Shown here: piece after piece, positions 1-64,000 of the stretch
Numbering within the stretch: the first letter of the stretch is position 1
Layout of the letters: each line of letters opens with the position of its first letter
Source of the DNA: Coprinellus micaceus
Taxonomy: Eukaryota; Basidiomycota; Agaricomycetes; Agaricales; Psathyrellaceae
Length of the DNA: 64,000 bases
Reading direction: 5' to 3'
Assembly (NCBI GenBank): GCA_951394405.1
Contig: OX596336.1
Coordinates: 930,001 to 994,000 of the forward strand
Notes under the pieces: model-generated
The model's input: only the letters and a program-made list of their open reading frames with translations
Told to the model about the DNA's origin: nothing
Database searches by the model: none
Made by a program: the position numbers and the translations under genes

Positions 1-1
1 A

Positions 2-835
2 TGGAAGTTCACGCCGGAAGCCATGGAGAATCTTGCTGCAGTGAGCCAAGCGAGGAAGGAACGAATGGAAGCGGAGTTGAAGGAGATTGAAGAGGCGAAA
101 CTGGCTGAGGAGGGATTGACGAAGGATCTAGAAGGAGCCGACGAGACGTCCATGCCTGACCTTTGGACTCAGCTGGCGGAAGCGAAGGGTCGGCGTGAAT
201 CGCTGGAACAGCACCATCAGGACAACAAGGGGAAGGAAAATGGCCAATTTATCAAGTGGAAGAAAGAGGGGAAAAAGGGCAAAGAAACCGAACTGGTGAA
301 GCTGAACGCAGAGCTACTTAGATGCCAGAGGAAAGTATGGGAGGTGGAGGGCCAGTTGAAAAAGGTCGACCAGCTTGATGAAGACAGTACCGTGGATGCT
401 AGTCGCGGGAAGGCGGAGCAAGCAGCAGATGCTGGAGAAACCAGTGCAGAATTTAGGAAGGCGGTCGATGGGCAAGTCAGACCTCCCGCTGGTCGCGAAG
501 GGGGAGTCGGGAGCGACGACCAGAGGTCTGATAGGCTGAGGGTACTTGAAGAGGAAGAAAGGCGCGTACAGCAAATGAAACGGACGCAGGTGGAGCGGGA
601 AGCAAAATTGAAGGTGCAGGAGGCGCGATACTCTCGAAAGTTGGCGATCGCCGAACGTCTTCTCAGACAGCCAGGGTCTAGCTTGCCCAAGACGATCCAA
701 AAGACTGAGAGAAGAAAGGTGGCATCTACGAAGAAGCTTCACGCAACTCGAACGGAGCTCGTGGAGGTCAACCAACTGTTAGAAATGGTCCAAGGAGAAC
801 AGGATCGGTTGGAAAACGAGAAACGTCTGCTTTGA
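2..835 (+). CDS. Coiled-coil protein, 3' end only (5' partial)
   Basis: The frame is open from the window edge (first in-window codons read W-K-F-T-P-E-A-M) to a TGA at 833-835, so the true start lies upstream. About 277 residues are visible. They are very rich in Glu, Lys, Arg and Gln with heptad-like Leu spacing, for example EAELKEIEEAKLAEEG near the start and the last 90 residues, which points to a long coiled coil interrupted by a Gly/Asp/Ser-rich hinge around residues 145-185. No catalytic motif, membrane segment or conserved C-terminal domain is seen. In particular it lacks the LNxEI...LQxAxQ...SW tail of the four coiled-coil paralogs elsewhere in this window. Function is unknown. The composition and lack of stops over 830 nt support coding. 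Confidence 0.6.
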   Translation, partial: WKFTPEAMENLAAVSQARKERMEAELKEIEEAKLAEEGLTKDLEGADETSMPDLWTQLAEAKGRRESLEQHHQDNKGKENGQFIKWKKEGKKGKETELVKLNAELLRCQRKVWEVEGQLKKVDQLDEDSTVDASRGKAEQAADAGETSAEFRKAVDGQVRPPAGREGGVGSDDQRSDRLRVLEEEERRVQQMKRTQVEREAKLKVQEARYSRKLAIAERLLRQPGSSLPKTIQKTERRKVASTKKLHATRTELVEVNQLLEMVQGEQDRLENEKRLL

Positions 836-2070
836 TCATATGTGCTTCAAGGAATGACTTACGAATTGCTGAAATGAAACTCAATTAGTGCACATCAGAC
901 CCTCCGCAGAACAAAGCCTATAGCCAGTGGGTTCAGGGCGCTTAAGCGCCCACAGCCGGCCAGCGCCGAATCGAAGCCACATATCAAAGGGAACGAGTTC
1001 AGGACATAAGGTTGGTACCAACGCGTAAGGCGCCTACTCTGCTGCGTGACCTCGAGTACTTCAGCTTCTATTTGGTATTTGGCACGCCCCCGTACGAACT
1101 CCAAACTGTGATAGTCGTTTTCTAGACGCGCCATCGCCCGTCGGCTCGTCCCCAGCGCTCGAAACAGTGTCGCGTTGTTCGGACGACTCTACGCTTCACG
1201 CCCTACGCGTCTCGGACGCCTCAATGTTCCCTCCTCCTTCTCCCCTTCATATCTCTCTGCCTCTGCCTCTTTACCCCAATCCTCCAAGCTCATTGTAGCT
1301 CATTTCGGCGGTCACATCCGCCGAGTCAAGCACCCTGCCATCTTCCCGATACCTCAAGCCCACCCAAGCGAGTCAAGCCAATCTTCCGCCGAACTCACCG
1401 AGTAGTCCGAGAAGTCCTCCTGGTGCCCAAACTCCGTGGGGCCGTGAAGTCCTTCCTCTGTCCACATAGCAGTTGAATCCTCTTTTCTGCTGAATTGCAC
1501 AGTCGCACGGGCCCATCGTAATTACATCGCTGTCGAGCAGGCTAACCTTGCGCTCGCTTTGGTTCACCTCGGGAGCGGGCGCCTATCAAGGCCGTCGGCC
1601 CTGTATAACCGAAGGGCTTCCTACCCATCCTCACCCGTCCTCTTGCCTCCGGGCTTTCGTGCCCAAAAGTCAGAGAGGGGCGACATTTCCAGCGCATAAT
1701 AATCGTAGGCAAGCCAATTTTGCGGCAAATAAAAATATATATCAGGATAGGGGGCAGCCAACGGCACAGCCCTCTGATCATCACCATCCGCGTCTCAAGG
1801 TCACAGATGTGTAGCCCCTGACCATACACGAGGGTAAGCGCCCGGAAAGCTTGAATGAGACTTGAGCTTTTTAGGGCGCCCTCGTGGTCTTCACATCTCT
1901 TGCTGTGACGACAACGACGACAACCGTCACTTTCTCCACTTCTGCTTATCGTGATTACGACGGTGCACGTTTGCTTTCACGACTACCACGACCGGCGCTG
2001 CCCTTGCTTCTGCTTGCGACTTGAACGACGACGGCGGCGACTCAAGTAAACGGCGCCCACGACTGCTGCG
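836..2070. other. Intergenic region upstream of the first Hsp70-like gene
   Basis: No gene is supported here. Short open frames exist on both strands, including two that overlap head-to-head at 1542-1829, but none has recognisable composition, splice structure or similarity to other genes in the window. The last 150 bases before 2071 are probably the promoter/5' leader of the Hsp70-like gene. Confidence 0.4.
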
Positions 2071-4646
2071 ATGGTGTCATCAGCAGCGAGCCCGATCGCT
2101 ACGCGCCCTCCATACCGCGGGTATCGACGGAAGCTGGTGTTGGCGTTCGATGTGGGGACGACGTATAGCGGCATTTCCTACACGTGAGTCCACACCTGAT
2201 TGGGCGCTAGAGGGCTGAGCTTAACGGATGGTGCGTAGGGTGTTAGATCCAGGCCAAGTACCCGAGGTCAAGCCCGTAACACGGTTCGTCCATCGTCCTC
2301 CGCCCACCGCTCCCCACTCACGACGACACACAGCTTCCCCGCACACGAACACATAAGCGGGGCCTCCAAAATCCCCACTGTGCTCTACTATGACCGCCAA
2401 GGGGCCGTTAAAGCCGCTGGAGCTGAAGCCATGAAAGACGGGATCTTCGAGACCGCCGAGGACGAAGGCTGGATCAAGACCGAATGGTTCAAACTGCACC
2501 TCCGCCCGCTCTCCGCATCCACATCCCAAATCACCGATGAGATCCCCCCTCTGCCCACGCACAAAACCGTCGTCCACGTCCTCTCCGACTACCTCAGGTA
2601 CCTCAAATACTGCGTGCAAGAGTACGTGAAGGACACGCATGCGAATGGGGCGGAGCTGTGGGCGAGTGTGGAGGGGGATGTGGATTATGTGTTGAGCCAT
2701 CCGAATGGGTGGGGAGGGAGTCAGCAGGAGAGGATGAGGAAGGCGGCGGTGATGGCGGGGCTGGTGCCGGATACACAGGTGGGGATGGGGAGGGTGCGGT
2801 TTGTGAGTGAGGGGGAGGCGAGTTTGCATTTTTCGATTCAGAATGGGTTGCCGAGTGGGGTTATGGAGGTAAGCGGCTGTTTGCTTGGATGCGAGCTGAT
2901 AATTGATGATTTTGGGGATAGAGAGGGGAAGGCGTGGTCGTGGTCGACGCGGGAGGAGGAACCGTGGATATAAGCGCCTACGGTCGATCACAAACCCCGG
3001 GTCGCGATACGGTCTTTGAAGAGATCGCCCCGCCACAGTGTCACTTCCATGGCTCCGTCTTCGTTACCATCCACGCTGGTGTATTTTTGGAGAGTGCGTG
3101 CCTCGTACTGCCATCTACGCAGGACCTTGCTCACAACCGAGCGCCCACCTAGACTACCTCAAAGACTCCCCCTTCCAAGACGACATCGAGCACATCCTGC
3201 GGTGTTTCGACAAAACGACGAAACCTAGGTTCCGGAATAAGGATGAGCCGCAGTATATCAAGTTTGGGAGTACGAGGGATAATGACCCTTCGTGTGGGAT
3301 TCGGTTTGGGCAGATGAAGGTGGAGGGGTGAGTTTCAACGTTCCCTGGGTTACGTTTTGGTGAGAGTGGACAGGAAAAGAGGAAGAGAGTGGAAGAAGCG
3401 AGGAAGAGAGAGGGTAGATGCTGACGCACCTTGATATAGGTCCGAGGTGGCGGGGTTCTTCGAGCCTTCTGTCAAGTGCATCGTAAATGGGGTCCTGGAG
3501 CAGCGGAGGCAGGCTCACCGGGCGATGACGGTGAGTACCTTGTTTCATCTCTCTTTCGTCGCGTTGGATCGCTTTGCCAGGGTGATGACAGCCCAATGCC
3601 GATGCTATTTTACGCGTCTAAACCGTCATCACACGGATAACTAGCTAATTCTATCCTTTTGCTTAGCATGTCGTTCTGGTCGGCGGGTTCGCAGCGAGCG
3701 ATTGGCTGTTTTCGCGCGTTCAGGAAGCCCTGAAACCGCATGGGATGAACGTCGTTAGGCCGGAAAACCATGTGTACGCGCATCGCTCTTACCGTGACAT
3801 CTGAGGTTATTTGCTCACTCAAATTACTTGCATTGCAGGAACAAAGCAGTCTCCGACGGCGCGATCTCCTTCTACCTCGACCACTTCGTGAACACGCGCG
3901 TAACCAAGATGGTGTACGGCAACTTTTGTCATGTTCCGTTTGTGGAGAGCGATCCCGAGCACCGGAATCGGATGTCGCAGGTATTCATGAGCATTTCGGG
4001 GCAGAAGAGGATCGCGGACACGTTTGATATTATTTTGCACAAGGTACGTGCGCGAGGGTTTAGAGTTTTGAGCAGTCGCCTTAGCTTCCTTTTTCTGTGC
4101 ATTTTATGAATCCATTTTTTCATCCTTCGAGCGATTCAGCTGACGAAAAACGGGTAGAATCAACAAGTCTCAGAGACGAAGGAGTTTAGGAAGTCCTATT
4201 TCAGAGAGTCGGGGAAAAAGGACGACTTCAAGAAGGCGGCGTTCTATGTGTGGGGATATCGAGGAGTCAACCTTAAGCCGAAATGGAAGGATGTTGATCA
4301 TGGTGAGTCGCTCTATGTCTTCGTTCACTCCTGAACCGAATAGCTAATTAACTCGGTGTTGCGCCTCTTAGAAAACTACACCCAGATCTGTACGATCGAA
4401 GTCGACCTCTCGAGGTTGGCGCTCCAACCGAAACGGAACGATAGAGGGTCGACGTTCTTCCGGTTGGAGTACGAGATCGTGTTGATGTTCGGGTTGGCGG
4501 AGTTTAAGGCGCAGATTGCGTATAAGGAGAACGGCGTTGAGAAGAGGTAAGTCTCATGTGTTACTTGGTATGGGTGCCTGTGATGAAGCGCTGATGGGCG
4601 GACTTGTAGGAGTGAAGCGAAGATCTTGTACGAAGCTGACTCATAG
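2071..4646 (+). CDS. HSPA12-type Hsp70-like ATPase, copy 1
   Basis: Eleven exons: 2071-2183, 2239-2283, 2334-2868, 2922-3093, 3153-3327, 3440-3530, 3667-3773, 3839-4043, 4158-4302, 4372-4546, 4610-4646. All junctions keep frame and give 599 aa. The actin/Hsp70 ATPase motifs are visible: phosphate-1 DVGTTYSG (residues 27-34), phosphate-2 VVDAGGGTVDISAY (about 239-252) and the adenosine motif VLVGGFAASD. There is no canonical Hsp70 peptide-binding domain or EEVD tail, as is usual for the HSPA12 branch that is greatly expanded in Agaricomycetes. It is a tandem paralog of the next gene, with eight internal exons of identical or nearly identical length. The client and cellular role of this branch are not established; a cytosolic ATPase is the inference. 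Confidence 0.9.
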
Positions 4647-5425
4647 GACCCCAACTCCTCTTGATCGGCGAGGTCTTGGAATATGTGCATAGGTTCTGGA
4701 TTTCATATGCTGCATGCTACTATCATGATGATACCCCTTTCATTTACCTTCTTCGTTTATTGTACTCGGATTTGTCTTCATTCACTGCTTCATCTATCTG
4801 CTTCCTCCAGCGCGCCACTGTTTGATTTCTTCCTTCACTGTGCTCGGCAGAACCGTAGGCCTTTGGGGTAACACGGAACTCGAATCGATCTCAGGGATTC
4901 GGGAAGGGTGAGTTGATATCGCTTGCTATCCAGACTGACCACTTATCGATCTAATCGTTGACAGATTTCCAGATACTTGGTAATTGGCAGGGTGAAGGCA
5001 GTCAAGTGCGGAAGCGATCGTACCTCCTAGCGTTCACACATCTCCCGCGAAAGGGGAACGCAACACGGTCCAGGCGTGAATCAAAGGTAACTTTGGCTTA
5101 ATGCACTGACCCACCTCAACACATGTTTCCAGCATGTCCGTCGTATGCATTGAGCCTTCCAGATAGGTCCATCGTCGCCTGTACGCCTCGTGTCACTGTG
5201 ACCGCAGCGCGCCATAGGCATGGTGTATGCACACTGGCCAGTGGCTTGGTACGCAGGGTGGGGTGTGGTCATAAGGACGTGCAAGGCAACCCTGCTGCTA
5301 TCCCTGCCTCGCTGGCTGCGCTCACCGCTCTCCTTGCGACTCTCCCGTTTTCAAATTTGCACTTCCTCTTCATAACGAACTTACACTTCGCCACGAATCG
5401 TGAGCCACAGCAGCATTGAGCAAGT
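4647..5425. other. Spacer between the tandem Hsp70-like genes
   Basis: About 780 bases with only short, unsupported open frames. It presumably holds the 3' end of copy 1 and the promoter of copy 2. Nothing else is recognised. Confidence 0.4.
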
Positions 5426-7864
5426 ATGGGATCCGCACGATCCGCGTATGATGGACCCAAGCGCAAGCTGATACTTGCATTCGATGTGGGGACGACGTAT
5501 AGTGGGGTTTCGTATACGTGCGTACATTTCCGCCACAGATCCTCTCGCTTAAGCTGATCTCCGAGAAATGACAGGATCCTCACTCCGGACCAGGTACCTG
5601 AGATTAGAGGTGTTACGAGGTGTGTCGGCCAGAGCGCGTACCAGGAGGTGGAGTCTGACGCTGCTGCGTGAATCAGGTTCCCTGCGCAGGAGCACGTTGG
5701 TGGAGATTGCAAGATTCCGTCCTTGCTGTACTACGACAAGGACGGGGAAGTCCGCGCGGCGGGTGCTGAGGCGATACGAGAAGATATGGTGGCACTGAAA
5801 GAGGAAGAGGGGTGGGTGCCGACGCCATGGTAAGACCATTCCCTTTCGTCTGTTAGATCTTGGGCTGAGCATCATACGCGTTGCGCTGGATAGGTTCAAG
5901 CTCCACCTAAGACCAAAGAGTGGGATGGGCGCTATTCCAGACTCCCCTGCATCCAAGATACCAGATCTTCCACCGAATAAGACTGCCGTCCAGGTCCTAG
6001 CGGATTTCATGAAGTACCTATACAAATGTACGCGAACATACATCGAAGAGACGCACATCGGGTTCTCGGCCAGTACCGACGCAGCCACCCCTGCTGCTGA
6101 AAGAAGCCCTGGGATGTTCGACATCCTGGAAAAAGAGGGTCAAATCGACTTTGTCCTGTCGCACCCGAACGGCTGGGAGGGCGCACAGCAGGAGCAAATG
6201 AGGCGCGCAGCTGTGCTTGCAGGCCTCGTGCCTTCCGACGAAGACGCTGGATCGAGGATCTCGTTTGTCACAGAGGGCGAAGCAAGTTTGCATTTTTGCC
6301 TGAGGAGTGGGCTTGGAGTGGATAGTGTGATGGGAGGAGGTAATGGGGTGTTGATCGTGGATGCGGGTGGTGGAACGGTAGATATGAGTGCGTATTCGAA
6401 GGCGGGGAAGGAGGAGTGGTTTGAGGAAGTCGCGGCACCTGAGTGTCATTTTCAGGGGTCGATCTTTGTGACGTTCAATGCGAGGGCATTTCTGGAAGGT
6501 GAGTGGAGAGTCATTCGAGGTGTAGTGCTAAACGCTGACCGAGATGTCGTGTAGCGCATCTGAAGAACTCAAAGTTCACCGAGGACGTGCCGAGGATCGC
6601 GGAGTGCTTCGATAGTTCTACGAAACTGAGGTTCAGGAACCCGGACGATCCGCAGTACATCAGGTTTGGGGGCGTGAGGGACAAGGACTTGGCGTTTGGG
6701 ATTCGGTCGGGGCAGTTGAGGCTTGAGGGGTGTGTAGCCTCGCCCCTACCCTATGCCCAAAATATACTGATCTAGTCGATCTTAGCGAGAAGGTGGCCTC
6801 GTTCTTCGAGCCATCTGTGAATTGTATCATCGCGTCGGTCAAGGGAATGGTCGACTCTTCGCAGAAATCTATCAAGGTGTGTGGTGGGGTCCGTGTGTGT
6901 CGCGATGTTGGGTTCTGATGTTGCTTCAGTCGGTATTCCTTGTTGGAGGGTTTGGTGCGAGTGACTATCTCTTCGCTCAACTCAAGGAGGGCCTCGCACC
7001 GCTTGGGCTCAACGTCCTTCGCCCTGATACACATGTGTACGTTCATAGTCCTGCTCCAGCTCCCGGTTGATGCTCACAACCGCTGTAGGAACAAAGCAGT
7101 CGCAGAGGGAGCCGTCTCCTTCTACCTCGACCACCGCGTCGGTTCTCGTATGTCCAAGTTCACCTACGGCGTCAACTGCCATGTACCCTACAACCCCAAC
7201 GACGAGGAACATAGGCTGCGGTCTATCTGTAGCTGGTTGTCCCCGTCGGGCTTGAGAAGGTTGCCGGGGTTCTTCAGCGCTATCTTGCCCAAGGTATGGA
7301 ACAACTCCGCATTGGGCTCCTTGAGGGGATGTAGCTGATATAATCGTGATGGGTAGAACACGCAAGTATCGGAGACGAAGGAGTTCAAGCGGTCGTACTT
7401 CGAGGAGTCGGACTTCCTCTCGAACTTCACGAATGTATCCATCACGCTGGACTGTTATCGAGGTTTGGTGGAGAACCCGAAGTGGATGGATGTTGATGCA
7501 GGTCAGTTCTATACACTGTCTAAAGAGTGCCTGGAATAACTGACCCTCTTTCGAAAGACAATTACTCCACGTTGTGCACTGTGAACGTCGACCTCTCGAA
7601 GATGGGCAAAGCTCTCGGGCCATTCAAGGGCTCCGATGGACGGCTTTATTACAAGGCCAACTTCGATATCGTTCTGCTGTTTGGGTTGACCGAGTTGAAG
7701 GCTCAGGTTTGTTGGAAGGAAAAGGTGAGTTTTCCTCGGGGTTCCCATGAGTCTATTGTAAGTGTGTCGCTGATACCGGACATATGACGTAGGGCGTAGA
7801 GAAGAGGAGCCCCGCGAAGATCGTGTATGAACCGGCCAATGCGCTGATTAGCAAGGGTGAATGA
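5426..7864 (+). CDS. HSPA12-type Hsp70-like ATPase, copy 2
   Basis: Eleven exons: 5426-5517, 5575-5619, 5677-5829, 5894-6498, 6555-6729, 6786-6876, 6930-7036, 7089-7293, 7357-7501, 7558-7724, 7793-7864, giving 618 aa. It has phosphate-1 DVGTTYSG, phosphate-2 VLIVDAGGGTVDMSAY and adenosine motif FLVGGFGASD. Exons of 45, 175, 91, 107, 205 and 145 nt match copy 1 exactly in length and phase, so the pair arose by tandem duplication. The two proteins are nevertheless clearly diverged. Copy 2 has an intron after the first ...PTPW that copy 1 lacks, while copy 1 has an intron just before its phosphate-2 motif that copy 2 lacks. Copy 2 also has a longer C-terminus (VYEPANALISKGE). ATP binding is well supported; the biological role is inferred only from the family. 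Confidence 0.9.
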
Positions 7865-8206
7865 AGACCCCTTGACGCTTTTTTGCCTCGTTTATGCTCT
7901 GGCAGCCTACCCTTCATTTCAAGCTATTTATGCTTTCTCCCGTAGTAACTATGCCTGCTTCTATATGGTTTTGTACCCCGTAGCCTGTCTTATTTTATTA
8001 ATTACTGACGCCGCCAATGAGGACTTGAAACACGACCCTTGGAACTGGTCCTGGTACGAGTCTGGAGTAGATGGGCGCTTGTAGGTGGTTGCTTTGACTT
8101 CATCGACTGACTGATGTGGCTGTGCAGAATTCGCGTCTGCGCACGCCGCGCAATATCCCAGTTCTGGCTTTTACCGTCACGATCTCCTCTCCTCCCATCC
8201 TCTACG
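7865..8206. other. Short intergenic region before CCT8
   Basis: About 340 bases between the Hsp70-like stop and the CCT8 start. A pyrimidine-rich stretch precedes the CCT8 ATG, consistent with a fungal promoter and leader. No further gene is seen. Confidence 0.4.
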
Positions 8207-10095
8207 ATGGCTCTCAAAGTTCCCAAAGCCAACAACCTCCAGCTCTTCAAGGACGGCTATAAGCATCTGCAGGGTCTCGACGATGCCGTCCTCAGAAACA
8301 TCCAGGCAGTGAACGAATTGTCTGACACCGTTCGGACGAGTTTTGGTCCCAATGGCGCGTCACACACGTTTTCAATAGCGAAGGAGGGCGCTAAAAGAAT
8401 GATATAGGTCGTAACAAGCTTATCATTAACCATCTTGGCCGGTTATTTGTGACATCGGATGCTGCAACGATCATTCGGGAGCTGGAGGTCGTGCATCCGG
8501 CAGCCAAGCTCCTGGTAATGGGATCGCAGGCTCAGGAGGCCGAGGTACGTAGTCAGAAGTGCTCTATTGAATGCTACTTACGGTAATGTAGATGGGTGAT
8601 GCGACGAACATGGTCCTCATCTTCGCTGGTGAGCTTTTGAAGCGGGCAGAGCATCTGCTCATCATGGGTCTTCACCCAAGCGAGGTTATCAAGGGTTACG
8701 AGCTGGGATCGCAAAAGGCTCTCGAAGAGCTTGAAAGTGCGTGATTCACAGTGTACCATTTGGTAGCCCTCTGACACATCTCAGAGCTCTCAACCTTCAG
8801 CCTTCCAACGCAACTCACCCCTTCCTCCCTCGCCCTCGCTCTGAAGCCAGCAATTGCGTCAAAACAGTACGGATCAGAAGATTTCCTGGCTGATCTCGTC
8901 GCAGAAGCAGCCCTCGCTGTCATGCCCAGCAATCCCAAGAGCTTCAACGTCGACAATGTTCGAGTAGTGAAGATCATGGGTGGAAGTCTCGCCTCAAGCA
9001 AAGTCGTGCAGGGAATGGTGTTCGGTCGTGAGCCCGAAGGCACCGTGAAAAAGATCTTCCGTGGAAAAGTCGCCATCTTTACATGCGCCCTCGACATCGC
9101 ACAGACGGAGACCAAGGGTACTGTGCTCATCAAGAATGCTGACCAGATGCTCAACTTTTCGTCTGGTGAGGAGAAGCATATGGAGGCGATCTTCAAGGAG
9201 ATCGCGGACTCTGGCGTCAAGGTCATCGTCGCTGGCTCCACAGTTGGCGAGCTTGCCCTCCATTACCTCAACCGCCTCGGCATCGCAGTCCTCAAGGTCC
9301 TCTCCAAGTTCGATCTTCGCCGACTCTGCCGCGTCGTCTCCGCCACACCCCTAGCCCGCGTTGGTGCTCCTACGCCTGAAGAGGCCGGCTTCGTCGACGT
9401 TTTCGAGACAGTTGAAATTGGTGGTGATCGTGTCACGGTAGTCAGGCAGCTTGCTCCGGGAGATGAGGGTTATGACGCCAGCTCCCCAGGAGAAAAGACC
9501 AGAACTGCCACGATCGTTCTCCGCGGGGCTACCTCAAACCGCCTCGACGACCTCGAGCGTGCCATCGACGACGGCGTGAATGTCATCAAGTCCCTGATGA
9601 AGGATCCTCGACTCGTGCCCGGTGCAGGTGCCACGGAACTCGAGCTCGCCAAAAGGGTAGACGCCTATGGCCGGGGCTTGAAGGGGCTCTCACAACACAG
9701 CGTGAAGCTCTTTGGAACTGCACTGGAAGTCGTGCCTAGGACTCTTGCCGATAATGCTCTTGGTGGTGCCGAAGGCAATGAGGTTATGAGCAGGTTGTGG
9801 GCCAAACACGACGCCAAGGGCGGTGAAGCATGGGGCGTGGATGTTGAGGTGCGTCGCAGCCTTTTCAAATTCTGCACACCGAAATTAACTGCCTTCCATT
9901 CAGGCCGAGGCCGACGGAACTCTCGATGCTAACGCTCACAAGATCTATGATTCGATCGCCGCCAAAAAGTGGGCTATCAAGCTCGCAACCGAAGCCGCCG
10001 TCTCCGTGCTTAGCGTGGATAGCATTATCATGAGCAAGCCTGCTGGCGGACCCAAGGTTCCTCAGCAGGCCGGTAACTGGGACGCGGACGACTAG
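8207..10095 (+). CDS. CCT8: T-complex protein 1 subunit theta (CCT8)
   Basis: Five exons: 8207-8354, 8408-8544, 8592-8736, 8785-9848, 9904-10095, giving 561 aa, the normal length for CCT-theta (about 550). This is one of eight different subunits of the cytosolic TRiC/CCT ring, which folds actin, tubulin and other clients using ATP. Group II chaperonin landmarks are present in order: TSFGPNGRNKLIINHLG, TSDAATI, the nucleotide-loop motif (here GDATN), the apical-domain segment with VKIMGGS and ALDIAQTETKGTV, and the late block ATELELAKRV...ALEVVPRTLADNALG. Two oddities: the first intron must begin with GC, and the usual second Gly of the GDGT/N loop reads Ala. It directly follows two Hsp70-like genes on the same strand. 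Confidence 0.96.
8355..8407 (+). other. CCT8: GC-AG intron 1 of CCT8
   Basis: Joining G8354 to G8408 recreates the conserved FGPNGRNK block. The intron then reads GCGCGT at its 5' end and TATAG at its 3' end. Reading through hits an in-frame TAG at 8405, and no GT donor keeps the block intact. Confidence 0.75.
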
Positions 10096-10689
10096 AGATC
10101 AGTGGAATAGAAGTTTTGAATGTATCACTAACATGCATGTTCGTTCTCTTTGCCTTCTGCAATTCTACCTTACTCGCACTTTCTGCAATTCAAATTTTAG
10201 ATGGCGTTTGGCTACCCCTGAGGGTGGGATCCGCCTGGATTTACCAGCTGCGCAATTCGCAGTATGACCGACAACACCTTGAACCTGTACTTTGGCCTCA
10301 CTCCCGTCTGCACCCCGAACCTAGGCGCCGAGATAAGACGTGCCAAGCTAGGTAAAGCCCCTTGAATCGCCTCACTAAGGCCGACTCTCTGCCTTTGCCA
10401 CATAGCTGCGGTTCGAATTCTGGCTGTTCGATCGTTCATTTAGAATGAGTCGTGAACCGTAATTGGGTGCGCAAGAGATCGCTGTGGGCAGTGTGGTGCC
10501 AGTGTAAGAGCACGGTCACGGTATGTTTGTTGAACGGTTGTGAGGGCAATGACATGACGACATGTGGAGTCAGGAGGGTAATATCTGAATGAGGAGGCGC
10601 CCATCGTTTAAAAGGACCTCCTCAAGACCAAGGACGGTACAATTCCCCGGCACCTCTACCTACCACTCCACACTACTACTTCCAACTCC
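10096..10689. other. Intergenic region downstream of CCT8
   Basis: About 590 bases with no supported gene. It contains the CCT8 3' flank and the promoter/leader of the next coiled-coil gene; the 80 bases before 10690 are C/T-rich. A T-arm-like stretch at about 10410 does not fold into a tRNA. Confidence 0.4.
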
Positions 10690-12925
10690 ATGGCTGTTGA
10701 CACTTTCACCTGCTTCGATGGGGACAGGAGCTCTTCCCCATCGTCTCATCCACACCACCAACGCTATGTTGAACGCAACTCCCAGGATCACGACAATCAT
10801 ACCCTAAAGAGGGTAAGGCAACGCTCGTCTTGGGAACAGTCCCCTTCTACTCGTCAGGTAAGCTCTCATCCCTCGCGATCCCCTCAGCCGCGTAATGAAA
10901 GTCTGACGTTCATCAATGTCGCCTCCCTCATGCAGCAAAACACGCACCTGCAACGACCGGTCGTCTCCTACCGCCCACGATATGACAAGCATGGGCTGAA
11001 GCACAAGTTCTCCGAATGCTCCTCGTCGATGGAGCCCGTGCCAGAAGAGGATCCTGACTCTGATCTCATCGACGACTCTTTCGACCGCTCGAGCATCAGC
11101 ACCACATCATCCACCTCGTCGTCAGAATCTGAGGGATCCGACACTGACCTCACCACCCCGGACCTTGGGGATGGTGCTAGTCAGGTGTCCAGTGCCCAGC
11201 GACCACTCTCCCTTCACCATGACCCTGAACGGCAGGTCTCGATGGAGGTCGAGCACGTCAAGCACCTTCACATGCAGGACAAGGCATTCTTCCAGCGGGA
11301 GCTGCGCAATCTCCGCATGCTTCTCTTCGACGCCCAGTCCAACCTGCAACACCGCACGGAGGAACTCGAGTTCATCCTCCAGGAGAGGGAGGCCGAGCGG
11401 TGGGAATGGGAACAGAAGAGGGCTGAGTGGGAGAGAGAGAAAGAGAGGGAGAGGGAGCAGCTGAGGGAACGAAACAAGGAGTTGGAGGCGAAATTGGAGT
11501 CGAAGAGAAAGGAGATGGGAAGGGTCTTCGGTATCTTGGAGGCTGCCCACAAGGAGCTCTTACTCCGTTCGCATGATGGCACCACTTCTGTGGATGGTGA
11601 ACCAACTCAGGTGCAGGAAGGCACATCAAGCAACGCAATCATCTCTAGGAAAACGACTATCCCTACGGGCCTTGCCCGCTATGCCACTATCCCCTCCCGT
11701 GCCGCTTCCCTTCGCAAGCAAATCGACGATTCCGAGCAGCGCTTTCAGACAGCATACAACGCCTGGTCGAGCGAGAACAAGTACCTTCGCCAGAAGCACC
11801 AACAGCAACTCAAGTCCGCGAATGAAGACGTCCAGAAGAAAAAGGAGGAGGTGAAAAGGGTCCACGCCGAGAACAAGAGCTTGAAGAAGCGAGTGAATGA
11901 GTTGAAGGAGAACGTGGCACAACTGAAGCGTGAGCCGCAGATGTCGATGTCCTCAGGACGGCGGCCCTCGAGGGAGTTCCAGCGTTCAGCCACTCCCGAC
12001 TCAGCCCCCTCCCTACCCGTGTCGCACGACAAGATATCTGTGGAGGATGCCCTGAAGCAGATGCAGACGTTGAACGTACGCATCGCAGAGACGGCGACTG
12101 TCTTGGCGAAGAACCTCTCTCTGGCAAGGTCTACCGACGGCCCGTCTTCCCAGAAGTCGACCGACAGTGCTTCGACTAGCGAGGCAGTCTTCCTGCTGGG
12201 AGGCGAGGCAGTCATTTCACAACTCACCTTCCTCCCTGCGCCATCCAAGTCGAAGGATAACACTGCCCTTCGAACACTCCTCCAGGTGGCTCTGACGAAC
12301 TGGAGTGCAGCCCACATCCATTCTTGGGACGCAGACTCTGCAGGGTCATCTGGAACCGACTCGCATCCATTGGCTTCTATCTATCGAAAGCTAAAGACAG
12401 TTGGTAAGTGTCACGCATTCTTGGCCTCGGATGTCAGACGCTGACCGTCGATTGGTAGAGGACCCATCAGTCGTGACGACATGGCGCAGCCTTGCAAGGG
12501 CACAAATCCGGTTCTCTTCATCAGCCTGGTCCCGAAGCCTCATCTCAAGCATCTATAGCGTCCTATCCTTCCTCGGCCTCACCTACACTCAACCTGTCAG
12601 CGCGATGGCGAAGGACCTACATCCTTTCCTCTCGTCTATCCGGGCGGTTCGCGAAGCCTTCGGCGAGCTCATCGTTTCGAAAGATTTGGAAGTAGTGACG
12701 GTTGCACCGGGCACGAGGTTTGACTTCAAACAGATGAAGGGCATTCATCCGGCTGGGAGTCAGAGTTCTGTTGGCCCGATCAAGGAGCCCGAGCGGGTTG
12801 CTGCAACTTGTGGGCTTGGAGTGAAGGTTACCGAAGGGCCAGGACAGGAGGGCCAGCGGCTACTGACATTGCCTCAGATTATCTGCAAGCAATCTCTCCG
12901 TGATATCCTTACTTCTCTCGTATGA
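10690..12925 (+). CDS. Coiled-coil protein with shared C-terminal domain, member a
   Basis: Two exons, 10690-12413 and 12459-12925, giving 730 aa. The N-terminal 170 residues are Ser/Pro/His-rich and probably disordered. Strong coiled coils follow (about residues 175-290 and 355-425, rich in RER, EKE and KKR patterns). The C-terminal 270 residues carry the domain found in three other genes of this window: LNVRIAETA, then LRTLLQVAL...HSW, then KDLEVVTVAPGTRF. The segment 10858-10935 has GTAAGC and TGCAG ends and is 78 nt without a stop, so it could be an optional intron. It converges with member b at 13140. No enzymatic motif is seen and function is unknown; a scaffold-like role is only a guess from the coiled coil. 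Confidence 0.82.
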
Positions 12926-13139
12926 TCCATCTTCAGACAGCGGCATGTTCTTCTCGATGCTCTCTATGCTTGAGCTCTCTAGTAGGCTATGGGTTTCCTC
13001 CCAGGTTTATGTTTTGGTCGGTCTCTGGCTTCGTTCGATTGTATGGTAGCATTAGTACCTTATTGAATATTCTATCGGCTGGGTGACAGGAAAATGGTAG
13101 CTAAATACTGAACGCGCATATGGATAGCTCGAAATCATA

Positions 13140-15064
13140 CTAATGGTCCCCATCGTCGAGGGCCGAGGGGAGAATGACTTTCGGCTTCAAGATAGTCTCC
13201 CAACTCCGAGACGCAGACCTTCCTCCCGGCGGCTGCGACATCACCAACCTCCTCACCCCCATATCTACAGTGCAGACGATCGGCTTCTTCACCATGTCGG
13301 GGTCCGTAGGGTCGGGATATGCGCTATCCATCTCGGCGGGGTCATAAGGGTGACTCTCGGGAAGCAAATTGGGGACCATCTCCGTCGACGTCACTCCTTC
13401 GATGACAGCTTCCTTCAGCTTCATGATGCTCGCCTCAATGCCCTGGATCCTAGACTGGATATTGGCTGCAACATTAGCCGAGTTGGGGGCCTTGGTCGAC
13501 CATCCGCCCGCGACCATGATATACTTGCACTCCTCGTAGATGGCTCGGTGCATCGTGGTCGAGCCTTTGAGCTGCGCGGCGAGGATGGCGCGCCACTTTC
13601 CTGCGACCGCAGGTTCCTCTTCGCGTGTCGTCAGCGCATGATACAATGACCCGAAGTGACGACAGAAAACGTACCTCTCATGGAGACCTTCCCCCAGATC
13701 CCCGAAAGCTGACCGTTCAGCTCCCTGTTGTCTGGTGTGAAGGATTGCACAATGTAGCATGCCCATACTATGATCGAATGCTGGAGAGCGAGTTGCAGCG
13801 GGAGTGGATCTCGCTCTCCGATGTCTACCGTTCGCCTCATCGCCCCAACTAATCGCTGCCCGACCCTCTCCACAGCCCGCTTCCTACACTTCTCCCCAGT
13901 CCGTGCGTCCTCGTACACTCTGATATCCGCACCCATCACCGATTCTGCGATGAAAGCAGCGCATTGGAGAATCTCCGCGTTCAGGGACTCCACCATCCGG
14001 ATGATCTCAGCGCCTGCGTACGCGTCCGCCTTCGACTGGAACACCTCCTCTGCTCTCCGCTCCGCGCTGACATGGTGAACCTCTGGCACCGACGAACCCG
14101 TACCTCTCCGTGACGGAGGCGTGGACCGTGAGGTGCTCGCCGCCTGAGACTGTGCGTGGGCCGCTGCCGTTTCCGCCCTTTGAGCCCTCTCCCGCAAACG
14201 CTTCATTTGCTCCTCCAACGATGTACTGCGCTGTTCCAGCTCTCGCATGTGCCTCGCAGCCGCCTCAGTGCTCCTCGTGCTCGTCTTTAGGAGGGTTTGG
14301 ATCTCCTCCTCGTCCTGCGCCGACTTCTGTTCCAGTCTGCGAGTCTGCTCCTCGAGGGCTTGGATACGGGATTGCGCGATTTGTTCCCGCTCAGAGGCGG
14401 ATTGGAGTTGCTCTCCGAGGGCTTGAACTTGAGACGTGAGAGAGTGGTTCTCTGTGGTTAGGGCCCTAATTGTCTGTGACTTGGACTTGGACGAAGGCTT
14501 GAAGGCGTCGAGCAGTTCTTGAGACTTGTTCCGAAGGGTCCCTGTGCCGTTGCCAGAGGGGTAGACTTCCCGTTCCTTCTGCTTATCCTTCTGAGCCTCG
14601 TTGCTGCTACCAGTCTTCGTTCCCTCCATCCATATCTCGTGGCTGTTAACCTTGGACGGTTTGTCGGTCGTCCTACGGTTGATCACACAAATTAGAACTA
14701 TTTCAGTCGGCGCATGTAGGTATACGTACCTCCTGAACCTATCAAACCCTCCCTTGGCTTTCCCGCTTCCAACGTGGGCTTCGCTCGGCACCGTGATCTG
14801 ACGCCGGTTGGTCGATCCACGCCTCTCAGGAGGCATCTCGCCGTTCGAGGCTGCAGCCGTGCTGAATTTGCTTGGCGAGTCGGACCGTTCAGGGTCCTCA
14901 GGGATGGCGGCAGGTTGTGTGTGTTGCTGACGAGGTGACCGATGTGCGCGAGAGGAGGAGGTGTAGTGACTATGCCCAGAGGATGCACGATGCGGGCTCG
15001 TGGACCTGCCCCCCTGGTCGTTGCTGTCGGAGGTGTAGAAGAACCCGCTGAGACGACGCCACAT
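13140..15064 (-). CDS. Coiled-coil protein with shared C-terminal domain, member b
   Basis: Three exons on the minus strand, 15064-14730, 14672-13675 and 13618-13140, giving 603 aa. The start MWRRLSGFFY is followed by a low-complexity Ser/His/Arg region. A short basic segment (FDRFRRTTDKPSK) spans the first splice. A coiled coil covers roughly residues 180-300. The C-terminal domain has LNAEILQCAAFIAES, PLPLQLALQHSIIVWACYIVQSF and a final IVCTVDMGVRRLV...ILKPKVIL, which lines up with members c and d. The first intron is 57 nt without a stop, so it was placed by its GTACGT/CGTAG ends and because it removes a hydrophobic insert. It is tail-to-tail with member a. Function is unknown. Confidence 0.84.
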
Positions 15065-15687
15065 TGTCGACGGTTTTCGTGGTTATATCGATTGGGTGGT
15101 GACGTTGGGTGGTGGTGAGGAAAGGGTGCTTTCGCAGTAGTTAATAATCGCCAGGATGGGTGAACCGTGAACGAGGTAGTATGCAGGGTTCTGCGCGCTG
15201 CGCAGAGACAGCTAGGTTGGGTTGTGTCGAGGTCGCAAGGGAAAGATATGAAGGAGGGGAGGAGACAACCTGACACACAAGTTCAATAGAACGCCGCAGC
15301 GTCCTAAAGCAAGCCCAGAACCACCGATTGGCTCCTTCGAAGTCGTCCTCGACTAGTCCTCGTGTCTCCAGACAGCATCGACGGGCATCGTGTTCTCCAC
15401 GAGCTGAGCAAACGTGATATGAAGCGCGGGGTGGGTGCGTGACGGGACAGGGGTCTGATCAAGTGTCCAAAGAGGCCTCGCTGCTTTAAGAATACAAAAG
15501 GAATGTCAGCAACCACTCTGCGGTCGCTTGCTCCCGCACCACACTGTGTGACAGAGGTTCTGCCGCGTTCATTCCATACACGGAAGGGTGGCTACCCCCC
15601 TGATGTATCCCTGAACTCTAAGTTGCCAGAAGCAGTCAAAAACGCCTAGGGGTAGGTAGGGAATTTTACATCTGTGTACAGATTCGT
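15065..15687. other. Intergenic region between two minus-strand genes
   Basis: About 620 bases holding the promoter of coiled-coil member b and the 3' flank of the proline-rich gene. No supported gene or repeat was seen. Confidence 0.4.
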
Positions 15688-18041
15688 TCAGTTGCGGGAG
15701 TCTTCCAATTTCACTCTCGGGCGCTTGTTCCACTGCCTGCCGTCTTCCCCATTCGACCATCGCCGATCGTCTCTCGCCTCGCCGTTCCTCTTGCGATTGT
15801 TGCTATTGGAGGACGACCTGTCGTCAGGCCCGCCCCGCCAACGTGCTTGAGGCGAGCCATAGGAATGTGGCCGGCGGTCGTGGCGAGATGGAGACCTTCT
15901 GTAGTCGTCGCGGTGGCGCTGGGGAGAATGTCCCCCAGGATCGTGGCGAGCAGATCTCCCGTATCTGTCGTCATCACGGCGTGCCGACTCCTTCCTAGAT
16001 GTGCGCGGGATGTGGTTCGCTTCCATCGGTTCTGGCTTGACTTGCACACGCGCAAAGGTGGCCGGAGTAGGGCGAGCACTCGGGGATGGTTGAGGACCTC
16101 GAGCCGACGGCTGGCCAAGATAGCAACCTTCGTCCATAGGTTCAGGTTTCACTTGTACTCGACCTGGAGAGGGTGCTAGACGCGCCGATGGGGAGGCGTG
16201 AGGGACTTGAGGGGAAGGCTGAACGAGCAAGTGGTCTTCGTCCATGGGCTCTGGTTTCACGCGGACAGGGGTTACGGGTGGCGGACCATGGTGCTCTAAG
16301 CGTGGGTTTGGCGAGGGCGCCTGGGTTGAACTGGATTCAGGCAGCTCATCGCCCAACAAACCCGCAAAATCGTCGAGGTCTGCGAGTGCCTCGAGGAGCT
16401 CGGCGCTCGGTTCGTACTCGGCATCACCGCCTCCTCCTTCTTCGGCCATCGTAACATCCTCAGCGTCGCGTTTCCCTTCGGACTCCTCGCAGAAGTTTCC
16501 ATATCGCCTCGGGGAGCCTCCATCTTCGAGTTTGACTCTGATGTTAGATTGGGGGGTTGGAGTGGGGCGCGAGGAGGGCCGTGGGGGTGGGCGAGGTGAA
16601 AGCCTTGAGTGGTGAGCCAAAGGCAGAGGGGGTAAGTCCACGTCGGTTGGTTCTGGTTTGATATGGGGGACAGGGGGTGGAGGCATCGACTGTCGCAGGG
16701 TGCTATTGAGACTGGGGGTCGATTCCCGACCGTCACGGTACGAGGGCGCGGGCATGGAACTCGTCCCGCCAGAATTGTCTGTCGGTCCCCAGCGGCCCTG
16801 TTCAGGTGGGTATTCTGAGGGGTGCCGCGACAACGCCAGAAGCTTTTGAGCAACTTCGTCTTCCTCATACGGATCGATATCGATCTTCTTCTTCGACGAG
16901 GGTGGCAGCATATCCCGACGTTCAGGCGGACAAGGCTGCGGGTTCTGGCGTTCTCGAGAGTAAGCTTGAGGCCTGGCATCCGACAGGATTGAATGGGCTG
17001 GATGATGGCTGGAGGGGACGTATGGTATGAACGCCGAATCGGATTGGGAGGGCATGCAGGAGCGGTCCGGAGGAGGTTGTGGGGTGCGTTGATGTTCGGA
17101 AGTCGCGCGTAAAGGCTCGGCAGGTTGGGGGATACGATGCGGCGTTAATGGTGGTGGTAGAGGTGGGGGTGAAGGGTGGGCATTTCGACTTGGGGACCTC
17201 CCCGTGGAAGGTCGAGAAGCAATACGGGGATGGCCAGCTATCGGGGGAGATGAGTGCTGCCCGGCATGACTCTCAGGGTTGGGGGACTTCGACCCCTCGC
17301 CGCAGTTTGATGGTGGTGGAGGTGGTGGTGGGTTGGCTGGTACGGCAGGACCTGGAACTGGGATGGCATATGGGGCTTTGAGGGGTGGCGGTGGCACCGG
17401 AATAAATAGGTGTAGGCCCACATCTCCAGGAAGCGGGTACGGGTCGCGAACGGGGAACCTAGGGTGGATCTCTCTGTAATTCGGGGAGTGTTCCTTCCAA
17501 TCTACGAACGAGAAGGATTATGAGAACTATCAATAACGATTCAGAGCACGTTTAACTTACTCCTCCGTTCCGGGTGATCAAACCTCCTGAAGTTGTACTC
17601 GTATATTGTCGCCACTTTGTTGCTGCCCACCGCGCTTGGGGTGGTCAAGAATGCCGCGTACGGGTGCACACCGAGAAAGGGCCGGATATCCTGGACCACC
17701 TCTGGAAGCTCGACAATAAGTATATCGTGCTAGAGTCACGACTCCTTCAGTAAATATGGCATCTGTCGGAACTGTTCGACGCACCGTATTCTGGTACCAC
17801 ACCCTGAAGATCTGAGGCTTTTCTTTTGGGTAAACCCTCCGCAGCATGATCTCGAACCAAGCTCCAATGTTGTTTGCGTACGATTGCCTATCGTCAGACC
17901 GCCCCCAAGCGTCCACGACGACGACGAACTGCTCTTCGGGAGGTTCATACTCCTGCACTCGTGAGTTGAAATGTGCGATGTGCTTCAAGTTCCTATTTGG
18001 ATTGAACTCACCTTGTGAAACGATTTCCGCCCTTTACCCAT
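15688..18041 (-). CDS. Pro/Arg-rich protein with six SUMO-type motifs
   Basis: Four exons on the minus strand, 18041-18012, 17952-17785, 17729-17561 and 17501-15688, giving 726 aa from MGKGRKSFHK. Residues 11-130 form a compact globular region (QFVVVVDAWGRSDDRQSY...WYQNTHDILIVELPEVVQ...IYEYNFRRFDHPERR) that I do not recognise. It is followed by a polyproline stretch, then a long disordered Pro/Ser/Arg tail ending in RS/RD-rich sequence and KRPRVKLEDSRN. Six psi-K-x-E sites occur: IKPE, VKLE, VKPE three times, VKLE. Three of them sit in near-repeats of RVQVKPEPMDE type. Composition suggests a nuclear, RNA- or chromatin-associated protein; this is inference. The transposon's left end lies only 161 bp upstream of its start codon. 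Confidence 0.85.
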
Positions 18042-18202
18042 CGTAACCCAGCTCCTGAGTCTCTACGTGAGATGTATGGGGGCTTTCGAAGCCAGATCGT
18101 GGTGGTGGTGGGTGTAACATCGAGGAGCTTCAAAACAATGGCGCCCAGCGAGGGGCTCCCACCGGAGCTTTCCGTTGAAACCAACAAGATCAAGGGCTAG
18201 CC

Positions 18203-18270
18203 ATCACTAGTTTATGGGGTCCCTCCCTATTGGGCATTATTTCCGGGCGGCCTGGGGTCTTCTCAATCAA
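18203..18270 (+). repeat. Left terminal inverted repeat
   Basis: It reads inward TCACTAGTTTATGGGGTCCC and continues through CCGGGCGGCCTGGGGTC to AATCAA. It matches the reverse complement of 23396-23460 over most of its length with a few indels. It ends 86 bp short of the transposase stop codon. Confidence 0.85.
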
Positions 18271-18355
18271 ACTGTCCATATGCGAAAAGTGCGCCAGGGC
18301 TGAATGCTCGCCGTCGTTGGGCGTCTAATGGTAATTCAGGCTACTCTACTGTAAT

Positions 18356-21300
18356 CTATTGACGAGCGCTAAGCTTTTTGACTGGAGATGGACGTCTTGG
18401 TGAGTTTGAGTCATGTGAGAGACTCGACATTGCCCGCTTTCGCCCAGGTGTTGCCGGATAAGAAAGGGGTACAGGAAACAATCCGTCGGCTCTCGCTGGT
18501 GTGCAGCTCTCAGCAGCATCGATCTGTTCCTCAATTTCCTCTGCTCCCTCGTCTGCTGGGTTTGCAGGAGATGTTCCGGGCATGCCAAATGTGCTCCTGT
18601 GGAGGCGTGTGAAGTCTTCCTGTATGCCCAGCAATTGCTCTTCTTGTTGGCTGATATATACTTGGTGGCGAAGTTCTGGTGGGATCGACACAATGGATCC
18701 GTCCTCGTTTTTGTGAAACTCATAGAGGTGGTGATAAAAATTGAATTTCCAGAATGTTGGGAGGTGTCCTCGCTCGTTCGGCGTGCAGAGGGTGCATAGA
18801 ATGGGCCGGTTGGTGGCAGGCGAGTTGCGGCTGTACACATTGGCCTTCTCGTAGTTCATCCCACTCCAGTGGTACTCGCAGTCTGAGTCGATATCATACT
18901 TCTTCTTCCCTCCTTTCCCATCTGTCACAGTCAACTGGGTCTTGCACCCACTGAGCCCACACCAGCCGCATGGATTGAACCCGACCTAGCGAGCACATGT
19001 TCATTAACCACATGATTGGGACGAAAATGGAAACTGCCGGTGGTGCGTACCTCGACGTATGACGATAGCGCAGGATCACGTACATTGCGATGGGCCTTCA
19101 GGACATGGAACGAGACATGATTGCGCATGTTTTGGATCGGAATGGAAGCCTTGGGACAGAGCTTACAGGGTAGCTTCGTGTTCGCCGGGTGTTTATTAAT
19201 GGAGGAAAGTAGTTGTGGGCTCGCGATCGAGAGGGTTTGCTCGAGGAACCGAAAGGGGAGACCAGAGGTCTCGCGGTCCACAATGGGAATCGACTTGATG
19301 CTCGCAAGGAACTCGTTACTGTCTGGCGATGTGTGCCCCCATGCTTCCTCCATCACCTCTTGCAATACCTTGTGCTTGAAGATCCATGTCGACTTTCCGT
19401 CTGGCATATTGAATGCCTTCGGCGAAATAGGGAAGAACCGATCGGCGGCGATGCGTGTTGCGAAGTTCTTCCTTGGCTGCAACCGTCCTCGCTCCACTGG
19501 TGCGATTTGCAGGAAATGTCCGGTCCATGTCCAGCACAGTTCATCGGCATCATCAAAACGCGATCGTAGCTCGAGGTACTGTACTGCGATCGTAATGGCT
19601 TTTTTGGCGTTGTGCAGATCATCGAATGGGACAGATGCGAGATTTGTCTTGGCGCTCCCTTGTCGAAAATTCAGCACCTGCGCAACACAGAGCGAGATCT
19701 CTTGTCCGGTGTGCGCCAGGACGACGCCGACATCAGAGACATTGATCGCATCATCCTCCTGAAGCCGAGCTGCCTCGTCGACCTCCGTTGCCTTCTTGCC
19801 GTCCTTCGTAATCCCTTGAACTCTCTGCGTCCGGCTAACACTTTTCCGTGCCCCAAGACTCAGCGAAGCAAGCCTCTGAGCAACAAGGGTGTGCTTTGAG
19901 TGCGAGACTCCATCCGCGGCTGTGATGCGAGAGCTCGGGTCATATGTGCCCGCTCCTAGACCATTGAGCGCCACAGGCTCCACCTCATCATCCCCACATT
20001 CTCCCTCATCCCCTATTTCCCCAGTGAGCGGCTCGTCGAATTCCGAGACATCAAGCCCATCCCCCAGCCCATCCCCATTTCCATCCCCAACTACCAGCCC
20101 GGCAAAAGGTAGCGCTGCATCTGCAACAGCCACAACCTCCTCCTCCTCAACATCCTTATCCGTATGCTTCACACCAATGTACTCTCCCTCTGGACGCAGG
20201 TGATCGTGGTTGGGCTTCGCAAAAAGTGCCTCAAAATCAAGGAACTCCCGAGCACCGTAGAACCGCATGATGAGAGCGTTCGCATCAGCCCTCCCCCCAA
20301 AATACTCCTGGTCGAGATCCAGAGTTGAGAGTCGGACATCTCCGATCCATGACGCAGGGTTGACATGATCTACCCCTTTTGCATTGCTCAGATTGAGTCT
20401 TTTGTGTCCAGGATCAAGGTTTGGGAGTCGTTCGTAGATGGCATTGATTTCGGCGCCTATGGCGAGCTTGTGGGTGAGCTGCAGTGTGTCGAAATTCCGA
20501 GCATGGTCATGGGTTCGCGCGCTCGAGAATACGCCTTCCAAGCGATCAGTTCCTTCGAATAGGATATAGTACCGCAGATTTTTGTCGATCAGCTGAAGGC
20601 GAGCCGCCGTAATGATGATGCTCTTCACGACTGCCTGCGAATCCGCATAAAGAGGCGTTGTGATAAAGTCCGATCCATGTTGGCGGTAGAGGAAGGTGAG
20701 AAGATGGGCATATGTTGAGAGGGACCGGACTTGCTGAGAGATTGTCATTGTAACATCGGTGAAGGGGCGCGTGAAGAAGCCAAATATCTGCGCTATAAAT
20801 CCGATGTCGTCGATTTTGCCTGTCAAGCCTGTAGACGAAAGCTCCTCGGGGTCCATAGCACGCGCTTGCGAGGGGAGTTGCATCAGCGACTCTATTAGGC
20901 TCACTGCAACAGGGACGTTCTGCTTGTCCATTGGGTTGAGCATTGCTTTGACGCGGTCTTCGGGGAGCTTCGCAACACGTACAAGCGCCTTGTAGATGAC
21001 GTCGGATGTGATCACAGATGTGTTCACTGTGATTCCTCGTGCACGGGATCGGAGCATTGTTGCAAATCGCTTGATGATATGCTTGGGGTCGCAGGTGCCT
21101 ACTATTCCACTAGAGCCCACTTGCATATTTATCCCAGTGAGCTTCGAGATCTCCTGGCCAAGACGTGACGCCCGATCAAGTGGGCGCTTATGGCAGAGAT
21201 TGTGGCGAAGCTGTCTGAAGGCCGCAGCTCCATCAGTGGCAATTGTCCATATTAGCCCGTGGCGCTGTTCCCCATTTTCGTCAGTGTGATAATCCTCAAG

Positions 21301-23238
21301 CAGCTCTCCAAGCCATGAGGCTGTCTGCACTCCTGTCTCTGTGTTGCAGGAAGGAGACACCACAATGGGGGACACTGAGTAGTGATCCGTTGCGGTGACC
21401 GGGGCGACACCAACCACTGTTGCCTGGGATGCGTGGTGAGCTCGGCCTTCTATTAGGGCCTTCTCGAGCTGATCCACATCCTCCATGGTATCCAGAGTTG
21501 TTTTCAGATCCGTGGTATGTTCGCGACAGAACCCTACCACCCGATTTTGATTGACGTCATAGCGTGATAACGCTTCGAGAGCAATGTCGTCCAGCATCAT
21601 GGATTGCCCAATAGCCTTTTGCACGTCAGACGGCTCAGCTCTCCCTCCAAGGACCGACTTCATGTTGGATTTATGGTCACCTGATGTGGGTCGGCCAGCT
21701 GATGCCAGTATTTCTGGAATTGGCTTTCTCCGCTCCAAGGTCGAGCGTGAAGCGTAGCCCTCGGCTCGAGACAAGGCATACAGAAGCTTCGGACCACCTA
21801 GTAGTCGTACAAGGTTCGCCGTATCCAGCTCCTCATCTGACCAGGACTCGCGTACCCTGAGATCCCCAGAAGCCGAACGCACGAGGTCCTCCAGAATAAG
21901 CTCATCCGACTGCTTGCGGCGTAGTGCACGTGCAAGGAGGCGCGAAACTGCGGGGATCTTGTTTTGTGACATATAGACAAGAATTTTGCGCCGCAGAGAT
22001 ATCTTGTGGAGGAGGCGCTGAACGCGTCTCTCACTGCGGCGCACCTAATAGATGTTTAGGATTATATTTAGTTCCACATCCAAGCGCGAACTCACCTTGA
22101 GACGCTCAATCTTTAAGTCACGAGTTAGCTTCTTGTTCAGCTGCTCCATTTGTGCCGGGTTAAGATATCGGTGGGGTGTGTGATCGGAAAGGCCGCCCTT
22201 CTCTGCTCTCTCCATTGTATCACGTAGCCGTGGGTCGTTGGCTAGCTTCCGACATTCCTTGCATGTTCTGCTCGCCTTCTCTCCCTCCTCTAATTTCACC
22301 TTACAATTCCTCGATTGGACTCTGATCCACTTCTCTCCATCGATCCCTCGCAGCGTCCACGGTAACGTCATATGGGTATGCTGCTGGAGGGCGTAGGTTG
22401 ACCATATTGATCCAGGCATCCACTCAACAACCTGTCCCACACACCCATCCTGCTCGCTCTCAGGTAAGTTTGATTGGGCCAGCCCAATGCCCTCGTCCTT
22501 GAAACACGGCAAATCCCCGGGGATAATTCCCGACGTCATTTCCTGAACTGCGCCTGGTGGCGGCCAATTGGGTGCTGGTGATGAGGGGGGCAGATCTGGT
22601 GCAGTCTGTCGCTGTGGTGAGTCCGCTCGTGCTTGTGGATTGCTTTCGATGCCATCCATGTTTCCGTGCATGGTGTCGAAAATGTGCTGATACTGGCCTG
22701 TGGGCGTTTGGCTTGGTGTAGGTAATCGACTCATAGGGTTTGGGTCGGAGGCGGTGTGCATAAAAAGCGAGCTAACCGTTGTAGGTGGCCCCGATGCGAT
22801 CGAGGAATGCAGCGAAGGTGATGCTGTTGCCGCATCAGGCACGGCGTCAACAAATATAGGATGGCACAGAAACTCACGCTGAGGTGGGTTCAAACGGTTG
22901 AGCTGCTCCACACGGATAGTGTTTGCTATCCTTGAAGCACGGTCCGTTTCCTCCCTCTGTTCTTGCGCCCGTATTTTCCTCTGCAACACGCCGCCGCACT
23001 TGCCATGGCCCCTGTGTTGATCAATCCCCGAGACGCCGCGAGACTGGCCGAGAAGAATAATGACCATTCCGCAGATGTCACACAGTACGTACTCCCTCTT
23101 GTCTGCCGGTATTTCGACGTCGTACACCTGGAATGTTATCCGTTTGTTGTCTTCGGGGACCACAAAGACAACCGTCGCATTAGCTACAAGCCGTAGGTCA
23201 GATGCCTTTGGTTTCCTTGGCTGTTTGGCTGTTGACAT
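18356..23238 (-). CDS. P-element/THAP9-like transposase with terminal zinc fingers
   Basis: Three exons on the minus strand, 23238-22096, 22044-19051 and 18985-18356, giving 1588 aa. A Cys/His cluster near the N-terminus (CDICG at 53-57, HRGHGKC at 75-81) could bind DNA. The centre fits the RNase H-like fold of P-element/THAP9 transposases: MLDDIALEAL (about 531-540) for the first acidic residue, IATDGAAAF (about 649-657), CDPKHIIKRF with Asp700 for the second, and TDRLEGVFSSAR with Glu884 for the third. A Gly/Asp/Asn-rich acidic stretch follows. The C-terminus has CKLCPK...HVSFH and, across the last splice, NPCGWCGLSGC plus further Cys/His pairs. It is probably the transposase of the surrounding element. 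The family call rests on motif order seen by eye; a domesticated gene is less likely given the flanking inverted repeats. Confidence 0.82.
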
Positions 23239-23395
23239 TTTCGGCTTGCGGGAAGGTAAGGTCGATGGAGGGGAAATAATCTTGTGGAATTCGTATTCTA
23301 CAGCATCTTCTATCTACTTTCGAAGCTTCTCTGCGTTAGGGAAGAGGCGGTCATATTTGAAGCTCGAGCAGCCCAGCCAATCGTTTTAGGAAGTA

Positions 23396-23460
23396 TTGAT
23401 GCAGGACCCCAGGACCCCGGGTATACGTCCAAAAACGGGGAGGACCTGGTAACTAGTGAT
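23396..23460 (-). repeat. Right terminal inverted repeat
   Basis: Read inward (minus strand) it begins ATCACTAGTTACCAGGTCCT and continues through CCCGGGGTCCTGGGGTCCTG to ATCAA. It lies 157 bp upstream of the transposase start codon, so it also overlaps the likely promoter. Confidence 0.85.
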
Positions 23461-24324
23461 TGCCGGCTTGCGGCCTAGTGGGATCCTCGGAAAACTCCGG
23501 TGGGAGCCCCTCGGCGCCCAGGGTTCGCCGCCTCGTGGGATCGTAGAGTGTGAGAACAATAAACCATTCCTGGGTTTATCCGAGCGGTCCGGCCCCTGGC
23601 CGGCGGGCCTTCAGTTTAAGCTCCGCGGGCGCTTAATTGCAACCTTCTCTTCACCATGTTGTACAGTACAAAGCGAATAGTAAAGCTGCCTCGAGGCAAC
23701 AATGCGTCTCCCCAATTCAGCCTTGCAATGGTCCGTAGCCAAGCCCCTCCTTATACCGCGTCTGGTGAGTATCACACCACTAGTCATTCCATTTATCGCC
23801 CTACCGCTTAGAAGCGTGTATACATACCTCGATATCACTTACAATGGAGCCTATACATATGCCCCTTTCTTTTTATCTACCATAGCTCAGAAGGTGGGCC
23901 AAGGCATCTGGAATTGGCAACTGTTTCAAAGCTCTCGGATAATGCCGTCGCAGACGCCCACAACCACCCACAGATATCAAATCGAAGTCTTCGACCCCTT
24001 GTCGTCAGGTAATAGGCCGGCCAAGTACTCTACACATCTGTCAATAATTCATATTAAGTATAGTTCTACAATAAGGCTGTATCCACATACGCAACAGCCA
24101 CGGCAGTCCCTTTGTGCTCGACTTGGTGCAGACTAATTGTTGGACTGGCTGAGCCACCGCTTCGGTTGGCATGCCAGCTCGGAAGAAGGGAGAACTTCTA
24201 GATACCGTAGAATAAATCGAATCCTATACGTATCTCGTTATCGCACAAACGGCCCCTCCCCTCCCCTCTCTACGCCCATTTCTGACCCCATATTTCGCTC
24301 CCCTCAAGCCTGCATCCCGCCAAG
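23461..24324. other. Intergenic region right of the transposon
   Basis: About 860 bases with no supported gene. An open frame at 23702-24136 has a composition unlike neighbouring proteins and no splice support. The last 100 bases, C/T-rich, precede the start of the HeLo-like/ULD gene. Confidence 0.4.
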
Positions 24325-25683
24325 ATGACACAGATGAGCGATGCATCCACCACGAGCCAGTCGCGACATTGGCACAGATCACCACGATTCACTCGAGCAA
24401 AGGTGGCTCTCAAGCGCCTCTTCAGACCCTTCTCACGCTTGCGGGACAAGCTGGGACTCCGGTCTGCAGCGCGGGACGAGACCATTGCGGCTGCCCAACC
24501 AGAACGCGACAAAGCTCCAACACCGGAGGAGGATACTTCTGTCACAACTCCACATGGCGAAGTTCAAAATGCTGCAGCTGACCACACCGCCCAAGGCCCG
24601 TCACTGAGCGAGAGTGTGGTGAGGCATGGAATTGAGTACGGCGAAGCCCTTGCGCCTGCCCTGGAAATTATACCCGTTTTTGGGACGCCATTGAAGGGGG
24701 CGTTTGAGCTGGTGATCAATGGTTTGAAGATGGTCGATGTAAGCGCACCTTTCTTACCGGCAGAATGGTTCCCTGATCAATATCCCCCCCCCCCCCCCAG
24801 CAACGCTGGCAGAATCAGTCCGAAGTACAGGAAATCAGGAGAAGGCTTCAACACCTCCGACGGATGCTCTTGAGCAGGAAATCAATGACAAGCGCTTGCG
24901 CGTCAGACCCAGAAGGTCAATCTTCGCCCGGAAGCTCTGTCGCAGACTTTGAGTAGTAGGCAATTTCTCTCGACCTGAAGGCCATAGCTGAGCCTCGCAT
25001 CTGTGCAGTCGGTTACGTGGGTTGGGGGATGACCTGATGTCTATCAGCCACCGTCAAGGGGTAGACTACGCCCACATTGCTGGTGACATTCAAGGGATAC
25101 GGAAAAGGCTCGAGGATGCAATATCCGAATGCGTTGTATGTGGACATCTATGCCTTGGGTAAACCGCCAAGATTTTAACGATCTCACGACAGCTCCTCAA
25201 GGCGATCGAAACCGGAGACAAGTTATCGAGCCTTCTCAGAGAAAGGAAGCTGGGCGCGATAAAGTTCACTGTTGTGGATCCGTTTGGCACCTGTAGACCA
25301 TTCTACGCGTTTCCTGAGAGCACATCGGTGAGCCCTATTAAGTTGGCACTTTTCTCAACATGATTAAATCATGGCCGACTCCGCAGGATCTCGCCAAGTG
25401 GATCCTGACCCAGTTGACTCACACAAATACAGAAATGGGCAAGGCTGTTCAACAATATGTTGACAGTGGTCAATATGATTTCCGGCGAGATCGTGACCGG
25501 AGTGGACAGAGTCTCACCGACATTGGCGCCCTCGTCTTACTCCCGATTGGCGAAAGGATTGTGATGAGCGTTGTGGAAACCCTGGACCCACCTCAAGACA
25601 GCATTATCTGCCCGAACTCAGACTGCAGCTACCTCATTCGGTTCGACGAGGGTTCACAGAGGACGGGCAAGATCCATTGGTGA
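24325..25683 (+). CDS. HeLo/4HB-like + ubiquitin-like + Cys-pair protein, copy A
   Basis: Five exons, 24325-24738, 24801-24901, 25009-25135, 25193-25327 and 25387-25683, giving 357 aa. Intron phases (0, 2, 0, 0) and the 127-nt third exon equal those of copies B and C. The N-terminus is basic and Arg-rich. It is followed by ALEIIPVFGTPLKGAFELVI and amphipathic helices resembling the HeLo/MLKL-type four-helix bundles found at the N-terminus of fungal NLR-like proteins. The C-terminal 110 residues look ubiquitin-like: IKFTVVDPFG opens it and IGERIVMSVV closes it. They end in CPNSDC (Cys334, Cys339) and a terminal ...KIHW. It lacks the coiled-coil linker of copies B and C. The intron before exon 2 has an unusual 15-C tract. 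Role unknown; a link to NLR-like cell-death signalling is inference. Confidence 0.78.
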
Positions 25684-26458
25684 GCTCGAGAACCCGTTCC
25701 TTCGATGTTTGAGCTCGCTCATTGCTACGTTGAAGCGTCGCGTGCGGAAACAAGATTGAGTCTGTTGATCGTGTCGTTTGCCCGTTACCCAATCGCTCCA
25801 CGAGACTATCGAAGTTTTTTGTGGAAGTCGTCTTCAAAACCACGGTAGGAACTTGCTCAATCATCAACGCGGACCATTCCTCTCACGAACCTCTAGTTCC
25901 CGCGTCGGAAGGCAACTAGGACCGGGTCATACCCACCTCCCGCGCCTTCCCCGACGTCACCCCCACAACTGGATTCTGGTCCAAGGCCCATTGTTGAGCA
26001 ATCGTTCCTGGACATGGCAAGGTCCCAGGGCTATCATGATACAGTCATGAGCAATAGCACCCACTACACCAATGAGGCGGTTATGAATGAGCCCGGTAAG
26101 TCTCAACCCGTCCGCCGATCGTTAGGGGCTTGGACTAATATCAGAACAACATGCAGTAGGACAGGGCAGTCGGATATTATTCGCCAGGTCACCAAGAATA
26201 GCGTCACGGGGGCCGGTGCTCCGTGAACCGAGTGCTGCACAGGGGACCAGCGGTGTGGGGACACAATTCCGGGCCATGGCGGTTGCGTAGGCGTGTTAGA
26301 TATGTAGTTAAAACGATTGTCCGGCATACGGTATCAGACCAAAAAGAAATGTGTCGGAAAGCGGAATAAAGGAAGTCTAGGATAGTTGCTGGGGCCAGAT
26401 TCGAGTCTTTCTCTGCGTACGACTCCCTCCTGGCGACGTAACTTGATAACAAGGGAGC
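25684..26458. other. Intergenic region between convergent genes
   Basis: About 775 bases between the copy A stop and the stop of coiled-coil member c. Only short unsupported frames are seen; no repeat recognised. Confidence 0.4.
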
Positions 26459-29400
26459 TCATGTCACCTCCTGCATTAGTACCACGACCGGCTTGACCAA
26501 CACCACCTCCTCCCACTCTCCTCTCGTCCTCGGGATCTTCTCCGCGCGTACCAATCCTAGCTGGGTCGTACATAGAATCTCCGTATTTCTTTCCCCATCC
26601 TCTCTAGGCTGCTCGCCATCCTTGGCCGCGCCATGCTGAGAGGGTTCCACCCCCTCAACCAAGCTCAAGGGTGATCCACCCCCTTGCGACCCACCTTCCG
26701 GCGCCTTCTTGGAGCTTGGAGAGCTTCCAGGTTTCGGCGTGTCCTCTCCATCGTCGCCCACATCCACACCAACTCCTACTTCCCCCTCCTTTGTGTCACC
26801 TCCTTTCTCTCCTTCCTCATCGAGTTTCCTTTCCTTCCCCCTCCTCTCACCCTCCTCCACCTTCTCCACCTTCCTTCGCTCCATCATCTCCTCGACGTGC
26901 CGTACCCCTGGTGCAACATACAGCGCTTCTAGATCACAGCTTACCACTTCCTCGCCTAACACCTTGTTCAACACGCGTGCCTTCTTCAACACGCGCATTA
27001 AAGGAGCCTTGAACACCGCGGTGAGATGGGTGTGGAGATGTGCGGGCGTATATTTCGAGGTGGCCTCAGCGTGTGCTTGGAGCCGAGTAGCTGAGCGCTG
27101 GCGACGGGTTCGAAGGCGAGAGGGGTCTGAAAAAGGTTGAGTTGGAGGGAAGGATGTTCGAGATTCGTCGGCGTGTGACTGAGATTGCATTCGCGTGCTG
27201 GGCCGACTAAGTGACGGCGTTTGACTAGGGTGGGGTTGGGGAATCGCATGCGAAGCGTGTCCTCTCCGTCCTCCAATCTTAAAGGTATCCGCGGTAGGGG
27301 TCATGGATAGAAATTCGCTGAGCTGAGAAATCGAGTAGCCTTCATATGGATCTTGGTACACGCCCGAGTCCAGGCTGATCGAGTCGGCATTGTAGTCGCC
27401 CCCTCCTGAAATCGAACCTTCACTTGGTGCGAGCTGGTCTCGAGGATGTCGAGGGGGTGTGGACTGCGATTGATATTGCGTCGAGAAGAGAACTATTTCT
27501 TCTTCGCTGTCGTCCTCGTCGTCGTCATCATCAAGTTCCTCAGCCTCGACATCCTCGAGCTCCGATTGTAGTCCCTCATCCGATGCTTCTGCATCGCCAG
27601 ATCCGCCATACCATCCCCCATGCACCCCAGCTACAACCAGCACGTTTACCAATGCGTCGGTGATATAGATGCAGAGCTCTTCATTGAGGGTGTCAGACCT
27701 GCCATCGTCTTCTTCGTCACTTCCATTACCCTTCACGCTGCCACTTGCTTTGCTTTCCCTCTCGCTATCGCTCGAGTTCCTTTTCGACGTCGACGTCGAC
27801 GAACCCGGCAACATCCTCTGCACGTGCTTCCTTGTCAGCGACCTCCACAACCCAGACACCAGTTGCTCTTCGCCTTCTCTCACCCTCGCGTACACCTCTC
27901 CCAAAAGCCCTTCAAGGCCTTCAGCCCCTTCATCAGCCTCAGGGTCGCCCACCCCACCATTACCAGTGCCAACGCCCCCGCGCTCGTCCTCGAAGAACCA
28001 CGAACACACCATCCAGTGAGTGTACGCGCACAAGGCTGTTTGGAATGCGAGTGTGAGGGTTGTGTGGAGGTCGATTTTCGCCTTGGGCTCTTCCTCCGCT
28101 GCTTTACCCTTCCCGTGCCCATTTCCGTTTCCGTTTCCATTTCCGTTCCCATTCCCATTCTTCTCTCCGTCTCCGCTTCCCTCCTTGATCCCACCTCTCA
28201 TGCTGGCCTTCGGCGTCGGCGTACTCGCCTTCCTCTCCAACCTTTCCCCAAAACCGCCCTTCCTTACCCCAACCTCCTGCAACATCCCAACCAAGCCCTC
28301 CCCGAACACCTCCCCAGCTTGTACCCGCGCATCAACCGCCTCCTCCCTCTTCACTTGCTCCTCCTTCCTCCGCTTCTCCTGCTCAGCCTTGGTAGCCTCT
28401 CGTTCGCGTCTGCGCACGTCCCTCTCCGCTTGCCGCTGCCGCCGCGCTTGGAGTTTGGCTAAACGACGAACCTCCTTGGCTTTGGCACGAGCTTCCTCCC
28501 TTTCCCTCTCTTCTCGTTCACGTTGGGCGTGTTTAAGCACCTGGCGATCGTACGGACCGAGCTTGTCCCATTCAGCACTTGAAATAGAGCTTGGGCCAGC
28601 ACCTGCCGTCGAGGCGGAGGTAGGGAAGGGGACGATGGATGCCGCACTCGAGCTTCGACTTGGGGGCGATGACGACCTGTGTGTTGAGGTCGAAGCCGAT
28701 AGCGAAACAGGCTGGGCAGCCGGACTCTGCCTGGCGCTCGCGTATCCTCTTGCAAGCGATACTGGGATGCCCATTGGTTGCTGTTGGTTGGAGTAGGGGT
28801 AAGGGTACATGTATTGCGTAGGCGGCGCACGCTGCAGATCTGGTGGTGTCGATCTCGGGAGCTTCTGCTGTACAGGGGCAGAAAGTGGGAGGGCGGAAGG
28901 CGGGGTCGCGCGATGTTGCCTTGGAGGCGCGGGTTGTACTGGCGCAGAGAGTGGTCGAGGCTGTGAGGATGAGGATGAGGGTGCCCTCAGTCTGCTGTCA
29001 CTCGCAGTGGACGCGAGACGCGGGATTTTAGACGGCGAAGGAGGTGAAAGGGGCGGCAACGGTGGGATGGGAGGTAAAGGCGCGCGAGGTGGTGGCCCTG
29101 CAGGCGGGAGCTCAACCTCGTGTAACGACCGAGGGGACTCTGTAAGCCTGCGTTCCGTCGGAGGGAAGTATATTGAACCAGGACGAGGCGCAGCAGCCGT
29201 TGGTCGCACTTGCTTGCTCACGTGGGTCTGAGCTTGCGATTGCCTGTCCTCAGCGACCTCGCGAGGCCTTTGCTGCGGAGATTGGTGACGACCCGGGCGA
29301 GGAGAGCCCCGGTCTCTGTCCGAGTCGACCTCGAGTTCGGAGCCTTCTTCGACAGCTAACGCCTCCTCGAGATGCATGGCATCTACCCACCCATCTGCTT

Positions 29401-30274
29401 CGTCGAGGGCCGCTTCGACCTCCCGTATGACTCTCACACCTTCGTCAGCGAGCTTGGTAGAGAGAGCGGCGATGTGGTTGTTGAGAGACGTGAGGAGAGA
29501 TGTAGGGAGATATTCGTCGGGATCTGAGGTAGTCGTTTGAGGAGAGCTGGCGGAGGGTTCGATAGCCAGACGACGGGGTGATGAGGACGCCGGGACAGGT
29601 GAAGAGGCTGAAGCATTCGAGGGAAGGTCCAGGCTCAAGTCGATCCGGAGTACGTCCAAGAATGGTGCAGCTTGCTTGACTAACCCCTCCAACTGGCTCG
29701 CCCTCTTTTTCGTCTCTTTCTTCGCGTCCTCCAACTCCTTCCCGACGCTCTCGACTTTCCGCCTGAGCTTGAGGACCCCAACCTGTAGCAACGCTTTCTG
29801 CTTCTCCTTCGCGTCTAACCTTCCTTTCAGTGTTCTCGTCTCCTCCTCCAGTCTCCGCCTCTCCTCCGTCATTCTCCTCTTCCCATCCTCTGCCTTCTGC
29901 TTCTCCTGCTCTTCCCAGCTCCTTTCCACCTCCCTCCGCCTCCTAGCCTCCTCTTCCTGCTCCAGCTGAACCTCGTACCCAGCTTCCTTGGCCTCAGCTT
30001 CTTCTAGCTTCCTCTCCAAAAGGCGAATCACCGCTCTGTGGTTCCGCGAATTAGCTCGAGTCGAGATCAATAGTAGAAGGATCGTGGTGATAAATAGGGT
30101 AGCGATCGAGAGTAGGACAGCCGTCGGTACTGGGGGAAGTGTCTGTATCATTTCGAAAGTCGGTGCTGAGAAGATAGTGGAAAATGAATACGGCCATGAT
30201 CGGGCAGTCGAGGACGGAGGGATGGGAGTGAGGGTGAGAGTAGGGGAAGGAGGAGCGGGGCATGTTCCAGACAT
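26459..30274 (-). CDS. Membrane-anchored giant coiled-coil protein, member c of the family
   Basis: Single open frame of 1271 aa with no intron needed. A hydrophobic segment at about residues 48-68 (VPTAVLLSIATLFITTILLLLIS) could anchor it in a membrane. A coiled coil covers about 75-195, a Pro/Ser-rich region about 300-560, and a second charged helix about 570-680. Then come a (Gly-Asn)n tract of seven units and acidic stretches. Family features are scattered among inserts: LTLAFQTALCAYTHWMVCSW, CDLEALYVAPGVRH (compare KDLEVVTVAPGTRF of member a) and, at the end, ILCTTQLGLVRAE...LVKPVVVL (compare members b and d). It is about twice the length of members a and b, owing to low-complexity insertions. 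Function unknown. Confidence 0.85.
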   Translation of the reverse strand: MSGTCPAPPSPTLTLTPIPPSSTARSWPYSFSTIFSAPTFEMIQTLPPVPTAVLLSIATLFITTILLLLISTRANSRNHRAVIRLLERKLEEAEAKEAGYEVQLEQEEEARRRREVERSWEEQEKQKAEDGKRRMTEERRRLEEETRTLKGRLDAKEKQKALLQVGVLKLRRKVESVGKELEDAKKETKKRASQLEGLVKQAAPFLDVLRIDLSLDLPSNASASSPVPASSSPRRLAIEPSASSPQTTTSDPDEYLPTSLLTSLNNHIAALSTKLADEGVRVIREVEAALDEADGWVDAMHLEEALAVEEGSELEVDSDRDRGSPRPGRHQSPQQRPREVAEDRQSQAQTHVSKQVRPTAAAPRPGSIYFPPTERRLTESPRSLHEVELPPAGPPPRAPLPPIPPLPPLSPPSPSKIPRLASTASDSRLRAPSSSSSQPRPLSAPVQPAPPRQHRATPPSALPLSAPVQQKLPRSTPPDLQRAPPTQYMYPYPYSNQQQPMGIPVSLARGYASARQSPAAQPVSLSASTSTHRSSSPPSRSSSAASIVPFPTSASTAGAGPSSISSAEWDKLGPYDRQVLKHAQREREEREREEARAKAKEVRRLAKLQARRQRQAERDVRRREREATKAEQEKRRKEEQVKREEAVDARVQAGEVFGEGLVGMLQEVGVRKGGFGERLERKASTPTPKASMRGGIKEGSGDGEKNGNGNGNGNGNGNGHGKGKAAEEEPKAKIDLHTTLTLAFQTALCAYTHWMVCSWFFEDERGGVGTGNGGVGDPEADEGAEGLEGLLGEVYARVREGEEQLVSGLWRSLTRKHVQRMLPGSSTSTSKRNSSDSERESKASGSVKGNGSDEEDDGRSDTLNEELCIYITDALVNVLVVAGVHGGWYGGSGDAEASDEGLQSELEDVEAEELDDDDDEDDSEEEIVLFSTQYQSQSTPPRHPRDQLAPSEGSISGGGDYNADSISLDSGVYQDPYEGYSISQLSEFLSMTPTADTFKIGGRRGHASHAIPQPHPSQTPSLSRPSTRMQSQSHADESRTSFPPTQPFSDPSRLRTRRQRSATRLQAHAEATSKYTPAHLHTHLTAVFKAPLMRVLKKARVLNKVLGEEVVSCDLEALYVAPGVRHVEEMMERRKVEKVEEGERRGKERKLDEEGEKGGDTKEGEVGVGVDVGDDGEDTPKPGSSPSSKKAPEGGSQGGGSPLSLVEGVEPSQHGAAKDGEQPREDGERNTEILCTTQLGLVRAEKIPRTRGEWEEVVLVKPVVVLMQEVT
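28120..28165 (-). repeat. Hexanucleotide microsatellite coding for (Gly-Asn)n
   Basis: Repeated TTCCNT-type hexamers (plus strand) encode the Gly-Asn repeat of coiled-coil member c. Such tracts change length by slippage. Confidence 0.7.
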
Positions 30275-33200
30275 GTTTAGCGAGCACGGTGTGTATATTG
30301 TTATCTCTCGGCGTCGGCCTTCTACCCGATAACTCTTCTAGGACGCAAAACGTAAGCGTGATAATCGTGAAAGGAACAGAGGGACGTGCCAAGTCTAGTA
30401 GTCGTAAAAATCGTCGCAGCGGTCGTTACTGGAGGGGACGGCGTAGCGTGAAGCGTAAAGTAAGAGGTGAAGAAGGTGTGTAACACGAATACAAGGCGAG
30501 GCGAGCAGGTCATCCATCGGATGGATTCCTCTCCGCGGCACTGCACTGGGCGCTCGACAGGGAGCTCTATTGATGAGCCTTCAGCCACACCGGTGCCTCA
30601 CACACACCCTGCCTGTTAATGTTATCGTTAATTTAGGTTCGTTGGATACGTCTCGAACCTGATTCATGACGCACGAGTCGATCTGGGCGGAACGCCCCAA
30701 AGAAGGGTGCAATGCAACGAGCCGCCAGCCATACAGCGTAGGTGGTGTTCATACAGTCATACCCCTTGCCTTGAGGCCCATTGCAGTGCATCGGCTGGCA
30801 TGAGGCTGGAGCATGGTGCTCACTTTGTCGGACCTCCAGAATGGTGCGATGTGCGACATCCATATCGGCGCCCTGCTATCCAACGCAAGGAACCCCTCAC
30901 CTTGGGCACGGCTTTCCGATTGACTTCGGTGTTCTGATTCTGACCAGGGTGAGGCACCACAAAGAAGCCGGTGCGGTAGGCACGAGGGAGAAGCTTACAT
31001 GAATGTAAACTTTAACATCGGACATGGGGTCGGGCCTTCTTGCACGAACTGGAATTTGGAGATGGATTCCATCACAGCGCGGTAGGTGGAAAAGGATTCA
31101 TCAATCTCTGATACGATAACACGAGTGGATTGGGACGGGATCAATGGATGGAAAGTGGATAGGGCCAGGGGAAGGTCGGTATGTCATCGCCCCGTGTTCA
31201 TGACATCGTCCAGGCTGGTGGGTGGAAATAGCTTTTTCGATCGATAAGCTTGCCGCTCCGAGGATCCTACGACGCTTTCTTCCTAATTTGCATTCGGGAA
31301 GGAGGTAGGGGATGTCCGAAAGGGAAATGATGATGATTCTAGTGGATGTGGTCGGGAATGACTTCGGCGCCACGGAGAAGGGTTCGCCGAATGCCCTCTG
31401 CGTTCTAGCTTGTAGGGCTACCTTGAGCAGCCGTCGCGGGACGGGTATACAGAACACCGATACGGCTCTATCCTCTGTCTTCGTCGCCCACCAAATCTTT
31501 CTCCCTGTCTCCTTCCCACTCTGCCTTCCGTCCAGATCTATTTCCTTGTTAGACACGCTCCAAACCCTCCATGAAGGGTTCGCCACCCCCTCCCTTGGGG
31601 TTCAAGGGTGCTTTAAATGCCGAGACCGACCCATCGGACGAAGACAGAAAAACGGAGGAAGGGACCGAAAGGAACGCGATCCCAGCGCTGGAGGTTCTGA
31701 AGGGATGAAACCGTTGAAAGGGACTGCTTGTGTCGAGGTTCTTGAGGAGATGCCCCCAAATAATGCGCTCACCACGCTGGTGGGGTCGTCAGAACCTCTT
31801 TGGCCTTCGCATACGAAGAGTGCTGCACTCACCCTCACCTTCGCACCTATTCGTCCCAGCCCCAGACGTGCAGGTAGCGGAGGGGCCGTTTAAACGCCAC
31901 GCAGCCGTTTAGTTGCCTAATGGCGAGCCCTTGGCCGTAATCATCGAGGAAACTGCCTCTTGTGGTCGTAGTTCCATACCGACCGTGTCGCGCTCGAGTC
32001 CCGCCTCCTCCCGCCTGGTTTCGTTTCGTGAATCATGCTCCAGTCTTCCGTTGCGTTCGGCTTGCGCCCATTTTACGCAGGGTCAAGGTATATCGATAAT
32101 ACAAGGGAGTTGAGGGCACGACGAGTGTACCCATGGAGGGAGGGTTCGATTGCAAGTGAGCGCAAAGGTTGGCTGTGACCATGCCAACGCAGGCGGCTTT
32201 GCCCGAAGTTTCAAGGTCAGATTTAACTCCGAATGACCCGGACCCCTTGCCGAGTCCGACTGTAGAGCACGATGAGTGGAATACTTAGTGAGAGAGGAGG
32301 TAGAACTTAGGTATATATAACAGGTGCGTTGTCTCAAGATGTCTGCGCTATTTCAAAAGAGCTGGATTCTTACAGTTCAGGCGAACGGCGGTCTGGTTGA
32401 GCGGCATCTTCCGGCGGCGCCTTAAGCTCCGCCATTCGGCGCGTCAGTGACTGAATCAGTCTCTGCCAAAAGCGCGCCACAACTTCCTTCCTTCCTTCAC
32501 ATCTCATTGCTGAGTGAACTCACTAGCCTAAGGCTGCAAAGCTGACCATGTCCGGCGTCAATTCGGGTCGTATACGTCTCCGGTCGCGGAACTAAACCTC
32601 TGCTTGCGTTGGGCCTATCGAACTTGTATCAAACAACCGCGAAGCGAAGTATTCTACAACAATGCCTGTACAAAAAGGTTTCGTATACGCCTGGACACTA
32701 GCAACTACTAACAATTGGCTCCGCCTTGGAATCTGGAACGGTGCATTGGCGGTGCCAACATATCCACCCCTACCCCACACTGTCCGTTGAGACTGTGGGT
32801 CCCGATCGGACAATGGCAGCCCAAGTTGTCAGGCCGATGGTCTTCTCGTGTGTCATCTATGTTTTCTTTATAGGTCAAGCCCTCAAAGGGATGACCTGGC
32901 ACCGATCTAATTCAAGCCCTTCTGTCTCCTTCACCCTCACTGTCTACGCTCGTTTCTGCATCGATTCTCAGCCGCTCCACGATGACGACCCTCAGCGTCA
33001 AGCCATCTCGAGAAAGGGGCAGCGCCAGAGCTCACATGCGCCTAGACGTCTCCCGATTGAACTCTTGGGCGAATCCCACGATCTGTTGAATACCCGTTTG
33101 ACATTCATCGAGGTGACCGCGATAAGCCTTGCGGACCACAGCCGTTTGAGTTATTTGGGGTCGATGTCCCTACCGAGGGCCGTTCAACCCTCGAATTAAC

Positions 33201-33510
33201 GGTCGTCCGTTGGGCGATGGGGGCGATAATACCAGCCGAGTAGCGGTCCGGATATACCGAAGCCCGCACACGGGCGCTTATTGAACGAGACCCTCATGTG
33301 CATTACCAAGAGTCGGTAGATAATGTTCCCAGCTGCAAATAAGTTGCATATCTATCGACGAAAGATTATACATCTACTGCGTATCCACCTTAGGCCGACG
33401 AATTGCGGTTGTGGGTCCCACTTCAGTCCTGCGCCGAACCGCTGGAACCTACCTGCCTTTCGAAGCAGCCACTATTGACAGCCCTGTGGCTGTACTGCGG
33501 GCCAGCAGGG
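30275..33510. other. Gene-poor 3.2-kb region
   Basis: The sequence contains many short open frames on both strands (the longest, 31312-31893, is 193 codons) but none has a coherent composition, intron structure or similarity to other proteins in the window. No inverted or direct terminal repeats were recognised. It may hold old repeat relics or non-coding sequence. Confidence 0.35.
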
Positions 33511-34990
33511 CCCAACCATGAGGTTCGCCACCACCATCGTGGTTGTCCCAAGCATTGGGACGCTTCCACCCCCTTCCTTCGCACTCGACATACTTACAGC
33601 ATAGGAAAGAAGGTCCGCTAGACACGTCTAGGATTTGGACTCGGGACCGAGGCTCTGAAACGTCGATACGCTCCGATAGAGCCCTTTAAATTTTCACGCT
33701 TTTCTACAGCTCACCGCAGCCCCAAGCATGATGGTTCTTCCCCAGGCTACAGCGGGAAGCCCAGCAGCAGGCACAGCAGACAGGTGCTTCGTGCCTTCGA
33801 TAAGCGCTTCGCCTAGTCGGAAGCCAATCCGGACTAAGGATTCTCGGTGACCGCTCGGGCCTCAAGGTTGGCAGCGGTGAAAGCGGGTATTAGTGAAAAT
33901 ATGTCCCCTTGGTGTGCAAAGAAGGTGTGTAACAGCCCTTCAAGGGCTGTATGGCGGATACCTACTTATGCGCCCTTCTACCTAAATTCTGCTCCGTGCT
34001 CCCCTCTGAATATCCCCCCTGTCGCTCGATCACCGGCCTTCGTCTCAAGGATGAGCGGCGTTTTCGACAATGGGGGAGACATCAGCATCCGTAGGATGAG
34101 GGTCGGGAGCATCAATATGCACTGCTCAAGCCCACGACACGCGCACGCGCACATTGAAGACTACGACGACAGCGACGACGAAGCTCAGGGGGGGTATCTA
34201 GAGACAGAGAGGGACAGAAGTAGAAGTAGAAGTAGAAGCGGGAGCAGGAGCAGGAGCCCGTCGCGTGAACGAGTTGGCCACGGCGAAAGAGGTCAGTCCA
34301 GCTCCATCGCAGTAGTAAGTAGCGCTGAAAGTTCGTTAGGGTTGTACGATGAGGATTACAGCCATACGTCCAGATCTTCCTCTGCAAGCACGGTCCAAGG
34401 TACTTGCCCCTTCCCTAGTCCTCTCGCAACACCCGAATACAACACTAACCGTGATGATGCGGTCCCCCCAGGCATCATTGAATCGTACAAGTCTGGGAGA
34501 TCTGCGCACTCAGACTATCATCGCTCCCAATATTACAACGCTGGGTATAGACAGCCCCGCTCCCGGGGGCCGACTTCCAGAACAACCAGCACTTCCTCCA
34601 GGACCCAGCCACAAACCCATCTCAGCGCGCCATCTTCAGCACACTCGCGGAGCCTCGTACAGGTTCCCCGTTCTCTTCCGCCTCCTGTTCTCAGCCCCTC
34701 GGGCCCAAGTCCGCCCCCATCGTACAGTGGCGTTATTTCACCACAGGCCTACGTAGCACAGCAGCAGGGACACGGTCCAGGAGTCCCCACCTATATATAC
34801 TCCCCAGCAGTAAGTCCGGTGGCGCTTCCGATGTCGACAAGCGTGCGCTACGTTGCGCCCCAGTACTACTACCCGGTGTACCTACCAACTGCAAGTCAAC
34901 AAGTCATTGTGTATCCTAAAAGGAAGACACGCTCCAAGAAGGTCGGTTATTTCTAATGGTGGATTTGGGCTTTATGGACATGGTTTAAAT
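33511..34990 (+). repeat. Tandem segmental duplication, unit 1
   Basis: This unit resembles 36000-37740 in upstream flank, gene and 3' flank. Upstream matches include ATCGTGGTTGTCC versus ATCGTGGTCGTCC and, nearer the gene, GGGTATTAGTGAA in both. So promoter and gene were duplicated together, in the same orientation and about 2.5 kb apart. Confidence 0.7.
34051..34956 (+). CDS. RS- and Tyr-rich protein, tandem copy 1
   Basis: Three exons, 34051-34291, 34340-34399 and 34472-34956, giving 261 aa. The start was chosen at MSGVFDNGGDISIRRMRVGS because copy 2 starts identically there; an in-frame upstream ATG exists but is not conserved. An Arg-Ser run (residues about 53-70, SRSRSRSGSRSRSPSRER) follows an acidic patch. 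The rest is Ser/Pro/Gln-rich, ending in VRYVAPQYYYPVYLPTASQQ and a basic tail (KRKTRSKKVGYF). The two introns are stop-free or nearly so and were placed because copy 2 needs them. Function unknown; RS repeats are typical of RNA-associated proteins, which is only a hint. Confidence 0.75.
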   Translation: MSGVFDNGGDISIRRMRVGSINMHCSSPRHAHAHIEDYDDSDDEAQGGYLETERDRSRSRSRSGSRSRSPSRERVGHGERGQSSSIAVVSSAESSLGLYDEDYSHTSRSSSASTVQGTCPFPSPLATPEYNTNRDDAVPPGIIESYKSGRSAHSDYHRSQYYNAGYRQPRSRGPTSRTTSTSSRTQPQTHLSAPSSAHSRSLVQVPRSLPPPVLSPSGPSPPPSYSGVISPQAYVAQQQGHGPGVPTYIYSPAVSPVALPMSTSVRYVAPQYYYPVYLPTASQQVIVYPKRKTRSKKVGYF

Positions 34991-36529
34991 TAGCTTCGGA
35001 CGTTCGTGTCGCCCTGCAGTCATGTGGTTGGGCATATAGTTTTATCGTGTTTACCTTCAACCACTTCCTTTCCCTTTCCTATTCTTGAGCCAACCGCTCT
35101 AAACGTCGCAGCGGGGCAAGACTGCAACGGCCTTGCTGAGACCTACGTTGAAGTATTGTGACACCTCTCTCGCCCAAGTCAGTTCATGTCAGTTCTATAC
35201 ATTCCATCAACTTTCAATGTCTTCCGTACAAAGGTAGAAACTTATATGTCGGACCCCACCAATAGAACGTTTCTGCAGCTTAAGCTATTGAAATTGCCGT
35301 TGCTCATTATGTGTCATGGGCAACGAAGAGAGAATGCGAGACCTGAGACTTGCGAGTTCGTGTAGGGATGCCTGCATCCGAGGTCAGATTAATAATACTT
35401 ACCACACGTCCGACTCTTCCCTGCTCGGACCTTCGAGGATCGGTTCCCTCCCCTTTTCTCCCTTGCTTTTCAATGAATGATCCGATGCAGGGGCTTTCAC
35501 CGCGTCCCGTGGCGCGAACCGAGGGATGCCAGGATGAGAATGTGGGGGTTGCAGTGGTCCTCCCCGCATCCGAAGTCTACCGTGCTTGGACGGACGGTGA
35601 GGCTGGTAAGTCGTCATCGCCTTCGCATGGACCCTTCTCTACCTTCTCTTCCACCTATTTCTTCGTGTCTCCAGAGGAGAGCAACACAAATCCCTTAATT
35701 ATCCTGTTCTGCCCAACAAATTGCACTCCGGATCCGCTTTTGATCCACAGGGCGAAAGTCGTCGTGAAGGGACGGCAGCTAGCGCTTGGGAGAAGCGCCG
35801 GGGAGGGATACCGAGGATGAGGGATGGAGGTCCCACCGCGTGTAGGTACACTTCGAGATCGCGAACAACCTGGTAGAGGCTGCCGCTGGACGATATTCAA
35901 CAAGATCATAGCAAGACGAGAAATAGGCAGCACCCCAAGGTTTGCTCCATCGGGCCCTGGCGAAGAAATTGATCGCCGGGTGCCTCATCATCGCACCATC
36001 GCTCTTAACCCCTAACCACTATCGTGGTCGTCCTCTTTTTTGTCCAAGCGGGGACTTGGACGCTTCATTTCTTCACTCTTGCTGTCCGACATAGACACCA
36101 ACCGGGCACCTAGGATTAAGACTCGACGACGCCGATCCGCCCCGTTCCAGCTGATACGCGACACACTCCTCACACGCCCGCGTACTCCCCAAGCTCTAAG
36201 CAATATGAACCTCCCAAACCATACAGTAGGGTGCTCGCCCTAGGTACAGCGGATGGAGTAGACGGTGGCCCGAGCCCTCGTGGAGAGCATCGCCCAGCCA
36301 GAGGCTGATCTTGACTGCTAAGGGTAATTACCCGACGACCGACATTAATTCGCGCCTCGAGGCTGACAATAGCGAAATTGGGTATTAGTGAAGCCTTCTC
36401 CCGCTGGTGTGGAAAGAGGGCTGTGTTGCAGAGCCCTACTTATACCCCGCTGCTGCCTACGTTCTGCTCGGGTGTTCCTCTCTGCCACGCACTTCTCACC
36501 ACACTGAACCACTGGCCTTCCCCCCAAGG
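34957..36529. other. Spacer between the tandem RS/Tyr-rich genes
   Basis: About 1.57 kb. The distal 500 bases are the duplicated upstream flank of copy 2. The proximal part shows no supported gene. Confidence 0.4.
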
Positions 36530-37740
36530 ATGAGCCGTGTCTTCGACAATGGGGGAGACGTCAGCATTCATAGAATGAGGGTTGGGAGCATAACCGTGCA
36601 TTGCTCAACCCCGCAGCCTCGCTCGCATGTCGACGACTACTACGACAGCGAAGAGGAGGGTGGAGGTAGGTATCTACTGACGCCAGACAGGGGCAGGAGC
36701 AGAAGTGGAAGTAGAAGCAGAAGCACGTCGCGTGAGCGTGCTGGCTACGGCGAAGGAGGTTAGTCCGTTTTCATCTCAGTATTAATCGGCATTAAATGTT
36801 CGTTAGGGTTTTGCGACGAGGATTACACCCATAGGTCAGACAATGAGGCCTTTGAAGACGATGGCTGGCACGGTAAGTACCTTACCGCCACCTATTCCTT
36901 CGCCTCCTCTTATAACCGATATGTCGGAAAGGCTCTCCTCGTAGACTCCGCTCTCGATCTCGCTCAGGCTATGGCAGCCGTTCGACGCCTCCAGCCTTTC
37001 AAAACGACTACCAGAATAGTTCTTCCTCTACAAGTACTGTTCAAGGTACTTGCTCCCTCGCCCGCCCACTCACGACGCCCGGGCGCAGCGTTAACGACGA
37101 CGCACCCATCCTCCCAGGTATCATTGACATGTACAGCACCGAAACCTTCACACCTTCACACCACCACCGTTCCCAAGATTCTGACATTATCCACCCACAG
37201 CCCCAGGCTCGCTTCCGAAAGCCGTCTTGGCAAAGTCTGCCTTCCAGCCCTTCCCCCATATCACAGTCACAGCTATATGGAAGCACGCCATCGCCAATGC
37301 CCCCACGCACAGTGGTGCAGACTACCTCTCCTTTTCCATCTCCAAACCCCAGCCCATGCCTACCCAGACCCTCCCCATATGGCGTCAGCCATAGGGCCCT
37401 ACCACCAATGCCTGGTCCGTCGAACCCAAGTCTGCCCTCGTCACATAATGGCACTCTTGTGCCGCATGCGTACGCAACACAGCAGCAGGGGCATGGAAGC
37501 TCAGGGTATATGAACCCCTCCGCAGTAAATGCGGTGGCGCTTCCGGAACCCACGCGTGTGTACTACGTCGTACCGCAGTATTACTACTGCCCGGTGTACT
37601 ACATGCCAACCACGAGCCAACAAGTCGTTGTATACTCTAAAAAGAAGAAACGGTCCAAGAAGGGCAAGGGCCGCTATTTCCAGTAGACTGTGACTCTTTG
37701 GGTCTTGGGCACGGTTTACACTAGCCTCGGACTTGGGGTA
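36000..37740 (+). repeat. Tandem segmental duplication, unit 2
   Basis: Counterpart of 33511-34990. It includes the promoter-side flank, the gene, and about 50 bases of 3' flank with shared wording such as GGTTTACACTAGCCTCGGAC versus GGTTTAAATTAGCTTCGGAC. Confidence 0.7.
36530..37686 (+). CDS. RS- and Tyr-rich protein, tandem copy 2
   Basis: Four exons, 36530-36758, 36807-36872, 36932-37045 and 37118-37686, giving 325 aa. It begins MSRVFDNGGDVSIHRMRVGS and has the same acidic patch, RS run, Ser/Pro-rich middle and Tyr-rich basic C-terminus (YYVVPQYYYCPVYYMPTTSQ, then KKKKRSKKGKGRYFQ). Introns 1 and 3 are the same lengths as copy 1 introns 1 and 2 (48 and 72 nt). Copy 2 has an extra exon-intron module encoding GSPRRLRSRSRSGYGSRS, so one copy gained or lost a second RS block. 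Function unknown. Confidence 0.78.
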
Positions 37741-37884
37741 GATGTACTGTGGTTGTGGTACTAGGGTTTTCTCATGTGTATCTCTCCTGCTGAATGCAGT
37801 ATGAATCTAATATGATTTACTAGATGCTGTTTCGCTGCCGCCACGAACCTTGGTGATGAAACGACCCTATCTGTAATGCGTAAC

Positions 37885-40190
37885 GCGGTGCATTTGAACA
37901 CTCGCTCTAGGCCCTTGGTCCGTTGGCACACCGACGAAGGTTTGGGCATATTTTCCTCGAGGTTGCTTTATTCTTCGCAACCGCGTCTTCAGAGTTTCTA
38001 CGTGGTCGTGGCCTGGAGGAACCTTGTAGCTTGGGACTACCTCAGACTCACGGTTTTCTTTCAACTCACGTTTTTTTAGGTGAGGGGGGCGGGCTGGAAC
38101 GTCACCCCGCCCAGGACTCCGACCTGCGACGTCGCCACTACTCGGGATCATGCTATTCAATACTTATAATTGGCTATGAATACGGGTACGTACGGTAGAA
38201 ACCTGGAATGGCTTGGCTCACCTTTCCTTTCTTTCCCTCCCCCTCACCAGCATACTCACCTGGAGCAGTCAACCAGCAAATCAGGTGTCGTGATCAGCCA
38301 CTCGGGGCGCGATGAACCCCATTCCAACCCCAGTCCCCCCAATTGCATAGTACGTTTTTCATCGTCGTCTGAGGCCAAGCTCTGACACGTACCCATTCGA
38401 CCCAGCGCCGGCCCCGCAGTACGTTCCACCTTTGTCCCTACAGAAGCACCCTATAAGCCAACCATTCCCAGTTGCTCGGAGCAGTGTTCTCATATTTGCT
38501 GATGGGAGTGTTGCTTGCGCAAATCGGTGCGTCGCGTTCGCTCCACCCTCAACCTAGTCAGGCACGGGTCGTCCTCAACCTCATTCAGGCGAATACTCCC
38601 AGAATACAGGCGTTACCGACAGAATATACCTTCGCATAGTAGGCATGTCAGCCACACGAACCACCAGCTCCTCTTATCTAATCGGCCTCCCTCTATTCAG
38701 TTGTTCTCGTCTTTCTTTGTCAAGTCCTCCAACTTGTGATCATCACGCAGAAAGGATGGCGCGTCCTGGTGCTCGGATTCACCACGCCCGAGCTCATGGT
38801 CCATCAGTCGCGCTTGATCGGAGGTGTTGCAGTTCTCAACGGTGTCGGTGCGTACTGCTCTGCTACATCACCTTGGTCCAGATTTCGATCCTCGGATACC
38901 CAAATCCCCTTAGTCTCGCTCCTTGTTCAAGGATTCTTCGCATGGTATGAATTTTGCCGTTCAGCAACTCCAGTCTGGTGCTGAGGAAGCATAGGAGGAT
39001 CCGTTCTATCGGGAGTAGACATGGCTGCGTCAGAACGATACCCGTCGTTATACTGCTGGTACGTCGCTTCTTTGCGCTTTGTAGTGCCATATTCTCTTTA
39101 CACCCTTTCTCTATCAGCTCAGCCTGCTGCAGTTTGCCTCTGCCATCGCCATGTCCGCTCTTGTACGTGCCCGATCGCCGATTGATCGACGAGCCATAGC
39201 CCCTACTGAATCCCTGTTTTAGTATATTCGTGCTGGGGCAGACTCACGCACGCTCTATAAGTTGAGCACCGTTGCCCCATTGTATCTTGGGTTTAAAATA
39301 GCCTGCGACGGGCTTATAACAATCTCCATGATCTCTATCGTAAGTCTCCAGTCTACCTCTGATGCACCCTTCAGGTCTTCTAAATCCCTGGATCCCGCCA
39401 TTACGGTCCTCCAGCTTTACTGGATACGCCAGGACACAACTCTCAGGCGGACACAGACCCTGTTAAATGCCCTAATTCGGAACACCATTGAGAACGGTTT
39501 CGTCACCACAGCCTTCGTAGTCGCCAATTTGGCCGTCTATTGCCTTCGCAAACATGATGGTAGCAGCTCTGTCTTGTACGTGCCCATCCACTGCTCGCTC
39601 GCTCGCACTCTAACTTGGATCTGGGTCTTTCCAGTCAAAATACCCTCGGCTTCATGTGAGTACTGGCACTATGTAACCCTCGCGCTCCCGGCCAATCTTT
39701 CCATTCGATGCTTAGATATGCGATCGTATTTCTCACCACACTGAATCGTCGACAAGACCATAGGGATGGGAGCGCGGACTCCAGTCAGTTGACCGACTTC
39801 TACATGGACAATCTAGACCTGTCGACAGGCGTGGACTCGCAAGGTTTCCTGGGCTCGAGAACCACTCCAGTTCTCGTCCAGATCGATCGAACCAGAACAG
39901 TGGACGACGCTACGCCTGTGTCCAAGTCCCGATCCCGAAATGACGTTCACACATATTCATTCGACCTGCCCAAGGGCTCCAGTAGCTGCGACCCGCTCGC
40001 ATAGAAATTACTGGCGTGTCACTCTGGTCCCCCTTCGTAATTGTTCAGACAGATGGTCATACATAATACAATTCGTCCTTTGCTTTCGGGAGTCTTCAAG
40101 CATCCATTAATGGAGCAACTCTACCAGACCGAAGCCAATCGATTTCGGATTTTGGGCGCTTACGGGTCTTCTTGATGCTGCAGGTCGAGA
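37885..40190 (+). repeat. Segmental duplication unit A (DUF6534 locus)
   Basis: It shares high similarity with 43980-46270 and 53415-55700, beginning near GAACACTCGCTCTAGGCCC (TTTGAACACTCGTTCTAGGC in unit B) and running through the gene to the phrase GATTTTGGGCGCTTACGGG. All three units have the same orientation. Unit A loses similarity soon after 40190, whereas B and C continue for another 120 bases. Confidence 0.85.
38312..40004 (+). CDS. DUF6534-type membrane protein, duplicated copy A
   Basis: It follows the 12-exon model of the intact gene at 56222-57894: start MNPIPTPVPPIAYAGPA, then LLGAVFSYLLMGVLLAQIG, a Trp/Gln-rich loop, LQLVIITQKGWRVLVLGF, FASAIAMSAL, IACDGLITISMISI, the family signature LRRTQTLLNALIRNTIENGF, and FIYAIVFLTTLNRR, ending FDLPKGSSSCDPLA. 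Seven hydrophobic helices are implied, in a family typical of Agaricomycetes with no known role. At the exon 4/5 junction (about 38638) the only donor GT leaves the next exon out of frame by one base, so a one-nucleotide lesion or non-standard splice must be assumed. All other exons are open. It may be functional or a young pseudogene. Confidence 0.6.
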
Positions 40191-40933
40191 CAGGACCCCC
40201 GACACCCCACCCAAATGCCTCTGTAAAGTCCGGATAAAAACGGCCCCAAATTGGCGAACTGCCTTTAGCCTGTCGGAATAAAAATGGGGGTCATGGTGAT
40301 GGGTCTCTTCCCGTCCAGATAGAAACCTACACCAGCCACCCGAGCCCATATATAGCTGAGTGCCGGCAGAGTTCACAGGTTTTCACCCACTTCCAGACCA
40401 GTTGAGGCAAGGTTATGTGCCGCACTTGAGGCAATTTGGGGGTGAATCTGGATGGTTTCCAAGCCACCAGGCGCCCAAATTTGGTAAGCGCGCACTTGAC
40501 ACGTCGTCTTGAGAAGATAATCGTCGCTTCCGCCAAGTTCTTCAACGAAGAACACCCCCAAACTAGACAGCGACGCGTTAAACACGTTGAAACGCGGCCT
40601 AAAGGGCACAGCGCAGCGAAAACCGAATATTCTGGCGATTTTTGGCGATTTCCAGGCCTTTTCCCGTGTCCGGAATAGATCCCAGGCTCCAACCAGCCGC
40701 CACACTCTACCCTCGCCTGACCCTCGAGGTTAGAGGCGCGTCAGCATGCGTCGGCGCGTGACGTCATCAATAGATCGACGCGACACGCGATGCGGAATCA
40801 CACAACCCTCGCCCGACTCTAATTTCTCTCTATCCACTCCCCCATACCCGTGCTGTAAGCGTCCATAAATCGTCCATTACGCATACACTACACTATACCC
40901 TACCCTACCCCACTCTCCCATTCCCCCCTCACC
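40191..40933. other. Intergenic region, no gene recognised
   Basis: About 740 bases. Overlapping frames on both strands at 40327-40705 are unsupported. A C/A-rich microsatellite-like tract (CCCTACCCTACCC type) lies at about 40895-40915, just downstream of the SDR-like gene's stop. Confidence 0.4.
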
Positions 40934-43091
40934 TCACCGCCCCGCACCCTTCCCCTTCGAACCCTTGCCCTCCGCCTTCCCCTCAGCCGAAGCCGCCTTC
41001 CCCTCCCAAACCTTCAGCGCCCCCTCATACGCCTCCCACACCCTCCGTCCGACCTCCTCCCCTCCATACTCGCCATCGTCCTCAATCTCAATCACCTCCT
41101 CCTGTCCCTTCGCTTCCTCGCCTTTGCCCTTCTCCCTCTCCTTCGCTTTACTCCCATCCTTAGCCTTACCGGTAGACGAAGAAGTAGGAGACGACGGTGG
41201 TGGTGCGGGGGCCGGGACGTCGAGCGAAACAACCGCACACTCCCCATACAACGCACCGGGCTTCAAGACTTCCCTGAACCCTAACTTATTCCTTCCGCCT
41301 TCCCTCTTCACGCCAGGCTTACCCTTACTTCCTTCCCCCCCTTTGCCCTTACCCCCATCTCCGGCCTTATCCTGATCCCCACCCTCGTCACTGGTAGTAT
41401 CAGAAGGCAAACTCTTAAACGCCGTCGGCAAGAACAGCGCATGCAACACGCTCTGAACCGTCGAGCTCGGGCTTTTACTGAATACGCGGAGGAAGGGCTG
41501 GAGGAGGATGTACCTGTCATCGACCTTTTGTCAGCATCTCACTCTCCTCCGTAAGAAAAACGCCAACGTACAAAATAACCCCAACCATACTCGTCTTCCT
41601 CCTTCTCCTCCCTACCTCACTTTCCCCCTCCCCCTCCGCCCCGGATGTACTATTAGGCGGACTAGCCTCCCAATCCCCCTCAACCAACCTCCCCACGGTA
41701 TCCACCCTCCCCACGCCGGGGCTCACGCTCACAGCGACGATGTTGCTCCGCTGGAGGTGCCGTGCGGGGATGGGGATTTCGCTGGCGGTGCCTTCGGTTT
41801 CTGGTGGTATCGGTTAGTTAGTGATCATGCCTCAATCGAAGAATTGAGGGATGGAGGGGAAAGATGGAGCGAAGGAGGGGTGAGGAGGGAGGATAGGAGG
41901 GTGAGAGGACGAGGAAGGGAGAAGGACGGAGCGGAGAAGAAATGGAAGGGAAGAGGGAATAGGGTGGGGGCAGGGGCGGTTACGGGGTAAAATAATGAGA
42001 AGAAAATGGAAAATAGACGTACGAGGTGCTTGAGGTGCAGGGAGTGCGTCAAGGATACGTTGCAGGTGCCGCGTAAAGATAATGGTTCGAAGTGAGCGTA
42101 TGCCTTCTGACAGGAACACCGATGCCTTGGAAGCCCCCGAGGGCGTCGAACCCGTAGACACAGAAGAAAACTCATGGCTTCCTGTCCGGACAGCCGCAGC
42201 ATAGAACGGATTGACGACGTTAACGATCCTGATATCCCGCTCGACGGGTGCGACGAGCAGGCTGGGAAGGAGGAGCGTCGTCATTAGGAAACTTCCGAGG
42301 CTTCGGCGTTCGCGCGTTTGTTGTTCTTCGACGGCCGTTGTTGGTGCAGATGAGGAGATGAAGGGAGGGAGGAGAGAGCCAAGGGTCGCGTACTCGTGCG
42401 TGAGGACAATCGCATCGAGTCGTTGGTCCGCCGCCGCTCCCCCGCCCTGACCTTCGAGACTCGGTTCCTTCGCCTTCGCCTCTTTCTCTTTCAATGACTC
42501 TTTACTGGTTGGGTCCGAGCCTCCAGTAAGCCACCGCACGCAGAATTGTTTGACAGAGGACGGGTCCTCAATGTCGCATGTTTCGGCCCAGATGTTGTTA
42601 TTCCGAGTCGTAGCGCGGACGAGGGAGACGAGAGTGTGGATGTGGGGGTCTCCGTAGTCTCCTGTTGGCTGTCCAAGGTCGAGCAATGGGTCTTTCTCTT
42701 CCGCAGTATCTTGTGTGGATACTTCATCTTCGTCCTCATACGGATTCTTCTCTTCCTCCTTCTCACTCTTCAACCCCTTCCCTGCCTGGCCCTTCGCCTT
42801 CTCCACCCCACCCCCGACCCGCTCGCCCACATCCCTCTCCGTCAAACACACAACACTCGCGCCTCTCTTCGCCAGCTCCACCAACAGCGTGATCCCCAAC
42901 GCGCTGTCGAACGCCCCCGTCAGCAAAACTGTTCGGGCATGGAGGTCGCGGTCTCTGCTGGTCTTGCGGCCTTGGGAGAGGAGGTGGAGGATGTAGATGG
43001 TGAGGAAGGAGAGGAGGATGTGCGGGAGGTGGGTGCGGAGGGGACGGAGGAGGGGGGAGGTGTAGATGGATTCGAGGAGGGCGAGGACCAT
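40934..43091 (-). CDS. Membrane-anchored SDR/KR-like protein (DUF1776-type)
   Basis: Three exons on the minus strand, 43091-42023, 41791-41572 and 41513-40934, giving 622 aa. An N-terminal hydrophobic helix (LPHILLSFLTIYILHLL) precedes a Rossmann start VLLTGAFDSALGITLLVELA with the TGxxxxxG nucleotide motif. Later strands are DAIVLTHEYATLG, RDIRIVNVVNPFYAAA and SNIVAVSVSPGVGRVDTV. A classical YxxxK pair is not clear, so catalysis is uncertain. Several Lys/Glu/Gly-rich insertions enlarge the protein. The C-terminal TVQSVLHALFLPTAFKSL and LKPGALYGECAVVSLDVP are conserved in basidiomycete homologs as I recall them. The first intron is long for this window (231 nt). Role inferred only as a membrane-bound, possibly degenerate, short-chain dehydrogenase. 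Confidence 0.82.
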
Positions 43092-43979
43092 GGTGTGGTA
43101 TTTGTGAGTCCTGGCAGTACTAGAGAGCTTGGGCTTCGAGCCCTAGTTCTAGTCGCGATGTTTCTGGCTTGGGTGGCGAACCGGTTCGGCGACGAATATG
43201 TTTCAAAGCCTGCGAGCAGGAGACACGGAGACGATGATCAGAAGCAGATGGAACGCGACGTGCTCAATGCACGCGTCGATGACGAGGCGAAATCTCGGCG
43301 ATCAAATGTCGGTCCGGATTGTGGGAATTCGGCGAGAAGCGCCCGCCGTTGAACACCGTGATCATTCAAAATCTGGTCGTTTCTTTCGTTCTGCGATGAG
43401 GGGACTCTCAATCCCTCTGGCCTCGACCCCAGGGGTCTCCACGAGCACGCTCAGGGGTAGCGCCTAAGCGCGTATACCGGATATGGGGCGCATCTCTTCT
43501 CTTGTTGACTCCCTTTGTTACCGGCCTGACTCACTCCACCACTGTGCTCTCCCCCAGTCTGTCCACTCACTCCCTCTCTACGATCGCCCAAAGGTCCCTC
43601 ACTCACTCCCTCTTGCGCTTGCCTTCTCTCCCATCGGTTCCATCCCTCCCTCACCTACAATTCACCCCCTCGAACCTCCCCTCCCCGCGTACATCATCCT
43701 CTGCAACCCCTCTAGATCTCCACACGCCCGCAGAATCCGCATTGATGATCCCGTACGGCCCTCTTCGTAGGTACATTGCCAAAAGTCTATGAGTAAGTAA
43801 GGGTCCCCATACGTCGACTGTGAGCAGAGCGATTTCAAACGACGAGTCCGGCATATCCCATAACCGAGTAGTTGGGGCTCTACTAAAACGCGTTGGGCGT
43901 CACCGGTGGGGGTTGAGCGACGTCAGGGTCGATCATAGCATAATAACCGGGTTCTTGCGATAGAATTTAAGCGTAGAAG
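43092..43979. other. Intergenic region upstream of the SDR-like gene
   Basis: About 890 bases, including the minus-strand promoter of the SDR-like gene near 43092. Several short frames exist; none is supported. Confidence 0.4.
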
Positions 43980-46390
43980 ATTGTATTTGAACACTCGTTC
44001 TAGGCCCCTGGTCGGTTGGCACCGACCGGGGTTTGGGGATATTTCCGTCGAGGTTGCTTTGTTCTTCGCCACCGCATCTTCAGAGTTTCTACGTGGTCGT
44101 GGTCGTGGCCTGGACCTTGTAGCTTGGGACCGATTCAGACTCTTGATTTTCTTTCAACTCACCTTATTTCAAAGGGTGAGGGGGCTAGCTGCAACGTCAC
44201 CCCGCCCAGGACCCTGACCCGTGACATTGTCACTGCTCGGGACCATACCATTCAATAAGTACTTTAATTTGGGTATGAATGCGGGTACGTACGTACGGTG
44301 GAGCCCTGGAACGGTTTGGCCCCCCTTTCCTTCCTTTCCCTCTCCCCTCGCGAGCGTACTCACCTGCAGCAGTCAACGAGCAAATCAGGAGTCGTGATTT
44401 GCCACTAGGGGCGCGATGAACCCTATCCCAACCCCCGTCCCCCCAATTGCATAGTACGTTTTCCGTCGTCATCCGAGGCCAAGCTCTGACACGTACCCAT
44501 TCGAAGCGCCGGCCCCGCGGTACGTTCCACCTTTGTCCCTACAGAAGCGCCCTATAACCATACCATTCCCAGTTGCTCGGAGCAGTGTTCTCGTATCTGC
44601 TGATGGGAGTGTTGCTTGTGCAAATCGGTGCGTCGCATTCGCTCCATCCTCAACTAGCCAGGCACGCGTCATCCTTAACCTCATTCAACAGGGCAATACT
44701 CCCAGAATACCGGCGCTACCGACAGGGTATACCTTCGCATAATAGGCGCGTCAGCTACGCGAACCACCAGCCCCTCGTGTCTAATCGGCCTCCCTCTGTC
44801 CAGTTGTTCTCGTCTTTCTTTGCCAAGCCCTCCAACTTGCGATCACCACGCAGAAAGGATGGCGCGTCCTGGTGCTCGGATTCACCATGCCCGAGCTCTT
44901 GGTCCTTCAGTCGCCCATCACCGGAGGTGTTGCAGTTCTCAACGGTGCTGGTGCGTACTGCTCTGCTACATCACCTTGGTCCATATTTCGATTTTCTGAT
45001 ACCCAACTCCCTTAGTCGCGCTCCTTGTTCAAGGATTCTTCGCATGGTATGAATTCTGCCGTTCAGTAACTCCAGTCTGGTGCTGAGAAAGCATAGGAGA
45101 ATCCGCTCTATTGGGAGTAGACATGGCTACGCCAGAACGATACTACCCCTCATTATACTGCTGGTACGTCGCTTCTTTGCGCTTTGTAGGGCCATATTTT
45201 CCTCACAACCTATCCATCAGCTCAGCCTGCTGCAGTTCGCCTCTGCCATGACCATATCCGTTCTCGTATGTGCCCGCTCGCAGATCGTTCGACAAACCAT
45301 AGACCCTACTGAACCCCCATTTTAGTTTATTCGTGCGGGGGCTGACTCGCGCATGCTCTATAAGATGCACGCCGTCGGTCCGTTGTACCTTGGGTCTAAA
45401 CTAGCCTGCGACGGGCTCATAACAATCTCCATGATCGCTATCGTGAGTCTCGAGTCTACCTTTGACGCATTATTCAGCTCTTCTAAATCCCTGGATCCCG
45501 CCGTGACGATCCTCCAGCTTTACTGGATACGCCAGGACACAACTCTCAGACGGACACAGACCCTGTTAAATGCCCTAATTCGGAACACCATTGAGAACGG
45601 TTTCGTCACCACAGCCTTCGTAGTCGCCAATTTGGCCGTTTATTCCCTTCGCAAGCATGATGGCAGCGGTTTTGCCTTGTACGTGCCTATCCACTGCTCG
45701 TTCGTACATACTCTAACTTGGATCTGGGTCTTTCCAGTCAAAATATCCTCGGCTTTATGTGAGTATTGGCCCTATGTCATCCTCGCGCTTCCGGCCAATT
45801 TCCCATCGGTGCTTAGATATGTGATCGTACTTCTCACCACACTGAATCGTCGGGAAGACCATAGGGACGGGGGCGCGGACTCCAGTCGGTTCACCGACTT
45901 CTACATGGATAATCTAGACCTGTCGACCGGCGTGTCGGACTCGCAGGGTTTCCCGGGCTCGAGAACCACGCCAGTTCTCGTTCAGATCGATCGAACCAGA
46001 ACAGTGGACGACGCTACGCCCGTGTCCAAGCCCCGATCCCGAAATGGCGTTCACATATATTCGCTCGACCTGCCCAAGGGTTCCAGTAGCTGTGACCAGC
46101 CTGCATAGAGATAGAAATTACCGGCATGTCACTCTGGCCCTCCGTAATTGTTCAGACAAATAGTCACGCATGACACAATTCGTTCCTTTCGGGTGTCTTC
46201 AAGCGCCCATTAATGGAGCAACTCTACCGGAGCGAAGCCGATCGATTTCGGGTTTTGGGCGCTTACGGGACTTCCTGTCATTGATGCCGTAGGCTGAGAC
46301 CCAGTATGGCCGCCGTGTTCTTGGTGACGGACCTCCCAAATCGTCCTGTCGGAAATACGTCTTCCATCACCTAGGGTAGGCAACGGCGCT
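43980..46390 (+). repeat. Segmental duplication unit B (DUF6534 locus)
   Basis: Closely similar to units A and C. The match with C extends further 3' (through CCTCCCAAATCGTCCT to about 46390) than with A, so B and C share a longer unit. Confidence 0.85.
44416..46108 (+). pseudogene. DUF6534-type membrane protein, duplicated copy B (degenerate)
   Basis: Same exon plan as copy A, from MNPIPTPVPPIA to SLDLPKGSSSCDQPA. Two lesions are visible. First, at the exon 4/5 junction the sequence reads CGCATAATAGG, so even the GT of copies A and C is gone. Second, at the exon 6/7 junction (exon end 45046, exon start 45088) splicing gives TG+A, a stop, where copies A and C give TGG for the conserved Trp. 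The signature LRRTQTLLNALIRNTIENGF is still intact, so inactivation is recent. Only a very short alternative intron would avoid the stop. Confidence 0.7.
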
Positions 46391-47052
46391 TTAAAGAAAC
46401 CCTCAATCAGGCCCGATCTTAGATAGATATTTCACGCCGTTTGTTTAAACGCCCAAGGTCGAGCACATCGCCTTCAAGTTCTTTAAACGCGTTTTAACGT
46501 GACAGCGACATACTCTCAACAGACCTGTGCTCCGATCTGCGTTTCAATGGATTATTGCATATTTAATTAACGACAATAAAGTACGGTTTCAAGAGAAGGG
46601 TTCAAACATCTTCGTGTAACATTTAAACACGCGTTTACATGAGGATTTGAATGGCAGGGATTACTTCCAGTAGCTTGTCAGACTCGCGGGACTGTATAAA
46701 CCAGAACCTACGCCCATTCTCCCTCCCTATATGATCCTCCGGAAAGAGCCCAGGAGGAACTTACGCTTCAGCGTTCGTTCCTCTTGCACGTGAACTCTGA
46801 CGGACCCCCCGTAGACATGCGGGCGCCGAACGTATGCCGCGATCCTTTTGTTGACGTGCGAGCTCGGGTTCTAAAGTCCCGAACGTTGTGGTTTTGTCCT
46901 CCTTTTCTCCATCTCGGGATTGGGAAGGGTCCCGGGGCCCTGGGACGTCTTCAGAACGTCCCCTCCACGTTAAACCGTGTGATGGACCCACAGAATAGGA
47001 CTTCAGAACCACTGGTGTGGTCACTGGTGGCCACAATGAAGGATGGGCCCCT
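46391..47052. other. Intergenic region, no gene recognised
   Basis: About 660 bases, locally AT-richer than the surroundings (46400-46700), with no supported coding sequence. It may be decayed repeat next to the LINE relic. Confidence 0.35.
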
Positions 47053-47670
47053 TTATGAAGCTCCATGGGATTGAACGCCCTTGAGAAGGTACCCCTTACA
47101 AGAGGCTCGCACATCCTCGATCACGGTGCCGATACCCGCTGCGCTTCGCATACGCTCGACACCCATCTCGACGGGGAGGGTTGGAAGCTTCCTGAGGGCC
47201 GTCTCCATATCTTTCATCCAGCCGTCCTTTCCCTCGCCGTACATGAGGAGCGCATCTCGGTAGACCTTGTGGGCCTGATGCTCCTCGGGAAGGCCCAGCG
47301 CGTTCCGTGCGCCCCAAAGCGCGAGTAACAAACGCTTGTGACGGAGGGGGGTTACGCCTGTCTTGATGAATAGGGAAGCCGACCCGGATTCCCTGTCTTG
47401 GGGGAGGAGACGCCGGAGGAACCGGAGCTGGACTATCTCTCTGGCTTTGAGGCCTCCGTTGCCGATATCGACAATGGCTTCGGACCCGGATGTGAGGTGG
47501 GGCTCTATTCTTGAGTAGTACCGTGCGAGGCCGTCGCGGAGGGAGAGAGGCCCCGTACGCGCATCTGTATCGAAGGCGCTGGACGAGGCTGATCGAGCGT
47601 TGGAGGTACGAACGGCGTGGTGTTGGGACGAGAATGAATCATAGACGGAGATCGGACTGTCGTCTATTGA
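47053..47670 (-). pseudogene. Relic of a LINE-type reverse transcriptase (C-terminal part)
   Basis: On the minus strand an open stretch reads LRDGLARYYSRIEPHLTSGS, then EIVQLRFLRRLLPQ, SASLFIKTGVTPLRHKRLLL, ALWGARNALGLPEEHQAHKV, and GKDGWMKDMETALRKLP. The order (segment with R-FLRRLL, then xLFxxTGxxPLRxRRLxLAL, then a W-xxD-xxxAL helix) is that of the region after the catalytic core of non-LTR reverse transcriptases. The catalytic domain itself is missing, so this is a 5'-lost fragment of a retroelement, probably inert. No poly-A tail or target duplication was seen. Confidence 0.6.
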
Positions 47671-48003
47671 GGCGGGTCAATGCAGTGTGCTATGCCAGTA
47701 AGGGCCCGTCTTCGGACTTACAAGCTCCACCCCTCCCAAATTGAGCCTCCCATTGGTGCTTAGTCGTAGTGTCCATCTACATCCCAGTCAGCGCTGCAAT
47801 TTCGTACAAGAGGGAAACACGTACTTTGGTATTCACGACATTCACTACGACTTGCCGAAGACAGGCGAAGTCATCCTCGAAATGAGTTATTGGGATATCT
47901 TCCATTCCTTCGCCAATCTCCTGGCTGATTTGGACGTTCCTTTCGCAGGTGTGACTGTAATATTTCAGTACGCCAGTACCTCCCTTGCATAAAAGAAGGA
48001 AAG
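47671..48003. other. Intergenic region with possibly conserved 3' flank of ULD copy B
   Basis: About 330 bases. Near 47918 the phrase CCTGGCTGATTTGGACGTTC closely resembles CCTGGCTGACTTGGACATTT at the same relative place (about 80 bases) beyond the stop of ULD copy C. No gene is supported. Confidence 0.4.
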
Positions 48004-49286
48004 TTACCATAAGACCCGCTTTGCGCTGGCGTTCCCCACGATGGTCCCATTGCACAGCGGACACTCCACCTGACCGACCGATCTGGTGCGAAACATCACG
48101 ACACTAATGATGACGGTACTTTCCGAGCCCAAGGAACCCAGTTCCTGCTCACCAATCACAGTGACCTCGCGATTATCGTCCATCGATACTTCGAATAGAT
48201 TGCGATTTACGTATCTTTCGAGTATAGGGCCTCGAAAATGGTCCATGGAATATCTCTGAAGCAATTCCCGCCCCAGAACCTAGTGAATTGATTAGCTGAG
48301 CTACCAAGGCGATGTGAAGGGCGACCCAGGATACTCACCTCGTAACTACTCGGCACCTGGGCAAATAGGTGCTTCGTACCAAAGGGGTCGATGACCCAAA
48401 TGCGAGTTGATAACACGGTTGGATGGGGTAGCGCCTGGCTCGCCGTCATCATGGACACCAACAGTGCCATCTGCTCGCCATGTGAAGCCATGTGTTGCCC
48501 CTGTTGCGCCAGTTGCGATTTGAGGGAGACGATTTTGTTGGTCAAGTCGTCATTCTTCCGCTGGACCAACGCCTGCGTCTCAATATGCCCAACTGCCTGT
48601 CGAGGGGGAACATGTGAGGATTGGTTAATTTTGACGACGTGGAAGAGACTCACAGAGAATTCGTCGAGAAAGAAGGATATATCTCGTTCGCACTGAGCTA
48701 TCGCGGCCGCGACGTGGTCGTGATCTAAACTGCTCGCACACAGAAGCTCCTCAAGCGTCGTCTGGGTGGAGGCGAGACGTCTGTAGAGTATATTCGGTTT
48801 AAGTCAGATCTGTTCCAAGATACTGCTGGGGGAGGTATCAGACCTTACGAGCAATTCGGCGTTCTCAGAAGACGGAAACTTCTCCACCAGTCGCTCTTCT
48901 AAGCTCTGTAGCTTCACCCGGAGCTGCGCGATGCTGTCTTGATTTTGATAGTGTGCCTAGAGCCACAGCCGGAGTCTGACTGAGGGAGGCGTCATATCCG
49001 ACGAAGTATGCATACGTACCTCCACGATTGTGAGCACCTGGGCCAGTGCTTTAAGCGTGCCCTTCACCGACGGCCCTATTACCGGCGCTATTTCCGCTAT
49101 CGATCCTCCCACTTCTGCCACGACGACGAGCTTCCTCGCAAATGGCCGTAACAATCGCTTCCAATTCTTGGGTTTTGGAACAAGAACTCCAGAGTCTCGG
49201 TCGGGAGAGACGTAGCTTCTGGCTTGCTCGATCCAGCGTCGCAATATGGAGCGAGAGATTGCGGGATTTTCAGTTACTGACGCCAT
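48004..49286 (-). CDS. HeLo/4HB-like + ubiquitin-like + Cys-pair protein, copy B
   Basis: Five exons on the minus strand, 49286-49020, 48956-48844, 48780-48654, 48596-48339 and 48279-48004, giving 346 aa. The start MASVTENPAIS was chosen because copy C begins at the matching place. RLLRPFARKLVVVAEVGGSI and APVIGPSVKGTLKALAQVL form the first helices of a HeLo/MLKL-like bundle, followed by ISFFLDEFS and a coiled-coil linker. IWVIDPFGTKHLFAQVP (about 236-252) opens a ubiquitin-like fold that ends STVIISVVMF. The last 20 residues hold CPLC (Cys328, Cys331) and finish RVLW. The last exon has exactly the same length (276 nt) as in copy C. Function unknown. Confidence 0.82.
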
Positions 49287-51325
49287 GGGGCACGACAACG
49301 AGAGTGTGTTAGCGAGGCCGAGCAGGGAATCTGGAGAGAGGTGGATGGGTGTTTGCGGGGCTCGACAGTGGTATAACATGTTGGTTGGCGAGCATCCTGT
49401 CAAGCAAATGGCAACCGTGGCGGCAAAGCAAGCGCTTTGTATTCGAGCATTGTCCACTTTTCATCTGAATGGGCGCCTAGACAGCAGCATCAGTCCTGAC
49501 GTCCCTATCAACGGGACCCACAACGCAATAGCATAGGTACAATAAAACCGTTATCTGAGGTGACAACTTACGTGAGGGACCAAGTTCAGTCAGAGAGGGT
49601 GTGGTTGAGCCAACTACGAATTCCAACAGCTGGTTGGTCGTTCGAATTAAATTGTCGCCAATCAAGGAAAAGAAGGTGAGTGAATGGGAAGGGGCGCTTT
49701 TATGCGCTCATGGCTAGTCATTGAACGCTAGAAAAGCTACTTGGTATGAGCGAGCTGTGTAGGAGAGCCGTTGAGTTCTGGTCCTCGTCGTGCCCAGGGA
49801 GTGAGTCTTTCTATATAGATGAGGGATAGAATCGAGGGACGAAGGTGGGCCAAATGAACGTGTGGGTGGCCCCTGGACGACAAGCAACGACCTCAAGGAT
49901 GGTGATAGTCGGCCGGGACCGCGGGACCCACAGGGGTGAATTCCGGCGAATCAAGAAGGGCTCGTGGGAAGTCGGCGGGGGAAGCGCCCGTCCGGTCGCC
50001 GTCGCTGTTGAAATTGAATTTCAGCCCACTTGGGCTTGGAAAACACATTCTACTTAGCCTCGAACTTGCTCCACCTTTGCGACGAACAGCGAGTAGGTCG
50101 TGGAACTCGTGTTTCCAGATAACACGCTCAGCATTTAACCGATGGGTAGGGGGTACCAGTATGACCCTAGCCCGGCCACCGTGTTATGGCCCTGCCTACT
50201 CCCTCCCAAAACAGCCACGCCAACGACAGAACGAGGCCACCCTCAGTTTAGGCCCTAGAATCGGCAAGAATTCGAATCGTACCATCGTACCCCGGTCCTC
50301 GTCCTGCGACTCTCCGTTGGGGAACAGGCGTGCCCCGTTCTTGGACTCCCCTTTTCACCCTTTCATTCTATCGACTGGATCCACTACATGCCGCCCAGAA
50401 CCTCTCCACGCTCCTTCCACACCTTAATATCCGCTCGGCCGCCGTAGCAACTTCGCTGCTCTCCCATGCGCCCTCCGACCAACCCCACAAAGCGATTAGC
50501 ACTTCCCCTCTGTCTGCGGATCTTGCGTCCGATTCTTTATCGACGTCAAAAGGTCTGGAGCTCAAACATGCCCCGCCTGGCATCTCGTAGATGAGGAGGG
50601 CTTCCTCGGCCAGCACTTAGGTAGCGGACTCCGATCTGCACGTCAACGGTCGAACTTTCGCAGGTATTGCGTTCGAGACTTCTTGGGGTCACGATTATCA
50701 CCACATACCTGCCCTCGCATGAAACGAGGTTTCTGTCCTCGCCACAACTCGGGGACTGCAGAACCCAAACTCAAAGCGTCCTTCCGGCCTCGTGGAAGAA
50801 GTTCTCTCGTTTCCCCGAATGTCTTCGTTTTATATCCAGGTCCATAGTCTGTGGCGGAGAACACGCATCCTCAGGCCTCTACTACTTATGCACACGCACC
50901 CCCTGCATCCCCCATCCGCCCACCTCAAAAGTCTCTCAAATCGATGGCGTAAGCCACCGTGGGGGCCAATAGCCCCAGCCTCCTTGAAAGAGATGCGGTT
51001 CCCGGGAAGAAGAAACTTTGTACGCCATTTCTCAGGTCGTTCGACTGGCTCCCAGTTCTTGCACTTGAAGCGATGTCCTCGTCAAACAGTGTTGGCATGA
51101 AAACCGAGGGGGGATGTGCGGCCTCTCCGATGTTTGGGGAAAGCCTGCTCGCCTTGATCACGATTTGCTGAAGCGATTGGAAGTCTTCTTGTGGCGACGT
51201 CGCTCGGACTCGATCACCACTTTCCCGTACTGGCTGTTCTTCCTGGCTGACTTGGACATTTTTATCGCACCACCGACTAGCGTAGGGATGTCAGACCCAG
51301 ATGAAAGAAGCGGCAGCAGAGAAAC
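49287..51325. other. 2-kb region between ULD copies B and C
   Basis: It contains the promoter of copy B (left part) and the 3' flank of copy C (right part). Many short frames were examined on both strands and none is supported. No terminal repeats were recognised. Confidence 0.4.
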
Positions 51326-52617
51326 CTACCACAGGACGCGCGCGTTCTTCTCCGCCAGCGGAATGAAGGCTTTACACAATGGACACTTGACACCGTCCAC
51401 GGTGATATCGCTGAATACAACGACGCTCATCACAACCGTGGAGTCGGGCTCAAGGGTATGGAGATCTTGTTCATGCAGTGGGAACACCTGGCGGTCGTCG
51501 TCCAGGGACAGCTCAAACTGGTTCTTTGCCACGAAGCCTTCGAGCGCCTTCTGCATCTTGGGATTTCTGCGGTACTTATCCAGCATCAACCTTCCGAGAT
51601 CCTACTCGCTCGTAAGTCATGTCAGATATGCGGAGATTGCAGACCTACGGCGAGTGTGTGTGGAATCTGCACGATCCGTTGCTCGATGCCGAATGGGTCG
51701 ATGATTGTGACCGATATCACGTCTCGTCCCTTTGCGGGAATCTGCAAGGTTTCAAATATCAGGGCTAACTTTGTGTTTACGACTTCCCCATGCTCTCTGT
51801 GGTGTGCGAGCTCTGCTTTGACAGCCTCGAGTTCTGCGATGGTTCTTTCATGCTTGCTATGTAGTAGTGATTGCGTCTCGACATGGCCCATTGCCTGTAC
51901 AGTGACCATCGATTTTAGTAATGAGGTTTATAGCACCATCGTAATGGCGCACTCACCGAGAACTGGCTGAGGAAGAACGACACGTCTTTCTCACACTGGG
52001 ATATTGTTGTGGAGACGTGACCATAGTCCAGAGTGCTCGCCGCTACCAACTTGTTAAGATCTTGTTCGATACACTCCAGTCCGCTACGGGTCGCCGTGTG
52101 TCCAATGGTGAGCCTGGCAGATCTAGGAAGGAGCAAATACACGCACCTATTTAGCCATTCTACGTTCTCAGATCCAGGAAACCTCTCCACATTCTTCTTT
52201 ACTTCCCGTAGCTTCTGTAGAAGTCCGTCGATACACTCGTGGTTTTGGAAGCGTTGCTGAATTTAGACGGAATTGGCTAGGATGAAAATGCACTCAACAT
52301 CAACTGAAGTCTGAGCGTACCTCAATGAGCTTGAGAGTCTTCGTCAGTGCATCGAGGGACCCTTTGAAAGGAGCCCCGAGAATTGGGACCGCTTCGGCAA
52401 TTGATGCCCCGACGTCGGCGATTGGGGTCATCTTCCGAGCGAATGGCCGAAGAAACGATCTCCAACGTCGCTTGGTTAAATCCGTGGCCTCTGGGTTTCC
52501 CTGAAGCTTCCCATTGGTCCTTAGCAGTGATACTCCACTGAAAATTCTATGGAAGCTTGATCTTCCTTGGTTCTTTGGAGTCTCCGAGGCAATTTCGTTC
52601 GACGACTCGGACACCAT
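51326..52617 (-). CDS. HeLo/4HB-like + ubiquitin-like + Cys-pair protein, copy C
   Basis: Five exons on the minus strand, 52617-52321, 52256-52147, 52083-51957, 51894-51649 and 51601-51326, giving 351 aa. It aligns with copy B throughout: SFLRPFARKMTPIADVGASI, EAVPILGAPFKGSLDALTKT, VSFFLSQFS, AMGHVETQSLLHSKHERTIA (B: AVGHIETQALVQRKND), ISVTIIDPFGIEQRIVQIP and STVVMSVVVF. It ends CPLC (Cys333, Cys336) and NARVLW. Exon 3 is 127 nt and exon 5 is 276 nt in both copies, and intron 2 is 63 nt in both. For intron 2 the acceptor giving ...WLNS was preferred over a nearer AG that would leave only a 24-nt intron. It has the same orientation as B, about 3.3 kb away. Function unknown. Confidence 0.82.
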
Positions 52618-53414
52618 GCTGGCGGAGGGGGTTGCGAGGGAGGGATTCGGGAGGGATGCACAAGGAAGGCTGTTTGGGGGATTGAGATATAAGCCCCCTG
52701 CTAAGTGTTGTATTTCTATAGAACTTTTTTGGATCCTGTCAGACATGGATCCAATGCGTTGCAATGCTCAACGCTTGTCCCCTTACCCCTTGTTCAGTAG
52801 TTAGGCGCCCGGGGAGTCTAATATATATATTTTTAATTTGTCCGCCGGTGCCGCTAAGTGGCCGGATCCCACTGTTTCTGGCTTCTCAAGTTTAAAATAT
52901 GTGTAATGTCGTAGCTCAGAACAGCACACATGTGGAAGCGCGACTTGACGAGGAGGCGATTCAGAATCGCAGTTTCCATGGTTGTCGCCACAGTGGTATG
53001 CGGTGACATCTTCAAACGCACACTATCGCACATAGGTACAAACACCCAGACTGGGCCGCCGTCATTCTTCTCCAACCTTAGGGCTGTGCCATAACTCTGT
53101 CATCCTCAAGTCACCCGTAACGCGCTGCAACTGCAAGCATGGAACAGCTTTGTTTGGGCAGAGGAGGCAATGATGAGAAGTTGAGAACCATCCGGTTTGG
53201 TCCCAGCAGCGCGTTGGGACCTCGAGATATCAGTGAAGGGGTCGAGTTCTCAGAGACCCCTGAGGATCCCAGCCCCCACTGGATCGCTCTATTCGCCGCG
53301 ATTTACGGTTTTCGCCCTCCCTCATGCATTTGTCAGTTCCGTTCCGCACGTATGTTTACTACCGTTATGCCCTTATGTACGTACGTGCGGTAACCAGGTT
53401 CTCAAGCGCAGAGG
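52618..53414. other. Intergenic region upstream of ULD copy C
   Basis: About 800 bases with the copy C promoter. A 73-codon minus-strand frame at 52854-53075 has plausible composition but no start context, splice or family support. Confidence 0.35.
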
Positions 53415-55815
53415 ATTGCATTTGAATACTCGTTCTAGGCCCTTGGTCCGTTGGCACGCCGGCGGCTACCGACAGAGATTTGGGCGTATTTTCCTCGAGG
53501 TTGCTTTGTTCTTCCCAACCGCGTCTTTAGAGTTTCTATGTGGTCGTGGCCTCGAGGGACCTTGGGTAGCTTGGGATTAATTCAGACTCACGGTTTCCTT
53601 TCAACTCAGGTTAACGTCACCCCGCCCAGGACTGTGACCCGCGGCGTCGCCACTGCTCGGCATCATCTTATTCAATGCTTTGAATTGGCTATGAATACGG
53701 ATATGTACGGCGGGTGGAACTCTAGAATGGCTCGGCTGTCCTTTTTCCCCCTTTCCCTCTCCCCTCACCAGCATACTCACCTGGAGCAGTCAACCAGTGA
53801 ATCAGGTGTTGTGATCAGCCACTAGGGATGCGATGAACCCCATTCCAACCCCAGTCCCCCCAATTGCATAGTACGTTTGCCATCGTCATCCAAGGCCAAG
53901 CTCTGACGCGTACCCATCCAACCCAGCGCCGGGCCTGCAGTACGTTCCACCTTTGTCCCTACAGAAGCACCCTATAGGACTACCATTCCCAGTTGCTTGG
54001 AGCAGTGTTCTCATACCTGCTGATGGGAGTGTTGCTTGTGCAAATCGGTGCGTCGCGTTCGCTCCACCCTCAACCAGTCAGGCACGGGTCATCCTCAACC
54101 TGATTCAACAGGCCAATACTTCCAGAATACCGGCGCTACCGACAGGGTGTACCTTCGCATAGTAGGCGCGTCAGCCACATGAACTACCAGCTCCTCTTAT
54201 CTAATCGGCCTCTCTATTCAGTTGTTCTCGTCTTTCTTTGTCAAGCCCTCCAACTTGCGATCACCACGCAGAAGGGATGGCGCGTCCTGGTGCTCGGATT
54301 CACCAAGCCCGAGCTCATGGTCCGTCAGTCGCCCTTGATCGGAGCTGTTGCAGGTCTCAACGGTGTCGGTGCGTACTGCTCTGCTACATCATGTTGGTCC
54401 AGATTTCGATCCTCGGATACTCAACTCCCCTTAGTCTCGCTCCTTGTTCAAGGATTCTTCGCATGGTATGAATTTTGCCGTTCAGCATCTCCAGTCTGGT
54501 GCTGAGGAAGCATAGGAGGATCCGTTCTATCGGGAGTAGACATGGCTGCGTCGGAACGATACCCGTCGTTATACTGCTGGTACGTCGCTTCTTTGCGCTT
54601 TGTAGTGCCATATTCTCTTTACACCCTTTCTCTATCAGCTCAGCCTGCTGCAGTTTGCCTCTGCCATCGCCATATCCGCTCTTGTACGTGCCCGATCGCC
54701 AATTGATCGACGAGTCATAGCCCCTACTGAATCCCTGTTTTAGTTTATTCTTGCTGGGGCAGACTCACGCACGCTCTATAAGATGAGCACCGTCGGCCCA
54801 TTGCATCTTGGGTTTAAACTAGTCTGCGACGGGCTTATAACAATCTCCATGATCTCTATCGTAAGTCTCGAATCTACCTTCGACGCATTATTCAGCTAAA
54901 TCCCTGGATCCCGCCATTACGGTCCTCCAGCTTTACTGGATACGCCAGGACACAACTCTCAGACGGACACAGACCCTGTTAAATGCCCTAATTCGGAACA
55001 CCATTGAGAGCGGTTTCGTCACCACAGCGTTCGTCGTGGCCAATTTGGCCGTCTATTGCCTTCGCAAGCACGATGGTAGCAACTTTGTCTTGTACGTTCC
55101 CATCTACTGCCTGCTCGGGCATACTCTAACTTGGATCTGGGTCTTTCCAGTCAAAATACCCTCGGCTTCATGTGAGTACTGGCACTATGTGGTTCTCGCG
55201 CTCCCGGCCAATTTTACCATCCGATGCTTAGATATGCGATCGTACTTCTCACCACACTGAATCATCGACAAGACCATAGGGATGGGAGCGCGGAGTCAAG
55301 TCGGTTCACCGACTTCTACATGGATGGTCTGGACCTGTCGACCGACGTAGACTCGCAGGGTTTTCCGGGCTCGATAACTACGCCAGTTCTCGTCCAGGTC
55401 GATCGAACCGGAACAGTGGACGACGCTACGCCTGTATCCAAGCCCCGATCCCGAAATGACCTTCACACATATTCACTCGACCTGCCCAAGGGCTCCAGCA
55501 GCTGCGACCCGCCCGCATAGAGATAGAAATTACCGGCCTGTCACTCTGGCCCTTCGTCATCCCTCAAACAAATAGTCACGCATAATGCAAATCGCCCTTT
55601 CCTTTCGGGAGTCTTCAACCGCCCATTAGTGGGGCAACTCTGCCGGGCGCGAAGCCAATCGATTTCGGGTTTTGGGCGCTTACGGGACTCCTTGATGCTG
55701 CAGGCCGAGACCTAGCCCTCAGTATGGTTGCCGTGTTCTTGGTGATGAACCTCCCAAATCGTCCTTTCGGGATTACGTCTTGGGGACTCCCATCACATAG
55801 GGTGGGCAACGGCCC
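53415..55815 (+). repeat. Segmental duplication unit C (DUF6534 locus)
   Basis: Third copy of the 2.3-kb unit, same orientation as A and B. It shares with B the extended 3' end (CCTCCCAAATCGTCCTTTCG and on to about 55815). Confidence 0.85.
53833..55520 (+). CDS. DUF6534-type membrane protein, duplicated copy C
   Basis: Same exon plan as copy A, from MNPIPTPVPPIA to SLDLPKGSSSCDPPA. The conserved Trp at the exon 6/7 junction is kept, and the signature LRRTQTLLNALIRNTIESGF is present. As in copy A, the exon 4/5 junction (CGCATAGTAGG near 54161) leaves the downstream exon one base out of frame if the GT is used. It is unclear whether it is a gene with unusual splicing or a pseudogene. A small deletion in the intron before LYWIRQDT is neutral. 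It lies immediately upstream of the intact paralog D. Confidence 0.58.
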
Positions 55816-56221
55816 TTACAGGCCAAATTTTCACCGTCTCCTTTTTTCATGTTTTTCATACCCTCGACTCTCATCACTGTGAAGGCTCTGCACCGCGGTG
55901 AGGTCATTTTCGCTGGGGTCCAGGAACCAAATTGGAACCGGAAGATGTCGATTGGCCGCATCTTGCCTGATTCATGTCGTTCAGTTGTCAAAGCGGGGTG
56001 TGTAGTATTTAGCCTTGGCTTGTGGGCTCGAACGTAACATTATGTTCTTCCCCTCTTGTCGTCACGAATAGATGAGGACCGACGGGCCTCCCCAACGCCC
56101 TCGATCCCCATAGTTCTCCGCCGCCTCCACCCGGAACCTAGCTCGAGGGCCGCCAACGCCAGGAAACGGGCCTACCTGGCCTGCCGCTCGTGGAGTGAAT
56201 AGCACGGTGACTACGAGAAGC
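55816..56221. other. Promoter-side region of the intact DUF6534 gene
   Basis: About 400 bases between duplication unit C and the start of gene D. No supported coding sequence. Confidence 0.4.
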
Positions 56222-57894
56222 ATGGAGCCGATACCCACACCCGTTCCTCCCATCCCTTTGTACGTCCTATGACCCTTACTTCCGATTCTACGATTTGAAC
56301 GTTGCTCCCAGCGCCGGGCCTGTTGTGCGTCGAGTACCCGAATGGCCGGGGCTGCATCTTTGACTAGTTCTCTGACTTTGTCTGTTCATCACAGCTCTTG
56401 GGAGCGCTCTTCTCGTATCTTTTCATGGGGATCCTCCTCTCTCAGCTGGGTGCGTCGCACTCATCGCATTCTATATCACGTGTCACTGAAGCTCTACCCT
56501 CCAGCCCACTACTTTCAGCACACAGGTACCACGGATAAGTGGGCCATTCGCGCACTCGGTTCGTCACATCGCCCGTGAATTCGATGTGGTGCCTGCTCTA
56601 ACGCAGGCCCGTCCAACCAGTGATCCTTGTCTTCGCTTGTCAGCTTATCCAACTCGTATTCACCTCTCACAAAGCATGGCGGGTCGGTGTTCTCGGATTC
56701 ATACACCCCGAATTCCTGATTCGTCAACCTAAGCATAGTGGGGGGACTCCGATTTTGAATGGCCTAGGTGAGCGTTCCTTTCCAACTTACATTACTCCGC
56801 CGGCTCACAGACAGCTCGCAGTCGCCATGTTTGTGCAGGCCTTCTTTGCATGGTGTGCAAGTTCCGGTGACATCTCTGTGGCATTTTTAACCATCCGCAG
56901 GAGAATCTACAAGATCGGGAAGGACAACCCGTTCATGAAGCCAATGCCCGCAATCATCGCTCTGGTCAGTCATCCTTCTGTTCTGTTACGCCGTCTCGCA
57001 ACATTCTGAGACTATATTGGCCCAACAGCTTGGCCTCTTGCAGCTCGGGGGCTCGATTGCACTTGGCATAGGTGTAAGTCACATTCATCTTTTACATGCC
57101 TGGTCTTGATTGTAGCTTCAGTTTATCCGAATAGGTGCAGACTCGACCGCGTTACCGAGACTCAGCAAGATCATCCCCGTTCACCTCGGCGCAAACATGG
57201 TAGCTGACATGCTCATTACGATTTGTATGGTCGTCATCGTACGTCCAGCCTTGGCCCTTACTCCCTCGCGCTTCCTCCGACGCACTCACGAATCGACGTC
57301 CTCGCATCTACCCATCCCCACGTCCAGCTTTATGACTTTAAGCAAAATACATCCCTCCCGCGGACGCGAACCCTCCTCAGCTCGCTCATACGGAATACCG
57401 TCGAGAACGGGCTCATCACAACCACTTTCGCGATTACCAATCTCGTGTTGTACTTCACTCGCAAGACCGATCTCACGAGCGTTGCCTTGTACGTTCTCCT
57501 TCGATGCCTTCGGACGCCACTAATTAATTCTGCCCTATTTTTATCCCCTGCAGCCGATGGACTATCGGCTTCATGTGAGTCAAAATAGCAGTCTCTTCGC
57601 CGTCGCTTGCTAATACGCTTCCCATCGCCGACTAGATACGCGATAGTCCTCCTTACAACTCTCAACAGGAGGGAAGAACACCGAGGGGACCACGTCGGCA
57701 GCGAAGTCGGATTTGCAACTGTTGAATTGACCAACTTAGACCTATCGACTGTCCACGGCAGAAGAAGTGGGGATGACGGAGACGAGACCAATGGGCACTC
57801 TACGACCTCCCTTCCTGCCTCGTCTGTTCCGAACGACGATAGATCAGCCACTGTGAACGAACGGGATACTGCGTCTCTGCGCACTAAGCCGTAG
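56222..57894 (+). CDS. DUF6534-type membrane protein, intact paralog D
   Basis: Twelve exons: 56222-56259, 56312-56324, 56395-56449, 56505-56558, 56621-56767, 56822-56852, 56901-56964, 57029-57073, 57122-57238, 57328-57488, 57554-57574 and 57636-57894, giving 334 aa with every junction in frame. It includes a 13-nt microexon and a 21-nt exon. Hydrophobic segments: LLGALFSYLFMGILLSQL, LVILVFACQLIQLVF, VAMFVQAFFAW, LLQLGGSIALGIGF, MVADMLITICMVVI, LITTTFAITNLVLYF and FIYAIVLLTTLNRR. The signature LPRTRTLLSSLIRNTVENGL matches the DUF6534 family of agaricomycete multi-helix membrane proteins (no known function). It serves as the reference for the damaged copies A-C. Confidence 0.87.
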
Positions 57895-58130
57895 CCTCGG
57901 TGTGGGCATAACGCCCTCACGCTTTATTTGCCATACATCTTGCTGTTTTAGATTCGTTCGTCCGATTACGATGGATGGAAACGCTTTAGAACGTCGACCT
58001 TGATCTCGACTCCAAGAGGATAGTGTTTAACTGACATACATTGCTATTGCTACACTATACTACATACAACACATCCATTAAATAACACTCTAGTCCGATG
58101 CTCAAAACCGATGCTCAGCAAAGCTCAAGC

Positions 58131-59261
58131 CTATGCAAGATAAATACACGAAGGATGCCTCGACACGCCATACCTCGCACTCTCGTCCGCCATCGACATC
58201 GCATACCCGTACGTCACCCACGAAGTGACCGACTTGCACCACCCCGAGAGCGAGAACCACCCTCCAGTGGGCTTCGTAGGCATCGGCATCGCCGCCACCT
58301 GCTTCTTGGCCTTGTCGGTCTCCAGGATGGCCTTCGCCTCCTTCAACCTCCGCACCTCCGCCTCCACTGAAGCCAACTGTTCCTTTAACCCTGAGGTCTG
58401 ACCCTCGAGCTCTTTGAGAGCCCGGTCCTTCGCGTCGAGCGAAGTTTGGGCTTCGAGGAGCTGAGCCTCCAGACCCTCCTTCTCCAAAGAGGCGCTGGTG
58501 CGGATTTCGGCGGTGACCTCGGCGATCTTCGCCTCCATATCCAACGAGGCGGATAGGCTCTGCGCGAGGAGCTCCTGCTCGGATGCCTTCACTCGCTCCA
58601 ACTCGTCCTTCAGATCCCCGATGGTGGTGTTGAGGGACTTGACTTCGACCTCCTTCGCTACGAGCTGCGCGGCAGCCTCGTCGATGATCTTCCTCCTTTC
58701 CTCGTCACACTCCTCCTTCGTCCGGCAGTCCTCGAGTGAGAGACGCTGTGACTCGGCCTGGGCAGCCTCCAGCGCAGCTTGCAGCGACGACTTCTCGGTG
58801 GTCAGGACGTCGACCTGAGCCTCCAACGCCGTCTTCGCCTGTTGGAGTTCTTCGATCTGCAGAGCATGCTTCTTGCCGCTAGAGGATGATGAAAGGCGAC
58901 GGAGGAAGCTGGCGCTACGAGAGCTGGATTTAGGATGGAGGCTTAGGCTGTGGTCGGAGCCAGCATCGGAAAGGATGGCGGATTCCGACGAGGGGCCGTC
59001 GGTGGAGGTGCGGGTGGGGATGAGGGAGGTGAATTTGCGTTTGGGCTTGGGGGATTGAGTCTTGCTGTTGATAGACGTGGCGTCGTTGCTCGTGGAAGGC
59101 TCCGGGATGGGGAGGGTGCTGGAGCTGGGCTCACCCATGACTGGAGCGTCGGTGGGAGGTGAGACGATGGGGATGGAAGGAGCGAGAGAGGCGACGGAGC
59201 TCTTGCGGCGGAGGCCAAAGAGGGTGCTGCGACGGGTGGGGACGGGCTTTGGGGAGGACAT
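58131..59261 (-). CDS. Coiled-coil protein with basic Ser-rich N-terminus
   Basis: Single exon, 376 aa. Residues 1-130 are Ser/Pro/Arg-rich and probably disordered, starting MSSPKPVPTRRSTLFGLRRK. Residues about 132-330 form a long coiled coil (LQIEELQQAKTALEAQVDVL and following, with regular Leu/Ala spacing and strong Glu/Lys content). The C-terminus is short and aromatic: GGWFSLSGWCKSVTSWVTYG. The tail domain of coiled-coil members a-d is absent, so it is a separate type. It could be a tether or cytoskeletal linker, but nothing in the sequence proves it. Confidence 0.82.
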   Translation of the reverse strand: MSSPKPVPTRRSTLFGLRRKSSVASLAPSIPIVSPPTDAPVMGEPSSSTLPIPEPSTSNDATSINSKTQSPKPKRKFTSLIPTRTSTDGPSSESAILSDAGSDHSLSLHPKSSSRSASFLRRLSSSSSGKKHALQIEELQQAKTALEAQVDVLTTEKSSLQAALEAAQAESQRLSLEDCRTKEECDEERRKIIDEAAAQLVAKEVEVKSLNTTIGDLKDELERVKASEQELLAQSLSASLDMEAKIAEVTAEIRTSASLEKEGLEAQLLEAQTSLDAKDRALKELEGQTSGLKEQLASVEAEVRRLKEAKAILETDKAKKQVAAMPMPTKPTGGWFSLSGWCKSVTSWVTYGYAMSMADESARYGVSRHPSCIYLA

Positions 59262-61345
59262 TGTGGAGACGTCGACGGTGGTAGTGGTGAAGATAATAGA
59301 GGGGATGCAGAGTTGAGTGTCACTAGGACGTTGAGATACACGACGCAGTCAATGTATAATAGGGTGGCGTCAAGCTTGTTCGATCGAGTCTAATCGCCCA
59401 GCGATTTACGAGTGGGAGTGTGTGGGGAAATGAAATAGGTGTGGATGTGGGCTGGTTGGTGAGGTTTACGCAGTCAGATTTGCCGGCTTTTATGTACGAG
59501 ATGGACAGGCCGGCGGTGCGTTTGACACCTTGTACCAGGCGGAGGCCTCGTGTCCATTGTTCAGGCCAAGCTAATCATTGCCGAGGCTTGTTGACGTTCG
59601 GATTGGATTAACTGACTCCACTGCGTTTGAGGGCATCGTGTTCGACCCTTTGACGCAATCTAATCGCACAAGGAAGGTCTGGACGGGAGGGCAGTGTTGC
59701 ACCCCAGTTTCAAGCTGCGCCGCATGTTGGGTGAATGAACGTGGTGCGGGGCGCCCTTCTGGGTCGGCTCCTTGATCACCTATGCCCTTGTAAGGCCTCG
59801 GCCCCTTGTGCTGCTCGCTGAGCCCTTGTCATCTAGGTGCATGTATCCCATCTTGGCTGAGAAATTGAGGTCAGGGTTCACCGCCATTGTAATACATCGT
59901 ACACACCTTGTATCGCCCAACCCTTTCACGGTCCCTTCTTTCTCTGACCCGTTCGGCGTCTAGGGTATTAGTGTATCCCGCCCATTATCACAAGGATTCC
60001 ACTCTGAAACAGTTCCCTTGGTCAGACGCGCGTCGAGAACGTGTTGAAGGCATGCACGATGGGCGTTTAGAGTCAAAACTTCGAATAGGCGCCTCGAGGC
60101 AAGGAATGTTGGATGCCGGACCGAGATCCGACTCTGATCGCGTGCTAGTGTTGGGATAGGCGCTACCGAGTAGAGGAGGCCTGTTTTGACTCACAGTGGG
60201 TTAGATAGACAAATCATATCCCTGGCAGCAAACCCTCTGTCCCCTCTGCCTTGCATTGTTCGCCGTTTAGACGCCTCGCACAGCGGAGGAAGTCGGGGCA
60301 CCCGCCGGTGACCGGTGATGATTGAGGCCCTAGGGCCCTAACCTTGGCTTCAATCAATGTTTCGCCCACTATCCGAGCATCCGTCTTTTCCCTTCTCCTT
60401 GGATCCCTTCACCTCTGTCGACGATGGAAGCAAAAACGGCCGTTCCAAAGCCCCCCGATTTGTCTCTTCTTTGACGACCTTTCGTATCGACAGGGCCCAT
60501 TTTCGCCCGACGATGGCTTGTGCCCCGACCCACTTCCCAGTTCCGCCGCGTCTCCGCGACTGCGCATTGGCCTCGTACCCGCATCCCGTCATGCGTCCTG
60601 AGTCTGGCACCCTGTGTTTCAAACAGCTCCCTTGGCTAGAGTAGTCCCCAGGCAGTGCCGTTTCCCTGACTCCCTCACCCGTTCCGCGTATCGACATGCT
60701 GGTACTATCGGTACACATTTGGGCGCCGAAAGTACGTTTCCCAGTGGAATGGCATGATATCTGTGTACCTCATAGTCTATATATTTACATTCAACGCTTA
60801 CGGCTTCAGTTGGGTAAGCCCCAAAGCGGTCAAAAGATCCAGGAAGGAAACATGATCCCAGGCAAGGCGGTACGCTCGAACTTGCTCGGGCATCATGCGA
60901 TAGGCGCCCATAGGGTTGACGCCGCTTCAAACTTTCCCGGTGTGACGAGGACTCGAGCTCAAGGCCTTCACTCAAACCTGCGAGGGGGCAGACTGGGTGT
61001 ACAAGCCATTCAGGAGCTTCGCATGAAGAGGCGGGGACTCACGGCGGGGACTCGCCGGAAGGCCCGGCTTTGCTGATGTGACCCTAACCTCATGACTCCC
61101 GCGCAGATCTGCAAACCAAAATTTCCCCTCTCCGATACCAACGTCGACGACGCCAAGAGATGACTGTCCACAAGACATATACAGTGTTTTGTCGATGATC
61201 CTTGGAATCAACTTGTTTCAAGATCACTGGTTCTCATGAAGTAAGCCTAATCTATCATACAGGGGACATTCAGGGAGCTCTCAGGAAGACTATGGTACAA
61301 TAGTAGCGGCAGGGAAATTGAAGAAACCGAATACTCGACACCTCC
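59262..61345. other. 2-kb intergenic region
   Basis: It holds the promoter of the coiled-coil gene on its left and the 3' flank of coiled-coil member d on its right. Overlapping frames at 60344-60718 on both strands have no family or splice support. Confidence 0.4.
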
Positions 61346-64000
61346 TCACCACTCCTGATTCAATATGGCTGCCAAGATGACCTTGGGCCTCATAATGACG
61401 CTCTCGCCCGCCCCATCCCTAACGGCGACCCGCTGCAGCCCAATCTCTGACGTGCAAATGACGTTCTTGAGGTCGACGTCGCCCGAATACAGATCGTCCT
61501 CGTCACCGTACGTATCCTCCATCCTATCTTCCCTGAACTGAGTTTTCGGTTTGGCCAGGAACGTCTCGAGGTTCGAAGGTGCGTCACTGAACAAAATGTG
61601 CATCCTAATCGCCAACCTCGCGATCACAGAGAACTTCTCCTCGAACAAGTCTAGCATGGCATCCGTAGCGCGACCAGAAGTGGGGCGGCCAATGATGGAG
61701 AGGATGTCAAGGGCGGAGTTGCGGAGGTACGACACCATCTGGGGGTGGCTCTCCGAACTCAATCGCAACAACGCCCTAGTCGTAGACCTGAAATCAGCCG
61801 CCTCCGGGATATTACCTGGACGATCGTCAGCGCCGATGCCGGAGGACAGAGGACTGGAGTAACATTACCTGCATCGACCAGTCGACCATGCATAACTTCG
61901 AGGAACCGACCATAATCCCAAAAGATTGGGTACCAAGACGTGATGAAGCGGTTGCAGCAATACGCTAGGCACGCTTGGAACGCGACTTGCAGAATGAGAG
62001 GGTTAGGGCCATCCGACGATTCTGCGAACGCAGACCTCAACGACACGACCAATTCCTCGCTGAGGAAAGGAGCAACCTTCTCCGTCAGTGTGGCGAAATC
62101 GTTGGTCGCAGCGACAAGCACAGTAGGAGGCGTCGAGCCCTCGATGGTATCAGCCAGCGATGCTGCGGCTTGGAAGATCTCGCTGTTGAGAGCGTAGAGA
62201 ACGCTAACAGCGGCGTCCAAAGGCTCGATGGCGTCTGCAGATCCGGAGCCTCGACGGCTGGTGGAGGGACGACTGAAGCGGATGTCGGCGGAGGCCTGGC
62301 GTTTGGCTTGGTCTTCGAAGACCCCGCCGTCTGTTCGGCTGGCCATCTTCTGGACGGCTTTACGCAACCGGGCTACCTCGCGCACTGCTTCCTGCGCCTC
62401 ATCTTGCCGGGCCTTCATATGATTCACCTCCTCTTGCACGCAATGCAACTGGCCGTAGAGCTCCAAAACCTTCTCCTTCGCCCGCCTCAGAGCTTCGTTC
62501 GACTTTGCGAGCTCATCCGAACCCCGTGCGCGTACCTCCTCAAAGGTCTTCTCAATGGACACTTTGAAATCCCTGTGATCGACCTTCTCGCTCTCCAGCA
62601 ACTGGCCCAGCTTGTCGTATGCATTCGACGCCCGCTCCCGCTCCTTAGCCCAGACACTTCGTTCGTTCTCCCATTCAGCCTTCAGCGCCTTCTTCTCGTC
62701 CTCCCATTTCTTCTTCGCTACCTTGTGGTCCTGCGCCATTGTGGTCGTGTGGACTTCCAAATCCCAGTTCGCTTCCTTCAGTCTCTCTATCTCCGCAGCG
62801 TGCTCTTCCAATAACTGAGTTCGCATCGCCACCAGCTCTCTATCCCCCTTTGCCGCCGCCTGCTCCCGGTCCTCCTTCAATAGCCGTATACGCTCCGCGT
62901 GCTCCTCAACTAACGCACGCCTCTTTTCAGCGGCTCTCTGTCTCTCCTCTTGCGTCAGTCTCCGCGCCGAATTCTCGTGAACTTCGAGCATCCGCCTGCG
63001 GTCCTCGTCCGACGCCTTCTTCATCTCCTCCATCCTCTCGCTCAAACTTTCGTTTTGTCGCTTCGCCTCCCGCACAGTCCTCAGAAGCTCTTCGGCAATC
63101 GCTGTCCCAGCTTGCAAGTCGCCTTTCAGCCCCCTCGTTTCGACAGCGTGGGCATCGATCAACCGCCGCCTCTCCTCCGTCCAAGTCTTCTCCAGTTCCA
63201 CCGTCTTCCCTTTCAAGGCGGTTACTTCACACTCAGCGTCCAGACCGGCTTGTACGAGCCCCTTGTTTGCGGCTGAGGTCCTGTGCAGGTCCTCCTTCAG
63301 CCTGTTGAGTTCGTCGTCCTGCTCGGCGTAGCGCTTGTACAAGTGGTCCAACTCCTCCCCGGCCTCTTTCACCTCGACGGCCGACTGCTCCTTTTCCGTC
63401 GTACACTCCTGAAGCTCAGCTTCTAGGCGCTTGGCTTCGCCCTCAACGCGTTCCTTCTCGACCTCCAATCGCTTGGCTGCACCCTCCAAACGTCGCGTCT
63501 CCTCCTGGAAGCGTTCAGCCTCCTCTTCAAGATACTTGACTTTGGCGCACTTGTCTTCGTAGTCCCGACGCGTATCCTCCAGTTGCTGGGCGACAGAGTG
63601 AAGCTTGAGTGCGCCAGCCTCTTTCTCCCGGCTCATCGACTGAAGCTCTGCCTTAAAGCCACCCTTCTCCAACTCCTGCCGAGCGTAGCGAGCCTTGGCC
63701 TCCTTCAAGGACTCAGCGTCGGCGCGAACCTTCGCTGCTAGCTTATCCTTCTCTTCGATTAGTGTCGCAAGGTTAACTTCGAGCTGGGCCTTCGCCACTT
63801 CCTGCTGCGCGTACCGGTCCTCGAGAGCTTTCAGGCGTTCGATTTGGTCCTGGAGGCTCTTCGACAAAACGCTATTCTCCTCCCTGACACGCAAAAGCTC
63901 CCTCCCCAGACGTTCCTTCTCCTTCTGCTCATCCCGGCCCCTATCCTCGACTTGCTTCAACCTCGCTTCGACACCCTGCATCATCGACTCGAGCCGCGCT
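61346..64000 (-). CDS. Coiled-coil protein with shared C-terminal domain, member d (5' partial)
   Basis: Two exons are visible on the minus strand, from the window edge at 64000 to 61869 and 61815-61346. The frame is open at the edge (ARLESMMQGVEARLKQ), so the start is outside. About 500 residues of nearly uninterrupted coiled coil (Glu/Lys/Arg/Leu-rich, with repeats such as EKERVEGEAKRLEAELQE) lead into the family tail: LNSEIFQAAASLADTIEG, PLILQVAFQACLAYCCNRFI, TSWYP, and at the end NVICTSEIGLQRVAVRDGAG and MRPKVILAAILNQEW. The order and spacing match member b most closely. Long coiled coils of this kind are structural in other proteins, but the role here is unknown. Confidence 0.88.

Follow-up and report, generated by a model that had tools for sequence, protein, structure and literature searches.

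Among the closest known systems is the P element of Drosophila melanogaster, whose transposase (PDB 6p5a, 6pe2) has an RNase H fold interrupted between strand 5 and helix 4 by a mainly helical insertion. In the portion of PMC8230255 consulted here, the definition of the P superfamily includes a [C/D](2)H motif directly following strand 5, and the D444C replacement is reported to abolish the activity of Drosophila P. According to a review, the need of P elements for GTP is unique among transposases, and the P-element literature, in the portion covered here, offers no outgroup with known biochemistry for the origin of this need. Zebrafish Pdre2 and THAP9, as described in the relevant portion of PMC10983969, resemble the element presented below in their 8-bp duplications, same-ended deleted derivatives, DDE residues and insertion domain, but differ from it in that they are THAP-headed and their GTP-contact residues are reported to be conserved. 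P-like homologs in Amoebozoa and Chromalveolata place the P-type RNase H domain outside animals as well (PMC3985635); the section of that report used here names no fungal member among them.

Here we describe a locus from Coprinellus micaceus, within a 64-kb stretch of DNA that was analysed as a whole (the window). We consider it very likely that this locus is a sequence-complete P-superfamily DNA transposon of the cut-and-paste type in a basidiomycete. The element is part of a large fungal P clade that stands apart from the THAP-headed animal proteins.

Element boundaries and gene structure

The outermost bases of the inverted repetition lie at positions 18149 and 23513; the outermost 19 bases all match, as do 25 of the outermost 26. 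The left terminal inverted repeat (18149..18167, plus strand) and the right one (23495..23513, minus strand) thus pair perfectly over 19 bp. Across the whole 64-kb window, only four exact 16-mer inverted pairs were found at a spacing of 2-10 kb. Because this is the yield of one 19-bp repeat, the match is not due to chance. The same ends are flanked by an exact 8-bp target-site duplication, GCGCCCAG, at 18141..18148 and 23514..23521 (both plus strand); when duplication lengths of 4 to 12 were tried, 8 was the only fit. The inverted match, the exact duplication and the identical ends of a deleted copy on C13 delimit a complete element of 5365 bp (18149..23513, no strand assigned).

The initial annotation had placed the ends further inward, at inverted repeats starting TCACTAGTT (18203 and 23460). 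We rejected these termini because the duplication is absent there and the repetition continues outward. The repeats of about 65 bp are real (18203..18268, plus strand, and 23395..23460, minus strand, by alignment, both extents approximate), but they lie inside an imperfect inverted region, in its subterminal portion, rather than at its ends.

Between the repeats lies one gene of three minus-strand exons separated by GT...AG introns: exon 1 (22096..23238, aa 1-381), exon 2 (19051..22044, aa 382-1379), which holds the catalytic core, and exon 3 (18356..18985, aa 1380-1588 and the stop). The joined exons encode 1588 aa without a stop, and the protein alignment with the nearest relative, P0001, spans both exon junctions, in agreement with the unbroken three-exon gene that had been read from the sequence.

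Other copies and mobility

The initial annotation was to be refuted if nothing else in the genome shared these inverted ends. It withstands this check: a genome search recovered a deleted copy at C13:1356480-1357435, which ends at the same bases and has its own duplication, GAGAAAAG. This was the sole other copy found of the window element's family, internally deleted and 82-83% identical. Among 15 insertions checked, the 8-bp duplication was exact in nine and matched at 6 of 8 positions in one, with none found in the remaining five.

The single full-length copy found, the divergence of its nearest relative in the family and the flanks, which are unique in the assembly, would also suit a transposase gene that has been domesticated and has lost its mobility. 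We regard this as improbable, since the termini are matching and intact and the duplication is exact, a non-autonomous copy shares the ends, and a sister family in the same genome has moved recently. An empty site of the window copy was not present in assembly GCA_951394405.1. The element had been proposed to be autonomous or recently active; recent movement was seen solely for the sister family, and we limit that statement accordingly because the window family's other copy is both diverged and deleted. The window copy, as a transposon, may be active at present.

Catalytic core and superfamily assignment

Structure prediction, the check suggested for the core, returned an RNase H-like domain with a mainly helical insertion domain (aa 701-867; 20587..21087, minus strand) between strand 5 and helix 4, the position that it has in P. 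In a structure comparison, the nearest solved fold to the predicted core was P transposase, and a profile comparison run with controls also supported the P superfamily.

By alignment, the codons of D533 (21589..21591), D652 (21232..21234) and E884 (20536..20538), all on the minus strand, correspond to the catalytic D230, D303 and E531 of Drosophila P. The predicted model puts D533 on strand 1, D652 directly after strand 4 and E884 within helix 4, all of them fitting places. Of the two residues considered previously as first Asp, D533 stands, being conserved in 63 of 64 aligned sequences, and D534 is dropped; E884, named earlier as the catalytic Glu, is retained through its alignment with E531. 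The second Asp had to be reassigned. D700 (21088..21090, minus strand), which had been put forward for this role, aligns with D339 of the [C/D](2)H motif, while D652, within ATDGAAAF, aligns with D303; D700 is therefore ruled out as the second catalytic Asp. The D700-x-x-H703 motif comes after the strand at 315-318 of exon 2, and its D, K and H are invariant (64/64).

Several search results weigh against the assignment. With a threshold as loose as E <= 10, no Pfam model matched the window protein. PF21787 matched distant paralogs only, in three of their exons and at two genomic sites, each time under its curated cut-off (E 0.0097 to 0.23), and none of the 34 family members matched it at E <= 0.1. 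Matches to such TNP-like models above the curated cut-off are a label of annotation rather than a biological trait. A PDB profile search with alignment A1 did not retrieve P transposase.

Other superfamilies share some of these features. hAT elements likewise make 8-bp duplications and have termini of the YARNG kind, fitted by the CAAGGG seen at the termini of several relatives. On these two features the locus could be a hAT element; this is very improbable, as a Hermes-like fold was not the best match and hAT Pfam domains did not turn up. The Kyakuja-Dileera-Zisupton (KDZ) group is known in mushrooms, and Zisupton also makes 8-bp duplications. Although the host group and a large transposase with Cys/His modules would suit a KDZ element, the fold match goes to P, and Pfam returned no KDZ domain for the window protein, eight relatives or 34 family members, leaving this assignment with a probability close to nil.

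Cys/His modules and accessory regions

Where animal P proteins carry THAP, the window protein has an N-terminal C2HC finger (C53-x2-C56-x(18)-H75-...-C81; 22996..23082, minus strand). The C2HC pattern occurs in 25 of 34 rows of the alignment, one, elsewhere in the protein, not being counted; Pfam zf_C2HC_14 is found in 7 of the 34 members and is absent from the window's own exon 1. A second Cys/His module follows (C266...H287...C312...C326xxC329; 22252..22443, minus strand); each of its positions is kept in 31 to 33 of the 34 rows, the remainder being gaps. Toward the C terminus, also on the minus strand, are a CxxC...H...H module (aa 1341-1361; 19105..19167) and, in exon 3, a PCGWCG...C...C...CxxC...H...H module (18713..18970). 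For the window protein, Pfam gave no THAP hit at E <= 10, and the pattern C-x(2,4)-C-x(35,53)-C-x2-H, which Drosophila P has at residue 4, is absent as well. The protein thus has extra Cys/His modules near both ends and no THAP, as initially described, and at 1588 aa it is longer than Drosophila P (751 aa).

Other parts of the layout are shared with Drosophila P. A helix-turn-helix region (aa 446-488; 21724..21852, minus strand) aligns with that of the P element, and both elements have 8-bp duplications and 5'-C / 3'-G termini. The acidic, low-confidence linker at aa 1008-1081 (19945..20166, minus strand; 22 of 74 residues D/E, 14 G and 1 K/R) had been listed among the novelties of the protein. 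Because residues 570-616 of Drosophila P form an acidic linker at the same place after the core (16/47 D/E, absent from the solved chains), we dropped it as a distinguishing feature.

A mechanism can be proposed from these parts. With its N-terminal C2HC finger and internal helix-turn-helix, the transposase would bind both the terminal and the subterminal repeats, and it may dimerise via a helical segment. Both ends would then be cut by the RNase H-like DDE site (D533, D652, E884) and the 3'-OH ends joined across an 8-bp stagger, which would leave the 8-bp duplication behind.

GTP-contact positions

In a sequence alignment, the window protein keeps four of eight GTP-contact positions (K385, V401, F443, D528) and differs at K400, S409, D444 and N447, with column placement uncertain for K385, F443, D444 and N447. 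Residues equivalent to V401 and D528 are present in each of the 27 fungal proteins sampled as well as in the window. In the same sample, the K400 position holds N in 13/13 and D in 14/14, whereas S409 is kept in 1/27, D444 in 1/27 and N447 in none of 27. K is kept at K385 in 2/27 and F at F443 in 9/27, and the window has both; since these two positions vary, we claim replacement only at the four where the window differs.

We see almost an even chance that this P-superfamily element still uses GTP like Drosophila P, with a pocket of partly different residues. V401 and D528, kept throughout the sample, the K and F of the window protein, and element ends with 5'-C / 3'-G, the GTP-contacting base in Drosophila, would agree with this; the replacement of K400, S409, D444 and N447 in all or all but one of the 27 fungal proteins argues against it, as does the loss of Drosophila P activity on D444C replacement. 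Alternatively, judging from these sequences, mushrooms may hold a large unlabelled P branch that lacks THAP as well as the GTP pocket, by loss or from the start, and that would work without GTP, a tentative reading to which we give somewhat less than an even chance.

Significance for mushroom genomes and the P superfamily

Agaricomycete "hypothetical proteins" belong to the same family and a sister clade and carry no transposon label; the closest, from Coprinellus aureogranulatus, is 62% identical over 96% of the query region. This widespread mushroom group is a group of P-type transposases, and transposon counts in Agaricomycetes would change with its recognition. With matching ends, an open frame and deleted relatives, such elements are candidates for fungal gene-transfer tools. 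The GTP need can be tested directly on the fungal branch, which shares the core and the insertion domain but differs at the K400, S409, D444 and N447 positions. If the branch does work without GTP, the cofactor would be an addition of the animal lineage or a fungal loss, and the fungal enzyme would serve as a control for the role of GTP in P transposition.

Element, gene and termini

The element occupies positions 18149-23513 of the window and carries one transposase gene on the minus strand (23238-18356), which has two short GT-AG introns and encodes a stop-free protein of 1588 aa. The initial annotation had taken inverted repeats starting TCACTAGTT, at 18203 and 23460, as the ends. These repeats are real but subterminal: beyond them, the inverted match runs outward across an imperfect stretch, and its outermost part pairs CGAGGGGCTCCCACCGGAG at 18149 with the complement ending at 23513 (19/19 and 25/26 bases alike). 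Only at these outer positions is there a flanking duplication, GCGCCCAG, and among lengths of 4 to 12 bp, 8 alone fits. A DNA search of the genome (50.3 Mb, 17 contigs) with the whole element, in which match counts are lower bounds, returned the element itself and one other place, C13:1356480-1357435. This 956-bp copy has lost its interior and matches the element in two pieces, at 83% and 82% identity. Because its first and last bases are those of the element and it has its own duplication, GAGAAAAG, it provides independent proof of the ends.

Elsewhere in the window, an exon at 8922-9929 on the plus strand matches the TCP-1/cpn60 chaperonin (E 4.5e-78). Across positions 1-64000, ARAGORN (bacterial code) found no tRNA, and no Rfam family reached its gathering score.

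Relatives in the genome and recent transposition

A protein search of the genome with exon 2 gave 18 matches. The analysis covered 15 insertions, namely the window copy and the 956-bp copy, ten sites of protein matches (L026-L035), and three short copies (L051, L052, and L053) located with the repeat of a sister family. Exact 8-bp duplications were present at the repeats in nine of them (GCGCCCAG, GAGAAAAG, GAAGGCAT, GCCTAAGG, ACGATACC, AAGCGTAC, GGAGAAGG, GGGAGGTT, and GCATACAG), and a copy on C7 has a duplication with 6/8 bases matching; five (L031, L033, L034, L035, and L051) had no acceptable duplication. One duplication scan tolerated one mismatch, and the pairs it gave that looked like chance hits, two in L034 and one in L032, were left uncounted; at the accepted L032 pair, only 17/30 terminal bases are alike. 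Two distant relatives interrupt gypsy-type pol genes; once the element and one duplication are removed, the frame reads through the site uninterrupted, which fixes the duplication size at 8 bp.

The short sister-family copies, on C10 (L051), C13 (L052), and C1 (L053), are non-autonomous and 0.8-0.9 kb long; L052 and L053 are flanked by exact 8-bp duplications, and the left end of L051 is damaged. Short repeats of 'SMDDLDEAIRLERE' type, nearly identical and in tandem, are encoded in the flanks of L032, a distant relative on C1 (8665-9795 and 38-673).

The sister-family protein is 47% identical to that of the window. Two copies of this family lie ~6 kb apart in opposite orientation on contig 5, with different duplications and 1 difference in 5414 aligned bases; transposition by the sister family in this genome is recent. 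For the window copy, the evidence is that the frame is open, the ends match, and the duplication is exact. The genome search, again with counts as lower bounds, found no near-identical second copy, and the genome contains no empty site since the flanks of the window copy are unique.

On contig 5, a different element (L027, 2058-8030) has an 8-bp duplication, GCCTCTAG, and termini TAAGGGTC. Nested inside it is one member of the near-identical pair of 5413-bp sister elements; not counting this insert, the outer element measures ~560 bp. Between the two inverted sister copies (L026/L027) there is a direct repeat spanning at least 1987 bp with 100% identity.

Relationship to the P superfamily

From 123 animal-type P relatives (120 listed), 24 of those listed were aligned (A4) and compared with fungal alignments. 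The comparison gave probability 93.4, E 2.4e-7 over 416 columns with A1; probability 93.2, E 2.9e-7 over 408 columns with A2 (20 sequences); and probability 96.2, E 2.7e-9 over 410 columns with A3 (7 sequences, including one distant paralog). In controls with trimmed A2, the real score was 72.1 versus 22.1 for the best of 30 column shuffles and 21.8 for the reversed alignment. Against Drosophila P alone, the helix-turn-helix was the sole aligned part (42 columns, E 0.0018, probability 14.8). Independently, three distant paralogs matched just one Pfam family in their N-side exons: PF21787, the TNP-like RNase H N-terminal domain, with E values of 0.0097, 0.032, and 0.13, all below the cut-off; five other proteins in the same Pfam search had no match to it. 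A genome scan with PF21787 gave two places at E <= 1, both within exon-2 protein matches. Counting against the link, none of the 34 members of fungal alignment A5 matched PF21787 at E <= 0.1.

The profile alignment and a 42-protein MAFFT alignment agreed in pairing D533 with D230 of Drosophila P, D652 with D303, D700/H703 with D339/H342, and E884 with E531. These positions are invariant in 14 animal proteins, 13 proteins of clade 1 (the fungal family of the window protein), and 14 of its fungal sister clade, clade 2. In two publications, the P triad is D230, D303, and E531, and D339 is the aspartate of the [C/D](2)H motif (PMC8230255; PMC7776569). Thus D700, initially proposed as the second catalytic aspartate, is the wrong residue, since it pairs with D339; D652 aligns with D303. 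With the predicted fold, the signature, the ends, and the 8-bp duplication all found, we place the element in the P superfamily, outside the THAP-headed animal group.

In a FastTree analysis of 478 core columns, with the root assumed between animals and fungi, the animal/fungal split had a local support of 1.00 and a branch length of 3.1. Support was 0.98 for clade 1 and 0.84 for clade 2, and the window protein paired with a Coprinellus protein (0.999). A search with the distant paralog yielded 570 proteins among 7995 that were scored; none of the 120 listed matches carries a P-element Pfam label, and those with names are from mushrooms. The source labels of some listed clade-2 proteins read PHD-type zinc finger. 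Single members, e.g., proteins P0252 and P0261, have unrelated Pfam domains, which could stem from fused gene models or from domain capture. We found no basidiomycete P element in the literature searched, which excluded the two surveys likeliest to mention one, so we do not claim that the element is unpublished.

Modules around the core

As the initial annotation had proposed, Cys/His modules lie near both protein ends. The N-terminus reads C-x2-C-x(18)-H-...-C, a pattern present in 25/34 rows of A5; P0022, where it lies at another place, was left uncounted, so that 24 remain. Some of the nine rows without it are labelled partial. Pfam zf_C2HC_14 matched 7/34 members (best E 7.6e-4) and gave no match in the window's exon 1, whose predicted model is too weak for naming its fold. 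A second module (C266, H287, C312, C326xxC329) is retained in 31-33 of the 34 rows, the remainder being gaps, and the C-terminal side has two Cys/His modules. By pattern search, THAP spacing is present in Drosophila P but was not found in the window protein. The acidic stretch at 1008-1081 (22/74 D/E), which coincides exactly with the longest segment of low confidence in the exon-2 model, had been read as a distinguishing insert. However, Drosophila P likewise has 16/47 D/E between its two solved chains (1-569 and 617-751), making the feature common to both and not new.

The GTP site

A review (PMC7776569) gives the GTP contacts in Drosophila P as D528, K385, K400, V401, S409, F443, D444, and N447. 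V401 and D528 are retained in 27/27 fungal proteins. The K400 position is N in 13/13 clade-1 and D in 14/14 clade-2 proteins, and the counts of fungal proteins retaining the other residues are 2/27 for K385, 1/27 for S409, 9/27 for F443, 1/27 for D444, and 0/27 for N447. Among the 14 animal proteins, 13 have K or R at K400, and all share S409, D444, and D528. Conserved neighbours secure the alignment around K400, S409, and D528; it is less certain at the other positions. In the window protein, the residues at K385, V401, F443, and D528 are retained, and those at K400, S409, D444, and N447 are replaced by N, E, G, and T, respectively. Zebrafish THAP9 is reported to keep the GTP contacts (PMC10983969). 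In Drosophila P, D444C abolished activity (PMC8230255). Together with the THAP9 retention and the D444C loss, the fungal replacements suggest a testable reading, that the fungal branch would bind GTP differently or not at all.
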